A stretch of 64,000 bases of DNA from Salegentibacter agarivorans (GTDB lineage Bacteria; Bacteroidota; Bacteroidia; Flavobacteriales; Flavobacteriaceae), in NCBI RefSeq assembly GCF_900113135.1, contig NZ_FOOH01000006.1:62001-126000 (forward strand), written 5' to 3'. The translations under genes and the position numbers were made by a program. Below, in pieces: positions 1-64,000 of this stretch. The notes beneath the pieces are model-generated. The model was not told the DNA's origin, did no database searches, and saw only the letters and a program-made list of their open reading frames with translations. How positions within the stretch are numbered: the stretch's first letter is position 1; each line of letters begins with the position of its first letter.

Positions 1-123
1 AATTTATAAAATAGCCGGCTAAAAACCTTATTTATTCGATAGTTTCCTTATTATTTAGATGAAAAACGGAATTATAAGTGTTTGTAGGGCAATATATTAT
101 ACAAAACCCTATTGGTATAAATC

Positions 124-155
124 AAAAAAGCCATCAGCGAATAACTGATGGCTTT
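124..155 (-). terminator. Rho-independent terminator of ndk
   Basis: A 9-bp perfect stem (AGCCATCAG with CTGATGGCT, 7-base loop) lies just past the ndk stop codon. On the minus strand it is followed by a run of T, as in an intrinsic terminator. I see no gene in positions 1-123. Confidence 0.8.
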
Positions 156-177
156 TATATTACTTAAAAAGTTCTGC

Positions 178-597
178 TTAGAACATCTCTCTACCTGAAA
201 AATGAAAAGCAGCTTCAATCCGTGCGTTTTCGTCGCTATCACTTCCGTGTACAGCATTTTCACCAACAGATTTCGCGTATTTTTTTCTTATAGTTCCTTC
301 AGCAGCATCTTCTGGGTTTGTGGCTCCAATTAAAGCTCTAAAATCTTCTACGGCATTGTCTTTTTCTAACACAGCCGATACGATTGGTCCACGAGTCATA
401 AACTCTACCAACTCTCCAAAGAAAGGACGTTCGTTGTGTACTGCATAAAATTCTTCAGCATCAGCGGTAGTCATTTGAGTCATTTTCAAAGCTACAATTC
501 TAAATCCTGAAGCGGTAATTTGCTCTAATATTGCACCTACATTCCCGGCTTCAACAGCATCGGGCTTTATCATGGTGAATGTTCTTTTTCCTGCCAT
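178..597 (-). CDS. ndk: Nucleoside diphosphate kinase
   Basis: This 139-residue protein is a full-length cytosolic Ndk, which moves the gamma-phosphate from ATP to other (d)NDPs through a phospho-histidine. The start ([10 protein letters not shown], nucleotide-binding Lys11) and the active-site segment NAVHGSDS with catalytic His near 117 are both visible. Length matches the family. It is a single-gene unit: a terminator-like hairpin follows the stop, and a good TTG-N19-TATTTTTG promoter sits 20-50 bp upstream of the ATG. It diverges from the DHH-phosphatase/gldI operon on the other strand. Confidence 0.97.
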
Positions 598-956
598 CTT
601 ATGGTTTTTTAAATTTTGGCAAAAATAATTAAATAAGCTGCAAATACAAGCTCCTTTAAGTTTTATATGAATTTAGCTTTCAGACTGCTGCATTTTTTAA
701 AGCCTAAATAGAAAAAAGCTTAGAAAGAGCGACAAAATTACCTTCATTTTTTGTTGATTTGTTGAATACAAAAATACAGATTGGTTTTTTAAGCTGGTAT
801 TAATAAATTGTATCTTTACTGATTACTCGCCGGGCAAGAGATTGAATTATAGCCCTGGGTTTATCACTAAAGGAAATGAAATTTGAAACGTTTTTGTTTC
901 ATTTTTTTCAACATAATACCTTGAGGATTTATCCCGGTGGTATTTTATATTAAATT
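598..956. other. 359-bp intergenic region, possible small RNA
   Basis: No protein gene is visible. The left part holds the ndk promoter. Positions 811-818 read TATCTTTA, one base from the Bacteroidetes -7 consensus, but there is no TTG at the right distance. A GC-rich imperfect stem follows at about 831-866. Then comes a hairpin with a T-run at 884-908 (TGAAAC/GTTTCA then seven T). Together these could make a transcript of about 80 nt ending about 50 bp before the DHH gene, or an attenuator in that gene's leader. Both readings are inference. Confidence 0.35.
620..649 (-). promoter_or_regulatory. ndk promoter, Bacteroidetes type
   Basis: Read on the minus strand, TTG (647-649) is followed by a 19-base spacer and TATTTTTG (620-627). 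This matches the TTG-N19-TAnnTTTG pattern known for the Bacteroidetes primary sigma factor. It lies 23 bp upstream of the ndk ATG. Confidence 0.6.
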
Positions 957-1967
957 ATGATAGAACAAGCAATTTTAGAGATCACTGCCGAACTTTCCCA
1001 GGCTAAAAATATAGTTATTGTACCACACAAAGGCCCCGATGGTGACGCCATGGGTTCTACCTTAGGTTTAATGCATTTTTTAAGGGATAAAGGCCATAAG
1101 GTAAATGTGATTTCACCAAACGACTATCCCAGGTTTCTAAAATGGCTACCGGGAAATGATGAGGTAATTATCTATGAAAAAGATAAAGTAAATGCCGAAA
1201 ATTTTATAAATGAAGCCGAGCTGGTTTTTGCTCTGGATTTTAATCATTTAGACCGCTCTGGCGATATGCAGGAAATCTTAACAGCTTCGGAAGCTGTTTT
1301 TATTATGATAGACCATCACCGGGAACCCTCAGACTTTGCTAACTATACCTATAGCGATGCCGAAATGAGTTCTACCTGCGAAATGGTGTATCATTTTATT
1401 GATAAATTACGCGCCGTACATAAAATCACTCCCGAAATCGCCACCTGCCTTTATGTAGGTATTATGACTGATACGGGCTCGTTTAGATTTAGTGCCACCA
1501 GTGCCGAAACACACCGCGTAATAGCCGATTTAATTGATAAAGGGGCGGTAAATCACGAAATTCATAACAATATATTTGACACCTATAATGAAGACCGGCT
1601 TCAGCTTTTAGGAACTGCGCTGCAAAACTTACGAGTAAAACCTCAGTATAAAACGGCTTACATAACTTTAACTCAGGAAGAGCTGGATAAACATAATTTT
1701 CAAAAAGGAGATACCGAAGGTTTTGTAAATTACGGCCTGGCGATAGAAAAGGTAGTTTTTGCCATAATTTTTATTGAAAATAAACAAGAGGGAATTATTA
1801 AAATTTCATTTAGATCTAAAGGTAATTTTAACGTAAATGAATTTGCCAGGGCTCATTTTGAAGGCGGAGGCCACAATAATGCGGCCGGAGGTAAAAGTGA
1901 ACTTTCTATGGAAGACACCATCACAAAGCTTAATACCATTCTTCCCAGTTATAAGGAATTGCAATAA
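957..1967 (+). CDS. DHH/DHHA1 phosphoesterase, NrnA-like nanoRNase / pAp phosphatase
   Basis: The protein has 336 residues with the two-domain DHH-DHHA1 layout. Metal-binding motifs appear in order: the HKGPDGDAMGS segment near residue 25, DFNHLDRSG near 95, the DHH signature in MIDHHREP near 118-125, and the C-terminal glycine-rich GGGHNNAAGG of DHHA1 near 302. NrnA enzymes degrade 2-5 nt RNAs and dephosphorylate 3'-phosphoadenosine 5'-phosphate in the cytoplasm. The ATG at 957 is the only sensible start. The last A of the stop codon is the first base of the gldI ATG, so the two are translationally coupled. Confidence 0.9.
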   Translation: MIEQAILEITAELSQAKNIVIVPHKGPDGDAMGSTLGLMHFLRDKGHKVNVISPNDYPRFLKWLPGNDEVIIYEKDKVNAENFINEAELVFALDFNHLDRSGDMQEILTASEAVFIMIDHHREPSDFANYTYSDAEMSSTCEMVYHFIDKLRAVHKITPEIATCLYVGIMTDTGSFRFSATSAETHRVIADLIDKGAVNHEIHNNIFDTYNEDRLQLLGTALQNLRVKPQYKTAYITLTQEELDKHNFQKGDTEGFVNYGLAIEKVVFAIIFIENKQEGIIKISFRSKGNFNVNEFARAHFEGGGHNNAAGGKSELSMEDTITKLNTILPSYKELQ

Positions 1968-2527
1968 TGAATAAATATCTAATTTTTATAGCAATTTTCG
2001 CTTTGGGAGCCTGTAAATCTCCTGAAGCCCGTTACCCTGTAACTCAGAAATCGGGTTCCCACTTTAGCGAATCTATTGCTAAAAACCAGGAACTACTGGA
2101 AAAAGAAATAGCACTTATTAAAACTGCCATACAAAGGGATTCTACAAGAGAATATCACTCTTCTCAAGATGGTTTTTGGTATTCTTATCATAAAAAAGTT
2201 GAAGATTCTACCACTACAACCACCCCAGAATTTGGCGATATTGTAGAATTCGATTATAGTATTTCTACCTTAAATGATGAAGTGATTTATGCCGAAGGAG
2301 AAAAAGCTACCAGAACTTATGCCATAGACCAGGAAAAACTTTTTAGCGGCTTAAGACAGGGCCTAAAATTAATGAAAGAAGGAGAAACCGTAACTTTTTT
2401 ATTTCCTTCGTATAAAGCTTTTGGATATTATGGAGATAAAAATAAAATAGGTACAAACTGGCCTTTAAAAACAAAAGTCACCCTCAATAATATCACTGAA
2501 AAAGAAGAAATTCAAAATCAACAATAA
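1967..2527 (+). CDS. gldI: GldI-like gliding motility lipoprotein, FKBP-type prolyl isomerase
   Basis: This 186-residue protein starts with a lipoprotein signal (MNKYLIFIAIFALGAC, lipobox LGAC, Cys16). It carries one FKBP domain over roughly residues 85-180, with conserved EFDYSISTLND and FLFPSYKAFGYYG-like segments. GldI of Flavobacterium johnsoniae is a lipoprotein FKBP needed for gliding. Size, lipobox, FKBP fold and the upstream DHH phosphatase support the assignment. It presumably assists folding of envelope or type IX secretion components in the periplasm. A stand-alone FKBP lipoprotein not involved in gliding is the alternative. Confidence 0.82.
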   Translation: MNKYLIFIAIFALGACKSPEARYPVTQKSGSHFSESIAKNQELLEKEIALIKTAIQRDSTREYHSSQDGFWYSYHKKVEDSTTTTTPEFGDIVEFDYSISTLNDEVIYAEGEKATRTYAIDQEKLFSGLRQGLKLMKEGETVTFLFPSYKAFGYYGDKNKIGTNWPLKTKVTLNNITEKEEIQNQQ

Positions 2528-2569
2528 GTAAACCCGGGCTTTATTAAGCCTTTTTAATTTTTATAATAA

Positions 2570-3691
2570 ATGAGAACCAGTAAATTTTTATTACTTTTTG
2601 CCGTGGTATTTACCATGTTTGCGTGTAACGACGAATATCCAGATCTAGAAGATGGGATGTATGCTGAATTTAAAACCAATTACGGAACTTTTGTTTCTGA
2701 ACTCTACTTTGAACAAACTCCAATAACCGTAGCCAGTTTTGTTTCCCTTGCCGAAGGCAATAACAAAATGGTAGACAGCACCCATAAAGGCAAAAATTAT
2801 TACGACGGATTAACTTTTCACAGAATTATAGACGGTTTTGTAATACAGGGAGGTGATCCCACTGGAACCGGTAGTGGTGGCCCAGGCTACAAATTTCCAG
2901 ATGAAATTGTAGATAGCTTAAGTCATGATTCTAAAGGAATTCTTTCTATGGCTAATGCCGGCCCGGGCACTAACGGAAGTCAGTTTTTTGTTACACTTGC
3001 TCCTACTCCAAACCTTGATGGCAGGCATACTGTTTTCGGGAAAGTTGTAGAAGGCCAGGATGTTGTAGATTCTATAGGGAAAGTTGAAACAGGCCCAAGA
3101 GATAAGCCAGTAAAGACGGTTACCATGGAAGAGGTAAACATTATTAGAAAAGGTAAAGCCGCCAAAAATTTTGACGCTCCTACGGTATTTGAAGAAGAAC
3201 TACAGGCAGTAAAAGATAAGGAAGATGCCGAAGCTAAAAAGCGGCAGGAAGCTAAAGCAGCCCAGGCTGAAGAATTTGAAAGCCACGAAGGTGATGCTGA
3301 AGCATTAGATAGCGGACTAAAAATTTACTATTTAAATGAAGGTGAAGGTGAAAAACCTAAAACCGGGCAAATGGTAGAAGTGCTTTACGAAGGCTATTTT
3401 AGTGACGGTGAAATCTTTGATACAAACAAAGAAGAACTGGCCAAAGAAATGGGCTTATTTAATGAAGCTAGAAAAAACCAGGGTGGTTATGGTCCCATGA
3501 CAGTAGTTTACGGTCCAGATGCTCCTATGATTCCAGGATTTAAAGAAGGCATTCAGCAATTAAAAGTTGGAGATGAAGCTTTACTTTATATCCCAAGTCA
3601 TTTAGGTTATGGAGAAAGAGGCGCGGGTGGCGTAATTCCTCCAAACACCGATCTTGTTTTTAAAGTAGAATTGGTAGGTATACAGGAATAA
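2570..3691 (+). CDS. Lipoprotein with fused cyclophilin and FKBP prolyl isomerase domains
   Basis: The protein has 373 residues. A lipoprotein signal (FTMFACNDEY, Cys19) leads into a cyclophilin domain at about 28-190. Its hallmarks are FHRIIDGFVIQGGDPTGTG, the NGSQFF substrate pocket and LDGRHTVFG. A charged, Ala/Glu/Lys-rich linker at about 200-245 looks helical. A FKBP domain follows at about 250-373, with VEVLYEGYFSDGEIFD, YGERGAGGVIPPNTDLVF and VELVGI. Both catalytic halves look intact. The gene lies 42 bp after gldI in the same direction and ends in a strong hairpin. A role as envelope foldase, perhaps with GldI, is inferred. Confidence 0.92.
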   Translation: MRTSKFLLLFAVVFTMFACNDEYPDLEDGMYAEFKTNYGTFVSELYFEQTPITVASFVSLAEGNNKMVDSTHKGKNYYDGLTFHRIIDGFVIQGGDPTGTGSGGPGYKFPDEIVDSLSHDSKGILSMANAGPGTNGSQFFVTLAPTPNLDGRHTVFGKVVEGQDVVDSIGKVETGPRDKPVKTVTMEEVNIIRKGKAAKNFDAPTVFEEELQAVKDKEDAEAKKRQEAKAAQAEEFESHEGDAEALDSGLKIYYLNEGEGEKPKTGQMVEVLYEGYFSDGEIFDTNKEELAKEMGLFNEARKNQGGYGPMTVVYGPDAPMIPGFKEGIQQLKVGDEALLYIPSHLGYGERGAGGVIPPNTDLVFKVELVGIQE

Positions 3692-3713
3692 TTTCCTGAA
3701 TTTATATATAAGA

Positions 3714-3750
3714 AGGGCTGTTTGAAAATGACTATTCAAACAGCCTTTTT
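3714..3750. terminator. Bidirectional terminator between convergent genes
   Basis: The inverted repeat AGGCTGTTTGAA / TTCAAACAGCCT with an 8-base loop is followed by TTTTT on the plus strand. It lies between the convergent prolyl isomerase (+) and pepD (-) genes and could serve both. Confidence 0.8.
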
Positions 3751-3769
3751 ACTTTCTAAATATCTCCAA

Positions 3770-5230
3770 TTATTTCTTCGGAATATTCTTTAAAACTTCA
3801 ATTAAAAATTTCCAGTACTTCTGGGCTGAGGAAATACTTGCGCGTTCATCAGGTGAATGTGCCCCTCTAATGGTAGGCCCAAAAGAAATCATATCCATTT
3901 CAGGATAATGGTTTCCAATTATTCCACATTCCAAACCAGCGTGGCAGGCTGCAACATCGGCTTTCTCATTATGCAGGTTTTGATATAATCCATCTACAAC
4001 TTTTAAAATTGCAGAATTAGGATTTGGTGCCCAACCCGGATATTCCCCAGATAATTTCACCTTAAATTTCGCCAGCTCAAAGGTTGCTTCCAAACTATTG
4101 GCCAAATCATCTTTTGAAGATTCTACCGATGATCTTGTAAGACAGTTAATTTTCACTTTTCCATCCCCAACTTTTACGCTGGCAATATTATTAGAAGCTT
4201 CAACCAAACCTTCAATATCAGGACTCATTCTGTAAACTCCATTATGCGCTGCAGAAATTGCTTTAACTACTTCTTGCTGATCTTCCACTTTCATTACTTC
4301 GTTTGGAACTTCGGTTTCAGAAATTTCAATATCCATATTAGGTTCCAGAGAAGCAAATTCAGCTTTAATCTCACGCACCTGCTGAATAATTTCAGTTAAA
4401 AAAGTTTCGGTATTAGATTTATCTACCACCACAATAGCTTCGCTTTCACGAGGAATGGCATTTCGTAATCCGCCACCTTTTATGCTGGAAACGCGCAAAC
4501 CGAAATCCCGATTAGAATCAAAAAGTACACGTGCCATAATTTTATTGGCATTGGCCAGACCTTTTATAATATCCATCCCAGAATGCCCGCCTTGCAAACC
4601 TTTTACTTTTATTTGGTAACCAACCGAATTATCAGGTGTGTGCTCTACTTCATAATCCCTAACCGCAGTTATATCTACGCCGCCGGCACATCCAATCCCA
4701 ATCTCATCATCTTCTTCGGTATCCAGGTTTAAAAGAATATCTCCTTCCAATAAATTAGAATCCAAACCTTTTGCACCGGTCATTCCGGTTTCTTCATCTA
4801 TCGTAAATAAAGCTTCAAGAGCAGGGTGCTGAATATCGTTACTTTCTAAAATTGCCATCATACTCGCAACTCCCAGACCATTATCGGCACCCAGGGTTGT
4901 TCCTTTGGCTCTTACCCAATCTCCATCTACATACATATTGATTCCGCTGGTTTCAAAATCAAAATCGGTATCGTTATTTTTCTGGTGCACCATATCTAAA
5001 TGGGCCTGCAATACAATGGGTTTTCTATCTTCCATCCCTGAAGTAGCAGGTTTTTTTATAACCACATTTCCGGTTTCATCTACCAGGGTTTCCAGGTTAA
5101 GTTTGTTTCCAAAGTTTTTCATAAACTCAATAACCCGCTCTTCTTTTTTTGAAGGTCGTGGTACCTCGTTTAGATCGGCAAATTTATTCCATAAGATTTT
5201 CGGCTCTAATTCCCTTATTTCTTCGTTCAT
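3770..5230 (-). CDS. pepD: Aminoacyl-histidine dipeptidase (peptidase D, M20 family)
   Basis: This 486-residue protein has the PepD/M20C layout: a catalytic metal domain split by a dimerisation domain. The visible motifs are QAHLDMVHQ (metal His and Asp, about residue 75), TLGADNGLGVA (bridging Asp, about 118), TIDEETGMTG (catalytic Glu pair, about 148) and a late HAGLECGI segment. It cleaves unspecific dipeptides including carnosine-type Xaa-His. No signal peptide is seen, so it is cytosolic. It forms a single-gene unit, and a possible -7 element TACCTTTG lies at 5253-5260 on its strand. Confidence 0.95.
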   Translation of the reverse strand: MNEEIRELEPKILWNKFADLNEVPRPSKKEERVIEFMKNFGNKLNLETLVDETGNVVIKKPATSGMEDRKPIVLQAHLDMVHQKNNDTDFDFETSGINMYVDGDWVRAKGTTLGADNGLGVASMMAILESNDIQHPALEALFTIDEETGMTGAKGLDSNLLEGDILLNLDTEEDDEIGIGCAGGVDITAVRDYEVEHTPDNSVGYQIKVKGLQGGHSGMDIIKGLANANKIMARVLFDSNRDFGLRVSSIKGGGLRNAIPRESEAIVVVDKSNTETFLTEIIQQVREIKAEFASLEPNMDIEISETEVPNEVMKVEDQQEVVKAISAAHNGVYRMSPDIEGLVEASNNIASVKVGDGKVKINCLTRSSVESSKDDLANSLEATFELAKFKVKLSGEYPGWAPNPNSAILKVVDGLYQNLHNEKADVAACHAGLECGIIGNHYPEMDMISFGPTIRGAHSPDERASISSAQKYWKFLIEVLKNIPKK

Positions 5231-5375
5231 TGTTTTATATTTTGGTCTTTCACAAAGGTATTGGTAATAAACAAAGAAGGAAAATTTACAGGCTTTTTAA
5301 AACTTATTTAACCAAATGAAGAACAGTTATTTAAAATTTTAAGCCGTGTTTTGCTAATAATTGTAATTTTAAAAA

Positions 5376-5470
5376 GCAAACTACCCTGTAGCAAGCTCTT
5401 GAAGCAATTATAGAAAATAATGTTATTAATTTCGAGACAGATCTCGGAGAATAAAATCTCGATTATCGAG
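5376..5470. repeat. Dispersed leader repeat with 13-bp palindrome CTCGATTATCGAG
   Basis: This segment begins GCAAACTACCC and ends in the palindrome CTCGATTATCGAG (5458-5470). The same two ends reappear at 56936-57013, and palindromes of the same shape occur at 22378 and 57245. The final G of this copy is the first base of the GTG start of the next gene. Function is unknown. Confidence 0.6.
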
Positions 5471-6543
5471 TGAAGAAAAAAGGACTTTGTATTTTAGCAT
5501 TTCTGCTCCCCGTGCAGATCATTTTTATCTTTTTCCTGGCCGGGCATCCCGAGCTGGTAGAAAATTGGTACAGCCGATTTCTATACCCTGAATTTTCAAA
5601 ATTAATGCGCTACGGGCACGGATTTTTACCTTTTTCTCTTGGCGATCTCTTATATACGTTCTTGGGAATTTTAATAATTCGTTGGCTACTAAGACGTTTT
5701 AATCAGAAATTTAGAAACCCTCGTTTTTGGGTGATAGATGTTCTTGCTATATTATCAGTAGTATATGCCTGTTTCCATATTTTCTGGGGATTTAATTATT
5801 ACCGCTTACCGCTTCACGAAGCTTTAGAAATTGAAAACGATTATACCACCGAAGAGCTTTATCAACTTTCAGAAATATTAATTATTGAGTCTAACAAACT
5901 CCACAATCAACTAACGGAAAACGATTCGGTTAGCGTGGTAATTCCATATTCCAAGAATGAAATCTTTGAAAAAACCATTGAAGGCTATAGCAATATCAGC
6001 AAAGATTTTCCTGAACTTACCTATAAAGGAGAATCGCTAAAACGCTCTTTATATAGTATTCCACTTTCTTATATGGGCTTCAACGGCTATTTGAACCCAC
6101 TTACCGGGGAAGCCCAGGTAAATACCCAAATTGTGCCTTATAAAATCCCCACTACCGCCAGTCACGAAATTGGACATCAACTGGGTTTTGCAAAAGAGAA
6201 TGAAGCTAATTTTATTGCCTGCCTTAGCACCATGAATCATCCCGATGCTTATTTCCGGTATTCAGGATATACTTTTGCCTTGCGATATTGTTTAAATGAA
6301 TTATACCGAAGGGATCCTGAAAAGTTTAAAACTTTAAAGGCAAAAATGAATCCGGGTATTTTAGAAAACTACCGGGAAGTAGAAGAATTCTGGTTGGCGC
6401 ATCAAAATCCTTTTGAACCCATATTTCAGGCATTTTACAATCGGTTTTTAATTGTAAATAACCAGGCCGATGGAATGAAAAGCTATAGTTATGTGGTAGC
6501 ACTTTTGGTGAATTATTTTTCAGAAGAAAAGAATAGACTTTAA
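5470..6543 (+). CDS. DUF3810-type membrane protein with zinc-peptidase HExxH motif
   Basis: This 357-residue protein has two or three hydrophobic segments in the first ~115 residues and a soluble remainder. At about residues 232-250 it carries SHEIGHQLGFAKENEANF. HExxH plus a downstream Glu is the zinc-binding arrangement of gluzincin-like metallopeptidases. This matches the DUF3810 family, common in Bacteroidetes and of unknown substrate. The start codon is GTG, and its first base is the last base of an upstream palindrome. No better ATG lies downstream before the first membrane segment. It appears to be monocistronic. Confidence 0.8.
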   Translation: MKKKGLCILAFLLPVQIIFIFFLAGHPELVENWYSRFLYPEFSKLMRYGHGFLPFSLGDLLYTFLGILIIRWLLRRFNQKFRNPRFWVIDVLAILSVVYACFHIFWGFNYYRLPLHEALEIENDYTTEELYQLSEILIIESNKLHNQLTENDSVSVVIPYSKNEIFEKTIEGYSNISKDFPELTYKGESLKRSLYSIPLSYMGFNGYLNPLTGEAQVNTQIVPYKIPTTASHEIGHQLGFAKENEANFIACLSTMNHPDAYFRYSGYTFALRYCLNELYRRDPEKFKTLKAKMNPGILENYREVEEFWLAHQNPFEPIFQAFYNRFLIVNNQADGMKSYSYVVALLVNYFSEEKNRL

Positions 6544-6675
6544 CCTAATAATTTATGAAATAGCTAGTAAGAAAAATAAATTCTCACATAGTACGAAAAC
6601 CAATTTCGGCTTTGTTATAATTTTCTTAATTTACCGCCTTTAATTTCTAAGCCACATTTAATTCAGCTACAATTT

Positions 6676-9669
6676 ATGAAAATAAGACTTTTACTATGTC
6701 TGGTATTTCTGGTCAGTTTGCAAAGCAACGCCCAGGAGTACTTCCCCAAAAACGACGGGGTAAAAAATCCACAAACCAATTACACGGTATTTAAAAATGC
6801 AAAAATTCACGTAAGTCCGCAGCAAACAATAGAAAACGGAAGGTTCGTGGTAAAAGATGGCAAAATTACTGCCATTGGCAAATCGGTTAACGAACCACAA
6901 AACAGCATTGTTATAGATTTAAAAGGGAAAGAAGTTTACCCTTCCTTTATTGATCTTTACAGCAGTTTTGGAGTAAAAGAACCCAAAGAAGCGAGTAACG
7001 GGAACGGCCAGCCACAATATGATGCGAACCGGGAAGGGTATTACTGGAACGACCATATAAGGCCAGAAACCGATGCGGTACAACACTTTAATTATGATGA
7101 AAAAACGGTAACTTCCTTCCATAAAGCAGGGTTTGGCGCCGTAAATACACACGTTCCAGATGGGATTATTCGCGGTACCGGGATGTTGGTAGCTTTAAAC
7201 CCCGGCGGCACCGAAGGTGATCGCATTTTAAAAGATCGCTCGGCACAATACCTTTCTTTTGATAAAAGTAAACTGTCCCGACAGTCTTATCCGACCTCCA
7301 CAATGGGTGCAATGGCATTAATTCGGCAGACTTATTTAGATGCTGAATGGTACGGAAAAGGAAAATCTAACAACAAAGATTTAGCTTTAGAAGCTTTAAA
7401 CCGAAATAAAAATCTGACTCAAATTTTCGCAACAGATAATCTACTGGATGCTTTAAGAGCCGGAAAAATAGGTAACGAATTCAATGTGAATTATGTGATC
7501 CTGGGAGACGGAAAAGAATATCAGCGTCTTAAGGAAATAAAGGAAACCGGAAGCACATTTATTGTTCCGCTTAATTTTCCCGATGCTTACGATGTAGAAA
7601 ATCCTTTTTTGGCCGAACATGTAACGCTGGAAGAAATGAAAACCTGGAACCAGGCCCCGGCTAACCTTAAAATGCTTGCCGAAAATGAAATTCCGTTTAC
7701 CATAACCGCCCACAACCTTGAGGCTGAAAAAGATTTCAGAAATAATTTACTAAAAGCAGTTTCTTATGGATTAAGTAAAGAAGATGCGCTTGCTGCCTTA
7801 ACCACTACCCCTGCAAAAATTCTTGGCGAGGAAAATCGCCTGGGAACTTTAAAAGAAGGCGCGTGGGCAAACTTTATAATCACTTCAGGAGATTATTTTG
7901 ATAAAGAAACCAGTGTTTTTGAAAACTGGATCCAGGGCGAAAAAATAGTGATCAATAAAATGAACACTACAGATATTACCGGAACCTACGATCTTAATTT
8001 AGAAGGAAAAACGTATGAATTAAAGATTTCAGGAAAACCCGAAGCTCCAAAGGCAAGTGTAAAATCTGGAGATACAAAATTGGGGGCAAAACTTAGTTTT
8101 TCTGATAATTGGATGAATTTATTGCTTTCTCCTGCCGATACTACTAAAACAGGTTTCACCCGTTTAGTGGCCAAAACCGACGAAAATAAAGAACAAATTT
8201 CTGGTACGGCTTATTTAAGCGATGGTTCAGAAACTGATTTCTCAGCGACCAGGAAAGCTTCAAATGAAACTGCTGCAGCGGAAGAAGACGAAGAAGAAAA
8301 CGGAGAAGATAAAGAGGAAGATATTCGCGAAATTATGCCGGTAAGTTTTCCGAATAAAGCTTACGGATTTTCAGAAATGCCTAAAGAAGAAACTATTCTT
8401 TTTAAAAACGCAACAGTCTGGACAAACGAAGCAGAAGGAATTTTAGAAAATACCGATGTTTTGGTGAAAAACGGGGAAATTTCCAGGATTGGAAAGAACC
8501 TTAGCGCCGGAAATGCCAAAGTCATAGATGCCACAGGAAAACATCTAACTTCAGGAATTATAGACGAGCATTCACATATTGCGGCTTCTGCCATTAACGA
8601 GGCCGGCCACAACTCTACTGCAGAAGTTACTATGGAAGATGTGGTAGATCCCACAGATATGAATATTTATCGCAACCTTGCTGGCGGGGTAACTACCGTA
8701 CAGCTTTTACACGGATCGGCAAATCCAATTGGCGGCCGTTCTGCGATTTTAAGGTTAAAATGGGGTGAAGATGCTGAAGATATGATCTTTGAAAACTCCC
8801 CTAAATTTATAAAATTCGCATTGGGTGAGAACGTAAAGCAGTCTAACTGGGGAAGCCGTTCCAGGTTTCCACAAACCAGGATGGGTGTAGAACAGGTTTT
8901 TACCGATTATTTTACCCGTGCAAAAGAATATGAAAAGGCAAAACAAAACGATAAAGACTTTAGAAAGGACCTGGAAATGGAAACCCTCCTGGAGATTATT
9001 AATAGTGAACGCTTTGTTTCAGCGCACTCCTATGTTCAAAGCGAAATTAATATGTTGATGAAAGTTGCTGAGAATTTTGATTTCAGAATTAATACGTTCA
9101 CGCATATTTTAGAAGGTTATAAAGTGGCCGATAAAATGAAGGAGCACGGCGCAGGCGGTTCTACTTTTTCAGACTGGTGGGCTTATAAATATGAGGTTAA
9201 TGATGCCATTCCTTTTAATGCACCAATTATGCATAGCCAGGGAATAGTAACTGCAATTAATAGTGATGATGCCGAAATGAGCAGAAGATTAAACCAGGAA
9301 GCAGCAAAATCTGTAAAATACGGTGGAGTTTCTGAAGAAGAAGCCTGGAAATTTGTAACCTTGAATCCGGCAAAATTATTGCATATAGATGATCGCGTTG
9401 GAAGTGTAAAAACAGGAAAAGACGCAGATTTGGTTCTATGGTCAGATAATCCATTATCGATTTACGCCAAAGCCGAAAAAACTTTAATTCAGGGAAAAGT
9501 TTTCTTTGATATTGAGAGAGATAAAAAGTTGCGAGAAGAAATTCAGCAGCAAAGAAGTGAATTAATTACCCAAATGTTGGAGGCTAAAAATAAAGGCCTA
9601 AAAACACAACCGGTAACGAAGAAAGAAGAACAACATATCCATTGTAATACCCTGGAAGAAATCCATTAA
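6676..9669 (+). CDS. Secreted amidohydrolase with two tandem amidohydrolase modules
   Basis: This is a 997-residue exported protein (signal MKIRLLLCLVFLVSLQSNAQ). The N-terminal module (about 35-430) has the amidohydrolase frame, but the metal HxH site after the first beta strand reads YPSFIDLYSSF, so the histidines are missing. An acidic linker (about 535-555) leads to a second module (about 575-970). That one keeps the site: IDEHSHIA, later SAHSY and THILEG, and an Asp in NSDDAE. Only the second half should be catalytic, in the imidazolonepropionase-like branch of the superfamily. The substrate is unknown. The next gene starts 10 bp downstream and is related. Confidence 0.88.
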   Translation: MKIRLLLCLVFLVSLQSNAQEYFPKNDGVKNPQTNYTVFKNAKIHVSPQQTIENGRFVVKDGKITAIGKSVNEPQNSIVIDLKGKEVYPSFIDLYSSFGVKEPKEASNGNGQPQYDANREGYYWNDHIRPETDAVQHFNYDEKTVTSFHKAGFGAVNTHVPDGIIRGTGMLVALNPGGTEGDRILKDRSAQYLSFDKSKLSRQSYPTSTMGAMALIRQTYLDAEWYGKGKSNNKDLALEALNRNKNLTQIFATDNLLDALRAGKIGNEFNVNYVILGDGKEYQRLKEIKETGSTFIVPLNFPDAYDVENPFLAEHVTLEEMKTWNQAPANLKMLAENEIPFTITAHNLEAEKDFRNNLLKAVSYGLSKEDALAALTTTPAKILGEENRLGTLKEGAWANFIITSGDYFDKETSVFENWIQGEKIVINKMNTTDITGTYDLNLEGKTYELKISGKPEAPKASVKSGDTKLGAKLSFSDNWMNLLLSPADTTKTGFTRLVAKTDENKEQISGTAYLSDGSETDFSATRKASNETAAAEEDEEENGEDKEEDIREIMPVSFPNKAYGFSEMPKEETILFKNATVWTNEAEGILENTDVLVKNGEISRIGKNLSAGNAKVIDATGKHLTSGIIDEHSHIAASAINEAGHNSTAEVTMEDVVDPTDMNIYRNLAGGVTTVQLLHGSANPIGGRSAILRLKWGEDAEDMIFENSPKFIKFALGENVKQSNWGSRSRFPQTRMGVEQVFTDYFTRAKEYEKAKQNDKDFRKDLEMETLLEIINSERFVSAHSYVQSEINMLMKVAENFDFRINTFTHILEGYKVADKMKEHGAGGSTFSDWWAYKYEVNDAIPFNAPIMHSQGIVTAINSDDAEMSRRLNQEAAKSVKYGGVSEEEAWKFVTLNPAKLLHIDDRVGSVKTGKDADLVLWSDNPLSIYAKAEKTLIQGKVFFDIERDKKLREEIQQQRSELITQMLEAKNKGLKTQPVTKKEEQHIHCNTLEEIH

Positions 9670-9678
9670 AAAGAAAAA

Positions 9679-10986
9679 ATGAAGATGAAATATTTAGTAC
9701 TACTCGCACTATTTACCTGTATAGGAAATTCTTTTGCGCAGCAAACACCTGCTTCTAAACAAACCGAAGCAATTACCATAGTTGGTGCCACCGCGCACTT
9801 AGGAAATGGTGAAATAATAGAAAATAGTTTAATTATTTTTGAAGACGGAAAAATCACCCAGGTGATGGATGCCACTGCTACAAAAATGCAATATCGCGGC
9901 CGTATTATTGAAGCCAAAGGAAAACACGCTTACCCGGGATTTATAGCACCCAACGCCACTTTAGGTTTAGTAGAAATTGATGCAGTTCGTGCTACCGATG
10001 ATGAAGATGAGATAGGATCCATGCTTCCTCATATTAGAAGTATAATCGCTTATAATGCTGAAAGTAAGCTGGTAGAAAGTATGCGTCCAAACGGGGTTTT
10101 AATGGGGCAAATTGTACCAAGAGGCGGTAGAATTTCCGGCACTTCTTCTATTGTACAATTTGATGCCTGGAACTGGGAAGATGCGGTTATTAAGGAGGAT
10201 GATGGGCTTCACATAAATTGGCCAAGCAGTTTTACCCGTGGCCGTTGGTGGGCCGGGGAAGATCCCGGGATTAAACCCAGCGATGATTACCAGGAAGAAC
10301 TTTTGGAGTTGGAAGAATTTTTTGCTTCTGCAAAAGCTTATTTGGAAGGAAACAGCGAAAAAACCAATCTTGCTTACAATGCGATGAAAAACGTTTTTAG
10401 CGGAGAAAAACGTGTTTTTATTCACGTAGACGGAAAAAAAGAAATACTGGATGTAATAGATTTTAAACAAAAACAGGAAATAGAACATTTAGTAATTGTT
10501 GGTGGTTATGAGGCTCATAAAGCTATTGAAGAACTTAAAGAGAATAACATTCCTGTTTTGGTTCAGCGTCCGCACGATCAGCCAAACAGTGAAGATCACG
10601 ATTATGATTTTCCATATAAATTAGCCGGAATTCTTCATAATAAAGGTGTTTTAGTAGCCCTGGAAAGCAGCGGAAGTATGGAGCGGATGAATACCAGAAA
10701 CTTACCTTTCTATGCAGGAACTGCCGGTGCTTACGGATTGGGTAAAGAAGAAGCTTTAAAATTAATTACTTCTAATACTGCTAAAATTCTTGGAATAGAT
10801 GATATGGTGGGCACTTTAGAAAAAGGAAAAGATGCCACTTTATTTATTAGCGAAGGTGATGCCTTAGATATGCGCGGAAATATTTTAACCCACGCTTTTA
10901 TCCAGGGCAGAGAAGTAAGTTTGGAAACTCACCAAACCGAACTTTACCAGCGTTATATGGAAAAATACGAGAGCGCCAGTAAATAA
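9679..10986 (+). CDS. Secreted amidohydrolase-fold protein lacking metal ligands
   Basis: This 435-residue protein has a signal peptide (MKMKYLVLLALFTCIGNSFA). The amidohydrolase composite fold can be followed: an N-terminal beta part (IVGATAHLGNGEIIENS), then the strand that should carry HxH but reads YPGFIAPNATLGL, and a C-terminal GTLEKGKDATLFI segment typical of the family. The catalytic histidines are absent, as in the first module of the upstream protein. It may be a non-catalytic partner of that enzyme, which is inference from pairing and sequence. A long terminator-like hairpin closes the operon. Confidence 0.85.
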   Translation: MKMKYLVLLALFTCIGNSFAQQTPASKQTEAITIVGATAHLGNGEIIENSLIIFEDGKITQVMDATATKMQYRGRIIEAKGKHAYPGFIAPNATLGLVEIDAVRATDDEDEIGSMLPHIRSIIAYNAESKLVESMRPNGVLMGQIVPRGGRISGTSSIVQFDAWNWEDAVIKEDDGLHINWPSSFTRGRWWAGEDPGIKPSDDYQEELLELEEFFASAKAYLEGNSEKTNLAYNAMKNVFSGEKRVFIHVDGKKEILDVIDFKQKQEIEHLVIVGGYEAHKAIEELKENNIPVLVQRPHDQPNSEDHDYDFPYKLAGILHNKGVLVALESSGSMERMNTRNLPFYAGTAGAYGLGKEEALKLITSNTAKILGIDDMVGTLEKGKDATLFISEGDALDMRGNILTHAFIQGREVSLETHQTELYQRYMEKYESASK

Positions 10987-11002
10987 AAAATTTAAATATA
11001 TT

Positions 11003-11051
11003 AAAGAGGTTAGCAACTATATCTAAGCAGGTATTTTGTTAACCTCTTTTT
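11003..11051 (+). terminator. Terminator of the amidohydrolase operon
   Basis: AAAGAGGTTA pairs with TAACCTCTTT across a loop of about 28 bases and runs into a T tract, 17 bp after the stop codon of the second amidohydrolase gene. Confidence 0.65.
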
Positions 11052-11087
11052 CTTTGCAATAGGTTTAAACTCCCTATTTTTACACCT

Positions 11088-11882
11088 ATGGTTAAGCAAA
11101 TTAGCAGTACACAAAATAAGGAGGTAAAACACCTACTTCAATTACAGGAAAAATCCCGGCTTCGCCGGAAAGAAGGCGTTTTTATGGTAGAAGGCCAACG
11201 GGAAATCGAATTGGCTTTAAAGGGCGAATTTGAACTAAAGGCAATTTATTTTTGCCCCGATTCAATAAGTTTTGAGAAAATTCAGGAATTTACTTCAGAT
11301 GAATTTCAAGTAACTGAAATTTCTTCGGAAGTTTATGAAAAACTGGCTTATAGAAGCAGTACTGAAGGTGTTTTAGCCATTTTTAAAACTAAAGAAAATA
11401 ATCTTCGCAGTATTAAATTTGAAACTAAAAACCCCTTAATTCTTGTGGCTGAAGCTCCAGAAAAACCGGGAAATATAGGTGCTATTTTAAGAACTGCCGA
11501 TGCCGCAAAAGTAGATGCTGTTTTTATAGCAAACCCAAAAACCGATCTTTATAATCCAAATATCATCCGCTCCAGCGTGGGTTGTGTCTTCACCAACCAA
11601 ATTGCTACCGGGAGTACTTCAGAAATTATTGATTTTTTAAAGGAAAATAATATTTCTATCTACGCAGCAGCTTTGCAAGCGTCAAAACCATACCACAACA
11701 TCGATTTTACAAAATCTGCAGCAATTGTGGTGGGAACTGAAGCAACCGGATTAAGCGAAGAATGGCGCGAAAATTCCACGCAAAATATTATTATTCCTAT
11801 GAGCGGTGAAATTGATTCTATGAATGTTTCTGTTGCAGCTGGAATACTTATTTTTGAAGCTAAAAGACAGCGTGGTTTTTAG
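11088..11882 (+). CDS. TrmH/SpoU family RNA 2'-O-methyltransferase
   Basis: This 264-residue protein has an N-terminal substrate-binding domain (about 1-95) and a C-terminal SPOUT knot. The three SpoU motifs are visible: EKPGNIGAILRTADAA near 125, AIVVGTEATGLSEEW near 212, and IIIPMSGEIDSMNVSVAAGI near 232. It should methylate a ribose in rRNA or tRNA with SAM, most likely 23S rRNA guanosine (RlmB-like). The exact site cannot be told from sequence. It is cytosolic and runs in the same direction as the Ste24-type protease 51 bp downstream. Confidence 0.9.
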   Translation: MVKQISSTQNKEVKHLLQLQEKSRLRRKEGVFMVEGQREIELALKGEFELKAIYFCPDSISFEKIQEFTSDEFQVTEISSEVYEKLAYRSSTEGVLAIFKTKENNLRSIKFETKNPLILVAEAPEKPGNIGAILRTADAAKVDAVFIANPKTDLYNPNIIRSSVGCVFTNQIATGSTSEIIDFLKENNISIYAAALQASKPYHNIDFTKSAAIVVGTEATGLSEEWRENSTQNIIIPMSGEIDSMNVSVAAGILIFEAKRQRGF

Positions 11883-11933
11883 AACACAAACACCGAGCTT
11901 AGTAAATATAATTCAGCATAAAATTAAAAACCT

Positions 11934-13172
11934 TTGAATCCCCAAACCCTATTTTATATCATCATTGCCATTATAATTATCGATTTTATTATCGATAAAA
12001 TCCTGGATACTTTAAACGCAAAACACTTTGATGATCCAATTCCGCAGGAACTCAGTGATGTTTACAACAAGGATGAATACGAAAAATCTCAGCGCTATAA
12101 AAAGGAACGTTACCGTTTTGGAATTATTACCTCCACTTTTTCAGTATTGCTCACTTTAGGGTTTATTATTTTTGACGGATTTGCCTGGGTAGATGACATT
12201 GCGAGAAATTTCACCGATAATGCAATATTGGTTGCCCTTATTTTCTTCGGAATAATAATGATTGGCAGCGATATTCTCACCACACCGTTCTCCTGGTACA
12301 GCACTTTTGTGATAGAAGAAAAATACGGTTTTAATAAAACCACGAAAAAGACTTTTTTCCTGGATAAAATTAAAGGCTGGTTTATGATGATTATCCTCGG
12401 CGGCGGAATTCTTGCGCTTATCGTTTGGTTTTATCAATTTGCGGGTAATGATTTCTGGTGGTATGCCTGGATTCTCGTAGCTGTATTTTCCATATTTATC
12501 AATATGTTTTATGCAAAACTTATTGTGCCTTTGTTCAATAAGCAAAGCCCATTGGAAGAAGGTTCTTTGCGAACAAAAATTGAAACCTACGCCAAAAGTG
12601 TTGGGTTTACCCTCGATAATATTTTTATCATAGATGGTTCTAAAAGAAGTACAAAAGCCAATGCTTATTTTTCGGGCTTTGGTAAGGAAAAACGTATTAC
12701 ACTTTTTGATACTTTGGTAAAAGATTTGGAAGAAGAGGAAATTGTGGCGGTATTGGCACACGAGGTTGGGCATTATAAAAAGAACCATATTATTGTGAAT
12801 TTACTGGCTTCAATTTTAACCACAGGCTTTACATTGTGGTTGCTTTCGTTATTTGTAGGTAGCCCTGCCCTATCACAAGCGTTGGGTGTAGAAGAACCCA
12901 GTTTTCATACTGGTTTGATAGCTTTTGGAATTTTATACAGCCCAATTTCAGAAATTACAGGATTATTAATGAATTATTTATCCCGAAAGTTTGAATACCA
13001 GGCAGATAATTATGCGAAGAACACCTATGGTGCCGCGCCGTTAATTTCAAGCTTAAAAAAACTTACTAAAAACAGCCTGAGTAATCTTACTCCGCATAAA
13101 GCTTATGTTTTTATGCATTATTCGCATCCTACACTTCTACAAAGATTCAGAAACTTAAAGCGAGGTGTGTAG
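11934..13172 (+). CDS. M48 family membrane metallopeptidase, Ste24/CAAX protease type
   Basis: This 412-residue protein has several transmembrane helices (near residues 3-20, 65-85, 95-115, 150-170, 180-200, 290-315 and 325-350). The zinc site LAHEVGHYKKNH lies near residue 279, and the third ligand is in the later FEYQADNYA segment (about 355). This is the layout of Ste24/CAAX prenyl protease 1. Bacterial members act in membrane protein quality control; prenylated substrates are not expected here. The start is TTG, placing the first membrane helix directly at the N-terminus. I find no upstream in-frame ATG. Confidence 0.88.
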   Translation: MNPQTLFYIIIAIIIIDFIIDKILDTLNAKHFDDPIPQELSDVYNKDEYEKSQRYKKERYRFGIITSTFSVLLTLGFIIFDGFAWVDDIARNFTDNAILVALIFFGIIMIGSDILTTPFSWYSTFVIEEKYGFNKTTKKTFFLDKIKGWFMMIILGGGILALIVWFYQFAGNDFWWYAWILVAVFSIFINMFYAKLIVPLFNKQSPLEEGSLRTKIETYAKSVGFTLDNIFIIDGSKRSTKANAYFSGFGKEKRITLFDTLVKDLEEEEIVAVLAHEVGHYKKNHIIVNLLASILTTGFTLWLLSLFVGSPALSQALGVEEPSFHTGLIAFGILYSPISEITGLLMNYLSRKFEYQADNYAKNTYGAAPLISSLKKLTKNSLSNLTPHKAYVFMHYSHPTLLQRFRNLKRGV

Positions 13173-13207
13173 TTGTTTCTTTACCTACTTAATTGTACTT
13201 TTAAATT

Positions 13208-15418
13208 ATGACAGAAGCAGCTATAGAAAAAGAAAACAAGCAAATTGCGCGGCAATATAAAGAACTGCTGCGCATAAGTTACCGTAGTTTAAGTGACGAT
13301 GATAAAAAGCAAATTAGAAAGGCTTTTGATACCGCTGTAGATGCCCACAAAGATCAACGTAGAAAATCTGGCGAAGCTTATATTTTTCATCCAATTGCGG
13401 TGGCAAAAATTGTAGCTTCAGAAATTGGATTGGATGCCACTTCTATTATCGCCGCACTTTTACACGATGTAGTAGAAGATACCCAATATACGCTTAAAGA
13501 TATTCAGGAAATGTTTGGAGAAACCGTAGCGACTATCGTAGACGGACTCACAAAAATTTCGAGTTTAAAGAAAGACAAGGATGTTTCGCTGCAAGCCGAA
13601 AATTTTCGGAAAATGCTGCTTACCCTGAATGATGATATTCGGGTGATTATTATCAAAATAGCCGATAGATTGCACAATATGCAAACTATGGATGCTATGA
13701 GGCGGGATAAACAGGAAAAAATTGCTTCAGAAACCCTTTATATTTATGCCCCGCTAGCCCACCGAATAGGACTTTATAATATTAAAACCGAACTGGAAGA
13801 CCTTGGTTTAAAATATACAGAACCTGAGGTGTACCACGAGATTCACACCAAAATAAAAGAAAGTAAAGAAGAACAGGATGCTTATATCAGGGAGTTTTCT
13901 AAAGTAATTGAAGATTCCCTCACACAGGAAAATTTTGACTACGATATTAAAGGTAGACCTAAATCTATTTACTCCATTCATCGTAAAATGAAAGCTCAGA
14001 ATGTAAGCTTTGACGAGGTTTACGATAAATTTGCCATTAGAATTATTTATAAGAGTGACCAGGCCAACGAAAAATTTCTCGCCTGGAAAATTTATTCAAT
14101 AGTAACCGATCATTTTAGACCAAACCCAACCCGGCTTCGAGATTGGATTTCTTCGCCTAAATCTACCGGTTATGAAGCGCTGCATATTACCGTTATGGGG
14201 CCAAAAGGTCGCTGGGTAGAAGTTCAAATTAGAAGTCAGCGAATGAATGAGATTGCAGAAAAAGGTTACGCAGCTCATTATAAATACAAGCAGGGCGATA
14301 CTCAGGATGATCACGGAATAGAAGAATGGTTAAACCGGCTTCAGGAAGCCCTGGAAAATCCCGATGTAAATGCCGTAGATTTTGTAGAGCAGTTTAAGCT
14401 GAATCTTTATTCAAAAGAAATATTTGTATTTACACCACAGGGAGATTTAAAATCTTTACCAAAAGGCTCTACTCCTTTAGATTTCGCCTTTAGTATACAT
14501 ACTGAAATAGGTTTAAAAACACGTGGTGCCCGGGTTAACAATAAACTGGTGCCTTTAAGCCACGAGTTAAAAAGCGGAGACCAGGTAGAAATAATTACTT
14601 CAGAAAATGCACAACCCAATGTTAACTGGCTGGATTATGCTACAACAGCAAGGGCTCGAGCTAAGATAAAATCTTCTCTAAAAGACGAAAAAAGGGAAAT
14701 AGCAGAAGAAGGAAAAGCAATTCTTACCCGAAAATTAAGGGCTCAAAAAATTCCGTTTAACGAGAAAATAATTAACGAGCTGGTGGTTCATTTTAACCTA
14801 AAAACCAGCCTGGATTTATTTTATCGCGTTGGAATTGGCAAAATTGATAACCAAAAACTTAAAGAATTTGCTGCATCCAGAAGCAACGCCCTGGTAAGTT
14901 ATATTAAGCGAAAGATCAAAAAACCGGTTATTGCGGAAGATCTTAATAAAGATGAAATAACTTCAAAATACGACCAGCTTGTTTTTGGACGCGATGAAGA
15001 TGAAACTTTAGAATATAAATTGGCGAATTGTTGCAACCCAATTCCGGGAGACCAGGTTTTTGGTTTTGTAACGGTAAACGATGGTATTAAAGTTCATAAG
15101 AAAAACTGCCCTAATGCGCTTCAGCTTCAAAGTAATTATGCCTATAGAATTATTCCTGCCAAATGGATAGATTCTTCTCAGCAAGACTTTAAAGCCGTAG
15201 TGAAACTAACCGGAATTGACAATTTAGGCCTGGTAAGTGAGATAACCCGGGAAATTTCCAGTAACCTGAATGTGAATATGCAGAAGATTAATTTTGAAAG
15301 TATAGACGGCGTTTTTAGCGGGCAAATTACCCTAAGGGTTAAGAACAATGCGATACTTACAAAAATCATGAACCGACTCAAAAAAATTAACGGGATCGAT
15401 AAGGTTAGCCGTGAATAA
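13208..15418 (+). CDS. Bifunctional (p)ppGpp synthetase/hydrolase, RelA/SpoT family
   Basis: This 736-residue protein has the full long-RSH architecture. The HD hydrolase domain has LLHDVVEDT near 85-92. The synthetase domain (about 240-370) has [13 protein letters not shown] and STGYEALH. The TGS domain (about 405-465) has [21 protein letters not shown] cysteine-bearing helical region (NCCNPIPGD) and a C-terminal ACT domain (about 660-736) follow. Both catalytic halves look intact, so it should make and degrade the stringent alarmone. A possible promoter TTG-N20-TACTTTTA lies at 13173-13203, very close to the ATG. Fur-like and purA genes follow, a common Bacteroidetes order. Confidence 0.95.
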
Positions 15419-15423
15419 TCCCA

Positions 15424-15431
15424 TACCTTTG
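15424..15431 (+). promoter_or_regulatory. Possible -7 promoter element of the Fur-family gene
   Basis: TACCTTTG matches the Bacteroidetes TAnnTTTG -7 motif 16 bp before the ATG. I do not see a TTG at the proper distance upstream, so only half of the promoter is supported. Confidence 0.35.
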
Positions 15432-15447
15432 TAAGGTACAAAGAACT

Positions 15448-15903
15448 ATGAGCAAAAAAGTTGTAAATAAGAACGATCAGGCAGTAGTTAAAAACGTTTT
15501 TACCAAGTATTTGGAAGAAAAAGGGCATAGAAAAACCCCCGAACGTTTTGCAATACTTCAGGAAATCTACAATAACGACGATCATTTTGATATAGAATCA
15601 CTCTACATTAAAATGAAGAATAAAAAATACCGGGTAAGTCGTGCCACCCTCTATAATACCATAGAATTATTACTGGAATGCGGACTTGTAAGAAAGCACC
15701 AGTTCGGACAAAACCAGTCTCAGTATGAGAAATCATATTTTGACCGGCAGCACGACCATGTTATTCTTACCGATACCGGTGAAGTAATAGAATTCTGCGA
15801 CCCGCGTATTCAATCTATTAAAAAAACTATCGAAGAAGTGTTTGATATAGAAATAACCAAACATTCTTTATATTTTTACGGCAACAAAAAAACAACTAAT
15901 TAA
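15448..15903 (+). CDS. Fur family transcriptional regulator
   Basis: The protein has 151 residues. A winged helix ([16 protein letters not shown], then [19 protein letters not shown]) is followed by a dimerisation domain with the metal-binding [19 protein letters not shown] stretch. The C-terminal CxxC structural zinc pair of many Fur and PerR proteins is missing, so it may sense metal through the histidine site only. Whether it responds to iron, zinc or peroxide cannot be decided. It sits 29 bp after the SpoT-type gene and 12 bp before purA, so it is probably co-transcribed with purA. Confidence 0.9.
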
Positions 15904-15915
15904 CTTAAGATTTCA

Positions 15916-17187
15916 ATGGCGGTAGATTTACTACTCGGTCTCCAATGGGGTGACGAAGGCAAAGGAAAAATTGTTGATGTACTCACTTCTAAATACGATA
16001 TTATTGCCAGATTTCAGGGCGGGCCAAACGCAGGCCACACTCTGGAATTTGACGGCCAGAAACACGTATTACATACTATTCCTTCAGGAATTTTTCACGA
16101 TGAAACCATCAACCTTGTAGGTAACGGTGTTGTGATAGATCCCGTAATTTTTAAAAAGGAGCTGGACAACCTTAGCAAACATAATATAGATTACATATCT
16201 AAACTTCTTATTTCACGAAAAGCACATTTAATTTTGCCTACCCACAGGCTTTTAGATGCTGCTTCTGAAGCTTCTAAAGGAAAGGCCAAAATTGGTTCTA
16301 CCCTAAAAGGTATTGGTCCTACTTATATGGATAAAACCGGAAGAAACGGAATTCGTGTAGGAGATTTAGAACTTTCTAACTGGAAGGAAAAATACAGAAC
16401 CCTGGCCGATAAGCACGAAAAAATGATCAAATTCTACGATGTAGATGTTCAATATGATCTTGCCGAATTGGAAAAGGAATTTTTTAATGCGGTTAAAACG
16501 CTTAAGTCACTAACTTTTATAGATAGTGAAGCTTATTTGCACGAAGCGCAAAAACAAGGAAAAACTATTCTGGCTGAAGGTGCCCAGGGATCTTTACTCG
16601 ATATAGATTTTGGGACCTATCCTTTTGTAACTTCTTCTACCACTACTGCTGCAGGTGCCTGTACAGGTCTTGGTGTGGCTCCAAATAAAATTGGGGAAGC
16701 TTACGGGATTTTTAAAGCATATACCACCCGCGTTGGAAGCGGCCCCTTCCCTACCGAGCTTTTTGATGAAGACGGTGAAACTATGGGACGGGTTGGTAAC
16801 GAATTTGGTGCAACCACCGGTCGGGCTCGTAGATGTGGCTGGCTGGATTTAGTAGCTTTAAAATATGCGGTTCAGGTAAATGGAATCACCCAGTTAATTA
16901 TGATGAAAGGTGATGTGCTTAGCGGCTTTAAAACCCTAAAAGTATGTACTGCCTATAATTATAAGGGAAAGAAAATTCAGCATTTACCCTATAATATTGA
17001 AGCAGAAAATGTAACACCCGTTTATACCGAAATTAAAGGTTGGGCAGCAGATCTTACAGGGATGACGAAGGCTAATGAACTTCCGAAAGAATTTAATGAG
17101 TATGTGGAATTTCTGGAAAAAGAACTGGAAATACCTATTAAAGTGGTTTCTGTAGGGCCAGACAGAACTCAAACTATAGAGCGCTAA
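15916..17187 (+). CDS. purA: Adenylosuccinate synthetase
   Basis: This 423-residue cytosolic enzyme couples IMP and aspartate with GTP hydrolysis, the first committed step to AMP. The P-loop GLQWGDEGKGK (about 8-18), GGPNAGHT, the central GSTLKGIGPTY, and RVGSGPFPTE with TTGRARRCGWLD are all present. Length is normal. It ends in a strong intrinsic terminator 24 bp past the stop. The start ATG follows the Fur-family stop by 12 bp. Confidence 0.97.
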   Translation: MAVDLLLGLQWGDEGKGKIVDVLTSKYDIIARFQGGPNAGHTLEFDGQKHVLHTIPSGIFHDETINLVGNGVVIDPVIFKKELDNLSKHNIDYISKLLISRKAHLILPTHRLLDAASEASKGKAKIGSTLKGIGPTYMDKTGRNGIRVGDLELSNWKEKYRTLADKHEKMIKFYDVDVQYDLAELEKEFFNAVKTLKSLTFIDSEAYLHEAQKQGKTILAEGAQGSLLDIDFGTYPFVTSSTTTAAGACTGLGVAPNKIGEAYGIFKAYTTRVGSGPFPTELFDEDGETMGRVGNEFGATTGRARRCGWLDLVALKYAVQVNGITQLIMMKGDVLSGFKTLKVCTAYNYKGKKIQHLPYNIEAENVTPVYTEIKGWAADLTGMTKANELPKEFNEYVEFLEKELEIPIKVVSVGPDRTQTIER

Positions 17188-17210
17188 TAAAAAAGCAATT
17201 ATAAATTTAA

Positions 17211-17240
17211 AAAGCCGTTTCAGTTGAAACGGCTTTTTTT
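17211..17240 (+). terminator. purA terminator
   Basis: An 11-12 bp stem (AAAGCCGTTTCA / TGAAACGGCTTT) with a 2-base loop and seven T. The purA gene (+) and the ferritin-like gene (-) converge here. Confidence 0.85.
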
Positions 17241-17287
17241 AGCACAAAATTCTTAATAACAAAAAATTAGAATTGAGCCAATTATAC

Positions 17288-18121
17288 TTATGAAACAATA
17301 AATAAACCCGCGATTTGCTGGGCTACTTCTCCGCTTATTGGCTCATCGTAAGATTGTGATACCGCTTCGGCGCTAAATCCTGTAGCATCAACCAGATTTA
17401 CTCCACCCTGTACTACATTCTCTTCTCCATCGTATACAGCCTGCGTTGCTTCCGGCATTCCCGGTCCGCGATTGTTTAAAGTGATCCAACCAAGTGCATT
17501 CTCGTTAGTATTATCACCTAAAACATCTGCTCTTAACCTTCTTATTTCAGATGCATGCCTTGCTTCTACAGAATGTATTTGCAATGCTGGGGTTAAAAAT
17601 TCGGTACCCATTAAATTTGTCGCCTGTCCCTTATAGGCTCTCACGCCGGTATCTTCAAACGCCTGGGCTAAGGCTAATAATTGAGCGTAAGCCATATCAT
17701 TATTTGGATTAAATGGATCGAAAGCTCCGCCAGCAGTAAAATCGAATTCTGGTGAATCTACTGAGTTGTCACCCAAACCTGCCTTTAGAAACTCAACATG
17801 AGCAGATTCGTGTTTTGATATTTGGTTATATACCGCTTCCGCTCTTCCGCCACTTGGTAATACTCCAGAATCTAATGCTTTTATATAGAATTCAGCTTCA
17901 AGATATTCTAAGATAAGTGCCAGTTGCAATGCTCCTATAGCATCATTGCCACCACTTTGCGCAAATGCCTTTCCGGAAGTTGAAGCAAGACCAAAAGGTA
18001 CAGCTACCATAGCCGCCTTTTTCCCTAAATTCCCTAAGCTACCAAGCATTTCTCTTCTTGAAGAAGACTTTTTGATAAGGTCTTCCGAAGTAAATTCATC
18101 TAAAAATTTTATAATATTCAT
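17288..18121 (-). CDS. Ferritin-like domain protein with twin-arginine leader (second of pair)
   Basis: This 277-residue protein has SSRREMLGSLG followed by a hydrophobic stretch and AFAQ, resembling a Tat signal with a cleavage site near residue 53. The mature part is a ferritin-like four-helix bundle. Helices carry LEYLEAEFYIKAL (about 88), SKHESAHVEFL (about 126), QAFEDTGVRAYKG (about 175) and VEARHASEIRRL (about 207), each with Glu and/or His in diiron-like spacing. It resembles the Pcc13-62 desiccation-related/ferritin_2 family. It starts 26 bp after its paralogue ends. A periplasmic metal or oxidative-stress role is inferred. Confidence 0.85.
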   Translation of the reverse strand: MNIIKFLDEFTSEDLIKKSSSRREMLGSLGNLGKKAAMVAVPFGLASTSGKAFAQSGGNDAIGALQLALILEYLEAEFYIKALDSGVLPSGGRAEAVYNQISKHESAHVEFLKAGLGDNSVDSPEFDFTAGGAFDPFNPNNDMAYAQLLALAQAFEDTGVRAYKGQATNLMGTEFLTPALQIHSVEARHASEIRRLRADVLGDNTNENALGWITLNNRGPGMPEATQAVYDGEENVVQGGVNLVDATGFSAEAVSQSYDEPISGEVAQQIAGLFIVS

Positions 18122-18147
18122 AATATTGTTTTTAAGTTGATTAATAC

Positions 18148-18891
18148 TTATTGAGGTAAGTTATTAGCGGTAAACGGGGTCACTACAAAGCCCGTAGCTC
18201 CCACTTCGCTAAGAATGGTTTGCGGATCTTTGGCGAGATCTAAACCATTACTATCAATAATATCATCCCCTGCGAAAGCGGTATCGTTTTCAAGATATAT
18301 AGACCTTATAGTAGCCGCATGTCTTGCTTCTACCGAAACTATTTTTCCGGCAATTACTAAAAAATCTGGTGTTTGCAGTAATCTACCTGCTCCATTGTAT
18401 GCTGCCACGCCGGTATCTTCCAGGACACGGGCTGTAGCCAGTACAGAATCCCTGTCGGCAAAATTTACACCGCTAAAATCAAATTCAAGTTCTGGTAAAA
18501 CCTGGTTGGCTTCAGCATTTGCATTAATTGCAGCTTTAAAGAATTCTCGATGAATTACCTCGTGGTCATAGAGATCTTCCAGAATCAATTTCTCCTCAGC
18601 AGTCGCTCCGGCCCAGTAAGAACCATCTAATACGTTGGTATAAAATGCAGCTTCCAGTTGCTCCAGCGCGTAAGCATAATTTAAAATACCCACATCGCCA
18701 CTACCCAGGTCAAAAACTTCTCCTGGCATAGGTTCCGGGTTATTAACGTCGTCATCGTTACTACATCCATAAAGTAATAATCCTGAACCTGCCATAGCAA
18801 GTCCTCCCATTTTTAGAAATCTTCTTCGTGATTTACTGTTGTTTACCGGCTTCACAGAAACTGCATCAACCTTAATACGTGGTTTTTCCAT
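18148..18891 (-). CDS. Ferritin-like domain Tat lipoprotein (first of pair)
   Basis: The protein has 247 residues. The leader NSKSRRRFLKMGGLAMAG is a good twin-arginine motif (SRRRFLK), and the hydrophobic stretch ends in a lipobox (LLLYGCSNDDD, Cys43), predicting a Tat-exported lipoprotein. Four helices follow with LEQLEAAFYTNVL, DHEVIHREFFKAA, RVLEDTGVAAYNG and VEARHAATIRSI. They line up with the helices of the downstream protein and mark a ferritin-like bundle. It is the first gene of a two-gene operon. Function beyond likely metal binding is unknown. Confidence 0.87.
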   Translation of the reverse strand: MEKPRIKVDAVSVKPVNNSKSRRRFLKMGGLAMAGSGLLLYGCSNDDDVNNPEPMPGEVFDLGSGDVGILNYAYALEQLEAAFYTNVLDGSYWAGATAEEKLILEDLYDHEVIHREFFKAAINANAEANQVLPELEFDFSGVNFADRDSVLATARVLEDTGVAAYNGAGRLLQTPDFLVIAGKIVSVEARHAATIRSIYLENDTAFAGDDIIDSNGLDLAKDPQTILSEVGATGFVVTPFTANNLPQ

Positions 18892-19147
18892 AATTTAATT
18901 TTTAGTTGTTTCCTATACTTACGCAGTAATTCCGGCAACGGTTTTTGTATTAGAGTTAAAGTTTTCTAAATAAAAAAATGGAAACACCTTAAACCTTATG
19001 AACTTTATTAAGCATTGGAATTTTTGCAATTAAAGATTTAATAAAAATTCTTTTTTGCGTTATTCCATTATAAAATCTGATTACGGACTTACGACAATTA
19101 CCATTATGGATGGCAGAATTTTAATTACTTTTGAAAAAATTTTCACC

Positions 19148-21049
19148 TTGAAAAAATTCAATCTTTTTATAGTATTTGCCTTTTTCGTTTTTCCAGCTTT
19201 AATCCAGGCGCAGGAAGCAAAAGAAATTGACTATAGGGCCGATAGGAATATTCAGGATGAAAAATATCCCGGTGCATTTGTTTTAAGTAAAGTAGAAAAC
19301 CAGGTATATTTTAAGCACGAAGGTATAGAGGTTTGGTGCGATCTCGCCATTCATTATAAAGATGAAAACTTCTTCAGGGCTTTTGGCAATGTGAGAATGC
19401 AACAGGGCGATACCGTAAAATTAAATAGTAATTATGCGGAATATAACGGAAACTCCCAGTTTGCCTTCGCCAGTGGTGAGGTGGTGATGAAGCGCCCGCA
19501 AACCACCCTGGAATCTGACAGTCTTTTCTTTGACCGGCTAAAACAACAGGCCTATTACAGGAGCGGTGGTAAAGTAATTGACACCGGCGGGGTTATTACC
19601 AGTAATATTGGCCGGTATTTTATGGAAGATGATAAATATTCTTTTGTTTCAGATGTAGTGCTTACCAATCCCGAATACATCATCAATTCAGAACAACTTG
19701 ATTTTTATGGCGAAACCGGCCACGCATATCTGTATGGCCCTTCAACCATAGAAAGTGAAACCAGCACTGTTTATTGTGAACGTGGCTTTTATGATACCAG
19801 GGGCGATACCGGTTATTTTGTAAAAAATTCAAAAATAGATTACGAAAACAGAACGGTTAAAGGCGATAGCATGTATTTTAACCGGAATACCAATTTTGCT
19901 TCTGCTACGAATAATATTGAAGTGATAGACACCATTAACGAGAGTGTGGTCACAGGGCATTATGCTGAAGTTTTTCGGGATAAAGATTCGGTTTTTATTA
20001 CTAAAAGAGCAGTTGCAGCCAGCGTTCAGGATAGGGATTCATTGTTTATTCACGGTGATACCATAATGATCACCGGAAAACCTGAAAAACGAATAATTCG
20101 CGGATTTTATGATGTTAGACTTTTCAAAAGCGATATGAGCGGGAAGAGTGATTCGGTACATATAAATCAGCAAACCGGTCTAACCAAAATGATCAATATT
20201 ACCAGCGGCCCGGTTACTTCGGTCACTAAACGCCGAAGTCCCGTGCTGTGGAGCGGTCTTAGCCAAATGACCGGAGACACTATTCATTTGCAAAGCAACA
20301 CCAAAACCGAACAGCTTGATTCTATGCGGGTTTTTAACAATGCTTTTCTTATTCAAAAAGATACTATAGATGGATACAACCAGGTAAAAGGAATGGACCT
20401 GGTAGGATTATTTGAAGACAATGAGCTATATCAGGTAGATATTAATAAAAATACCGAAACCCTTTATTACAGTCGTAATAGCGACCAGGAACTTATTGGG
20501 ATTAACAAAACCCTCTCCAGTTCAATTAAAATCCTTTTTGAAGAACGGGAAATTGAAGATATTTATTACTACCAGAATGTTGATGGTAATTTAACCCCGG
20601 AAGAAGATTTTCCCCTAAATGTTCGGGAATTGATTGGCTTTAACTGGCGGGGTGATGAGCGATTACTTACAAAAGAAGATTTGTTTAAAGGCAAACCGGT
20701 GCCCGAATTGGTTAAGATTGAAGGAATCCCGTTGCCGGAAGAAGATGAAGCGTTTTTTGATGAACGCGAAGAAGGAGACGATATGCTGCTTAACGATAAA
20801 TCAAGATTAAAACCCGAAGACCTTCAAAACAGGGCAAAAGATAGTATTCCGCAGCTAAAAGATGCACAGCAGTTAATTAATACTGAAAACGGAGATGAAG
20901 AAAATGCAGCTAAAACTGAAGCCGAAGAATTACAAAATAGGCTAAGAGATTCTATCCCTCAATTAAAGAAGCAACAGGAAATGATTAAAGCTACAGAGCA
21001 AGAAAATAAAGCTAATCCTGAAGCTGAAGAAGATCAAAAAGATGAATAA
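19148..21049 (+). CDS. OstA/LptA-like organic solvent tolerance protein
   Basis: I place the start at the TTG at 19148, giving 633 residues with a clean signal peptide (KKFNLFIVFAFFVFPALIQAQ). In-frame starts at 19055 and 19106 would bury it. The body is rich in beta strands with repeated GD-and-SD-type turns (FRAFGNVRMQQGD, FAFASGEVVMKRP) typical of OstA-like jellyroll proteins that carry LPS across the periplasm. The C-terminal ~120 residues are charged and contain a near-duplicated LQNRAKDSIPQLK / LQNRLRDSIPQLK block. The stop overlaps the next gene by 8 bp. Confidence 0.82.
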   Translation: MKKFNLFIVFAFFVFPALIQAQEAKEIDYRADRNIQDEKYPGAFVLSKVENQVYFKHEGIEVWCDLAIHYKDENFFRAFGNVRMQQGDTVKLNSNYAEYNGNSQFAFASGEVVMKRPQTTLESDSLFFDRLKQQAYYRSGGKVIDTGGVITSNIGRYFMEDDKYSFVSDVVLTNPEYIINSEQLDFYGETGHAYLYGPSTIESETSTVYCERGFYDTRGDTGYFVKNSKIDYENRTVKGDSMYFNRNTNFASATNNIEVIDTINESVVTGHYAEVFRDKDSVFITKRAVAASVQDRDSLFIHGDTIMITGKPEKRIIRGFYDVRLFKSDMSGKSDSVHINQQTGLTKMINITSGPVTSVTKRRSPVLWSGLSQMTGDTIHLQSNTKTEQLDSMRVFNNAFLIQKDTIDGYNQVKGMDLVGLFEDNELYQVDINKNTETLYYSRNSDQELIGINKTLSSSIKILFEEREIEDIYYYQNVDGNLTPEEDFPLNVRELIGFNWRGDERLLTKEDLFKGKPVPELVKIEGIPLPEEDEAFFDEREEGDDMLLNDKSRLKPEDLQNRAKDSIPQLKDAQQLINTENGDEENAAKTEAEELQNRLRDSIPQLKKQQEMIKATEQENKANPEAEEDQKDE

Positions 21050-22241
21050 AGATTTCCTGAGATACCAGGCACAAACCACTCCCCATCCTTTAGGTTTGGA
21101 AGTGGAATCGGCCAAGGGTTCCTACATTTTTACCACAGATGGAAAAAAGCACCTGGATTTTGTAGCAGGGGTTTCAGCTTGTAGTTTGGGACATTGTCAT
21201 CCAAAAGTGGTAAAGGCAATAAAGGAACAAGCCGAAAAGTACCTACACGTTATGGTTTATGGAGAATACGCCCAGCAACCCGCCGTTGAATTAACCAGGT
21301 TACTGGCAGAACAATTCCCTAAACCTTTGGAAAAAACTTATCTCACCAATTCGGGTACCGAAGCTATTGAAGGTGCTTTAAAACTTGCACGGCGTTACAC
21401 TGGAAGAGCTGAAATTATTGCAGCTCACCAGGCTTATCACGGCAATACCATGGGCTCCTTAAGCTTAATGGATTACGAAGAACGCCAAAAACCGTTTAGA
21501 CCTCTTTTAGGTGGAATTTCTTTTATTCAGTTTAACGAAGAGAAAGATTTAGAAAAGATTACCGAAAAAACCGCGGCAGTAATCCTGGAAAGTATACAGG
21601 GTGGTGCCGGGTTTATACTTCCAAAAAATAATTATTTAAAAAAGATCAAACAACGTTGTGAAGAAGTTGGTGCCTTATTGATTTTAGATGAAATCCAGCC
21701 AGGCTTCGGCAGAACAGGAAAACTCTTTGGATTTCAGAATTTTGATATGGTGCCAGATATTGTTGCTTTAGGCAAAGGAATGGGCGGCGGAATGCCAATT
21801 GGCGCTTTTTCGGCTTCAGCTAAAATGATGGATAGCCTTTCTGACAATCCAAAAATGGGACATATCACTACCTTTGGGGGAAATCCTGTAATTGCTGCTT
21901 CAGCTTTAGCTACATTAAAAGAAATCACTTCATCAGACTTAATGTCAGAAAGCCTGGAAAAAGAAAAATTATTCAGAAAATTGCTGGTGCATCCGCTAAT
22001 TTCAGAAGTAAGAGGAATGGGCTTAATGCTTGCTGTCATTACACCTTCAGAGGAAATCGCGAACCAGTTAATCTTAAAATGTAAAGATAAAAATCTTATT
22101 CTTTTCTGGCTTTTATTTGAGAAAAAAGCGGTGAGAATAACTCCTCCCCTCACCATTTCTGAAGAAGAAATAAAAGAAGGCTGTGGCATCATTATTGACG
22201 TATTGGAGGATATAATTAAGAAACAGGAAGCTGTTAATTAA
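21042..22241 (+). CDS. Class III PLP aminotransferase (acetylornithine/aspartate-type)
   Basis: This 399-residue protein is a fold-type I PLP enzyme of the ornithine-aminotransferase class. The visible parts are TNSGTEAIEGALKLAR, HQAYHGNTMGS, LDEIQPGFGRTG (PLP Asp) and VALGKGMGGGMPIGAF with the Schiff-base Lys. The closest named roles are acetylornithine or other omega-amino transaminases. The neighbours do not reveal a substrate, as no arginine genes are nearby. It overlaps the OstA-like gene by 8 bp, which indicates co-transcription. Confidence 0.88.
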   Translation: MNKDFLRYQAQTTPHPLGLEVESAKGSYIFTTDGKKHLDFVAGVSACSLGHCHPKVVKAIKEQAEKYLHVMVYGEYAQQPAVELTRLLAEQFPKPLEKTYLTNSGTEAIEGALKLARRYTGRAEIIAAHQAYHGNTMGSLSLMDYEERQKPFRPLLGGISFIQFNEEKDLEKITEKTAAVILESIQGGAGFILPKNNYLKKIKQRCEEVGALLILDEIQPGFGRTGKLFGFQNFDMVPDIVALGKGMGGGMPIGAFSASAKMMDSLSDNPKMGHITTFGGNPVIAASALATLKEITSSDLMSESLEKEKLFRKLLVHPLISEVRGMGLMLAVITPSEEIANQLILKCKDKNLILFWLLFEKKAVRITPPLTISEEEIKEGCGIIIDVLEDIIKKQEAVN

Positions 22242-22377
22242 TTTGTTAACAACAATATTGATATTTGAGCTTTTTAACATTATTCATTTTTAATTTTAGG
22301 AAATACCTTAAAGCAGTGCCGCAAGGCATTTTATTCAAAAAGATCAATAATTCCGGTTTAACCTGGAATATATAAAT

Positions 22378-22390
22378 CTCACTTAGTGAG
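22378..22390. repeat. 13-bp palindrome CTCACTTAGTGAG
   Basis: This is a perfect 13-bp palindrome flanked by AAAT and TAAA, 29 bp upstream of the TPR-protein ATG. It matches the shape and flanks of CTCGATTATCGAG at 5458 and 57001 and CTCACTTATCGAG at 57245. It ends a roughly 100-bp region with further stems (GTGCCGCAAGGCAT near 22317). Confidence 0.6.
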
Positions 22391-22419
22391 TAAAGTAGAA
22401 ATCCCGTAATTACCTACGT

Positions 22420-23817
22420 ATGCAATTAAGCCATAACGACGAAAACAATTTCTCACTTTCCCGATTTGAATCTATGCTTAAAACTAACGATGTTTTATTC
22501 TTTGATTCAGCGGAATTTGAAGATATTATTAACTATTATTTAGAGAACGGGAAATTTGCATTGGCTAAAAAAGCCGTGAAATTAGGCCTGGCGCAGCATC
22601 CTACTTCTACAAACCTAAAACTTTTTAAAATTGAGATTTTGGTTTTTGAAGATAAACTGGATGTTGCTGAAGCAATGCTTACCGATTTACAACAATTAGA
22701 ATCTTCTAACGAAGAAATTTATATACAAAAAGCACAAATTCTTTCTAAACGAGATCGCCACGCTCACGCCATTCAGGTTTTAGAAATGGCGCTTGACATT
22801 ACCCTGGATCCTGCTGAAGTTTATTCCCTAATTGGGATGGAATATTTATTCCTTGAAGATTTTGAGAATGCGAAATTCAGCTTTATGAAATGTCTGGAAG
22901 CCGATGAAGAGGATTATTCAGCGCTTTACAATATTATGTACTGTTTTGATTTTCTTGATCAAAAAACAGCAGCCATTGAATACCTGAATATGTATTTAGA
23001 TAAAAATCCATATTGCGAGGTTGCCTGGCACCAGGTAGGAAAACAATATTTTGACCTAAAAGATTACGAAAAAGCATTATCGGCTTTCGATTTTGCCATA
23101 ATTAGTGACGATTATTTTATTGGCGCTTATCTTGAAAAAGGAAAAGTTCTGGAAAAATTAGGCCGTTTTCACGAAGCTATAGAAAACTATCGTTTAACCC
23201 TGGAGTTAGACGATCCTACTTCTTTTGCATATTTGCGAATTGGAAAATGTTTTGAGAAATTAGGATTAAACGAACTCGCCCTTAAACATTATAAAGATTG
23301 CGTGCACGAAGATCCGCTTCTAGATAAAGGCTGGATTGCGATCACCGATTTCTATATTAAAAAGAAAAATTACCAGAAAGCGCTTTATTATATTAATAAG
23401 GCGATAAATATAGATGAGGAAAACGTTTTATACTGGAAACGTTACGCTAAAATCAATAACCGCCTTAAGTTTTTTGAAGAGGCGGAACGCGGCTATAAAA
23501 AAAGTCTTGATCTTGGTAATTATGAATTAGAAACCTGGGTTAGACGCTGCGATATCTTAATAGATCTTGGCGAATTTGAAACTGCTATTCAAAACCTTAA
23601 TCAGGCACTGGAATTTTATCCTGATACCGCTGAGATTGAATTTAGGCTGGCCGGTTTATACTTTAGCCATAATGAAGGAGAAAAAGCTTATTTTCACCTT
23701 AATAAAGGACTAAAACTAGATGCCGAATATTATATTGTAATAGAAGAATTATTTCCTCAAATCTTTAACCGAAAAAGTGTAAGACAAATTATAAATTCCT
23801 TTATAAACCTCTCTTAG
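22420..23817 (+). CDS. Tetratricopeptide repeat protein
   Basis: This 465-residue protein has no signal peptide or membrane segment and is made almost entirely of helical TPR units from about residue 35 to 440. Examples are AEVYSLIGMEYLFLEDFENA, CEVAWHQVGKQYFDLKDYEK and FAYLRIGKCFEKLGLNELA, spaced near 34 residues apart. I count about eleven units. It is probably a cytosolic scaffold or adaptor whose partner is unknown. The gene stands alone upstream of the DUF368 pair. Confidence 0.9.
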   Translation: MQLSHNDENNFSLSRFESMLKTNDVLFFDSAEFEDIINYYLENGKFALAKKAVKLGLAQHPTSTNLKLFKIEILVFEDKLDVAEAMLTDLQQLESSNEEIYIQKAQILSKRDRHAHAIQVLEMALDITLDPAEVYSLIGMEYLFLEDFENAKFSFMKCLEADEEDYSALYNIMYCFDFLDQKTAAIEYLNMYLDKNPYCEVAWHQVGKQYFDLKDYEKALSAFDFAIISDDYFIGAYLEKGKVLEKLGRFHEAIENYRLTLELDDPTSFAYLRIGKCFEKLGLNELALKHYKDCVHEDPLLDKGWIAITDFYIKKKNYQKALYYINKAINIDEENVLYWKRYAKINNRLKFFEEAERGYKKSLDLGNYELETWVRRCDILIDLGEFETAIQNLNQALEFYPDTAEIEFRLAGLYFSHNEGEKAYFHLNKGLKLDAEYYIVIEELFPQIFNRKSVRQIINSFINLS

Positions 23818-23857
23818 TTATTTTACTAACTTTGAGCCGGAATTTTAATTTGTACAC

Positions 23858-24796
23858 ATGCAAAAAAGCTTTAAAGACCATCTTTCAATAACCCTAAAAG
23901 GTATGGCGATGGGTGCAGCAGATGTGGTTCCCGGAGTTTCGGGAGGCACTATTGCTTTTATTTCAGGAATTTATGAAGAATTAATCTCTACCATTAGCGG
24001 GGTAAATTTTTCGCTAATAACTACCTGGAAAAATAAAGGCTTTAAAGCCATGTGGCACCAACTTAACGGGCCTTTTATTTTAGCTCTTTTTATAGGAATT
24101 CTTATTAGTATTTTTTCATTAATGAGAATTGCGAATTATTTACTGGAGAACCACCCAGTTTTAATCTGGTCTTTTTTCTTCGGTCTTGTACTTGCCAGTA
24201 TTTGGTATGTTGGCAAACAAATCCCAAAATGGAATTTCAAAATTGTCCTTGCTTTGCTTATTGGAGCCGGAGTAGCTTTTTATATTGTTTCCCTACCTCC
24301 AATGGCTGCAAATGATAGTAATTTATTCATCTTTTTTTCAGGTGCTATTGCAATTTGCGCAATGATACTTCCGGGAATTTCGGGCGCTTTTATTTTAGTG
24401 CTTTTAGGAGCTTATAAAAGAATTACTGAAGCCGCGCACGATTTTGATTTCCAAACCCTGGGAATCTTTGCCGTAGGTGCTGTTATTGGATTACTTAGTT
24501 TTTCTAAAATTCTGAAATGGCTTTTTGTACATTACAGCAGTATCACCCTGGCGGTGCTAACTGGTTTTATAGCCGGCTCCCTTAATAAAATCTGGCCCTG
24601 GAAACATGTTCTACAAACCGAAATGTATGGAGATAAGGAAGTTGTTCTAAGAGAAGCTTCGGTTTTACCGTGGAATTTTAATGGTGAGCCTCAAACTTTC
24701 TTTGCCGTAATTTTGATGCTTACAGGATTTTTATTAATTCTGGGTCTGGAAATTTTCGCCGCAAAAAGTTCAACCAAAGTAAATGCAACAAACTAG
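23858..24796 (+). CDS. DUF368 membrane protein, PopT-type polyprenyl-phosphate translocase
   Basis: This 312-residue polytopic membrane protein has the DUF368 signature KGMAMGAADVVPGVSGGTIA near residue 12 and the related second half MILPGISGAFILVLLGAYKR near residue 170. The two halves form an inverted-repeat transporter. DUF368 (PopT) proteins were shown to recycle undecaprenyl phosphate across the inner membrane for envelope glycan synthesis. The protein overlaps a second DUF368 gene by 14 bp. The assignment to the family is firm; the lipid substrate in this organism is inferred. Confidence 0.9.
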   Translation: MQKSFKDHLSITLKGMAMGAADVVPGVSGGTIAFISGIYEELISTISGVNFSLITTWKNKGFKAMWHQLNGPFILALFIGILISIFSLMRIANYLLENHPVLIWSFFFGLVLASIWYVGKQIPKWNFKIVLALLIGAGVAFYIVSLPPMAANDSNLFIFFSGAIAICAMILPGISGAFILVLLGAYKRITEAAHDFDFQTLGIFAVGAVIGLLSFSKILKWLFVHYSSITLAVLTGFIAGSLNKIWPWKHVLQTEMYGDKEVVLREASVLPWNFNGEPQTFFAVILMLTGFLLILGLEIFAAKSSTKVNATN

Positions 24797-25808
24797 AACC
24801 TTTACAGATAAAGTGCTTTTGGTACTTAAAGGTTTAGCTATGGGAGCAGCTAATAAAGTGCCCGGTGTATCTGGTGGCGTTGTAGCTTTTGTTGCCGGTT
24901 TCTATGAAGAATTCATCTATTCTCTTCAAAAAATAAATTACAAAGCTTTTATTCTGCTTATCAACGGTAGGTTTAGAAGTTTATATTACTATACCAATGG
25001 AAAATTCCTGAGCTTACTTATTCTCGGGATGCTTATTAGTTATTTTAGTGTTTCTAAAGTTCTGGATTACTTAATTCTTCATTACGAACTTTACGTTTGG
25101 GCCGCTTTTTTTGGAATGATTGTAGGTTCCATTTATTACATCAGTAAAGATTTTGAAGAATGGAGCAAACGTTCCCTGGTATTTGTATTGCTGGGAATAA
25201 TTGTAGGTGTGGCTATAAGTTTTCTGGAACCTGCTAAAGAAAATGATAATCTCTGGTTTGTATTTTTCTGCGGAATTATAGGCGTTTCAGGAATGACGCT
25301 TCCCGGACTTTCAGGGTCTTTTATCCTAATTTTATTAGGAAATTATGTACTTCTTTTAGTCGATTCTGTAAATGCGCTTTATGATACCATTGCCAATCTA
25401 TTACTTTGGGATCTAAGCTTCCTTGCCGATCCTGAACGAATTAGACTCTTGGAAGTATTACTGGTTTTTGGGGCAGGTTCCCTAGCAGGATTGGTAAGCC
25501 TTTCCCACCTTCTTGGTTTCGTTTTAAAAAATTATAAAACCGATACTTTTGCTGCAATTATTGGCTTTATTACCGGCTCTCTGGGCGTAGTTTGGCCCTG
25601 GAAGGAAAAAATTTTTAAAGTAGACGCTAACGGGGAAATGATTTTAGACAGCCAGGGAAATGCAGTAATAGATTATTACGACCGGTATTTCCCCGCATTC
25701 TCCTCTGCCGAGACCTGGCTCGCAATTTTCTTTATCTTTGTAGGAATACTTATAGTATTGGGACTCGCCTGGTACGAAAAGAAAAACCAAAAACCCGCAA
25801 AGCGATGA
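24783..25808 (+). CDS. Second DUF368 membrane protein, PopT-type
   Basis: This 341-residue paralogue of the preceding protein has KGLAMGAANKVPGVSGGVVA near residue 16 and MTLPGLSGSFILILLGNYVL near residue 175. The first signature has Asn-Lys where the upstream copy has Asp-Val, which might change specificity or pairing. It overlaps the upstream copy by 14 bp and aroE by 4 bp, so all three are co-transcribed. It may work with the first copy as a heterodimer or on a different polyprenyl lipid; both ideas are inference. Confidence 0.88.
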   Translation: MQQTRTFTDKVLLVLKGLAMGAANKVPGVSGGVVAFVAGFYEEFIYSLQKINYKAFILLINGRFRSLYYYTNGKFLSLLILGMLISYFSVSKVLDYLILHYELYVWAAFFGMIVGSIYYISKDFEEWSKRSLVFVLLGIIVGVAISFLEPAKENDNLWFVFFCGIIGVSGMTLPGLSGSFILILLGNYVLLLVDSVNALYDTIANLLLWDLSFLADPERIRLLEVLLVFGAGSLAGLVSLSHLLGFVLKNYKTDTFAAIIGFITGSLGVVWPWKEKIFKVDANGEMILDSQGNAVIDYYDRYFPAFSSAETWLAIFFIFVGILIVLGLAWYEKKNQKPAKR

Positions 25809-26533
25809 AGAATTTTGGGCTACTCGGAAAAAATATCAGTTACTCTTTTTCCCGCACGTATTTTACTGAAAAGTTTAAGAAAGAAAATATTGAAGCAGAA
25901 TATCGAAATTTCGACCTGGATAATATAAAAGAATTCCGGGATGTTATAAAAGAAACACCTAATCTGCAGGGTTTAAATGTTACGATCCCGTATAAGCAGG
26001 AGATTATTCCCTATTTAGACGATCTAGCGCCAGAAGCTAAAGAAATTGGTGCCGTGAATACCATTAATGTAATTGGCAATAAATTAATTGGCCATAATAC
26101 CGATTATATAGGGTTTTCTGAATCTTTAAAACCTTTCTTGAAAGAGCATCATAAAAAAGCACTTATCCTGGGAACCGGCGGGGCTTCTAAGGCGGTAGCT
26201 TATGCCCTAGAGAAATTCAAAATTGAATATAAATTTGTTTCCAGATCTGCTGGAGAAAATAAATTGGGATACGATGATCTTTCTGAAGAAATAATGAAAG
26301 AACACAGCCTTATAATAAACACCACGCCATTAGGCACTTACCCAGATGTTGACGCGCATCCAGAAATTCCTTTTCAGTTTATAAACGAAAAACACCTGGT
26401 TTACGACCTTATCTACAATCCGCGCACCACAAAATTAATGGCTCGTGCCCAGGCAAAAGGAGCCACGGCAACCAACGGGTTAAAAATGTTGGAATTACAA
26501 GCCGAAAGCGCCTGGAAGATATGGACAAAATGA
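25805..26533 (+). CDS. aroE: Shikimate dehydrogenase
   Basis: This 242-residue protein reduces 3-dehydroshikimate with NADPH in aromatic amino acid synthesis. Its substrate domain has FGLLGKNISYSFSRTYF and GLNVTIPYKQEI (catalytic Lys). The Rossmann domain has LGTGGASKAVAYAL. NTTPLGTYPD and the final GLKMLELQAESAW are also typical. It is slightly shorter than the E. coli enzyme (272), as is usual in this phylum. It starts inside the stop codon region of the second DUF368 gene (ATGA overlap). Confidence 0.95.
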   Translation: MKNFGLLGKNISYSFSRTYFTEKFKKENIEAEYRNFDLDNIKEFRDVIKETPNLQGLNVTIPYKQEIIPYLDDLAPEAKEIGAVNTINVIGNKLIGHNTDYIGFSESLKPFLKEHHKKALILGTGGASKAVAYALEKFKIEYKFVSRSAGENKLGYDDLSEEIMKEHSLIINTTPLGTYPDVDAHPEIPFQFINEKHLVYDLIYNPRTTKLMARAQAKGATATNGLKMLELQAESAWKIWTK

Positions 26534-26645
26534 CCACTACTTTTTGCTTTTAAATTCTACAAAAAAAGGGAATTGTTTGCCCAATTTTAGTGGAGTTACT
26601 ATCTTTCAGCCTAATTAATTTACACGAACCTTTACATTGAAAGAT

Positions 26646-28922
26646 ATGTCTCAGCAAGAAAATGATAAAAACAAAGAGGAGTTTTCTAACGAATCAACAA
26701 ATAATTCTGAACAAACTCAGGATAAGAAGAAGTTGAGCGAAGAAAATAATGATGCTAATGCAGAGGAAAATTCATTTTCTCAAAAGTCTGAAACCCAAAA
26801 AACTTCAGAAGAGAAAAATGCTGTAATTGAACCGGCAGAAACTGCCTCTGAAATTAAATCTAAAGATGATAGCCTGGAAGATGCTATGATTGCTGAAGCG
26901 GGTGATACTAAAAACACTTCAGAAGAAAATAAAGCGAGCAAGGAGGAAGACGATGAAGATGATGCTATTCTTGAAGAAAGCAGGAAGAAAAAACGACCTG
27001 AAGAGGAAAAAGATCAGGTTGAAACAGGTGCTAAAGCTGAAGAAAAATCAGGTGAAGCCCACTCTGATGATGATGATGACGATGACGATGAGGATGATGA
27101 AACTTCAGAAGAAGACGGTAGAACTTCAAAACATCACCAGGAGCATATAGACGATTCTGTTGCAGAAGACAGTGAAGATGAGACTAAGGCTGAGCGGCAT
27201 GATATTCCGAAGAAAGATTATCACGCAATGAGCAAAGAACAGCTGGCAGATGAATTTGAATCCTTGCTTAAAAAGGAAAAAGTTCAGGCAATTAAAGACC
27301 ACGTAATTGAAATTCGTGCTGAATTTAATGCGAAATTTAACGAAGAAGAAGAGGAGAAAAAAGAGGAATTTCTTGCTGAAGGCGGGAATATTATAGACTT
27401 CCACTACTCTACTCCGCTAAAAAAACGTTTCAATTCACTATATTTTGATTACAGGGAAAAACGTAATAATTACTACAAGCAACTAAAGCAAGACCTTAAT
27501 AAAAACCTGGCCAAACGCCTGGAAATTATTGAAGAATTAAAAGGTCTAATTGATGTTGAAGAAAATATAAATACCACTTACAAGCATTTTAAAGAGCTCC
27601 AGGATCGTTGGCGTGTTGCGGGGCCTATTCCGCGAGAAAAATATAACGATGTATGGAATACTTATCACCATCACGTAGAGAATTTCTATGATTTCCTTCA
27701 TTTAAATCGTGAATTCCGCGATCTTGATTTTAAACACAACCTCGATCAAAAATTAAAAGTAATAGACCGTGCCGAAGAACTGGTGCAGGAAAACGATGTA
27801 AACCGTGCGTTTAGGGAATTGCAAATGCTTCACAAAATGTGGAAAGAAGAACTTGGGCCGGTTGCAAAAGAGTTTCGGGAAGATATTTGGGAGCGTTTTA
27901 GCAGTGCTACCAAACAAATTCACGATAAGCGCCAGGAATTCTTTAGTACGATGGATGAGCGTTACGAAGAGAATTGGAAGGCCAAGCAGGTTATTATTGA
28001 GAAAATTAGGGAAATCGCAGACGAAGAGTATAAAAGCCACAATAAATGGCAACAAAAAATTAAGGAAATTGAAGCGCTTCGGGAAGCATTTTTTAACGCC
28101 GGGAAGGTACCGCGTAGTAAAAACGAAGAAACCTGGACTGATTTCAAACAAACCGTTCGCCGATTTAACCGAAATAAAAACGCTTTCTACAAAAACCTAA
28201 AAAAGCAGCAATACGATAATCTTGAAAAGAAAAAAGAGCTAATTAAAATTGCTGAAGAAAATAAAGATAGCGACGATTTTAAGACGGTAACGCCTTTAAT
28301 GAAGAAAATCCAGGCGGATTGGAAGAAGATTGGTCACGTGCCAAGAAAAGATAGCGACAAGGTTTGGAAACAATTTAAAGCTGCCTGCAATCATTATTTT
28401 GAACGTATGCACGAAAATCGTGACGATGAGAATAAAGAAGAATTTGAAGCTTTTGATAAGAAAAAAGAATTGTTAGAGCAGGTAAAATCTGTAGAGCTAA
28501 CCGGCGATAAAAAAGAAGACCTACCTAAGATTAAACAATTTATTGAAGACTGGAAAAATCTTGGAAAAGTACCTCACAATAAGCGTTTTATTGAAGGGAA
28601 ATTCAATAAAGCTTTAGATCAGCTTTTCAATAAACTAGATGTAGATCACACCAAAGCTGAGATGCTGAAATACGAAAATAAGGTACAGGCTATAAATGAT
28701 GCAGACGATGATAAAAAACTTCGTAATGAGCATTATTTCCTTACCAAGAAAATTGAGGAAACAAAGGCTGAAATTAGACAGTTAGAAAACAACTTACAGT
28801 TTTTCTCTAATGTAGATGATGATAACCCGTTGGTACAGGATGTACACAAAAATATAGCCGACCAGAAAGAACAACTGGAAGTTTGGAAAGAAAAACTTCG
28901 TAAAATCAAGTCGCTTTACTAA
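26646..28922 (+). CDS. DUF349 protein with long acidic N-terminal region
   Basis: I use the ATG at 26646 (MSQQENDK), giving 758 residues, over a TTG three codons earlier. Residues 1 to about 180 are highly acidic and Ser/Glu/Lys rich, including a run of eight Asp, and are likely disordered. From about 195 on there are repeated DUF349 helical units of roughly 70 residues, each with a WK-or-RW core (LQDRWRVAGPIPREKYNDVW, IQADWKKIGHVPRKDSDKVW, IEDWKNLGKVPHNKRFIEG). A coiled-coil tail follows. The role is unknown. It is separate from aroE by about 110 bp and runs straight into the methyltransferase gene. Confidence 0.9.
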   Translation: MSQQENDKNKEEFSNESTNNSEQTQDKKKLSEENNDANAEENSFSQKSETQKTSEEKNAVIEPAETASEIKSKDDSLEDAMIAEAGDTKNTSEENKASKEEDDEDDAILEESRKKKRPEEEKDQVETGAKAEEKSGEAHSDDDDDDDDEDDETSEEDGRTSKHHQEHIDDSVAEDSEDETKAERHDIPKKDYHAMSKEQLADEFESLLKKEKVQAIKDHVIEIRAEFNAKFNEEEEEKKEEFLAEGGNIIDFHYSTPLKKRFNSLYFDYREKRNNYYKQLKQDLNKNLAKRLEIIEELKGLIDVEENINTTYKHFKELQDRWRVAGPIPREKYNDVWNTYHHHVENFYDFLHLNREFRDLDFKHNLDQKLKVIDRAEELVQENDVNRAFRELQMLHKMWKEELGPVAKEFREDIWERFSSATKQIHDKRQEFFSTMDERYEENWKAKQVIIEKIREIADEEYKSHNKWQQKIKEIEALREAFFNAGKVPRSKNEETWTDFKQTVRRFNRNKNAFYKNLKKQQYDNLEKKKELIKIAEENKDSDDFKTVTPLMKKIQADWKKIGHVPRKDSDKVWKQFKAACNHYFERMHENRDDENKEEFEAFDKKKELLEQVKSVELTGDKKEDLPKIKQFIEDWKNLGKVPHNKRFIEGKFNKALDQLFNKLDVDHTKAEMLKYENKVQAINDADDDKKLRNEHYFLTKKIEETKAEIRQLENNLQFFSNVDDDNPLVQDVHKNIADQKEQLEVWKEKLRKIKSLY

Positions 28923-28932
28923 GAAAAGCGAT

Positions 28933-29559
28933 ATGAAATGTATTCTTTGCGAAGGTGCAACCAAAGAATTCTGGAAAAGTAAGAACAGGGAATTTGTTGA
29001 ATGCACCACTTGTGGTGGCATTCAACTTTTACCCGACTTCTATATTTCAAAAAACGCCGAAGAAAAACGATACCTCACGCACAATAACGACATAGAGGAT
29101 CTCGGCTATCAGGATTTTGTAAGCCCCATAACCTCTCAAATTCTCACGGATTTTACTCCAAAACATTCCGGGTTGGATTACGGCTGTGGCACCGGGCCAG
29201 TTGCCGCAAACATTCTTGAAAAACAAGGATATTCCATTGCTTTATACGATCCTTATTTTTACCCGAATACCGCCGTATTAAACGCTACCTACGATTTTAT
29301 TATTTGTTGTGAAGTCATGGAACATTTCTATGATCCAAAGCGTGAATTCAGCGAATTAGCCCAACGACTATATGCTGGAGGGAAATTGTATTGTAAAACC
29401 TCTATTTATTCTGAAGAAATAGATTTCAATAACTGGTATTATAAAAACGATCGTACCCATGTTTTTTTCTATACTGCAAAAAGCCTGGATTGGATAAGAA
29501 ATAACCTGGGATTTTCAGCATTGGAGATTAATCCTAAGGTGATTATTTTTGGGAAATAA
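28933..29559 (+). CDS. Class I SAM-dependent methyltransferase with N-terminal zinc ribbon
   Basis: The protein has 208 residues. Residues 1-30 hold two CxxC pairs (CILC and CTTC) that should bind zinc. Then comes a Rossmann methyltransferase domain with GLDYGCGTGPVA (motif I), a motif II region YDPYF, and FIICCEVMEHFYDP (motif IV-type). It resembles methyltransf_23 proteins that act on small molecules or glycans. The substrate is unknown. It begins 10 bp after the DUF349 gene and converges with mazG only 5 bp beyond its stop. Confidence 0.85.
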   Translation: MKCILCEGATKEFWKSKNREFVECTTCGGIQLLPDFYISKNAEEKRYLTHNNDIEDLGYQDFVSPITSQILTDFTPKHSGLDYGCGTGPVAANILEKQGYSIALYDPYFYPNTAVLNATYDFIICCEVMEHFYDPKREFSELAQRLYAGGKLYCKTSIYSEEIDFNNWYYKNDRTHVFFYTAKSLDWIRNNLGFSALEINPKVIIFGK

Positions 29560-29564
29560 AAATC

Positions 29565-30338
29565 TTACAACAACTTAGCTTCATTCCAAAAGACATCCAT
29601 TTCAGCTAAAGTCATATCCTTTAAAGCTTTATTTTGTCCTTTTGCTTTGCCTTCCAAATACTGAAACCGGGTAATAAACTTTTTATTAGTACGTTCTAAA
29701 GCGTTTTCAGGATTTATACCAAGAAAACGAGCATAATTAATCATAGAGAACATAACATCCCCGAATTCAGCTTCTATTTTATCTTTATTTTCGGTATTTA
29801 TTTCGTGCTGTAATTCTCCTAATTCTTCCTGAAGTTTTTCAAATACCTGTTCCGGTTTTTCCCAATCAAATCCAACCCCGGCCACTTTCTCCTGAATTCT
29901 ACTGGCTTTTACCACTGCCGGCAAAGAGCGTGGCACTCCTTCTAAAACACTGGTTTTTCCTTCTTTAAGTTTCAGGTTTTCCCAGTTCTTCTTTACTTCT
30001 TCTTCATCTGCTACTTCTACATCACCATAAATATGTGGATGGCGGGCTATTAATTTGTCACAAATTCCGTTAGCAACATCAGCGATATCAAAATCTTTAG
30101 TTTCGCTTCCTATTTTTGCATAAAACACAAGGTGTAGCAGTAGATCTCCCAGTTCTTTTCGCACTTCCTCTACATCATTATCTAAAATTGCATCGCCAAG
30201 CTCGTAGGTTTCCTCAATGGTTAAATGCCGCAACGATTCCATAGTTTGTTTTCTATCCCAGGGACATTGCTCTCTTAGCTCTTCCATGATAGTTAATAAT
30301 CGATCAAATGCTTTTAATTGCTCTTCTCTGGAGTTCAT
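29565..30338 (-). CDS. mazG: Nucleoside triphosphate pyrophosphohydrolase MazG
   Basis: This 257-residue protein has the duplicated all-alpha MazG domain. The first copy has CPWDRKQTMESLRHLTIEET (the CPWDxxQT hallmark) and LGDLLLHLVFYAKI. The second is at about 165-257 with ELGELQHEIN and EFGDVMFSMINYARFLGI. It hydrolyses (d)NTPs to monophosphates and PPi, cleaning the pool or tuning (p)ppGpp. All acidic metal-binding positions I can check are kept. It is cytosolic. Upstream of it lie the tRNA-His gene and its terminator, read in the same direction. Confidence 0.95.
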   Translation of the reverse strand: MNSREEQLKAFDRLLTIMEELREQCPWDRKQTMESLRHLTIEETYELGDAILDNDVEEVRKELGDLLLHLVFYAKIGSETKDFDIADVANGICDKLIARHPHIYGDVEVADEEEVKKNWENLKLKEGKTSVLEGVPRSLPAVVKASRIQEKVAGVGFDWEKPEQVFEKLQEELGELQHEINTENKDKIEAEFGDVMFSMINYARFLGINPENALERTNKKFITRFQYLEGKAKGQNKALKDMTLAEMDVFWNEAKLL

Positions 30339-30492
30339 AGTCGAAATTTTAGTGTTGTAAAAATAAGGATTGATTTTAGGCTTTTGGAAGTCTTATTAGA
30401 AAAAATAGTTATTATTCAGTGCCACCTAGATACTGAAACCAATTCAGCATTGCGCCTATTTTAATATTTCAGGTTCTTTAAATTCACCGCAT

Positions 30493-30521
30493 AAAAAAAG
30501 CCTTCAGAAAACTGAAGGCTT
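30493..30521 (-). terminator. tRNA-His terminator
   Basis: AAGCCTTCAG / CTGAAGGCTT with a 4-base loop, followed on the minus strand by a run of seven T. It lies 10 bp beyond the 3' end of the tRNA. Confidence 0.85.
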
Positions 30522-30530
30522 GAATAAAGG

Positions 30531-30605
30531 GGTGGAAGACCGGGTTCGAACCGGCGACCTCCGGAACCACAATCCGGCGCTCTAACCAGCTGAGCTACAA
30601 CCACC
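30531..30605 (-). tRNA. trnH: tRNA-His (anticodon GTG)
   Basis: Read on the minus strand, the cloverleaf has D arm GCTC...GAGC, anticodon stem CCGGA/TCCGG around TTGTGGT (anticodon GTG), and T arm GCCGG-TTCGAAC-CCGGT. The extra G at -1 opposite C73, characteristic of tRNA-His, is encoded (30605). In the acceptor stem GTGGTTG against CTTCCAC, pairs 5:68 and 6:67 would be U-U. CCA is not encoded in full. Confidence 0.93.
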
Positions 30606-30749
30606 ATTTTAATTGCGGTTGCAAATGTAGGTTATTTTAACTATTTCCCAAAGAAAAATTTTTAATATTAGAACGAATTTTACTGCTATTTCCTGTACTT
30701 AAAGCTAAGAAGCTTCAAATTAATTAATTAGCGAAAACTAATTTTCATT

Positions 30750-31466
30750 CTAGATTAGATCAAAAATAGAATCTACCGCCGGGTAACGCTCTACCGTGAA
30801 ACCTTCGGCGTGTTCAGTACTGATTAATCTGCCCAGATCTCTCGCTCTGTAGTTAATACTATCTAAAAAGTTACTGCTGGAAATTGGGGTTTCAGGTTCT
30901 TTAGAATCCTGATCGTAAAACTGGGTTTTATAAGCCAGAACCGATTCCATCTTTTTATCCATATATCCCGAAATATCCACCACCACATCAGGTTTTAAAT
31001 TTTTCCACTGGATATAATGATAAACGTGCTTGGGTCGCCAGGCCTCCTGACTTTCCCTGTCGCAAATAGTCTCTATTTTACGTAATCCGCTTAAGAAACA
31101 GGCGTCACTTACCAATTTCGCTCCTTTTCCGTGGTCTATATGCCTATCGTCCACTGCATTGCATAAAACAATTTCGGGGCGATATTTTCGTAAGATTTTT
31201 ATAATTTCCAGTTTGTGGGCGGTATTATTTTCAAAAAAAGCATCGCTAAATTCAAGGTTTTCTCTAATTGAAACGCCCAGTATTTTTGCAGCTTCTTTTG
31301 CTTCTTTATCACGAGTTTCGGCAGTGCCGCGAGTGCCCATTTCACCACGAGTAAGGTCTAAAATCCCTACCTTTTTTCCTCTGTCTACTTCTTTTGCTAT
31401 AGTGCCCGAACAACTTAATTCTACATCGTCTGGATGCGAGCCTATAGCCAATATATCTAGTTTCAT
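30750..31466 (-). CDS. bshB1: Bacillithiol biosynthesis deacetylase BshB1
   Basis: This 238-residue LmbE/PIG-L family zinc deacetylase has IGSHPDDVELSCSGTI (metal site AHPDD-type, near residue 8-12), LTRGEMGTRGTAETR near 38-52, and a DDRHIDHGKGAKL segment near 104-115 that carries the third ligand. BshB1 removes the acetyl group from GlcNAc-malate in bacillithiol synthesis. The RGEMGTRGT block and size fit BshB1 rather than other LmbE members. bshA and bshC are not in the window. It is 76 bp downstream of the PLP enzyme gene on the same strand. Confidence 0.92.
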   Translation of the reverse strand: MKLDILAIGSHPDDVELSCSGTIAKEVDRGKKVGILDLTRGEMGTRGTAETRDKEAKEAAKILGVSIRENLEFSDAFFENNTAHKLEIIKILRKYRPEIVLCNAVDDRHIDHGKGAKLVSDACFLSGLRKIETICDRESQEAWRPKHVYHYIQWKNLKPDVVVDISGYMDKKMESVLAYKTQFYDQDSKEPETPISSSNFLDSINYRARDLGRLISTEHAEGFTVERYPAVDSIFDLI

Positions 31467-31481
31467 AATATTTACTTTGTC

Positions 31482-31501
31482 ATTTCCGCGCAGGCGGAAA
31501 T
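31482..31501. repeat. Short palindromic repeat ATTTCCGC-GCAG-GCGGAAAT
   Basis: A near-perfect inverted repeat (ATTTCCGC / GCGGAAAT, 4-base loop) follows GTC, the same style as other Bacteroidetes REP-like units in this window. It lies between bshB1 and the PLP enzyme gene, which share a strand, and might reduce read-through or stabilise the upstream message. Confidence 0.45.
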
Positions 31502-31542
31502 CTAATTTTAAGTTAGTCTTTCAAACTTCGTCCCACGTATTT

Positions 31543-32697
31543 TCATCCTCGTACTTCCTTCAATGCCTGTTCCAGGTCTTCCATCAAATCTTCTTTCTCT
31601 TCAATTCCTACTGAAAATCGCATCAAGCCATCTTTTATCCCCTGGGCTTCTCTTTCTTCAGGAGAAAGTAGGCCGTGAGAAGTTTTTGAAGGAGATAAGA
31701 TGGTAGATTCAACGCCGGCTAAGCTCATAGAAGATTTTATCAATTTTAATTTCTTCTGAAAAAGATCAAAATCCAGTCCTCCCCGCAATTCAAACGACAT
31801 CATGCCGCCAAAACCTTTCATTTGTGATTTTGCAAGTTCGTGATCGGGATGTGATTCTAAACCGGGATAATAAACCCTGGAAATGTCTCCGTGTTTTTCA
31901 AGGAAACGAGCTAACTCCAACGCATTTTCATTCTGGGCTTTTACCCGTAATCCCATAGTCTTTAAACTGCGTTCCAACATCCAAACTGTAAAGTCACTTA
32001 AACTTCCACCAAAATTTTTAGCCAGCTGAAAGATCTTATCAATATGCGCTTCAGAAGCAATCGCCGTTCCTGCAAGAATATCGCTATGCCCACCCATATA
32101 TTTGGTTGCTGAATGTAACACCACATCAATTCCAAAATCTATAGGGTTCTGGTTCACCGGCGAAGCAAAAGTATTATCTATCATACTCACCAAATTGTGT
32201 TTTTTGGCAATTTCGGCAATCGCTTTTATATTGGTTACAGTAAGTAGTGGGTTTGAAGGTGTTTCAATATAGATCACCTTTGTATTTTCTTTTATTTCAG
32301 CCTCAAAAGATTCGGGTTTTGAATCTTTAGTAAATGAATATTCCAATCCAAATTTCTCAAATTCTTCGGTAATCAAATTACTTGTTCCGCCATAGAGTGT
32401 ATTCTGAAAAACCACGTGGTCTCCCTTCTGCGCAAAAGCCATAAGCGCTGTGCTTACCGCTGCCATTCCGCTTCCAAATATCAACGCTGCTTCCCCGTGT
32501 TCTAAAGCGGCCATTTTTTGAGCCAACGCGACCTGGTTTGGAGTATTAAAATATCTTGGATAGCGCTTTACCTCAACATCTTCAAACGCATAAGATGTAG
32601 CCATATATAATGGTGAAACCGCGCCTTTAAATTGTTTGTCTTCCAGTTCTCCGCTATGGGTGCAAATGGTATTTATTCCGGGATTTTTTTTTGTCAT
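31543..32697 (-). CDS. Cys/Met metabolism PLP-dependent enzyme (cystathionine gamma-synthase/lyase or methionine gamma-lyase type)
   Basis: I prefer the ATG at 32697 (MTKKNPGINTICTHSGE) over a TTG five codons upstream, giving 384 residues. The fold-type I family is clear: YPRYFNTPNQVALAQKMAAL, LIFGSGMAAVSTALM, IYIETPSNPLL, and VLHSATKYMGGHSD with the PLP lysine near residue 200. A late substrate-binding loop includes STILSPSKTSHGLLSPEE. These enzymes make or split C-S bonds of cystathionine, homocysteine or methionine. Which reaction it performs cannot be decided from motifs. Confidence 0.9.
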   Translation of the reverse strand: MTKKNPGINTICTHSGELEDKQFKGAVSPLYMATSYAFEDVEVKRYPRYFNTPNQVALAQKMAALEHGEAALIFGSGMAAVSTALMAFAQKGDHVVFQNTLYGGTSNLITEEFEKFGLEYSFTKDSKPESFEAEIKENTKVIYIETPSNPLLTVTNIKAIAEIAKKHNLVSMIDNTFASPVNQNPIDFGIDVVLHSATKYMGGHSDILAGTAIASEAHIDKIFQLAKNFGGSLSDFTVWMLERSLKTMGLRVKAQNENALELARFLEKHGDISRVYYPGLESHPDHELAKSQMKGFGGMMSFELRGGLDFDLFQKKLKLIKSSMSLAGVESTILSPSKTSHGLLSPEEREAQGIKDGLMRFSVGIEEKEDLMEDLEQALKEVRG

Positions 32698-32867
32698 TTT
32701 TAAAGCTTTCAAAATTCGCCCTAATGTAAAAAGAAATATTCTAAATGTCCTTTGTTTTTGGGCTGTTTCCTATTCCTAAAGATTTTCATAATCAAACAGA
32801 AGTTAAATTAAGTTAAACCAGGATAGGCATTTAATATTAGCTTTTCTATTCTTTATCTTTAAGAAAA

Positions 32868-33932
32868 ATGATTGATATGAGTGAAGTAAAAGCCTATGGC
32901 GCGCAAGCCAGCGATGCCAATTTAAAAGAACTAAACATTGAACGCAGGCAAATTACCGCAGACGATGTTCAAATTGAAATTGAATATTGCGGGGTTTGCC
33001 ATAGTGATATTCACCAGGTTAGAAACGACTGGAAGAATTCTAAATATCCTGTGGTCCCGGGCCACGAAATTATTGGTCGTGTAACCCAGGTTGGGAAAAA
33101 CGTAAGTAATTTTAAAGAAGGTGATCTTGTAGGCGTGGGCTGTATGGTAGATTCCTGCCAGGAATGCGATTCTTGTAAAGAAGACCTCGAACAATTTTGC
33201 GAAAAAGGCGCCACATTAACCTATAATAGTAAAGACAAACATTTAGGCGGCCATACCTTTGGAGGTTATTCTGAACAAATTGTGGTAGATAAGGAATTTG
33301 TACTTAGCATTCCTGAAAATATTGACGCGAAAGCTACCGCTCCCCTACTTTGCGCGGGGATTACTACTTATTCACCACTTCGTCACTGGAATGTAAAAAA
33401 AGGTGATAAAGTTGGCGTAATTGGTCTTGGTGGGCTTGGTCACATGGGCGTAAAATTTGCTTCTGCTTTAGGAGCTCACGTGGTGATGATCACTACTTCC
33501 CCTTCCAAATCTGAAGACGCCAAAAAACTGGGAGCTGATGAAGTTCTGGTTTCAAAAAACGAAGAGGATATGAAAAAACAAGCCGGAAGTTTCGATTTTC
33601 TTTTGAATACCGTACCGGTTGGTCACGATATGAATCCGTATATCGCTTTATTAAAAAGAGACGCTACAATGGTCCTGGTGGGTGCAATTGAACCTCTGGA
33701 TCCCGTGCACGGTGGCGGATTAATTGGCGGACGTAAACGAATTGCCGGTTCGGTGATTGGTGGTATTAAAGAAACCCAGGAAATGCTGGATTTTTGTGGC
33801 GAAAATAATATTGTTTCAGATATTGAAATGATAGATATACATAACATCAACGAAGCTTTTGATCGCGTTGTAAAATCAGATGTAAAATATCGTTTTGTGA
33901 TTGATATGAAATCCTTGAAAAATAAGAACTAA
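32868..33932 (+). CDS. Zinc-dependent NAD(P) alcohol dehydrogenase (cinnamyl/YahK-type)
   Basis: This 354-residue MDR-family protein may instead start at the ATG at 32877 (MSEVKAYG). The catalytic zinc site has CGVCHSDIHQ and the PGHEIIG segment. The structural zinc site has four Cys in DSCQECDSCKEDLEQFC. The Rossmann domain has GLGGLGHMGVKFA. The closest families reduce aldehydes with NADPH (YahK, CAD type). It is cytosolic and monocistronic, followed by palindromic repeats and a terminator hairpin. Confidence 0.92.
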   Translation: MIDMSEVKAYGAQASDANLKELNIERRQITADDVQIEIEYCGVCHSDIHQVRNDWKNSKYPVVPGHEIIGRVTQVGKNVSNFKEGDLVGVGCMVDSCQECDSCKEDLEQFCEKGATLTYNSKDKHLGGHTFGGYSEQIVVDKEFVLSIPENIDAKATAPLLCAGITTYSPLRHWNVKKGDKVGVIGLGGLGHMGVKFASALGAHVVMITTSPSKSEDAKKLGADEVLVSKNEEDMKKQAGSFDFLLNTVPVGHDMNPYIALLKRDATMVLVGAIEPLDPVHGGGLIGGRKRIAGSVIGGIKETQEMLDFCGENNIVSDIEMIDIHNINEAFDRVVKSDVKYRFVIDMKSLKNKN

Positions 33933-33963
33933 TAAAAAGGTTTACTGAAAAATGATTTTCTAA

Positions 33964-34047
33964 ACGTCATTCTGAATTTATTTCAGGATCTAATATGATT
34001 ATAGTAAGCAACATGTTAGAAGCTGCAACAATCCCGAAGCTTCGGGA
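33964..34047. repeat. REP-like palindromic unit
   Basis: ACGTCATTCTGAATTTATTTCAGGATCT (from 33964) and the perfect 16-bp palindrome TCCCGAAGCTTCGGGA (34032-34047) lie in the hutI upstream gap. The same style recurs at 38743, 39243, 57953, 57993 and 58111. No gene is seen in the gap. Confidence 0.6.
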
Positions 34048-34099
34048 CAGCTTGACGGAACCAGGAATATTCAGTCAGCTTTTTTTGTTTCTACTGAAA

Positions 34100-34125
34100 A
34101 AGCCGGTTTTCCCGGCTTAGTTTTT
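34100..34125 (+). terminator. Terminator hairpin before hutI
   Basis: AAGCCGG / CCGGCTT with a 5-base loop followed by AGTTTTT. It most likely ends transcription from the alcohol dehydrogenase gene. Because it is only about 50 bp before the hutI ATG, it could also act as an attenuator in the hut leader. Confidence 0.6.
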
Positions 34126-34177
34126 ATATTTGTTTAACGCACATTTTCAGCAGAAAACAGACAAAAAACTAAGCACG

Positions 34178-35416
34178 ATGAAACAATTATTTATAAATAT
34201 AAAAGAGCTACTTCAGGTAAGGGAAAACAAGGTAGATAAACTATCGGGAACTGAGATGAAGGAGTTACCAACTATAAAAAACGCCTGGTTACTTATTGAA
34301 GATGATAAGATTGCCGATTACGGCGAAATGGATTCTTTACCTGAAATCAATGCCGATAAAACTATTGATGCTGAAGGAAAAATAATCCTGCCTAGCTGGT
34401 GCGATTCTCATACGCATATTGTGTATGCCGGGAACAGGGAATTGGAATTTGCCGATCGTATTAACGGACTTTCATACGAAGAAATCGCCAATCGAGGCGG
34501 CGGAATTTTAAACTCTGCTAAAACCCTGCAGGAAACTTCGGAAGAAGAGGTTTACCAACAATCGGCTAAAAGGCTGGAAGAAGTTATGAAACTGGGTACC
34601 GGTGCTGTTGAGATTAAATCGGGTTACGGTTTAACCGAAGAAGGCGAGTTAAAAATGCTTCGGGTTATAAAGAAACTTCAGAAAAATTACGAGCTTCCAA
34701 TTAAAGCTACTTTTTTAGGTGCGCATGCAATTCCGAAGGAATATAAAGAAAAACCCGATGCTTATATGGATTTGGTGATTGAAAAAATCTTACCAAAAGT
34801 TGCCGAAGAAAACCTGGCAGAATACATAGATATTTTCTGTGAAAAAGGATATTTCAGCGTAGCTGATACCCATAAACTGCTTTCTGCAGCGAAAAAATTC
34901 GGTTTAAAACCAAAAATACATGTTAATCAATTTAATGCTATTGGAGGTATCCAGGCAGGAATAGAGCACGATGCTTTAAGCGTAGACCATTTAGAGGTGA
35001 TGCGCCCGGAAGATATTGAAAGTTTAAAAGGAACAAGTACAATGCCCGTAGCACTTCCCTCCTGCTCGCTATTTTTAAGCATTCCCTATACACCCGCGAG
35101 AGAAATGCTGGACTCTGGGTTGCCATTAGCCTTAGCAACCGATTTCAACCCGGGAAGTACACCAAGTGGAAATATGAATTTGGTAGTTTCCCTGGCTTGT
35201 ATAAAAATGAAAATGACCCCGGAAGAAGCGATAAACGCAGCTACAATTAACGGCGCATACGCCATGGAACTCAGCGAAACCCACGGGAGTATCACGAAAG
35301 GAAAAAAGGCCAATTTTATATTGACGAAAGAAATTCCGTCTTATACCTTTTTACCCTATGCTTTCGGCACAAATTCTATAGAGTCGGTTTTTATTAACGG
35401 AAAGATGATAGAATAA
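34178..35416 (+). CDS. hutI: Imidazolonepropionase
   Basis: Starting at the ATG at 34178 the protein has 412 residues; a TTG at 34130 would add 16 unlikely ones. It hydrolyses 4-imidazolone-5-propionate to N-formimino-glutamate in histidine breakdown. Amidohydrolase ligands are present: WCDSHTHIVYAG (HxH), the later FLGAHAIP, KIHVNQF, and LATDFNPGS with the Asp. ELEFADRINGLSYEEIANRGGG is typical for HutI substrate binding. The stop codon shares its last base with the hutG ATG. hutH and hutU must lie elsewhere. Confidence 0.95.
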   Translation: MKQLFINIKELLQVRENKVDKLSGTEMKELPTIKNAWLLIEDDKIADYGEMDSLPEINADKTIDAEGKIILPSWCDSHTHIVYAGNRELEFADRINGLSYEEIANRGGGILNSAKTLQETSEEEVYQQSAKRLEEVMKLGTGAVEIKSGYGLTEEGELKMLRVIKKLQKNYELPIKATFLGAHAIPKEYKEKPDAYMDLVIEKILPKVAEENLAEYIDIFCEKGYFSVADTHKLLSAAKKFGLKPKIHVNQFNAIGGIQAGIEHDALSVDHLEVMRPEDIESLKGTSTMPVALPSCSLFLSIPYTPAREMLDSGLPLALATDFNPGSTPSGNMNLVVSLACIKMKMTPEEAINAATINGAYAMELSETHGSITKGKKANFILTKEIPSYTFLPYAFGTNSIESVFINGKMIE

Positions 35417-36414
35417 TGGACGGTTTAAAAATCTATAATTATAAGTCGGTAGAAAAGCTTATTTCCATTCGTTACGGTGAAACCCGGTTTGGGGAAAAAA
35501 TAGGTTTTGTAGAAAGTCTGGATGATCTTAAGAAAACAAAGGCAAAATTTGTGCTTTTTGGCATTCCCGAAGATATTGGCGTTAGAGCTAACCATGGAAA
35601 AGCCGGAGCTTCAAAGGCCTGGGAAGCTTGCTTAAATTCGTTGCTGAATATTCAAAATAATGAATTCACCGCTCCAGAAAATATTATTCTACTTGGTGAA
35701 ATTGACTGCAAAACCGAAATGCAAAAAGCAGCCAATATTGATGAAGCCGATCCAAACTATTATGCAAAACTTGGGGACCTGGTAGAAAAAATAGACGAAA
35801 AAGTAAGTTTTTTGGTTGAGGAAATAGTTTTAGCCGGGAAAATTCCAATTATTATTGGCGGCGGGCATAACAACGCTTACGGCAATATTAAAGGCACTTC
35901 TAAAGCCATAAAAAAACCGCTAAATATTTTAAATATTGATGCCCATACCGATTTAAGAAAGTTGGAACACCGGCATAGTGGCAATGGTTTTAGCTTTGCA
36001 CAACGAGATGGTTTCCTCGGGAAATATTCAACTTTCGGTTTACATAAAAATTATACTCCACAATATATTTTTGACGAAATAAGTTCGGTTTCAAATATTA
36101 AATTCCATCTTTTTGAAGATCTAATTTTGCAAACTCACCAGGGAAAAATGGCAGCTTTTAATTCCCAGCTGGAGTTTATTAACAAACAGCCTTTTGGGTT
36201 GGAACTGGACTGTGATGCCATTATAAATTTTCCATCTAGCGCACAATCGCCTTCTGGTTTTGCTTTAAATATGCTTAGAAATTTTCTTCAAATTGCTTCC
36301 GAAGAAAAAAATTGTAAATACTTACATATTTGCGAAGCCGCCCCCAGCGATGAAAATTACGCGCAAGTAGGAAAGGCACTATCATTTTTTATAACAGATT
36401 TTATGAAGACATGA
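35416..36414 (+). CDS. hutG: Formimidoylglutamase, arginase family
   Basis: This 332-residue protein belongs to the ureohydrolase fold, with the manganese motifs IIIGGGHNNAYG (about 152), NIDAHTDLRKL (about 175) and a later GLELDCDAI (about 258). In the last, the usual SxDxDxxDP is partly changed, a pattern common in Bacteroidetes HutG-like proteins. Coupling to hutI by a one-base overlap supports formiminoglutamate as substrate, giving glutamate and formamide. It overlaps the next gene by 4 bp. Confidence 0.88.
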   Translation: MDGLKIYNYKSVEKLISIRYGETRFGEKIGFVESLDDLKKTKAKFVLFGIPEDIGVRANHGKAGASKAWEACLNSLLNIQNNEFTAPENIILLGEIDCKTEMQKAANIDEADPNYYAKLGDLVEKIDEKVSFLVEEIVLAGKIPIIIGGGHNNAYGNIKGTSKAIKKPLNILNIDAHTDLRKLEHRHSGNGFSFAQRDGFLGKYSTFGLHKNYTPQYIFDEISSVSNIKFHLFEDLILQTHQGKMAAFNSQLEFINKQPFGLELDCDAIINFPSSAQSPSGFALNMLRNFLQIASEEKNCKYLHICEAAPSDENYAQVGKALSFFITDFMKT

Positions 36415-36776
36415 CAGATACAGCAGAAGAACTTATTAAACTAACCGCCCTGGTAATAGAAGTGGTAGGAATTCTCGTTATGGTAATTGGAACCTTTCTT
36501 GCCCTGGGTAGGTATGCATTTAAACTTCAGGGAGAAAAAGTACGGAGCTTTCAAAAAATAAGAGAAGAATTAGGACGTGCAATTTTACTGGGACTGGAAA
36601 TTCTAATTGCTGCCGATATTATTGCCACCGTGGTGTATGGAGCCGAAATGGAGCAGATTCTCAATCTAGGACTTATAATCCTAATTCGCACCTTTTTAAG
36701 CTTTACTTTGGAAATTGAAATAGAAGGAAAATTCCCCTGGAAACAATCAAAAGATCGTACTACAGGCCAGAAATAA
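36411..36776 (+). CDS. DUF1622 family inner-membrane protein
   Basis: This 121-residue protein has three likely transmembrane helices (about 10-30, 55-78 and 82-100) separated by a basic loop with RYAFKLQGEKVRSFQKIREELGR. This fits DUF1622. The function is unknown. The ATGA overlap with hutG makes it a member of the histidine-utilisation operon by position, although no metabolic link is known to me. Confidence 0.82.
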   Translation: MTDTAEELIKLTALVIEVVGILVMVIGTFLALGRYAFKLQGEKVRSFQKIREELGRAILLGLEILIAADIIATVVYGAEMEQILNLGLIILIRTFLSFTLEIEIEGKFPWKQSKDRTTGQK

Positions 36777-36852
36777 ACCTTTATTCAGATTTTGGGCTTA
36801 GAAATTACAGCTTAATTATTCTATTTTTGTTCAAAAAAATAGCTACATAAAA

Positions 36853-37311
36853 ATGGAAATTGTCTCTTATAATTCAGCTTACTCCAAAGATTTTAAAAAC
36901 TTAAACCTTGCCTGGTTAAAAAAGTATTTTTGGGTAGAACCCCACGATGAAGAAGTACTGGGAAATCCCGAAAAATATATTATTGTAACCGGTGGAAATA
37001 TCTTTTTCGTAAAAGATGAGGAAAAAATTATTGGTTGCGTGGCTTTAATGAAAATTGAAGATGGCATCTTTGAATTAACAAAAATGGCAGTAAGTCCCGA
37101 ATACCAGGGTAAAAAAATTGGACAGAAATTAATGGAACATAGCCTCCATTTTGCTAAAAAGCAGGGCTGGAATCATTTAATTATTTTTTCTAATCGAAAA
37201 CTTGAAAATGCAATTTATATCTATAAAAAGTATGGCTTCAAAGAAATTCCTATTGGAAAAAATAACCCTTACAGCCGTGGAGATATAAAAATGCGACTGG
37301 ATTTGGCATAA
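36853..37311 (+). CDS. GNAT family N-acetyltransferase
   Basis: This 152-residue single-domain GNAT has a core beta strand MKIEDGIFELTKMAVSPEYQ followed by the acetyl-CoA loop GKKIGQKLME (Q/RxxGxG/A type) near residue 94. The C-terminal YIYKKYGFKE is typical of the fold. The substrate is unknown. It is separated by 76 bp from the hut operon. Confidence 0.88.
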   Translation: MEIVSYNSAYSKDFKNLNLAWLKKYFWVEPHDEEVLGNPEKYIIVTGGNIFFVKDEEKIIGCVALMKIEDGIFELTKMAVSPEYQGKKIGQKLMEHSLHFAKKQGWNHLIIFSNRKLENAIYIYKKYGFKEIPIGKNNPYSRGDIKMRLDLA

Positions 37312-37374
37312 AATTTTAAAAAAACGAGGCTATTCTAGTGTAGGTTAATTAATTTTAATGTAAAATAATCAACT

Positions 37375-38187
37375 ATGAAATATTTATTCACCTTAATCGT
37401 AGCGGGAATTTTATTTACCGGCTGCAAGAATGAAGGAAAAAACAATGATGCTGAAAATAAACTAAATGAAAATCCTTACGGAAAAGAAAAGAACGTGCTG
37501 GAGGCTGATTCGGCTTCTATAGACATTAAGCCTATATCTCACGCTACTGCCGCGGTAAACTGGAGCGATGCCACTTTCTACATAGATCCTGTTGGTGGTG
37601 CCGAAGCTTTTGAAGGAATAGAAGATCCAGACTTCGTTTTAATTACCGATATCCACGGAGATCATATGAGTATTGAAACCCTGGAAGCTTTAAGTTTAGA
37701 AGGAGCTTATATAATAGTGCCTCAAGCTGTAAGAGACAAAATGCCTGACGAAATGAAAGATATAGTTAGGGTTTTGGAAAATGGTGCTACAACTCGTGTA
37801 CTTGAATTTTATATTGAAGCGATCCCAATGTACAACCTTCCAGAAGATCCTGAAGCATACCACCCTAAAGGACGCGGGAATGGCTATGTAGTAGAAAGAA
37901 ACGGGCAACGCCTTTATATTGCCGGAGATACTGAAAACATTCCTGAAATGAAGGAACTGGAAAATATTGAGATTGCTTTAATCCCAATGAACCTGCCATA
38001 CACAATGACGGTTGAAGAGGCTGCCGATGGCGTTTTAGCATTTGCACCTAAGAAGGTAATTCCTTACCATTTTAGAGGTCAGGATGGTTTTGCTGATGTA
38101 GATAAATTTAAAGAATTGGTAAACGAAAGCAATAAGGATATTGAAGTAGAGATGCTGGAATGGTATCCTGATAGCGAGCAAGAATAA
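37375..38187 (+). CDS. MBL-fold metal-dependent hydrolase, lipoprotein
   Basis: This 270-residue protein has a lipoprotein signal ending in ILFTGCKN (Cys17), so it is exported and membrane-anchored. The mature domain resembles UlaG/YtkL-type metallo-beta-lactamase folds: ISHATAAVNW, LITDIHGDHMSIETL, YIAGDTENIPEM and VIPYHFRG. The canonical THxHxDH reads TDIHGDH here, with Asp in place of the first His. The other ligands are visible. The substrate is unknown. A hairpin terminator follows. Confidence 0.86.
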   Translation: MKYLFTLIVAGILFTGCKNEGKNNDAENKLNENPYGKEKNVLEADSASIDIKPISHATAAVNWSDATFYIDPVGGAEAFEGIEDPDFVLITDIHGDHMSIETLEALSLEGAYIIVPQAVRDKMPDEMKDIVRVLENGATTRVLEFYIEAIPMYNLPEDPEAYHPKGRGNGYVVERNGQRLYIAGDTENIPEMKELENIEIALIPMNLPYTMTVEEAADGVLAFAPKKVIPYHFRGQDGFADVDKFKELVNESNKDIEVEMLEWYPDSEQE

Positions 38188-38210
38188 ATACGAATCTTTT
38201 TAAAAAATGA

Positions 38211-38241
38211 AACCCGGTGATGAGCCGGGTTCTTTGTTTTT
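38211..38241. terminator. Terminator between MBL lipoprotein and small secreted protein genes
   Basis: AACCCGG / CCGGGTT with a 7-base loop, followed by a T-rich tract on both strands. The flanking genes converge here. Confidence 0.65.
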
Positions 38242-38265
38242 TACATTTTTTGATTGAAAAAATAA

Positions 38266-38598
38266 CTAAGGCTTTAATCTTATGGGTAACTTATATTTTT
38301 TAATAGAAGGATCTAAAACGGTCTTAATCTTTTTATGATTCAAGTGTTTTTTAATCAATTTCCCGGCGGGAATATGCTCGGTTCCCACATAAAGCACCTG
38401 CATTTCATTCTTTTCGTTAAAACTCACTACAAGATTTGCCACCACTTCTTCTTCAATATCAAGTTCAATATTTTTTAATAAATTCTGGATTTCCTTTTTA
38501 AAGGAATCTGAAGTTTCAGGTGAATTTCCCGGAGTAGCGTGAACTAAACTTCCGGCACTAAACGCCAATGCAAACAATACTAATTTTAAAGTCTTCAT
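38266..38598 (-). CDS. Small secreted protein, paralogue of 38824-39141
   Basis: This 110-residue protein has a signal peptide (MKTLKLVLFALAFSAGSLVHA). The mature part is a compact alpha/beta sequence with ELDIEEEVVANLVVSFNEKN, a central VLYVGTEHIPAGKLIKKHL and an end YKLPIRLKP. The 105-residue protein encoded 225 bp away shares the order and key residues (EIEEE, INEQN, VLFVEAED, YRLPIRIKV). I do not recognise a named family. The pattern recalls small flavobacterial secreted proteins of unknown role, perhaps with a TonB-C-like fold. Confidence 0.75.
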   Translation of the reverse strand: MKTLKLVLFALAFSAGSLVHATPGNSPETSDSFKKEIQNLLKNIELDIEEEVVANLVVSFNEKNEMQVLYVGTEHIPAGKLIKKHLNHKKIKTVLDPSIKKYKLPIRLKP

Positions 38599-38696
38599 AA
38601 TAATAAAATTTAAAGGTTATACTATAAAGACCGGTCTAAAACTCTATATGTTACATACTTATATTAATTTCAGGAAATTTTAACTTATATCTGAGA

Positions 38697-38721
38697 ACAA
38701 AAAAACCGGTGATGAACCGGT
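38697..38721 (-). terminator. Terminator of the small secreted protein gene at 38824
   Basis: AACCGGT / ACCGGTT with a 5-base loop, followed on the minus strand by a run of T. Confidence 0.65.
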
Positions 38722-38740
38722 TCTGTAATTTTCGTCACCA

Positions 38741-38822
38741 TGCCCCGAAGTTTCGGGATCGTTTCCGGGTCAATTTTGAATACTGAAATATCCCTGGCTC
38801 TTCGGGTCAGAATGCCGATTAT
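38741..38822. repeat. REP-like palindrome and fragment
   Basis: CCCGAAGTTTCGGG (38743-38756) and a second half-unit with TCTTCGGGTCAGAATGCCG near 38795-38818 lie between the terminator and the stop codon of the next minus-strand gene. They belong to the same family as the units at 34032 and 57993. Confidence 0.5.
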
Positions 38823-38823
38823 T

Positions 38824-39141
38824 TTATACTTTAATTCTAATTGGCAAGCGATAAGCACCTTCAACTTTAAAAGGTATTGCCAATGTATTCTTATCCAAGC
38901 GCTTTCTAATTAGTTTTCTCACTAAAGGATCTTCAGCTTCAACAAACAACACTTTTATTCGATTTTGCTCATTAATTATCAGTCTTACTTCAACCAGAAG
39001 TTCTTCCTCAATTTCCAACGGAAGATCATCCAGCATTGCATAAATCTGTTTAACAAGAACTTTATCCGTTTTGTCAATTACAGAAGTAAAACTACTAAGA
39101 CCGATGAAGATAATTCCTAAAATAACTACTAGCTTTTTCAT
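38824..39141 (-). CDS. Small secreted protein, paralogue of 38266-38598
   Basis: This 105-residue protein has a signal peptide (MKKLVVILGIIFIGLSSFTSV). The mature part has LEIEEELLVEVRLIINEQN, VLFVEAEDPLVRKLIRKRL and a final YRLPIRIKV. It aligns by eye with the 38266-38598 product along its whole length, so the pair arose by duplication. Each gene has its own terminator-like hairpin. No function can be assigned. Confidence 0.75.
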   Translation of the reverse strand: MKKLVVILGIIFIGLSSFTSVIDKTDKVLVKQIYAMLDDLPLEIEEELLVEVRLIINEQNRIKVLFVEAEDPLVRKLIRKRLDKNTLAIPFKVEGAYRLPIRIKV

Positions 39142-39242
39142 GATGAATGATTTAATTGGTTTATAACCGAGAGACCATCTTCTTATTTAAGCTGTTACAG
39201 TAGGGCACAAAAAAACTGCCTAAAATTTTTCTTATTTCCTAT

Positions 39243-39271
39243 CGTCACCCTGAACTTGTTTTAGAATGACG
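39243..39271. repeat. REP-like palindromic unit
   Basis: CGTCACCCTGAACTTGTTTTAGAATGACG is an imperfect inverted repeat of the type also seen at 33964 and 57953. It lies upstream of the small secreted protein gene and downstream of sucC. Confidence 0.5.
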
Positions 39272-39332
39272 GGTTAATAAGATTAAACTTTAGACAGTCT
39301 TAATTTTAACAGGAAATCCCGAAACTCCGGGA

Positions 39333-40526
39333 TTATTTAAGTACTTCCTGTACTTTATCTGCAGCTTCCTGAAATTGAACAGCAGAGTGGATTTTAAATC
39401 CGCTATCGTCAATTAATTTCTTGGCGATATCTGCATTGGTTCCCTGTAAACGTACAATAATTGGCACATTAACAGCATCACCCATATTTTTATAGGCATC
39501 TACAATTCCCTGCGCCACACGGTCACAACGAACAATACCTCCAAAAATATTTACAAGGATCGCCTCTACTTTATCGTCTTTTAAGATCAAACGGAAAGCT
39601 TCTTCAACTCGTTTTGCATCAGCTGTACCACCAACGTCAAGGAAGTTTGCAGGTTCTCCACCAGCTTGCTTAATAAGATCCATTGTTGCCATCGCGAGGC
39701 CAGCACCGTTAACCATACAACCCACGTTTCCGTCCAGGTCTACATAGTTAAGTCCAACTTCTTTAGCTTCAACTTCAGTTTGGTTTTCTTCACGAATATC
39801 ACGCATTTCAGCATAGTCTTTATGACGGAAAAGTGCGTTGTCATCAAGGGTTACTTTTGCATCTACTGCAAGAATTTTATCATCACTGGTTTTTAAAACC
39901 GGGTTGATCTCAAAAAGTGAAGAATCAGATTTTTCAAAGGCTTTATAAAGAGACATTACAAATTTTGTCATGTCTTTAAAAGCAGCTCCACTAAGTTTCA
40001 GGTTAAAGGCAATTCTTCTTGCCTGGAAAGGCATAAGTCCTGTTGCAGGATCCACCTCTTCAGTAAAAATTAAATGCGGAGTTTCTTCAGCAACAGTTTC
40101 AATATCTACACCACCTTCGGTAGAATACATAATCATATTACGGCCGGTTGCACGGTTAAGTAATACAGACATGTAATATTCTTCAGGCTCGTTATCTCCA
40201 GGATAATAAACATCCTCGGCTACTAATACCTGGTGTACTTTTTTACCTTCAGCAGAAGTTTGTGGTGTTACCAGGTTCATTCCAATAATGTTACCAGCAA
40301 CTTCTTCAACTTCTTTAAGGTTCTTGGCCAGTTTTACACCACCACCTTTTCCACGTCCACCGGCGTGTACCTGGGCTTTAATAACGTGCCATCCGGTACC
40401 GGTTTGTTCAGTTAGTTCTTTGGCGGCTTCTACGGCCTCTTTTGCGTTATGTGCAACTAAACCACGCTGAATGCGTACGCCAAAACTGCTTAAAATCTCT
40501 TTTCCTTGATATTCGTGTATGTTCAT
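39333..40526 (-). CDS. sucC: Succinate-CoA ligase, beta subunit
   Basis: This 397-residue protein is a full-length SucC, the ATP-grasp subunit that makes succinate and ATP/GTP from succinyl-CoA in the TCA cycle. It starts MNIHEYQGKEILSSFGV. The nucleotide domain has AQVHAGGRGKGGGVKLAK. ALFEINPV-type metal residues appear in SLFEINPVLKT. The ligase part has GCMVNGAGLAMATMDLI and NIFGGIVRCD. A promoter of Bacteroidetes type lies upstream. sucD is not adjacent. Confidence 0.97.
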   Translation of the reverse strand: MNIHEYQGKEILSSFGVRIQRGLVAHNAKEAVEAAKELTEQTGTGWHVIKAQVHAGGRGKGGGVKLAKNLKEVEEVAGNIIGMNLVTPQTSAEGKKVHQVLVAEDVYYPGDNEPEEYYMSVLLNRATGRNMIMYSTEGGVDIETVAEETPHLIFTEEVDPATGLMPFQARRIAFNLKLSGAAFKDMTKFVMSLYKAFEKSDSSLFEINPVLKTSDDKILAVDAKVTLDDNALFRHKDYAEMRDIREENQTEVEAKEVGLNYVDLDGNVGCMVNGAGLAMATMDLIKQAGGEPANFLDVGGTADAKRVEEAFRLILKDDKVEAILVNIFGGIVRCDRVAQGIVDAYKNMGDAVNVPIIVRLQGTNADIAKKLIDDSGFKIHSAVQFQEAADKVQEVLK

Positions 40527-40560
40527 AATCAGCTATTTCTTCAGTATTAATTACGGTTAG

Positions 40561-40592
40561 CAAAAGTAACAAATGTATAGCTATTGTACCAA
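40561..40592 (-). promoter_or_regulatory. sucC promoter, Bacteroidetes type
   Basis: On the minus strand, TTG (40590-40592), a 21-base spacer and TACTTTTG (40561-40568) precede the sucC ATG by 34 bp. A second TACATTTG lies within the spacer. Confidence 0.5.
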
Positions 40593-40792
40593 TCTTTTTT
40601 AGGATATCGCCAGCCCTGCGATAATCTAAAGCCAGAAGAAAATTTAGCATTTCCTTAAGGTTTACAAATTTTTAAAATGCCCGTCATTACTGCGATTTCC
40701 CCACTATAAGCTTATCGTAATTTTTTGATGAAATTATGCATTATTAAGTTTATCCCTTTTAATTTTGCCCTTTGCTAAAAATTAACCTTAGA

Positions 40793-41965
40793 ATGAATAA
40801 AGCACTTGTGGCACTGGCTATTGGGGGATTCGGCATTGGATTGACCGAATTCGTAATTATGGGAATTCTTCCCGATGTAGCTTCGGCATTAGAGATCAGT
40901 ATTCCACAGGCCGGGCATTTTATCTCTGCTTACGCCTTGGGTGTAGTAGTTGGAGCGCCCTTGCTTACTGCCTTTGGCGGGAAATGGCCGGCGCATAAAA
41001 CCCTGCTCCTTCTTATGGTTTGGTTCACGGTATTTAATTCGCTTTCAGCTTTTGCCAATTCTTACGAGCTGTTATTGGTTTCCCGTTTTTTATCGGGTTT
41101 ACCACACGGAGCTTTTTTTGGAATTGGCGCGGTGGTTGCCGGCCAGCTGGCCAAACCCGGGAAATCGGCACAAGCTATTGCCATTATGTTTACCGGCCTA
41201 ACGCTGGCCAACGTATTTGGCGTTCCGCTGGGAACTTTTTTGGGCCACAATTATAGTTGGAATGTTTCTTTTATCTTGGTGGGAATTGTGGGTTTACTGG
41301 CAATTGCCAGTGTAAAATTCTGGATGCCCGTACTTCCAAAATCTTCTTCTGAAGGTATTAGAAAAGATTTAAATGTGCTAAAACGTGGGGAACTTTGGAT
41401 GGTGGTTTTACTTACCACTATTGGTACTGGCGGTTTTTTTGCCTGGTACAGTTATATAGCACCTTTAATAACTGAAGTAGCGGGACACCCCGAAGGGTTC
41501 GTTAGTTATGTTATGATTCTTGCCGGTGTGGGAATGGTAATAGGAAACCTTATTGGCGCTAAGCTTGCCGAGAAATTTTCTCCTATTTATGCGGTGATCA
41601 TGAGTATGGTTTTAATGGTGTTTGCCTTAATTACCAATGCTTACGTTGCCGAGAATCAAATTGCAATTTTGATTATGACCTTCCTTATTGCTACTATCGC
41701 TTTTTGCCTCTCCACACCTATTCAAATGGTGATGATCAATTCAGCAAAAGGCTCGGAGAGCTTGGGCTCTTCTATGAACCAGAGCGCATTTAATATGGGA
41801 AATGCCTCCGGTGCCTATTTTGCCGGTTTGCCAATTGCTTTTGGTTATGGCTTCACCTCTGCATCTTTGGTCGGCGCAGTTATGGCGGGTCTCGGCGTTT
41901 TTATCGCCCTGGCGATTATTCTTATTAGAAAACGAAAAGAAAGCGCTGTAGCCACCGCGAGTTAA
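40793..41965 (+). CDS. MFS transporter, AraJ-like drug/sugar exporter type
   Basis: From the ATG at 40793 (MNKALVALAIGGFGIGLTEF) it has 390 residues; a TTG at 40772 would add seven. Twelve hydrophobic helices can be followed. The GIGLTEFVIMGILPDVA start and the HGAFFGIGAVVAGQLAKPGK segment in helices 4-5 are typical of the DHA1/AraJ group. The inner membrane efflux substrate is unknown. The GC content by eye is a little above its neighbours, but nothing else marks it as foreign. It diverges from sucC. Confidence 0.88.
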   Translation: MNKALVALAIGGFGIGLTEFVIMGILPDVASALEISIPQAGHFISAYALGVVVGAPLLTAFGGKWPAHKTLLLLMVWFTVFNSLSAFANSYELLLVSRFLSGLPHGAFFGIGAVVAGQLAKPGKSAQAIAIMFTGLTLANVFGVPLGTFLGHNYSWNVSFILVGIVGLLAIASVKFWMPVLPKSSSEGIRKDLNVLKRGELWMVVLLTTIGTGGFFAWYSYIAPLITEVAGHPEGFVSYVMILAGVGMVIGNLIGAKLAEKFSPIYAVIMSMVLMVFALITNAYVAENQIAILIMTFLIATIAFCLSTPIQMVMINSAKGSESLGSSMNQSAFNMGNASGAYFAGLPIAFGYGFTSASLVGAVMAGLGVFIALAIILIRKRKESAVATAS

Positions 41966-42077
41966 AGTATCTACTCTTTAAATATTAACAATTTCGGGGA
42001 ATTCGTTATTTTTGAGACTTGCACTTGTGGGAGTTGAAATTTCTCCTGTTTTTTGCCACTTAAATTTTTCAATTGTT

Positions 42078-43310
42078 ATGACCAATCAAGATCTTCTCGC
42101 TGTAGCCAAAGAATTTGGAAGCCCTGTTTACGTTTATGATGCCGAAAAAATTGCTTTTCAGTTTAACCGACTTAAAAATGCGTTTTCTGAAATTAAAGAT
42201 TTACGTATTCATTATGCGGTAAAAGCGCTTTCTAATATTTCTATCCTGAAATATTTAAATTCCTTAGGAAGTGGTATGGACACAGTGTCGGTACAGGAAG
42301 TGAAGCTTGCTTTGAAAGCCGGGGTTGCTCCAAAAGATATTATTTATACGCCAAACGGAGTTTCTTTAGAAGAAATTGAACAGGTGGTACGATTGGGAGT
42401 GCAAATTAATATAGACAATCTATCTATCCTTGAACAGTTTGGAGCCAAACATCCAGAAGTACCGGTTTGTATTCGTATAAATCCGCATATTTTGGCCGGC
42501 GGAAATTCTAAAATTTCAGTAGGCCACGTAGATTCTAAATTCGGAATTTCTATTCACCAAATGCCACTTTTGCTGCGTATTGTTGAAAATACCGGGATGA
42601 ATATTAACGGGATTCATATGCACACCGGTAGTGATATTCTTGATATTGAAGTTTTCTTACGCGCTTCAGAAATTCTTTTTGATTCGGCTAAAAACTTTAA
42701 AAACCTTGAATTTCTTGATTTTGGGAGCGGATTTAAAGTGCCTTACCGTGAAAATGATATTGAAACCGATATTGAAGAGTTAGGTGAAAAACTAACCGAA
42801 CGTTTTAAGAATTTCTGCAAAGAATACGGGCGCGAACTTACTTTAGTTTTTGAACCAGGAAAATTTTTAGTGAGTGAGGCCGGGAAATTCCTTGCTAAAG
42901 TGAACGTGATAAAGCAAACCACTTCTACGGTTTTCGCCGGGGTAGACACCGGATTTAATCATTTAATTCGCCCAATGTTTTACGGGTCTCATCACGATAT
43001 TAAAAATGTATCTAACCCCGAAGGTAAATTCAGGTTTTACTCGGTGGTAGGCTATATTTGCGAAACCGATACTTTTGCCAATAACCGCCGAATTGCTGAA
43101 ATTACCGAAGGAGATATCCTGGCTTTTAGCAATGCCGGGGCCTACTCATTTTCAATGGCCAGTAATTTTAATTCACGTTACCGCCCGCCAGAAGTTTTAT
43201 GGTATAAAGGTAAAGGCCATTTAATAAGGGAGCGCGAAACTTTTGAGGATTTGCTAAGGCATCAAAAAGTTATGGATTTCACCCCGAAAACTGCAAAAGC
43301 TTCTAAATAA
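42078..43310 (+). CDS. lysA: Diaminopimelate decarboxylase
   Basis: From the ATG at 42078 (MTNQDLLAVAKEFGSPVYVYD) it has 410 residues. An earlier in-frame TTG at 42012 adds an unlikely 22. Group IV PLP decarboxylase features are present: RIHYAVKALSN (PLP Lys), GMDTVSVQEVKLAL, IHMHTGSDI, FEPGKFLVSEAGKFL and GFNHLIRPMFYGSHH. It converts meso-diaminopimelate to lysine in the cytosol. The catalytic CESGD-type segment reads CETDTFANNR. A small membrane protein gene follows after 3 bp. Confidence 0.93.
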   Translation: MTNQDLLAVAKEFGSPVYVYDAEKIAFQFNRLKNAFSEIKDLRIHYAVKALSNISILKYLNSLGSGMDTVSVQEVKLALKAGVAPKDIIYTPNGVSLEEIEQVVRLGVQINIDNLSILEQFGAKHPEVPVCIRINPHILAGGNSKISVGHVDSKFGISIHQMPLLLRIVENTGMNINGIHMHTGSDILDIEVFLRASEILFDSAKNFKNLEFLDFGSGFKVPYRENDIETDIEELGEKLTERFKNFCKEYGRELTLVFEPGKFLVSEAGKFLAKVNVIKQTTSTVFAGVDTGFNHLIRPMFYGSHHDIKNVSNPEGKFRFYSVVGYICETDTFANNRRIAEITEGDILAFSNAGAYSFSMASNFNSRYRPPEVLWYKGKGHLIRERETFEDLLRHQKVMDFTPKTAKASK

Positions 43311-43313
43311 TTT

Positions 43314-43685
43314 ATGGAAACAGTTTTTAAAAACAAATGGTTTTATAGGCTGCTCATTATTTATATTTTCCTAATACTTATTTGGAATACTTATATGGTT
43401 ATTTCCGGTAATTACCTCGGCTTAATTGCGGTAGTTATAGAATTAACGCTGCTATATTTGCTATTTAACAAACACCGACTTGCAAAAATGGCCATCCACT
43501 TTTGGGCAATTATAATGATGGTTGGCCCCGGGCTTTCAATTATAGGAAAGCTCATAAAAATCGCTACGGGAGATGATTTAAATTTTATGGTAGATAGTCT
43601 TGTACAAAATTTACTATTATTCACTTTTGGTTTATTAATCTATTATTTTAATAAGAAAACGGTTTTTGTAAGAGGAAGAAAATAA
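43314..43685 (+). CDS. Small four-helix membrane protein of unknown function
   Basis: This 123-residue protein has four hydrophobic stretches at about 12-32, 36-52, 60-80 and 92-112, connected by short basic loops, ending NKKTVFVRGRK. No family is recognised. It starts 3 bp after lysA and ends 27 bp before thpR, so it is probably part of the same transcript. Confidence 0.7.
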   Translation: METVFKNKWFYRLLIIYIFLILIWNTYMVISGNYLGLIAVVIELTLLYLLFNKHRLAKMAIHFWAIIMMVGPGLSIIGKLIKIATGDDLNFMVDSLVQNLLLFTFGLLIYYFNKKTVFVRGRK

Positions 43686-43712
43686 AATTAACTCTCGAAA
43701 ATTCAATCTGAA

Positions 43713-44249
43713 ATGCCTTTATATTTTCTCGCTATAATTCCCCCGAAAGAAATTTGTAAGCGAGTAAAATCTCTAAAGCAGGAAATTGCTGAAAAATATA
43801 AAGCTAAACATGCGTTGAAACTGCCCGCGCATATTACCCTTCAAATTCCATTTCAGCTTTCTGAATCAGAAGAAAATATACTTATTGGTTTCCTGGAAAT
43901 TTTTGCTGAGAATCAAAAAAGCTTACGGGTAGATTTAAAAGATTTTGGCAGGTTTAACCAAAAAGTGATTTTTATAAATATTGAAGATCACGAGCCAATA
44001 AAAATTCTTCACACCGAATTACAAAAAGTAATCGCAGCAAATTTGCAGTTAAAGAAACACGAGAAATTTTCTAAAATTCATCCGCATATTACGCTTGCCT
44101 CTCGAGATCTTCATTACAAACAATTTCCTGATGCCTGGGCAGATTTTAAAAAACGTGAGTTTCAGGCTTCCTTTATCGCGAAATCATTTACACTGCTAAA
44201 ACACGATGGAAAACAGTGGCATCGCCATTGTGAATTTAAATTGGAATAA
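43713..44249 (+). CDS. thpR: RNA 2',3'-cyclic phosphodiesterase (2'-5' RNA ligase family)
   Basis: The 178-residue 2H phosphoesterase has two HxT catalytic motifs: LPAHITLQIPF (about residue 45) and IHPHITLASRD (about residue 130). ThpR hydrolyses cyclic 2',3'-phosphates on RNA and can ligate 2'-5' ends in vitro. The length is normal. It is likely the last gene of the lysA transcript. Confidence 0.9.
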   Translation: MPLYFLAIIPPKEICKRVKSLKQEIAEKYKAKHALKLPAHITLQIPFQLSESEENILIGFLEIFAENQKSLRVDLKDFGRFNQKVIFINIEDHEPIKILHTELQKVIAANLQLKKHEKFSKIHPHITLASRDLHYKQFPDAWADFKKREFQASFIAKSFTLLKHDGKQWHRHCEFKLE

Positions 44250-44324
44250 ACCCTATAATCCAAAGCTTTTTAAGGTTTACTGTAACATTTTAATATTTTC
44301 ATCTACTTATCACTAAAGGCAGGT

Positions 44325-44465
44325 ATGGAAAATAATAAAACTAACAGAAAACATAATTATACTTTCTTAGAAATCCTGGGAATAATAGCTCTCATAATTA
44401 TTGCAATCTACTTCCTGGATTTCACCATAGAAGCGGCTTTAGAAGGCTGGAATAACCCGGTTTAA
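44325..44465 (+). CDS. Very small membrane protein A (46 residues)
   Basis: ATG to TAA gives 46 residues: a basic N-terminus (MENNKTNRKHNYTF), one transmembrane segment (LEILGIIALIIIAIYFL) and an acidic, aromatic tail (DFTIEAALEGWNNPV). The pattern LGII-hydrophobic-FLD-xx-EAALE is repeated in the 34-residue protein encoded at 44749-44853. An AGGCAGGT stretch just before the start might aid initiation. No family is known to me. Confidence 0.6.
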   Translation: MENNKTNRKHNYTFLEILGIIALIIIAIYFLDFTIEAALEGWNNPV

Positions 44466-44748
44466 CAAATATTCCTTAATCTTTTTTTCATTTTATCTAC
44501 ATCAAAAAAGCTATTTAATCTAATCTTACATTACCACTAATTTTTTAACCAAAAACCATATAAAATCCTCCGGAAAAAATATAAATTTGGCAAAAAGCTT
44601 AGAATTTCCTTATATTTACCGCTAGTTTTACAAAAATCGAGTTATTTAAAACCGATTTTTCGAAAGATATTGCTTCCTCAATTCATAAGAATTTCTTCAG
44701 GAAAGCATCACTAAAAAATATCTATCGAAATACTAAAAAACCTTAATC
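44466..44748. other. Gap between two small membrane protein genes
   Basis: This 283-bp AT-rich gap has no protein gene. It holds a plausible promoter (44587-44618) and a weak inverted repeat AAAATCGAGTTATTTAAAACCGATTTT near 44633-44660. Confidence 0.4.
44587..44618 (+). promoter_or_regulatory. Possible promoter upstream of the small membrane protein at 44749
   Basis: TTG (44587-44589), a 21-base spacer and TATATTTA (44611-44618) come close to the Bacteroidetes consensus, about 130 bp before the ATG. Confidence 0.35.
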
Positions 44749-44853
44749 ATGAAAGATCGAATCAATATTTTAAAATTAGTAGGAATTATTTTCACTGCGT
44801 TTATGCTGGTTGTATTTTTAGACCAGGCTTTAGAAGTTATTGTTCTTGGTTAA
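44749..44853 (+). CDS. Very small membrane protein B (34 residues)
   Basis: ATG to TAA gives 34 residues: MKDRINILKLVG, then a transmembrane segment (IIFTAFMLVVFL) and DQALEVIVLG. It aligns by eye with the 46-residue protein at 44325 through the LxLxGII...FLDxxxE core. Conservation of the pattern in two close copies is the main reason to believe both are expressed. Function is unknown. Confidence 0.55.
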   Translation: MKDRINILKLVGIIFTAFMLVVFLDQALEVIVLG

Positions 44854-44873
44854 GCTCCTTAAAATTTTTCCCT

Positions 44874-45050
44874 GTGAATACAGCTAGATTAGTCGGCCTT
44901 TTTCTTATACTCGTAGGGCTCTTTTGGAGCTCCTACTTTGCATTTTATAATTTAAATTTCTTTGCCGGCGCTTTAACCGGTCTAGGAGTTCCGTTTCTAC
45001 TCACGGGAAAATTCAAGTTTTGGAAGTGGAAATTTCCCGAGTCTAAATAA
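44874..45050 (+). CDS. Small membrane protein of 58 residues
   Basis: A GTG start 20 bp after the preceding stop gives 58 residues with two hydrophobic helices (LVGLFLILVGLFW and the FAGALTGLGVPFLL region) and a basic aromatic tail (TGKFKFWKWKFPESK). No family is recognised. It shows no sequence similarity to the two smaller neighbours that I can see, but it shares their size class and membrane character. Confidence 0.5.
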   Translation: MNTARLVGLFLILVGLFWSSYFAFYNLNFFAGALTGLGVPFLLTGKFKFWKWKFPESK

Positions 45051-45190
45051 TAGGAATTACTTTAATAGAATATACCTCTTTCTGTACCGCTGCGATTAAA
45101 GCAAACTATCGCGGCAGATTCAATGCCCTATTTTTATTTGAATTTTTAATCGATATTTTCACTAAATTAATTTCCAAAACCTAATAAATC

Positions 45191-46198
45191 ATGCGGTTAA
45201 CCTCTCTCCTTTTGGCGCTTGCATTAGGCCTATTTTCTGGTACGGCTCAGGAATCCTCTTTTTCTTTAACCGGTAAAACAAATGATATAAAAGATGGCAG
45301 CTGGCTTTATTTTCGGGATTTGGTAAATGGAGCTACGTTGGATTCCGCAAAAGTTCAAAATAATAGCTTTAAATTCGAAACTAAACTTTCCGAACCCAGA
45401 ATGTGGGTAATGCTGCATACTAAAGATCGTTCTAAATTCAAAGAATTATGGTTGCAGGACAAACCTATGCGTTTTGATGCAAGCAATACCGATTTCCAGG
45501 ATGCCGAAGTTACCGGCTCTATTTCTCAGGAATTAGTTGACGAAATAAAAACAGTTTATGAAGATTATGATAAAATTAGTGAAGCCGAACTTAGAAAACG
45601 CCAGGAAGAATTTATAAAAAACAATCCCAACGCCTTGATTAGTGCCCGGATGCTTTATGAAGTCTCAGGAAAATGGGGACAGGAAACTACGGCTCATTAT
45701 TTTGATCTTTTTCCTGAAGAAATTCAGGAAAGCGCTTTGGGAAAGCGAATCCTTAGTATTTTAAATAATGACAACATCCCCCAACCTGGCGAAAAATATG
45801 TAGATTTTGAATTACCTACACCCACTGGGGAAACACGAAAATTTTCAGCTTTAACAGGTAAAGTAACCCTTTTACAATTTTGGGCTTCTACCTGCGAACC
45901 CAGTAAAATGCAAAACCGCGAGCTAAAAAAATTATATCGAAAATATAAGTCAGACGGACTCGAAATTGTAGCGGTTTCCCGTGATACTTCACAAACCGAT
46001 TGGATTAAATCTATAGAAAAAGACAATTTAAAATGGCAACACCTTAGCGCTTTGGAAGGCTGGGAAGGTCCGGTTTTTACCAACTACGGAATAAAGCGCA
46101 CCCCTTCCAATTATCTTATAAATACCAACGGTCGCGTGGTCGGTGTCAATTTAAGAGATAAGGAGTTAAAAGAAAACATTAAAAAATTATTGAAATAA
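45191..46198 (+). CDS. TlpA-like thioredoxin-fold protein with DUF4369-type N-terminus, lacking CXXC
   Basis: This 335-residue exported protein (signal MRLTSLLLALALGLFSGTAQ) has an N-terminal beta-rich region (about 25-110) like the DUF4369 domain of Bacteroidetes TlpA proteins, a helical linker, and a thioredoxin fold from about 200. The active site normally reads WCxPC; here it is FWASTCEPSK, so the second cysteine is Ser. It cannot form the usual intramolecular disulfide, though a one-cysteine role is possible. The substrate is unknown. It appears to be monocistronic. Confidence 0.85.
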   Translation: MRLTSLLLALALGLFSGTAQESSFSLTGKTNDIKDGSWLYFRDLVNGATLDSAKVQNNSFKFETKLSEPRMWVMLHTKDRSKFKELWLQDKPMRFDASNTDFQDAEVTGSISQELVDEIKTVYEDYDKISEAELRKRQEEFIKNNPNALISARMLYEVSGKWGQETTAHYFDLFPEEIQESALGKRILSILNNDNIPQPGEKYVDFELPTPTGETRKFSALTGKVTLLQFWASTCEPSKMQNRELKKLYRKYKSDGLEIVAVSRDTSQTDWIKSIEKDNLKWQHLSALEGWEGPVFTNYGIKRTPSNYLINTNGRVVGVNLRDKELKENIKKLLK

Positions 46199-46356
46199 TG
46201 AGGTTTTTTTATTAATTTCATTAAAATTACCCCCTAATTTTTCCGCAACTTAACCATAATTTATTTGAATTTCCTTTTATCTAATTTCAAAGTGCCTCTT
46301 AATAGGCATTGATCTTGATATTAGCACTATTCAAATATTATTTTAAACGTTAAGTT

Positions 46357-46749
46357 GTGACCATATATTATCCACAAAAAAGACTGAAGTATAAACTGCT
46401 TTACGGCATCGTATCGGTAATTATTGGTACTATCGCTTTTATAATCGATTCAGCACCTATTTTTATATATCCCTGGTTAATCCTGGGCTTTTTAGAAATT
46501 GGTACTTGGTACTACGAAAACAAATATCACTACCTCCAAATAAATAATAATATCCTTACTAAAAATTCACTCTTTCCTAAGAGTATAGATCTCACCAAAC
46601 TTAGCGCAATTAGAAAATATAAAAATAGTTTTATACTGGAATCGGAAGATCAAAATATTAAAATTCATAAAGGTTTGATCGCTTCCCATTCCCTTAATCA
46701 GCTTAACAATCTTTTAAATGAAATTCCGCTAAAGCCTCAGCAAATTTGA
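46357..46749 (+). CDS. Membrane protein with PH-like C-terminus, unknown function
   Basis: From a GTG start it has 130 residues: two close transmembrane segments (LLYGIVSVIIGTIAFII and APIFIYPWLILGFLEIG) then a small beta-rich part (YLQINNNILTKNSLF, LTKLSAIRKYKNSFILES), as in bacterial PH-like or YcxB-type membrane proteins. I do not recognise a specific family. It ends 52 bp before the next gene on the same strand. Confidence 0.65.
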   Translation: MTIYYPQKRLKYKLLYGIVSVIIGTIAFIIDSAPIFIYPWLILGFLEIGTWYYENKYHYLQINNNILTKNSLFPKSIDLTKLSAIRKYKNSFILESEDQNIKIHKGLIASHSLNQLNNLLNEIPLKPQQI

Positions 46750-46801
46750 ATGCTTATCCTCGTTTTTATTGCTATTTTTAAATCGCAATAAATTATAGAA
46801 A

Positions 46802-48079
46802 ATGAAAAAGCTGCTTTGGCTGGTTTTAATACTTCTTATTGGTTTTATAGGACTTATTTATTTTTCGGTTTTAGGTACCGATAAGGAATTTGAAACCGCA
46901 ACAATAGAAGATTTTAAAGATATTGAAGATATAGATTTCCGTGCGCACGACTCCGTTACAGTCGCTGCAAGCAGTTTATATAAAATCAATCCGCTTAAAA
47001 ATATTATGCAGGGAGAAAATTACCGCGAAGCCTGGGCCACTCCCGTAAAAGTTCCTGTACTTTTTCTCGATACACTTTACGGCGGAATGAAAATCGTAAA
47101 AGAAGGTGGTGGTACCCAAACCCATTCCCTTCGTTTAAAGGATAATGAGGGTTTTCTTTATTCCCTGCGCAGTGTAAATAAAGATCCATCTACCCACGTT
47201 CCCCAGTTTGCCCGAAGCCTTGGGTTGGAAAATATTGTGATAGATGCAATTTCGGCCTCGCACCCATACGGCGCAATTCTCGCCGCTGCACTTTCAGAAA
47301 AAGCTAATGTTTTACACACCCATCCCAAAGTGGTTTTTGTTCCAAAACAGGATTTTCTAGGCGAAAAATATAACGAGAAATACGGCAATAGATTGTTCCT
47401 TTTAGAATATGAAACCGAAGGAGAAAAGAACTGGACCGGTTATAAAAATGTAGCTGAAATTCTTGACACCAAGAACATGCAGGAATTAAAAAATGAACAT
47501 CCTGAAAAAGTTTCGATAGATAGAAATGCATTGGTGAGGGCTCGATTATTTGATATGCTTATTGGCGATTGGGACAGGCACGCCAAGCAGTGGGGCTGGG
47601 TAATTCAGGAAGAAAATAATTCTTTTAAAGCCTTTCCCGTGGCCGGTGACAGGGATAATGCTTTTTTCAATTTAGAGGGCGTTATTCCCGGAATAATTTC
47701 GAATGAGAATATTGAACCGGAAGTTCGGCCATTTGAAAAGGAAATAGATTATATGCCGGGATTGGTTTATCCTAACGATGTTTATTTCCTTACTGATACT
47801 CCTGAAGAAATCTTTACCTCGGAAGCAAAAAAATTACAGGAATTAATGACTGATAAAGCTATTGCCGATGCTTTTAAAATTTGGCCCAGGGAAATCTACG
47901 AATTAGACGGAAAAGAGATTGCTGAAAAGATTAAATCCCGCCGTGAAAATTTAGTAGCATACGCCAAAGAATTCCACCGAATAATCGCTGAAAAAGAATT
48001 ACTGAACAAACCCCTTAAAGGTTCTGAAGATGCAAAAATAAGCCCGGCTTTAATTAAATGTTTTGAATGTAAAAATTAA
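46802..48079 (+). CDS. Membrane-anchored atypical kinase-like protein
   Basis: The protein has 425 residues: an N-terminal membrane anchor (LLWLVLILLIGFIGLIYFSV), then a long exported domain. It has a glycine-rich loop-like segment (EGGGTQTHSLRL, about 101-112), YSLRSVNKDP, a possible catalytic loop LIGDWDRHAKQWGW (about 252-265) and a metal-site-like VAGDRDNAFF (about 280-289). The order resembles HipA/Fam20/CotH-type atypical kinases. I recall a similar block inside large Bacteroidetes surface proteins with phosphatase and beta-barrel parts, but here it stands alone. Kinase activity is inference. Confidence 0.6.
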   Translation: MKKLLWLVLILLIGFIGLIYFSVLGTDKEFETATIEDFKDIEDIDFRAHDSVTVAASSLYKINPLKNIMQGENYREAWATPVKVPVLFLDTLYGGMKIVKEGGGTQTHSLRLKDNEGFLYSLRSVNKDPSTHVPQFARSLGLENIVIDAISASHPYGAILAAALSEKANVLHTHPKVVFVPKQDFLGEKYNEKYGNRLFLLEYETEGEKNWTGYKNVAEILDTKNMQELKNEHPEKVSIDRNALVRARLFDMLIGDWDRHAKQWGWVIQEENNSFKAFPVAGDRDNAFFNLEGVIPGIISNENIEPEVRPFEKEIDYMPGLVYPNDVYFLTDTPEEIFTSEAKKLQELMTDKAIADAFKIWPREIYELDGKEIAEKIKSRRENLVAYAKEFHRIIAEKELLNKPLKGSEDAKISPALIKCFECKN

Positions 48080-48580
48080 GTGGGCAGTTGGCAGCTTTCA
48101 GTTTATTGTTTGGAGTTTTGAGTTTCCGTCTTTGTGAGAACTGCGATTGCAGGACACGGTAATCTGTACTTGATTTATTGTTTCCGAGTTATTGTTACGC
48201 CACGAATCCACTAATAATTCTTCACTGGGCTCGGTTGTCAGTTCCCGGTTGAACCGGTTGCGGGTTTGAAAGTTTGGTGTTTATGGTTTGTAGTTGTTGC
48301 GAGTTTTGGGATATTTCAGAGTCTTTGGTCTTGCTTCTTTTATCCCGACTCTTTTCTCTTATTCCGTCCGGTCGTCAGTTCGAATGGCGATATTTGAGCA
48401 AAAGCGAAAATAACGCTGTATCGAGAACTCATAGAAGTTCTGCTCTTCTCGATACTTCCTCCTACCGTCTCGAAGGGACGGAAGGAAACCCAATCAAAAG
48501 ATCGCCGGCTTCGTTTCTTGCCCGCATTGACGAAGTAATAGCACCTGCCAACTCAGAACCGAGAACCGAGAACCGAGAAC
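48080..48580. repeat. 501-bp repeat-filled intergenic region
   Basis: I see no believable gene; an open frame at 48274-48588 runs through repeats. Contents: GGCAGTTGGCAGCTTTCAG-type units (48085-48105), one REP arm with GAGAACTGCGATTGCAGGAC (48127-48166), a hairpin GGTTGAACCGGTTGCGGG near 48251, a perfect 10-bp inverted repeat GTATCGAGAA / TTCTCGATAC (48418-48455) next to GTCGTCAGTTCGAATGGCG, and three tandem copies of the heptamer ACCGAGA (48555-48580). Confidence 0.75.
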
Positions 48581-49342
48581 TTAATTAATAATAATATTCG
48601 TTTTATCTACACCGGTATTGCCTGTCACGGGATCAAAAGCGTAGATCGTGATGGTATAGTAGCCTTTTTCTAAATTTGTATTTGCAGTAAAGGTACTGGG
48701 TTTATTGGTTGGGTTTAAGCTGACTTCTTTAATTTCACTTCCTTCTGAAGTTATGATCGCTTTTACTTCATATTGATTGGCATCCCACACACCATCTTCG
48801 GTAACGGGGCAACCACACATCATAATAATGTTGGCTTTTAGATTAATTCCATTAGAAGCTTTAATGCGTTCGTGAGTTTGTGGCGATAATATATCTACCA
48901 CAAATCCCGGGATTTCCAGTACTACCCCCTCACCGGTAATATCTTTCCCAGGAATAACCCATAGTTGGGTGCTAGAAATTACTTTGGCCTGTTTTTTATT
49001 AACCGGTGCGTGGGCCTCTACATCTACGAACGTAGGTTCTTTTATATTTAATTTAGCTTCAAATCCCGCTGTAGTTTCATCGGTGAGTTTATCGTAGCGC
49101 TTTTTGGGAGTTTGCAAAATTAATTTGGTGTTTCCTGTACTCCCTGAGGTTAAACCCTGGTCCAGGATTTCTCGCGTTTCAGCATTTCTAAGAATAATTT
49201 TAGCGCCGCCAATAGAACTTCCTATAAATTTCGCATCTTTTGCCAGTGCCCTAACCATAACCGTAGTTTCCTGGGCCACCAGGCTTCCGAAGCAAAATAA
49301 AAATGCACAAAATAAAACTGGAATCGAAAATCTTAATTTCAT
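48581..49342 (-). CDS. Secreted protein of unknown function
   Basis: I use the ATG at 49342 (MKLRFSIPVLFCAFLFCFGSLVAQ, a clear signal peptide), giving 253 residues; a TTG nine codons upstream is less likely. The mature part looks like two or three beta-sandwich units: TTVMVRALAKDAKFIGSSIGGAKIIL in the first, and a C-terminal unit ending YTITIYAFDPVTGNTGVDKTNIII. The latter resembles Ig- or CARDB-like folds. A Cys pair with MMCGCPVTEDGVWD lies near 185. No family is recognised. It lies 40 bp downstream of the L,D-transpeptidase gene on the same strand. Confidence 0.72.
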   Translation of the reverse strand: MKLRFSIPVLFCAFLFCFGSLVAQETTVMVRALAKDAKFIGSSIGGAKIILRNAETREILDQGLTSGSTGNTKLILQTPKKRYDKLTDETTAGFEAKLNIKEPTFVDVEAHAPVNKKQAKVISSTQLWVIPGKDITGEGVVLEIPGFVVDILSPQTHERIKASNGINLKANIIMMCGCPVTEDGVWDANQYEVKAIITSEGSEIKEVSLNPTNKPSTFTANTNLEKGYYTITIYAFDPVTGNTGVDKTNIIIN

Positions 49343-49382
49343 AAAAACGAATTTCTGACTAAAATACAAAATCTAAAAGCAT

Positions 49383-50318
49383 CTAAAGCACAATATCCTG
49401 GTCGCTTAAGTCTTCAAATTTAAAGTTTAAAGGATCGTTTTTATAACGCTGGGCATAAACTTTTAGCGTATCTATCTCAGCCTTGTTTAAGTCATTACTT
49501 CGCCCGTTTTCTGCAAGTTTAAACCAGGGTTGAATATCATTATAATCATATTCACCTATCACCATAAATGGGGTTCCATTTTGTACAATCACATCACTTT
49601 TTAATTCCCACATATTGGCCCAATCGTAAATCATTTTTGCATCTTCCCGGTACATCCTAACGCAGCCGTGGCTGGCAGGATATCCCGGGAGCGTATATTC
49701 GTGTGTCCCAATTCCTTCAAAATTCATAAAATTAAAATAATAAGGCATAATCCAGGATTGGTCTATGGTACTTATTTTTCGCTTGGCTTTATAATTGCCG
49801 TAGTATAAACCCGAAGGTGTGCCTGTGCTTTGCTTCCCGGTACTCACCGGACCCCAATGCAATAAATTCCCATTTTCGTAAAGTGCAAAAGCCTGGATTC
49901 GTTTTGAAATTATCACGGTTTTTTCTATTGAATCTAATGGCTTCATTAGTTTCGGAAAAGGTGCATAGACATTCAAATCCTTTACCAAAGAATCGGGAAT
50001 TATTAGTTTGGCACCGGGTTTAACGCGATAAGCGTCAATTCGGTTTAGCGTATAGACCAACTTTACATCTTCTTCAGAAAAATCATTAAAAAGACTATCC
50101 AAATGTTCTTTATTCTGAATAGAATCTAACCGGTAAGTAGTTTTAAAAACCGGTGGTTCCATTGAAATAGTATCTAATTGCGTTGGTGGAACTTCTTTCT
50201 TGGGTTCTTGTGCATTATTATTACAGGCAGTAAAAATTAAAAGAATAATCCCAGAAAAAAGCAGGATTAATTTTGTGTATTGTTGTTTCAAAATTGGCAG
50301 ATTTAGGTTGTGCGTCAC
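49383..50318 (-). CDS. L,D-transpeptidase lipoprotein (YkuD)
   Basis: The protein has 311 residues from a GTG; a TTG nine codons on (50291) is also possible and gives a tighter signal. The lipobox is LLIFTACNNN. The YkuD domain starts near residue 130 and has the catalytic site YPASHGCVRMYREDA (His and Cys, about 222-227). These periplasmic enzymes form 3-3 peptidoglycan cross-links or attach proteins to the wall. A possible LysM-like part (VYTLNRIDAYRVKPGAKLII) lies before it. The second gene of this unit is the secreted protein at 48581. Confidence 0.9.
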   Translation of the reverse strand: MTHNLNLPILKQQYTKLILLFSGIILLIFTACNNNAQEPKKEVPPTQLDTISMEPPVFKTTYRLDSIQNKEHLDSLFNDFSEEDVKLVYTLNRIDAYRVKPGAKLIIPDSLVKDLNVYAPFPKLMKPLDSIEKTVIISKRIQAFALYENGNLLHWGPVSTGKQSTGTPSGLYYGNYKAKRKISTIDQSWIMPYYFNFMNFEGIGTHEYTLPGYPASHGCVRMYREDAKMIYDWANMWELKSDVIVQNGTPFMVIGEYDYNDIQPWFKLAENGRSNDLNKAEIDTLKVYAQRYKNDPLNFKFEDLSDQDIVL

Positions 50319-50727
50319 GGAAATAAAACATTCCTATACGATTACGAAATTAGATCGCTAATCTTTTTTCAGCTGCCAAGGAAGCGTTAATAATTTGTTG
50401 GGAGATTGGTAAAAGTTGTTCAGTTTTCGGTTGTGAGTGGTCAGTTGTGAGTTATCGGTTTTGAGTTTTCAAAAAATATCCTGATTTCTGAAACTTTATT
50501 ATTTTCTCTCTTCTCTTACCTTTAACTTTTCGCTTAACTTTTAAACACAAAGCACTTTTCGATACTTCCGACTCTCGTCGGAAACTCAAAGTGACTAGGA
50601 ATTGTAACTACAGATCGCCACGCTCGTTCCGAACTCGCGATGACGAATACAAGAATTGCTTAAAAACCGAGAACTCAAGAACCCTAACCACTGCCCACTG
50701 AGACTGCTTACTGAAAACTGAAAAGAA
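50319..50727. repeat. 409-bp repeat-filled intergenic region
   Basis: No gene is seen. Contents: GTTCAGTTTTCGGTTGTGAG-type low-complexity units (50417-50470), CTTTTCGATACTTCCGACTC (50551-50570), a REP arm AGATCGCCACGCTCG...CTCGCGATGACG (50612-50646), and CCACTGCCCACTGAGACTGC-type units (50688-50725). Confidence 0.7.
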
Positions 50728-51489
50728 CTAACGAATAAAAACCGGTTCGTTCTCTTTCTCCGTATGTTCTTCACTAAAACGGTAATCCATATAATCAAAA
50801 CTTTTTAGCTCTTCCATGGTATTTACGTCTTTATCGATAATATAACGTACCATTGCCCCGCGCGCTTTTTTTGCGAAGAAACTGATGATCTTTAATTTTC
50901 CGTTCTTGAAATCTTTAAATACAGGTGAGATCACCTCAGCTTTTAGTTTTTTAGTGTCAACAGCTTTAAAATACTCGTTGCTGGCCAGGTTGATAAAAAG
51001 TTCGCCTTCCTTCATTTCATCATTCAGGAGTTTAGTAACTTTTGATTGCCAAACTTCATAAAGATTATTCTTACGCTCAATACCTACAGAAGTTCCCATC
51101 TCTAGCCGATAAGGCTGCATAAGATCCAGCGGTTTTAGCACGCCATAAAGTCCCGAAAGGATTCGTAAAATATCCTGAAGGCGGTCCAGTTTATCGGTGG
51201 GGATGGTATAGGCATCCAGGCCGGTGTAAACATCTCCGTTAAACGCATACATCGCCGGGCGGGAATTCTTTTTGTTGTGTTCTTCCTCAAAAGCCTGGTA
51301 GCGGGTATAATTAAGATCGGCCAACTTATCGCTGATTCCCATTAATTTTGAAATCTCATTTTTTGTCATTCTCGCCATCTTGCGATTAAGCTTCACCGTG
51401 GTTTCTAAAAAAGCAGGCTGAGTGCCGCGGGTAGTAGGTAATTTAGATTCGTAATCCAGGCTTTTGGCCGGGGAAACAACAATTTTCAT
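50728..51489 (-). CDS. yaaA: Peroxide stress protein YaaA (UPF0246)
   Basis: This 253-residue protein begins [15 protein letters not shown], diagnostic of YaaA. Other family blocks are [36 protein letters not shown] and [16 protein letters not shown]. In E. coli YaaA limits intracellular iron during peroxide stress and binds DNA. It is cytosolic, of normal length and stands alone. Confidence 0.93.
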
Positions 51490-51634
51490 AGGTAAGTAGT
51501 TTTACTTCAAAGATAAGTGAAAGCATAGCAATTAGGAAAACTGCCTATTATTAGTTTTTTATAGAAAGATAGTTAAGACTTATTGGCGCTGAAAAACGAT
51601 AAATTAATTCGGAAAATCTTTTTCAGCGAGATAC

Positions 51635-52168
51635 TTACTCCAACTCTATTTTATCAATTTCCAGCCTAAAATCTTCTGCTTTTTTATTCCCGATTGAAAA
51701 GCGAATTTCCTGAATACTCTCTGCAGAAAAATTAGGAAGATCAAGTTTTCTACCACGAAAAACCGGTTCCATTTCCTTTAGCGGAACTTCAATTGTTTGC
51801 CATTCTCCCGTGGTTTTGAAGGTGTAGATATAAGAAGCTCTATCCTGTAAATTGGCCTTCATTCTAAATTGATAAGATTTCCCGTCTCCTTTCAGCAAGA
51901 TCAGCGCTTTTTTATAGCCTTTAATATTTTTAGATGGAAAATGATACTGCACCGAAGCAAAACCACCGTTGTTTTCCAACGAAACATGGCCAGTAAAAAT
52001 AGCATTGCCAGACTCACTGCGTTCCAGCCTGGCAGTGGAGTTTCCCCCCATTACTACATCGTTTTCTACTTCCCAGGCACTCCAGTTAGAGGTAACGCTA
52101 AAATCGAAAAGAAGTAATTTACTCATAACCAAGAATATTAATATTAAGAAGAATTGCTGCTGAAACAT
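51635..52168 (-). CDS. CIA30 family protein
   Basis: The protein has 177 residues from the ATG at 52168, with a hydrophobic N-terminus but no clear cleavage site; the ATG at 52126 (MSKLLLFDFS) is an alternative. The domain has LLFDFSVTSNWSAWEVENDV, VMGGNSTARLE and YQFRMKANLQDRASYIYTF, with a final ESIQEIRFSIGNKKAEDFRL. This is the CIA30 / NADH:ubiquinone oxidoreductase intermediate-associated galactose-binding-like fold. The bacterial role is not defined. It diverges from the MutT-helicase-HNH operon. Confidence 0.82.
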   Translation of the reverse strand: MFQQQFFLILIFLVMSKLLLFDFSVTSNWSAWEVENDVVMGGNSTARLERSESGNAIFTGHVSLENNGGFASVQYHFPSKNIKGYKKALILLKGDGKSYQFRMKANLQDRASYIYTFKTTGEWQTIEVPLKEMEPVFRGRKLDLPNFSAESIQEIRFSIGNKKAEDFRLEIDKIELE

Positions 52169-52353
52169 TTTTTGTTTTAAAGTTAGGGGAATTCTTTTGG
52201 TAAATCCGGGATTTTAAGAAGAGATAGTTATGAGTATTTTGAGTTAATAAAATTTTATCGGTTTATGGAAAACCTTTTTTGGTTTCTAAATTAAATGTTA
52301 AATTGAGCTTTATAATTTTCTTTATTGAATTAGTTTCTAATAAAATCCCTTTA

Positions 52354-52740
52354 ATGATAAAAGTTGCTTGTGCTATTATAGAACATGAGGGTAAAGTATT
52401 GTGTGCGCAAAGAAGCAGTAAAATGCATTTACCAAACAAATGGGAGTTTCCTGGTGGAAAAGTAAAAGAAGAAACTCTTGAAGAGTGTCTCACACGAGAA
52501 ATTATAGAAGAATTAGGAGTAGAAATTAAAGTTTTGGAACAATTACCCTCCAACGAACATAGCTATCCTGAATCAAAGAAAATTCAATTGATACCTTTCC
52601 GATGTTCTTTGCAGACTTTCAAAATTATGCTTTTAGAACATTCGCAAGTAGAATGGTTTCCTATTGAAAAATTAAAATCTTTAGATTGGGCTGAAGCAGA
52701 TATTCCAATTGTTAATTATTATATCAATAAGTATAAATGA
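52354..52740 (+). CDS. MutT/NUDIX (d)NTP pyrophosphohydrolase, first gene of putative defence operon
   Basis: From the ATG at 52354 (MIKVACAIIEHEGKVLCAQR) it has 128 residues; a TTG at 52279 would add 25 hydrophobic ones. The NUDIX box is perfect: GGKVKEE, seven residues, then REIIEELGV. The early WEFPGGKV and the overall form resemble the NudG/MutT group that hydrolyses damaged or modified (d)NTPs such as modified dCTP. It overlaps the helicase gene by ATGA and is AT-rich like it. In this context it may protect against, or make, a nucleotide signal; this is inference. Confidence 0.9.
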   Translation: MIKVACAIIEHEGKVLCAQRSSKMHLPNKWEFPGGKVKEETLEECLTREIIEELGVEIKVLEQLPSNEHSYPESKKIQLIPFRCSLQTFKIMLLEHSQVEWFPIEKLKSLDWAEADIPIVNYYINKYK

Positions 52741-55700
52741 GTTTTGAAACAGGCCTTTACGAGCAGCTAATAACTAAATTAGTTTCCAATAAACTCGAAA
52801 ATGTAGATTTACAGAAATTCCACATTAGCGAAACACCTTTAGATAAGGAAGAAGCTTCTCAATATTTGAGTACTTATTTGAGTGAAAACATCAAATTTGC
52901 GTTGGAGGAAATCAAAGATAAAGACCGTCCTTTAAAACAAATTGAATTATCGAATAAAATTATAAATCTTTTAGTAGAAGAGCTCAAGAGTGCAGAATTC
53001 TCTGAAAATTTAATTGAAAACGAAGGAAAGATTTTACAGGCTGTTTTTTCTAAACTAGATTTTCCATATTCAAATTTGAAGGCCAGGCTGAAGGAAATTA
53101 CTCCTTACACTCGGTTAAGTCAAAGCGAACTATTTACCGGAAACAATGTTGGAATTTCCTTGGAGAGTGAAATTAAAAAAGAAATTCTTTCTGCCGATGA
53201 AATATGCTGGCTAGTTTCTTTTATTAAATTTTCTGGAATTCGAATATTTAAAAAGGAACTAGAAGAATTTACCAAAAGCGGTAAAAAATTAAAGATTATT
53301 ACCACTTCTTATATGGGTGCCACAGATGTAAAAGCTGTGGAATACCTCTCATCGCTTGCAAATACTGAAATAAAAGTTTCCTATAATTCAGAACACGAAA
53401 GGCTGCACGCAAAAGCTTATTTATTTTTACGAAATTCAGGTTTTCATACTGGCTATATTGGTTCTTCTAATCTTTCTCGTTCAGCTTTAACTAATGGCCT
53501 GGAATGGAACCTTAAAGTTACCACCCAAGAAATAGGTCATATTATAGATAAGTTTCAAAAAACTTTTGAAACTTATTGGGAAGATCCTGAATTCGAATTT
53601 TATAAAAAAGGCACACATAGAGAAAAGCTAAGCACTGCTCTTAAAAGACAGAGTTCATATAATACAAGTCAAATTACCACTTTCTTCGAACTAAAACCAT
53701 ATTCTTACCAAGAAGAAATTTTATCTAAATTACAGGCAGAAAGAGAAATTCACAATCGAAATAAAAATTTATTAGTTGCAGCTACGGGAACAGGAAAGAC
53801 CGTTATTTCTGCTTTTGATTTTAAGAAATTTAAGAACAAAAATCCAAACTCAAAATTTTTATTCGTTGCGCATCGTAAAGAAATTTTGATGCAGGCACGT
53901 TCCACCTTTCAGCACGTTCTATGCGATGCTAATTTCGGTGAACTTTGGGTAGATGGGAATGAACCAGAAAAGTATGATGAGCTATTCGCGTCTGTTCAAA
54001 CACTGCACAGTAGATTGAAAATGCTAGATTTAGCAGAGGATTTTTTCAACTACATAATTATAGATGAGGTTCATCACATTAAAGCTGACAGCTATCGTCC
54101 AATTTTAAAAAGATTTAATCCAAAAATTCTCTTAGGTCTAACCGCAACTCCAGAAAGAATGGATGGTGGTGACATAGCAGAAGATTTTCATAATAGAATT
54201 GCTGCGGAAATAAGACTACCTGAAGCCCTAAACAGGAAGCTTCTTAGTCCTTTCCAGTATTTTGCACTTTCCGATTCCGTTGATCTTTCCAGCGTTCAAT
54301 GGCGAGGTAAATACGAAGTAAAGGAGCTTACTAAACTTTATACTGAAAATGATCGGCGATTAGCTGACATTATAAAGAATTGTGAAGAATATTTAACCGA
54401 CATTAATGATGTTCAAGCTCTTGGGTTTTGTGTAAGTCAGGAACACGCCAAATATATGGCTGAGAAATTTGTTCTTTCTGGTTTAAAAGCAGATTATATC
54501 GTTAGCGGAAATAGCGGCTCAAGAGATTTGGTTAGAAACAAACTCATTAAAAAAGAAATTAATTATCTATTTGTGGTCGATATATTCAACGAAGGTGTTG
54601 ATATCCCAAATATTGATACAGTTCTTTTCTTAAGGCCAACTGAGAGTTTGACAATTTTCTTACAACAGCTAGGGCGTGGATTACGCTTAGCTGAAGATAA
54701 AGATTGCTTAACGGTACTTGATTTTGTAGGAAATGCTAGGCCAGAGTATGATTTTGAGCATAAGTTTAGAGCGCTTGTTGGTAAAACTCATACATCTATA
54801 ATCACAGAGATCGAGGATGAATTTCCACATCTTCCATTAGGATGCTCAATTGTACTAGAGAAAAAAGCTAAAGAAGTAATTCTGCGAAATATTAGGGAGG
54901 CTACTGAATTTAGAAGACCTCAACTTCTTCAGAAAATTCAAAGATTCAAACATCACTCGACACTCCCGCTTACGTTACATAATTTTTTAGAGTTTCACCA
55001 CTTAGATATCCGACAGGTCTATAAAAAAGGAAGTTGGAAAAGATTATGTGCAGATGCTAAAGTAATTCCAGATTTTAATGAACCTCAAGAGAAAGAATTA
55101 ACTGCTTGCCTGCAAAGAAAGCTTATTCACGCCAATTCTCTTACTTACTTGAAATTCATTAAAAAATTGATTTCGGAAAATATAAATCTTGATTTGTTAA
55201 ACAAAGAGGAAGAGGTTATGCTTCTAATGTTTCATTACGACGTTTGGAAAGAAACTGGTACCAATTTAGGCTTCTCAAATGTTAGAGAAAGTATTCGTTC
55301 TCTTCTGAAAAATAAAAATATGCTTCGTGAAATGCAGGAGTTCATAGAATACCAAATTGAAAAAATTGAATTTGTAGAAAAAGATATAGATTTGGAATTC
55401 GATTTCCCTTTAAAACTTCATAGTAGATATAATAGAGAAGAAATTTTAGTAGCATTAGGTTTGAGTAGCTTTAAGAAGAAATCATCAAACCGGGAAGGAG
55501 TAGCTCAAAATAAAGATTTGAATATAGAAGCGCTCTTTGTAACACTTAAAAAAACTGAAAAAGAATATTCCCCTACCACAATGTATGAAGATTATGCATT
55601 GAATAAGAGATTATTCCACTGGCAATCGCAAAACAGTACTGCTCCAGATTCTCCAAAAGGCGAGTCCTATATTAAGCACCGGGATAAAGGAAAAAAAATA

Positions 55701-55880
55701 CTCTTATTTGTTAGAGAACAGAACGTGGATGAATATGGGTTTACAATGTCTTATACCTTTTTAGGTGAAGCAGATTTCGTGAAATCGAAAGGCGCTAAAC
55801 CAATGAACGTTAAATGGAAACTTCATGAAGAAATGCCTTCTTATATTTTAAAAGAAAGTCAGAAATTGGCAGTAGGATAA
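52737..55880 (+). CDS. PLD nuclease-DEAD/DEAH helicase-DUF3427 protein
   Basis: This 1047-residue protein is multidomain. Residues 1 to about 120 are helical. A phospholipase-D-type nuclease at about 125-290 has HAKAYLFL (HxK, about 223) and GSSNLSRSAL. A superfamily 2 helicase at about 325-700 has Walker A AATGTGKT (about 348), DEVHH (about 443), TATPERMDGGD (about 468) and QQLGRGLRLAED (about 642). The C-terminal ~330 residues match DUF3427. One PLD motif per chain implies a dimer. It should act on DNA or RNA: nuclease plus translocase. The HNH gene begins 1 bp after its stop. Confidence 0.93.
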   Translation: MSFETGLYEQLITKLVSNKLENVDLQKFHISETPLDKEEASQYLSTYLSENIKFALEEIKDKDRPLKQIELSNKIINLLVEELKSAEFSENLIENEGKILQAVFSKLDFPYSNLKARLKEITPYTRLSQSELFTGNNVGISLESEIKKEILSADEICWLVSFIKFSGIRIFKKELEEFTKSGKKLKIITTSYMGATDVKAVEYLSSLANTEIKVSYNSEHERLHAKAYLFLRNSGFHTGYIGSSNLSRSALTNGLEWNLKVTTQEIGHIIDKFQKTFETYWEDPEFEFYKKGTHREKLSTALKRQSSYNTSQITTFFELKPYSYQEEILSKLQAEREIHNRNKNLLVAATGTGKTVISAFDFKKFKNKNPNSKFLFVAHRKEILMQARSTFQHVLCDANFGELWVDGNEPEKYDELFASVQTLHSRLKMLDLAEDFFNYIIIDEVHHIKADSYRPILKRFNPKILLGLTATPERMDGGDIAEDFHNRIAAEIRLPEALNRKLLSPFQYFALSDSVDLSSVQWRGKYEVKELTKLYTENDRRLADIIKNCEEYLTDINDVQALGFCVSQEHAKYMAEKFVLSGLKADYIVSGNSGSRDLVRNKLIKKEINYLFVVDIFNEGVDIPNIDTVLFLRPTESLTIFLQQLGRGLRLAEDKDCLTVLDFVGNARPEYDFEHKFRALVGKTHTSIITEIEDEFPHLPLGCSIVLEKKAKEVILRNIREATEFRRPQLLQKIQRFKHHSTLPLTLHNFLEFHHLDIRQVYKKGSWKRLCADAKVIPDFNEPQEKELTACLQRKLIHANSLTYLKFIKKLISENINLDLLNKEEEVMLLMFHYDVWKETGTNLGFSNVRESIRSLLKNKNMLREMQEFIEYQIEKIEFVEKDIDLEFDFPLKLHSRYNREEILVALGLSSFKKKSSNREGVAQNKDLNIEALFVTLKKTEKEYSPTTMYEDYALNKRLFHWQSQNSTAPDSPKGESYIKHRDKGKKILLFVREQNVDEYGFTMSYTFLGEADFVKSKGAKPMNVKWKLHEEMPSYILKESQKLAVG

Positions 55881-55881
55881 T

Positions 55882-56862
55882 ATGTCTGAAGAAATTATTT
55901 ATAAATATTCGAACTATTTTAAAAAACTAAACCGTGGTTTCAGCGAAAATCTAGGTAGAGCTCCTCATAAACCAATTCTTCTTCTCGCCATAATTCAGCT
56001 AATTGCTAAAGGAGTGATTAAATCAAACAGAATATTTATTATCTCCGAAATTATTCTAGCTTTTAAGCAAAATTGGGAAGAACTTGTACAAACTGGTCAT
56101 TCTCGAAATTTCTCTTTACCATTTTTTCATATGAGATCAGAGCCATTCTGGCATCTAGTTCCTAAACCGGGAAAAGATATCGTAACCACAAGTTCTAAAA
56201 GTATCAAAAGCTTTAATAATTTAAATGAATCAATTGCCTTTGCTGAGATAGATAAGGATTTATTTTTCTTACTTCAGCTTCCAGAAAACCAATTGTGGTT
56301 CGAGCAGCTTTTAATTGAAGCTTTTTTTCCTGATTTCAGAAATAATTACTTGAGACAAGACAATTATTATGAAGAAAATAAAATTAAAAACGAGATACTA
56401 AATGAGCCCAAAGAATATTATCAGAATCATATTGCCGAATTAAGGGAAACTTTGGAGCAGAGCGATTTTGAAGAAGAAATTTTCGTGCGAGGTGGAATGT
56501 TTAAAAAAACTATACCCAAAATTTACGATTACACCTGTTGTATTTCGGGTTTAAAAATAAATTCTACTCAAAATGTACAAATGGTAGATGCCTGCCATAT
56601 TTATCCTTTCAGTATTTCGAATGATGATACAGTCACGAATGGTATTGCATTATCACCAACACTTCATCGGGCCTTCGATCGTGGTCTAGTAACAATTAAT
56701 TCAGATTTCTTAGTTAGAATTTCACCAACAATAGAGGATGAAAACTCAAGCTTCCCACTGTCAGCTTTTGAAGGAAAGCAAATTTTATTACCAGAAAATG
56801 AAAATTGGTTTCCATCACCGGAAGCTTTAAAATGGCATAATAGGGAAGTTTTCATATTATAA
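55882..56862 (+). CDS. HNH endonuclease (HNH_2 type), last gene of putative defence operon
   Basis: The 326-residue protein has an N-terminal domain with GRAPHKPILLLAIIQLI (about 25-41), as seen in many HNH restriction-like proteins. A long helical middle leads to a C-terminal HNH_2 nuclease at about 212-275. There, YDYTCCISGLKI, MVDACHIYPFS (first His), VTNGIALSPTLHRAFDRGL (Asn and last His) give the full HNH catalytic set. It starts 1 bp after the helicase gene and has the same low G+C. A DNA-cleaving effector is the likely role. Confidence 0.92.
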   Translation: MSEEIIYKYSNYFKKLNRGFSENLGRAPHKPILLLAIIQLIAKGVIKSNRIFIISEIILAFKQNWEELVQTGHSRNFSLPFFHMRSEPFWHLVPKPGKDIVTTSSKSIKSFNNLNESIAFAEIDKDLFFLLQLPENQLWFEQLLIEAFFPDFRNNYLRQDNYYEENKIKNEILNEPKEYYQNHIAELRETLEQSDFEEEIFVRGGMFKKTIPKIYDYTCCISGLKINSTQNVQMVDACHIYPFSISNDDTVTNGIALSPTLHRAFDRGLVTINSDFLVRISPTIEDENSSFPLSAFEGKQILLPENENWFPSPEALKWHNREVFIL

Positions 56863-57262
56863 ATTCATAATCAACATTTTTTTTGCGTTAGGGATTGCAG
56901 TGGAAATCCTTTTTGGGAGAAACGAGCAAACTACCCCAGAGCAAGAACCTGAAATATTTAAAAAAACTTCAATTTCAAGACAAACCATAAATCATTAAAT
57001 CTCGATTATCGAGCAAAAAGATTGTAGCGTAAAGCCCGACCCGCCAGGGAAACGCCCAAATAATTTTTATTCTGCTTCAATTTATTGATTTCTATAAAAT
57101 TGCTTTCTTTTTTACAAAACCTTCACCAATGTTCAAGCTTTCAAAGTCTTCTATTTTCTTAAATTTGAAATAAGCAATTTCGGGGTAGGCCGGCAAGGCT
57201 TAAAAAAATTGATTTCGAGGAGAACCCGGAATGAATTTTAAAACCTCACTTATCGAGTAAAA
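56863..57262. repeat. 400-bp repeat-bearing region after the HNH gene
   Basis: I see no protein gene. A composite stem-loop element lies at about 56886-57050: GTTAGGGATTGCAGTGGAAA and AATCCTTTTTG on the left, the leader repeat (56936-57013, GCAAACTACCCC to CTCGATTATCGAG) in the middle, then CAAAAAGATTGTAGCG and AAAGCCCGACCC on the right, with the two T/A tracts complementary. From 57051 to 57180 the sequence is plain AT-rich. Another stem-rich part (GGGTAGGCCGGCAAGGC, CGAGGAGAACCCGG) precedes the palindrome at 57245. Confidence 0.65.
57245..57257. repeat. 13-bp near-palindrome CTCACTTATCGAG
   Basis: A hybrid of CTCACTTAGTGAG (22378) and CTCGATTATCGAG (5458, 57001), flanked by AAAC and TAAAA, five bases before an ATG. 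Confidence 0.5.
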
Positions 57263-57559
57263 ATGAGCATCGCTGAAAAGTTTGAATTAGATGAGCGGCA
57301 GCAGGACCGGGTGATTGCTATGGCCTGGGAAGACCGTACGCCATTTGAAGCTATTGAATACCAGTTTGGACTTACCGAAAAAGAGGTGATTAAGTTTATG
57401 CAAGAGCAAATGCACCCGCGCAACTGGAGAAAATGGCGCGCCAGGGTACAGGGTAGAAAGACCAAACACGCAAAATTAAGGGATATGGAGATCTCCAGGT
57501 TTAAGTCTGCCGCACAACGCCAAATTACCGGGAATCGCATTTCAAAAAAGAAATATTAA
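57263..57559 (+). CDS. TIGR03643/DUF2805 family protein
   Basis: This 98-residue protein has a helical N-terminus MSIAEKFELDERQQDRVIAM and AWEDRTPFEAIEYQFGLTEK like a helix-turn-helix, then the conserved MHPRNWRKWRARVQGRKTKH and a basic tail. This matches the TIGR03643 family, often found near photolyase/cryptochrome genes in other bacteria; none is present here. A nucleic-acid-binding role is inferred from basic residues. It is monocistronic, with the palindrome immediately upstream. Confidence 0.85.
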   Translation: MSIAEKFELDERQQDRVIAMAWEDRTPFEAIEYQFGLTEKEVIKFMQEQMHPRNWRKWRARVQGRKTKHAKLRDMEISRFKSAAQRQITGNRISKKKY

Positions 57560-57652
57560 GGATTTGAAACACTCTGGAAATCAATTAATTTCTTCTTAAA
57601 CTTAATTTTAACACAACTTTTCCTTATCTTATACTTCCAAAAAACTCAAAAA

Positions 57653-57901
57653 ATGGAAGGTTCCCGTAAACATCCCAAGCTTGTTAAAGCCTTTAGCGGT
57701 AGTTTTCTTTGGCGAAATACCGGAGGAATTATTATAGATTATAACGGGCGTTTGCTTAATTCGGCGAATTACCAATACAAGACTTCTGGAGGGAAATTCA
57801 TAAAAATAAGATTTAAGAAAAAACTGAATTCGGCTAAAAAACTACCAAAATTTAACTGCGCGTGGAAAATGATGACGAATGTAAATTGTTCGTTGAATTG
57901 A
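57653..57901 (+). CDS. Small basic protein of unknown function
   Basis: This 82-residue protein is strongly basic: MEGSRKHPKLVKAFSGSF, then FIKIRFKKKLNSAKKLPKF. It has no signal or membrane segment. It ends with two Cys in FNCAWKMMTNVNCSL. Short beta-like patterns (GGIIIDYNGRLLNSANY) suggest a compact fold. No family is recognised. Coding potential is supported by an ATG, an uninterrupted frame and normal codon use only. Confidence 0.5.
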   Translation: MEGSRKHPKLVKAFSGSFLWRNTGGIIIDYNGRLLNSANYQYKTSGGKFIKIRFKKKLNSAKKLPKFNCAWKMMTNVNCSLN

Positions 57902-58261
57902 GATTAGCGTTTATATATTTAATTCTTTTGCAGATTTAAGAAACAACCTAGACCCTGAGACAAGCTCAGGGTGACGATCTCACGATATGATGTCCCTAAG
58001 CTTCGGGATATTTCAGGAGCTAGAATGATGATTAATCTATACCTATTAGAACCCCCGATCAAGAATTGGGCGCAGGCTCTGACAATCTGATGGAATTAAA
58101 ATTACTTAGACCCCGAAACAAGTTCGGGGTGATGGGGGAACCCTTAATCCTGGATTCCTAATTAAAGATCTTACTCGTTAAATTCCTGTTATTTCAAACT
58201 TCTTTAACGCCTTAAACTTCTAATTCCTCCCAACTTGCAAACCAACCAATAAACAAACAAC
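57902..58261. repeat. 360-bp region with REP-like palindromes
   Basis: No gene is seen. CCCTGAG-ACAAG-CTCAGGG (57953-57971), TCCCTAAGCTTCGGGA (57993-58008) and CCCCGAA-ACAAG-TTCGGGG (58111-58129) each begin or end a REP-like unit. Two are followed by GTGA, as in other Bacteroidetes units. Confidence 0.7.
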
Positions 58262-58990
58262 ATGAATTTGAATAATAAAGTAGCCGTAGTAACCGGCGCA
58301 AGTAGCGGAATTGGAAAATCTATTGCCGAAGAACTTTCTAAAAAAGGCTGTAAAGTAGCCTTAGCCAGCCGTAGCCTGGATAAATTGAAAGATATAGGAA
58401 AAGGCCTTAGCGATAGTTTTGAAGTGGAAATGGACGTTACCAGCGATAAAAGTGTGACTGAAGCTTTTGAGAAAATATACGATAGATTTGGAAAGATAGA
58501 TATTCTGGTAAATTCGGCAGGAGTGATGCCCCTTACCTACCTTAAAAACCGCAAGCTAGAAGACTGGCTACAAACTATTGAAGTTAATGTAAAAGGAACG
58601 CTACGTGGTATCCACGCTGCGCTTCCAACAATGAAAAAGCAAAAAAGCGGACATATAATTAATATAGCCTCGGTAGATGGAAAAGAGATTTTTGAAGGCG
58701 GCGCTGTATATGGTGCTTCTAAGGCTGCAGTGATAGAACTTTCCCGCGCCATGCGAATGGAACTTTCTCCCGACTTTAATATTCGAGTAACTTCTATTGA
58801 ACCGGGAACTGTAGAAACACGGCTTAGGGAAGACATTAGCGATGAAGAATTACTGGAAGACAAGGATTATGGCAACGGCGAACCTAAATTAGCTCCCCAA
58901 AATATTGCCGATGCGGTTCTTTACGCCACTACCCAACCCGATAGTGTGAATGTAAACGAGTTGCTTATAAAACCTACCGGAAAGAGCTAG
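58262..58990 (+). CDS. Short-chain dehydrogenase/reductase
   Basis: This 242-residue classical SDR has a dinucleotide motif TGASSGIGKSIAEEL (12-26), NSAGVMPL near 84, catalytic Ser in NIASVDG (about 137) and YGASK (about 151-155). SIEPGTVETRL follows. It is cytosolic and NAD(P)-dependent, with unknown substrate. The YdfG-like group is the nearest by motif. It appears to be monocistronic. Confidence 0.92.
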   Translation: MNLNNKVAVVTGASSGIGKSIAEELSKKGCKVALASRSLDKLKDIGKGLSDSFEVEMDVTSDKSVTEAFEKIYDRFGKIDILVNSAGVMPLTYLKNRKLEDWLQTIEVNVKGTLRGIHAALPTMKKQKSGHIINIASVDGKEIFEGGAVYGASKAAVIELSRAMRMELSPDFNIRVTSIEPGTVETRLREDISDEELLEDKDYGNGEPKLAPQNIADAVLYATTQPDSVNVNELLIKPTGKS

Positions 58991-59070
58991 AAAGCAGTAG
59001 TTTTTAAAATTGAAAAATATATTTGAACAGGAACCCCTCCGGCCTGCGGCCACCTCCCCTTAAAAATAAA

Positions 59071-59086
59071 GGGGGGGGGGGGGGGG
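59071..59086. repeat. Run of 16 G
   Basis: A homopolymer of 16 G follows CCTCCCCTTAAAAATAAA, itself the left half of a CCTCCCCTT...AAGGGGAGG-type repeat. It is downstream of the SDR gene and about 26 bp beyond the 3' end of the toxin gene. Length may vary or be an assembly uncertainty. Confidence 0.7.
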
Positions 59087-59112
59087 AACTTTTGGGTTGT
59101 TTTTAAAACAAT

Positions 59113-59397
59113 TTATTGAGAGAAATCTTCGTGTTTTAGAAGAGCGAAAACCAGAATCATTTTATTTTCAGAATCTATCCTGAAAATGATTACATATCCT
59201 TTGAAAATCATTTCTCGAATATTTTCATTTTCAAAATAAATTGATGGACGAAAAGAGTATGGGTAATCTGAAATTTTTCGAATTTCAGACAATAAGTCGG
59301 TTTTAAATTTTCTAGCCGCTGCGGGTTTATCTTTTGCAATATATCTTACCTGACGTTCAAGTTTAGTCCTGAATTTTGAAGATAATTTAATCTTCAT
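59113..59397 (-). CDS. RelE/ParE family toxin
   Basis: From the ATG at 59397 (MKIKLSSKFRTKLERQVRYI) it has 94 residues; a GTG two codons upstream is possible. The ParE/RelE-like pattern is present: an N-terminal strand and helix, then AARKFKTDLLSEIRKISDYPYSFRP, REMIFKGYVIIFRI and a final ILVFALLKHED. Such proteins cut mRNA or inhibit gyrase. It overlaps the antitoxin stop by 11 bp, typical of a type II pair. Confidence 0.85.
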   Translation of the reverse strand: MKIKLSSKFRTKLERQVRYIAKDKPAAARKFKTDLLSEIRKISDYPYSFRPSIYFENENIREMIFKGYVIIFRIDSENKMILVFALLKHEDFSQ

Positions 59398-59620
59398 ATT
59401 CACTTATAACCTTTTCCAAATAGCTGTCATATTCTTCGAGATCCATTAAATCGGAATTCCCTTCTTCAATTGCTTCCAGCTCCTTTTGAAGATTTGCTTT
59501 TTGCTTTTCAAAATCTGAATCAGGGATAATTTCGAGTTCATTTTTATCGAACTTTTCCAAAAACTCCATTAAGTCTTTATAGGCTTCTCTAGTACTAACT
59601 TTTAGGTGTATGTTTTCCAT
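59387..59620 (-). CDS. Antitoxin partner of the RelE/ParE-type toxin
   Basis: This 77-residue acidic protein starts MENIHLKVSTREAYKDLMEF, with a possible beta strand and then long charged helices (QKANLQKELEAIEEGNSDLM). The order antitoxin then toxin with an 11-bp overlap identifies it. It lacks an obvious ribbon-helix-helix in its first residues, so autoregulation by DNA binding is uncertain. Confidence 0.78.
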   Translation of the reverse strand: MENIHLKVSTREAYKDLMEFLEKFDKNELEIIPDSDFEKQKANLQKELEAIEEGNSDLMDLEEYDSYLEKVISEYED

Positions 59621-59656
59621 TTCAACAAGCTTTCTTATAAAGTTAACGAAAAAACC

Positions 59657-60703
59657 TTACAAAACCTCTTTCTGGTTTTTGGCGTAGTTACGCCATTTTT
59701 CAATACAAGCCTGGATATCTTCAGGGATTTCTGTATTGAAACTCATTGCTTCGCCGGTTTTTGGGTGGATAAACCCAAGGGTTTTGGCGTGTAGTGCCTG
59801 GCGGGGCAAAATCTTAAAACAGTTATCTACAAATTGCTTGTATTTACTAAAAGTAGTTCCTTTTAAAATCTTTTCACCACCATAGCGCTCGTCGTTAAAC
59901 AGTGTATGCCCAATGTGTTTCATATGCACCCTAATTTGGTGCGTTCTTCCGGTTTCGAGCTGGCAGGAAACCAAAGTTACATAACCAAAGCGCTCTAAAA
60001 CTTTATAATGGGTTACTGCGGGTTTTCCTTTTTCGGCTTCATCACCTTCATAAACCGTGTTTTGTAAACGGTTTTTAGGATGACGACCAATATTGCCTTC
60101 TACCCTGCCCTCATCTTCTTCAACATTTCCCCAAACCAGGGCCACGTATTCGCGTTCGCTGGTTTTATCAAAAAACTGTTTGGAGAGGTGCGCCATTGCT
60201 TCCTCAGTCTTGGCGATAACTAAAAGTCCGCTGGTATCTTTATCAATTCTGTGCACCAAACCTGGCCGGTCGCTGGAGTTATTCGGCAGATTTTCAAAAT
60301 GGTAAATCAGTGCATTTATAAGCGTGCCACTGTAATTTCCGTGACCGGGATGTACTACCATTCCTGCCGGTTTATTTACCACAAGCAAGGTATCGTCTTC
60401 ATAAACAATATCTAACGGAATATTCTCTGGAGTAAGCAAAAACTCGTACGGCGGATGCTCAAACATTACCTGCACCACATCACCGGCTTTTACTTTATAA
60501 TTTTGCTTAACCTTTTCTTCGTTAACGTAGATGTTTCCGGTTTTGGCGGCTTTCTGAATTTTATTCCGCGTGGCATTTTCAATAAAATTCATTAAGAATT
60601 TATCTACCCGCAACGGACTCTGGCCGGGACCGGCCTCAAATTTATGATGTTCGTATAAAGTTTCGTCCTGTTCCTCTATTTCGTGTTGCTCGTCTTCCTT
60701 CAT
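59657..60703 (-). CDS. rluD: RluD-type 23S rRNA pseudouridine synthase
   Basis: The protein has 348 residues. An S4 domain (about 28-85, with KFLMNFIENATRNKIQKAAK) precedes the RluA-family catalytic domain with VHRIDKDTSGLLVIAKT (catalytic Asp, about 151-155), VTHYKVLERFG and ETGRTHQIRVHMKHIGH. RluD modifies helix 69 of 23S rRNA. RluC or another paralogue cannot be wholly excluded. The start codon overlaps the PASTA gene stop by 1 bp. Confidence 0.92.
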   Translation of the reverse strand: MKEDEQHEIEEQDETLYEHHKFEAGPGQSPLRVDKFLMNFIENATRNKIQKAAKTGNIYVNEEKVKQNYKVKAGDVVQVMFEHPPYEFLLTPENIPLDIVYEDDTLLVVNKPAGMVVHPGHGNYSGTLINALIYHFENLPNNSSDRPGLVHRIDKDTSGLLVIAKTEEAMAHLSKQFFDKTSEREYVALVWGNVEEDEGRVEGNIGRHPKNRLQNTVYEGDEAEKGKPAVTHYKVLERFGYVTLVSCQLETGRTHQIRVHMKHIGHTLFNDERYGGEKILKGTTFSKYKQFVDNCFKILPRQALHAKTLGFIHPKTGEAMSFNTEIPEDIQACIEKWRNYAKNQKEVL

Positions 60704-61320
60704 TAAAATTCTATTTCCTCCTCTTCAGAAGTTATACTATCCTGCTCTTCTTCACCTTCCATTCTATATCTTCCCGAGCCATCGCCCAATACAAGATCAA
60801 TTTTAGAAGTTTTCATCAACTCATCTCCCGGTTCCAGTTTTTTACCTTTATGTCTTAATTCCAATACCGCGTCTTCGGCAATATCGGGTTTATAACTTAC
60901 GTCACCAATTTCAAAACCTAAAGATCGCAAGGTAGGTTCGGCCTGGCGACGGGTTCTCCTAATCAAATCGGGGATCATTATTTTTCGGTAACCAGACGGA
61001 TTCAATGTAAGGTAAATCTTTCTGTTTTCCTTTACAAATTGTCCCGGTTCCGGTACTTGTTCTATTACAGAATATCGCGGAAAATCGGGATTAAAATTTG
61101 CCGAATCCAGGATTTCATACCTTAAATCGAGTTCAGCCAGTTGATCGTCTACCACATCTAAAGACTGTTTAGAGAGGTCTGGCACTGCAATTCGTTGATC
61201 CTGGTTGGTAGAATAATCCAACCATCTAAGAGCTAAAAAAGCGAGTACCACAATTACAATGGCAGCAATCACCAATTGAATTAAAAAGGTTTTGCTGAAA
61301 ATAAATTTAAAGAATCCCAT
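60703..61320 (-). CDS. Membrane-anchored PASTA domain protein
   Basis: From the ATG at 61320 (MGFFKFIFSKTFLIQLVIAA) it has 205 residues. A TTG seven codons upstream is less likely. One transmembrane helix (LIQLVIAAIVIVVLAFLAL) is followed by two or three PASTA units (VPDLSKQSLDVVDDQLAELD, VIEQVPEPGQFVKENRKIYL, IPDLIRRTRRQAEPTLRSLG) facing the periplasm. Unlike Gram-positive PASTA proteins it has no kinase domain. PASTA units bind peptidoglycan stem peptides. Its divergence from ddl fits a cell wall role. Confidence 0.9.
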   Translation of the reverse strand: MGFFKFIFSKTFLIQLVIAAIVIVVLAFLALRWLDYSTNQDQRIAVPDLSKQSLDVVDDQLAELDLRYEILDSANFNPDFPRYSVIEQVPEPGQFVKENRKIYLTLNPSGYRKIMIPDLIRRTRRQAEPTLRSLGFEIGDVSYKPDIAEDAVLELRHKGKKLEPGDELMKTSKIDLVLGDGSGRYRMEGEEEQDSITSEEEEIEF

Positions 61321-61498
61321 ACATTTGTTTCTAAGCAGCAAAGATATAAAACCCCTGCTTTTGGTGACAGATTGTTTGTAGATTTGTTCTCACAGTTATC
61401 GGTACTGGGTTTTGAGTCCTCAGAGAGTATTCTAACCAGGCCAAATAGCTGAAAAACTGTTAACCGAAAACAGATAACTGACAACTGATAACGGAGAA
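61321..61498. repeat. Divergent intergenic region with low-complexity repeats
   Basis: Between the PASTA and ddl start codons lie GTTCTCACAGTTATCGGTAC- and ACCGAAAACAGATAACTGAC-type units of the family also seen at 48.1, 50.4 and 63.9 kb. Any promoters for both operons must be here, but I could not pick out clear ones. Confidence 0.5.
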
Positions 61499-62473
61499 AT
61501 GAAGAAAAAAATTGCCATCGCCATGGGCGGCTTTTCCAGTGAATATAGAATTTCCATCAATAGTGGAAATATGGTGTATAAACATCTTAACCGCGATTTG
61601 TACGAACCATACCGCGTGCATATCTTGCAAAAAGAATGGTTTGTGGTGGCCGATGATGATACTCCCTACCCGATTAACAAAAACGATTTTACCGTAAAAA
61701 TTGCCGGAAAAACAATTTCCTTCGATTGCGTTTTTAATACTATTCATGGTACACCGGGAGAAAACGGACTCTTGCAAGCTTATCTGGAATTGGTGGGAAT
61801 CCCACAAACTACCTGTGGGTATTATCAGGCAGCTTTAACCTTCAATAAACGCGACCTGATAAGCGTTTTAAAACCTTATGGAATAAAAACTGCAGTTAAT
61901 TATTTTCTGAATAAGGAGGACAAAGTGAATGCGGAAGAAATTATTGCGAAGGTCGGGTTGCCTTGTTTTGTTAAGGCCAATCGCGCCGGCAGTAGTTTTG
62001 GAATTACCAAGGTTAAAACCGAAGAAGAATTAGTTCCCGCTACAAAAACTGCCTTTAAAGAAGATGATGAAGTGATTATTGAATCTTTCCTGGATGGCAC
62101 CGAGGTTTCTGTTGGCGTGATCACTTATAAAGGAAAAGTAAAGGCGCTTCCGGTTACCGAGATAATTTCTGAAAATGAATTCTTTGATTACGAGGCTAAA
62201 TATTTAGGAAAATCACAGGAAATCACCCCGGCCAATATTTCTAAAGAAAAAACCAAACAGGTACAGGAAATCGCCAAGTTGATTTATAAAAAACTCAAAA
62301 TGCGAGGCTTTACCCGCTCCGAGTTTATTTTTCATAATGGCGAGCCTCATTTTATTGAAATGAACACCACTCCCGGATTAAGCCAGGCGAGTATTCTACC
62401 TCAACAAGCCGAAGCCGCCGGAATCACGTTAACCGATCTCTACGGAAGTGCGATTGAAACGGCTTTGAAGTAG
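61499..62473 (+). CDS. ddl: D-alanine--D-alanine ligase
   Basis: This 324-residue ATP-grasp enzyme joins two D-alanines for peptidoglycan. KIAIAMGGFSSEYRISINSG (N-terminal substrate domain), NTIHGTPGENGLLQAYLEL, FVKANRAGSSFGITKV (ATP site), and RSEFIFHNGEPHFIEMNTTPGL (metal and ATP residues) are present. It is cytosolic and of normal length for Bacteroidetes. The neighbours rluD/PASTA and coaD are in a conserved arrangement. Confidence 0.96.
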   Translation: MKKKIAIAMGGFSSEYRISINSGNMVYKHLNRDLYEPYRVHILQKEWFVVADDDTPYPINKNDFTVKIAGKTISFDCVFNTIHGTPGENGLLQAYLELVGIPQTTCGYYQAALTFNKRDLISVLKPYGIKTAVNYFLNKEDKVNAEEIIAKVGLPCFVKANRAGSSFGITKVKTEEELVPATKTAFKEDDEVIIESFLDGTEVSVGVITYKGKVKALPVTEIISENEFFDYEAKYLGKSQEITPANISKEKTKQVQEIAKLIYKKLKMRGFTRSEFIFHNGEPHFIEMNTTPGLSQASILPQQAEAAGITLTDLYGSAIETALK

Positions 62474-63026
62474 CAGCCCCCTAACCCCCAAAGGGGGAAT
62501 TTTCTCGCTCTATAGGAAATCAAAGATTTCTATAAGTAAATAATTATTTTAAAGTTCCTTCCTTTCAAGTGGAGGTGCCGATAGGCGAACGTAGCGAGAC
62601 ATACACTCCGTGTGTGAGTGTAGAGAATCAGCAGCCTTAAAAATTTTTGAAGCCCTGGAGAAAATTTAGCTGCTGATTTGCGATTTTTTCTGCCTCCGAC
62701 GACTGAAGGGAGAGGAAGGCACTGCCAAAAAACACCTCCACATAGGACGCCTTTTTTTGTTTCGTTTTTTGGGCGAGCAAAAAATGAAAAATGATAGTGA
62801 GACGTGGTAATTGTTTTGGATTAGTTTTATTTCCCTGGGAGGTTTTAATTTCTAACAAAAGATCGCCACACTCGTGCCTCCCTCACGATGACGTTCCCTG
62901 GTAATTTCCACTTCACATATTTCCTCCTTACATCAAAAAACCCGAAGTGACGGAAGAACTGGAATAAATTCATCTAAAAATGACTAAATTAGATTTCCGT
63001 TTTCAAGGGAAGACTAAATTTGATTT
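62474..63026. repeat. 553-bp repeat-filled region between ddl and coaD
   Basis: I see no gene. Contents: CCCCCTAACCCCCAAAGGGGG at about 62475-62500, CTTCCTTTCAAGTGGAGGTG near 62560, TAGGCGAACGTAGCGAGAC and an inverted AGCAGCC / GGCTGCT-type pattern near 62628-62680. A REP-like element has a left part GTGAGACGTGGTAATTG (62797-62813) and a right arm GATCGCCACACTCG...CGATGACG (62861-62893). TAAATTTG lies just before the coaD ATG (63015-63022). Confidence 0.65.
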
Positions 63027-63479
63027 ATGAAAAAAGCAGTATTTCCGGGGTCTTTTGATCCTATTACTTTAGGCCATACCGATATCATTGAAAGAGCACT
63101 CCCGTTATTCGATGAAATTATTTTGGCTATTGGTACCAATTCTAATAAAAAATATATGTTCTCGCTGGAGGAACGACTTCATTTTTTAAAGGAAACCTTT
63201 AAAAATGAGCCCAAAATAAGCGTAACCACTTACAAAGGACTTACCGTTGATTTCTGTAAGGAACAAAACGCGGCTTTCCTCCTACGCGGATTACGAAACG
63301 CACAGGACCTTGAATTTGAAAAAGCCATTGGGCAAACCAATTACAAAATGAGCGGGATAGACACCTTGTTTTTTATCACTTCTTCCGGAAAAAGTCATAT
63401 TTCCTCTACTGTGGTTCGGGACGTGATTCGCAATAATGGCAATTATGAGTTTATGGTGCCAGATGTGGTGAGGAAATAA
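63027..63479 (+). CDS. coaD: Phosphopantetheine adenylyltransferase
   Basis: This 150-residue enzyme transfers AMP from ATP to 4'-phosphopantetheine, the fourth step of CoA synthesis. FPGSFDPITLGHTDII (nucleotidyltransferase (H/T)xGH motif), LLRGLRNAQDLEFE, and the ISSTVVRDVI segment of the ISSTxxR motif are present. It is full-length and cytosolic. Confidence 0.96.
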   Translation: MKKAVFPGSFDPITLGHTDIIERALPLFDEIILAIGTNSNKKYMFSLEERLHFLKETFKNEPKISVTTYKGLTVDFCKEQNAAFLLRGLRNAQDLEFEKAIGQTNYKMSGIDTLFFITSSGKSHISSTVVRDVIRNNGNYEFMVPDVVRK

Positions 63480-63945
63480 AGCCTACTAACCTCCTAATAA
63501 GGGAGAATCTAAGATATCAGAAAAGATCACCGCGCTCGTTCCTCGCTCGCGATGAAGAATGTAAAGAGCCTGAAAAATCATAACCGAGAACCGAGAACTC
63601 TCCAACAGCAAACAACAAACCACCTCCCCCTTCGGGTACTCCTCCTTGGAAAGGAGGAGAGCTTTAAATGAGGTCGTCATTGCGAGAACTGCGATAGCAG
63701 GACGTGGCAATCTGTTTTGGGTTAATTCTATTTCCTGGGAGATTCTCACTCATAACAAAAAATCGCCGCGCTCGTTCCTCGCTCGCGACGACGAATGTAA
63801 AGAGCTTGAAAACTTACAACCGAGAACCGGAAAATCCCACAAAACAATCAACAAACCCACTGCTAAATGAGACTGCCAACTGCTTACTGAATCACTGCTA
63901 ACTGAGACTGCAAACTGCCAACTAAAAAACTGCTCACTGAAAAAA
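63480..63945. repeat. Repeat-filled region after coaD
   Basis: No gene is seen. A complete REP-like element lies at 63675-63793: left arm CGTCATTGCGAG with GGACGTGGCAATCTG, right arm AATCGCCGCGCTCG with CTCGCGACGACG, which are imperfect inverted copies of each other. A single right arm is at 63524-63556. ACCGAGAACCGAGAAC lies at 63582 and GACTGCCAACTGCTTACTG-type units at 63869-63930. CTCCTCCTTGGAAAGGAGGAG lies at 63641-63661. Confidence 0.75.
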
Positions 63946-64000
63946 CTATCTCTTAATTATCGCGCGTTTTACTATTACACCTTCGTTGGTGAAGATCTGT
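63946..64000 (-). CDS. 3' end of a gene, tail resembling a type IX secretion sorting signal
   Basis: A minus-strand frame enters from the right edge and ends at TAG (63946-63948). The 17 visible residues are QIFTNEGVIVKRAIIKR. A short beta hairpin followed by a basic V/I-K end is what type A T9SS C-terminal domains look like. With only 17 residues this is a suggestion. Confidence 0.4.
   Translation of the reverse strand, partial: QIFTNEGVIVKRAIIKR

Follow-up and report, generated by a model that had tools for sequence, protein, structure and literature searches.

Extracytoplasmic kinases are rare in bacteria. Those of the Fam20 type are extracytoplasmic, a likeness to the location proposed below for the protein that we describe. 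CotH has an atypical PKL fold, and its D228Q form is described as catalytically inactive (PMC7821199). In the Pycsar literature, PycTM is presented as a transmembrane-domain receptor that cyclic pyrimidines activate and that disrupts membrane integrity in phage defence (PMC11224242). PMC10281475 and PMC9758233 describe other proteins than the family reported here. Nothing was found on its kinase-like domain, on its phosphatase-kinase-barrel architecture or on HD-PycTM in the open-access literature, which, being open access only, is weak evidence.

We analysed a 64,000-nucleotide stretch of Salegentibacter agarivorans DNA (hereafter the window) and one of its genes, whose product is called the window protein. 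The gene, its family, its predicted fold, its conserved active-site residues and its larger relatives are established here by computation. Our preferred reading, to which we give a probability of roughly 0.55, is that the window protein would be an inner-membrane-anchored, periplasm-facing kinase of an unnamed atypical PKL family on the PI4K-II/CotH/HipA/Fam20 side.

The open reading frame is a real gene, conserved in the genus and under purifying selection. Orthologues with 71–88% identity occur in 11 of the 14 other genomes of the genus, against which pN/pS is 0.12–0.22, and two further genomes of the family encode orthologues with 56 and 58% identity. Neither Pfam nor NCBIfam gave the protein a match above cut-off, the best Pfam match being HipA_C (E 0.023), and phmmer found none among PDB sequences. 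PADLOC returned a weak match at the catalytic loop (candidate family PDC-M03A, E 1.8e-5). A scan of window positions 42000–52000 with Rfam gave no match.

Table 1 Features of the window gene and its product. Positions are those of the window; A2 is the 75-row alignment described in the text.
Feature	Position	Strand	Basis or remark
Open reading frame, 425 aa, membrane-anchored kinase-like (PKL-fold) protein	46802..48079	+	ATG start
N-terminal transmembrane anchor, residues 2–24	46805..46873	+	Model helix; hydropathy and charges
Glycine-rich loop GGGTQTHSLRL, residues 102–112, on the turn between strands 97–102 and 109–113	47105..47137	+	Alignments, model
K127, candidate nucleotide-binding lysine, with R123	47180..47182	+	K in 75/75 A2 rows and 84/87 pattern-free rows
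D148 in helix 143–152, putative acidic partner of K127	47243..47245	+	75/75 A2 rows; model helix
Catalytic loop GDWDRHAKQWGW, residues 255–266	47564..47599	+	Aligned to DRHNGNW of the solved kinase CtkA and to the CotH-family catalytic region
Metal site GDRDNAFF, residues 282–289; D283 candidate metal-binding Asp	47645..47668	+	Conservation; register with 'WDnn' of CotH-family loci
C-terminal CFEC (CxxC), sole two cysteines of the protein	48059..48070	+	Kept in the stand-alone branch

An AlphaFold2 model, predicted after aligning the window protein to 74 of 80 homologous loci, had a pLDDT of 93.0 and a pTM of 0.92. When the PDB was searched with Foldseek, CtkA (E 7.6e-6), HipA (1.4e-4), PI4K-II and HipT led the ranking, with CotH (E 3.0e-3, rank 22) and Golgi casein kinase (E 1.4e-2, rank 36) further down; judged by title, PKL kinases occupied the first 18 Foldseek ranks and the best 50 rows listed for VIA-align. 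In the VIA-align comparison, PI4K-IIbeta (4wtv; Z 14.4, rmsd 4.5, 262 aligned, 10% identity) and CotH (5jd9; Z 14.2, rmsd 4.3, 255 aligned) were followed by CtkA (Z 13.7, rmsd 4.6, 236 aligned), actin-fragmin kinase (Z 11.7, rmsd 3.8, 222 aligned), HipA (Z 11.3, rmsd 4.3, 214 aligned), hydra Fam20 (Z 10.3, rmsd 5.0, 226 aligned) and Golgi casein kinase (Z 10.2). Rows less than 1 Z apart count as ties, so PI4K-II and CotH are tied and neither is singled out as the closest relative. The values of Z 10–14.4 over 203–263 residues, obtained with many solved PKL kinases, indicate a two-lobed PKL kinase fold, in which glycine loop, lysine, catalytic Asp and metal Asp follow one another along the sequence in the PKL order, with roles taken from the CtkA and CotH alignments. 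The fold search thus agrees with the earlier note, which had read three motifs as standing in the order expected of HipA-, Fam20- and CotH-like folds. Of the two outcomes that the note said would speak against it, an unrelated fold and poorly conserved motif residues, neither was observed.

Profile comparisons provided further evidence for this fold. A profile of the family found the CtkA sequence (E 0.0016) and placed DRHddqW over DRHNGNW; this alignment fits the catalytic loop and is, by our count, one residue off at the metal Asp, and D283 was placed by the CotH alignment. An HMM-HMM comparison with 12 CotH-family loci (those below 800 aa of 15 fetched) gave a probability of 62 (P 1e-5), or 39 (3e-4) under other settings, with the catalytic region in register and D283 on the Asp of the 'WDnn' stretch. 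Against 15 HipA_C loci, the same comparison reached no significance (probability 0.2, two settings); the catalytic loops were nonetheless in register in that low-confidence alignment.

All three motifs named by the earlier note, GGGTQTHSLRL, GDWDRHAKQWGW and GDRDNAFF, were found in the order claimed (Table 1), and their DRH and DN-site residues are kept among homologues. D258 is the candidate catalytic Asp, and Q263 appears to stand where the metal-binding Asn is expected. Alignment A1 was made of 24 of the 30 loci from a search without a motif pattern; its rows all have the same GGG, DWDRH, QW and DRD residues, which shows that the motifs did not arise by chance. Alignment A2 contains the window protein and 74 of the 80 loci (L080, L086, L089, L103, L109 and L117 were left out; L079/L080 and L084/L086 are near-copies). 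G103, G104, S109, R123, K127, D148, E202, R248, D251, D256, R259, H260, W264, D283, R284 and D285 are invariant in its 75 rows, and D258 and Q263 are each kept in 74. The 80 loci (L042–L121, from 581 confirmed stretches) came from a search with patterns containing WDRH and DRD, so the conservation of D258, H260 and D283 among them is partly built in. Supporting the conservation, all 43 distinct stand-alone rows, including the 17 that were found without the pattern, keep G104, R123, K127, E202, D256, D258, H260, Q263, D283 and D285. Among 93 distinct pattern-free rows, K127 is kept in 84 of 87, D258 in 79 of 90, H260 in 75 of 90 and D283 in 81 of 90, figures that are no estimate for the family because 20 of the regions were taken mostly for low score or odd length. 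The wider family does contain degenerate copies, namely the middle copy of L039, L152/L153 (D258S, H260R) and the divergent kinase-barrel proteins L158–L165. As several copies outside the stand-alone branch lack some of the active-site residues, some members are probably pseudokinases.

Membership in the known families of this fold was rejected or found no sequence match. For HipA_C (PF07804), the window protein scored 14.8 bits against a cut-off of 30.5 and has no HipB-type neighbour, Pfam having given no helix-turn-helix match in the nine open reading frames of 43314–51489. Eight of the 75 homologues match the model at E ≤ 1 (best 0.023), and the five HipA_C matches in the window's genome lie in other genes. 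HipA, CtkA and HipT have the same fold, with CtkA at Foldseek rank 1 and a DRH-x-x-N/Q-W loop common to CtkA and the window protein, but HipA kinases differ from the latter, which is membrane anchored. Despite CotH being one of the two closest folds, membership in the CotH family (PF08757) was likewise rejected, as the window protein has no Pfam match to it at E ≤ 1; one of the 75 relatives matches weakly (E 0.032). The window protein shares with CotH the fold and an in-register alignment of catalytic region and metal Asp, whereas domain partners and location differ. PI4K type II is tied with CotH for the top Z; Pfam matched the window protein to no phosphatidylinositol kinase family. The Fam20 secretory-pathway kinases share the fold at a lower Z than CotH and PI4K-II; no Fam20 match was among the Pfam matches of the window protein at E ≤ 1 or among the matches listed for the 75 relatives (25 of 27 families). 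In our judgement, the window protein appears to represent a new family of known fold and is most likely an active envelope kinase.

The kinase-like domain had been described, in the earlier note, as a middle domain of larger Bacteroidetes surface proteins. It proved to be central in frames of 1,194–1,271 aa, and one further related open frame of 859 aa was present in the genomes searched for homologues. The 80 named loci comprise 25 stand-alone genes (L042–L066) and 55 others. Among the latter, 41 encode a protein of more than 1,150 aa in which the domain is central, 10 a protein of 852–895 aa with the domain near the N terminus, three a protein of 1,016–1,065 aa counted from the first ATG, and one (L094) a protein of 420 aa. 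The 1,194-aa protein of Ekhidna lutea (L106) was modelled from a 35-row alignment (pLDDT 85.8) and consists of a phosphatase domain, the kinase-like domain, a linker of short strands and 16 long strands by our own count. Its phosphatase domain superimposes on pig purple acid phosphatase (7ov2; Z 28.1, rmsd 3.1, 268 aligned) and its barrel on TamA (4n74; Z 25.8, rmsd 2.9, 290 aligned). Consistently, Pfam finds Metallophos (1.5e-8) and Omp85 (3.9e-11) in a large relative; phmmer of the L031 phosphatase domain against PDB sequences gave nothing, and the domain was identified by the fold search instead. Omp85 proteins with N-terminal soluble domains are known from PlpD-like patatin fusions. The larger relatives share the 16-stranded barrel of Omp85 proteins (TamA/BamA) but differ from them in a soluble part made of purple acid phosphatase and kinase-like domain, and the window protein is without a barrel.

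A survey of 247 sampled genomes of the phylum, each at least 90% complete, found the family in 92, and in 62 of these the frame reaches 1,150 aa or more; a family that reaches no Pfam or NCBIfam cut-off is thus common in the phylum. In a quick tree without bootstraps (160 rows after removal of duplicates, rows below 300 residues and 13 locus prefixes), all stand-alone rows except L094 fell on one side of a branch with an SH-aLRT of 100, indicating, within the limits of such a tree, a single origin for the free form to which the window protein belongs. Two large phosphatase-kinase-barrel proteins are encoded in the window's own genome. In one of these paralogues (L032:2459-6109(+)), the phosphatase motifs seem, by reading, to be degenerate while the kinase motifs are intact; L039:5650-9375(-) shows the opposite pattern. 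At L059, L043 and L065, a stand-alone kinase gene lies close to a large phosphatase-kinase-barrel gene, of which only the end falls within L065. Taken with the predicted fold and the conserved residues, the architecture of the larger relatives suggests an unstudied system of envelope phosphorylation in bacteria. With the kinase domain placed, in its main form, behind a purple acid phosphatase on a TamA/BamA-like barrel, the family probably both phosphorylates and dephosphorylates there.

The model helix and the hydropathy profile agree on the single N-terminal anchor that the earlier note had described: its Kyte-Doolittle peak is 2.71, compared with 1.33 for the next best stretch. Two lysines precede it, and the 15 residues after it carry a net charge of −4. 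By the positive-inside rule, and by comparison with relatives, these features suggest an N-in, C-out topology with the catalytic domain in the periplasm. The stand-alone homologue L065, from a Saprospiraceae MAG, has by reading a lipoprotein-like N terminus instead; it is also the one protein without the C-terminal CxxC, which is present in 25 of the 26 stand-alone proteins examined. The opposite orientation, with the helix N-out and the domain acting as a cytoplasmic kinase on cytoplasmic ATP, would remove the problem of ATP supply discussed below, and no tool result favours it. Given the charges on both sides of the helix, the lack of a second comparably hydrophobic stretch, a CxxC pair as the only cysteines, and homologues that sit behind signal-peptide-like or lipoprotein-like N termini and in many cases on outer-membrane barrels (partly by reading), we regard it as very improbable.

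How, then, might the protein work? In the preferred reading, one helix would tether it to the inner membrane and leave the catalytic domain on the outer side, a nucleotide would be bound by the GGG loop and K127, D258 would be the catalytic Asp, and Q263 and D283/D285 would hold the metal. The substrate would be an envelope component, whether a protein, a glycan or a lipid head group, and the stand-alone form would be a free, inner-membrane version of the kinase present in the outer-membrane relatives. Several points count against a kinase: the periplasm is normally poor in ATP, the metal-binding Asn is replaced by Gln, and a fold alone shows no function. The first two of these, together with the degenerate copies of the wider family, fit a pseudokinase whose periplasmic domain binds a nucleotide, a phospho-ligand or a protein and which serves in signalling or as a scaffold without phosphotransfer, for example by regulating the barrel protein. 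A pure scaffold would have no need of the ten active-site positions that are intact in every stand-alone row, and we consider this explanation unlikely, if still a serious one. Somewhat less likely again is an enzyme of this fold that phosphorylates lipids or small molecules instead of protein or glycan, or that transfers a different group such as AMP. Other PKL enzymes do transfer AMP or act on lipids, and PI4K-II shares the top structural rank with CotH (Z 14.4 and 14.2); nothing specific speaks against such an enzyme, and a Z ranking cannot tell substrates apart. That an artefact or an unrelated fold carries three motifs resembling those of kinases by chance would suit the missing Pfam and NCBIfam matches above cut-off; it is contradicted by the structure, profile and conservation evidence, and we give it almost no weight.

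PycTM (PF18967), the effector fold of Pycsar, is encoded by a gene near 27 of the 55 non-stand-alone loci, mostly behind an N-terminal HD-type domain; at a few of these the gene is split in two frames or encodes PycTM alone. To our knowledge, the domain has been described from phage defence only. PycTM genes adjoin eight of the 25 stand-alone genes and none was found beside those at the other 17 named loci or in the window. The PF18967 E values are 4.4e-34 for L031 in the window's genome and 6.7e-22 (L065) and 2.7e-31 (L049) for genes beside stand-alone ones, and four of six PycTM proteins scanned have a Pfam HD match. In the window's genome (contig C20), the HD-PycTM gene L031:1392-2576(-) is divergent from the purple-acid-phosphatase/kinase/Omp85 gene L031:2631-6350(+). 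Beside the stand-alone gene of L049, the PycTM protein L049:7294-8538(+) seems to have lost the HD residues of its HD part, with no Pfam HD match, and by reading the same holds for its Maribacter relatives. At L059 and L065, a PycTM gene is also close to the stand-alone kinase gene.

Of 60 related genomes, 40 have the large protein together with a PycTM frame of 380 aa or more, and the other 20 have neither; the two lie within 10 kb in 38 of the 40, and in 33 of those 38 the genes are divergent. In the 247 phylum genomes, 61 combine the large protein with a strong PycTM (E ≤ 2.5e-26), one has the large protein only, 18 a strong PycTM only and 167 neither; these cuts for 'long' and 'strong' were set after the tables had been inspected. 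Strong PycTM places lie within 15 kb of a kinase-domain match in 64 of 80 cases, compared with one of 31 for the weaker, mostly short ones. Genomes with the kinase-barrel form only show no clear association (strong PycTM in 14 of 29 versus 65 of 218 others, p 0.06), and the Fisher p-values for the association ignore the relatedness of the genomes. Three genomes of the genus without the stand-alone gene (G005, G007 and G010) also have the PycTM link, which therefore belongs to the large protein; that of the window gene itself is indirect.

In two genomes of one family, the large protein and HD-PycTM stand with a membrane class III cyclase and an SdiA-regulated-type propeller in a co-oriented, nearly touching four-gene run that looks like an operon (L202:1977-8808 (-) and L203:1648-8470 (-)). 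Of the 55 non-stand-alone loci, nine have a cyclase like these nearby and 11 a propeller; at E 1e-6, the surroundings of the 25 stand-alone genes gave neither. The cyclase is not obligatory, because 14 of the 40 genomes with a long PycTM protein have no PF00211 match. The likeness to Pycsar consists of a linked gene with PF18967 and, for part of the relatives, a class III cyclase that belongs to that gene run and scores weakly as PycC, whereas here PycTM is often fused to an HD domain, is linked to envelope genes and occurs without the cyclase in those 14 genomes.

The HD-PycTM membrane protein, to which the family is probably coupled, may read or degrade a cyclic nucleotide. More tentatively, we consider a module for phosphorylation signalling in the Bacteroidota envelope, in which an outer-membrane phosphatase and kinase on a TamA/BamA-like barrel, the inner-membrane HD-PycTM protein and, in some lineages, cyclase and beta-propeller would act together, with the window protein as a free inner-membrane kinase. 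It would amount to a kinase system outside the cytoplasm, wired to cyclic-nucleotide signalling through a membrane domain. The linkage may serve signalling, envelope maintenance or phage defence. Its tightness for the large protein offers a testable entry to a role of PycTM beyond phage defence, and to the question of whether reversible phosphorylation is in use in the bacterial envelope, where a normal supply of ATP is lacking.

The neighbours of the window gene comprise genes for a TlpA-like protein, a small membrane protein and an L,D-transpeptidase, along with one for a 262-aa protein to which Pfam assigns no family above its cut-off. Pfam assigned thioredoxin-like, 2H phosphoesterase, L,D-transpeptidase and YaaA families among the nine open reading frames of 43314–51489 and no family above cut-off to five. 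An operon with the upstream genes was considered and rejected, synteny being confined to the genus: of the 11 genus orthologues, eight have the TlpA-like gene and seven the small membrane gene in their 1.5-kb flanks. Outside the genus, the flanks gave only one weak partial TlpA match (L013), and for this reason we claim no functional link to these genes. Further upstream, 0.9 kb (44325–45050, +) has no open reading frame above 60 aa and holds three tiny hydrophobic ones of 46, 34 and 58 aa; a search of the genome with 44260–45180 matched only itself. The gene at 45191–46198 (+) encodes a thioredoxin-fold protein (DUF4369 and AhpC/TSA) with CEPS as its active-site motif, in which the second cysteine of a CxxC is missing.
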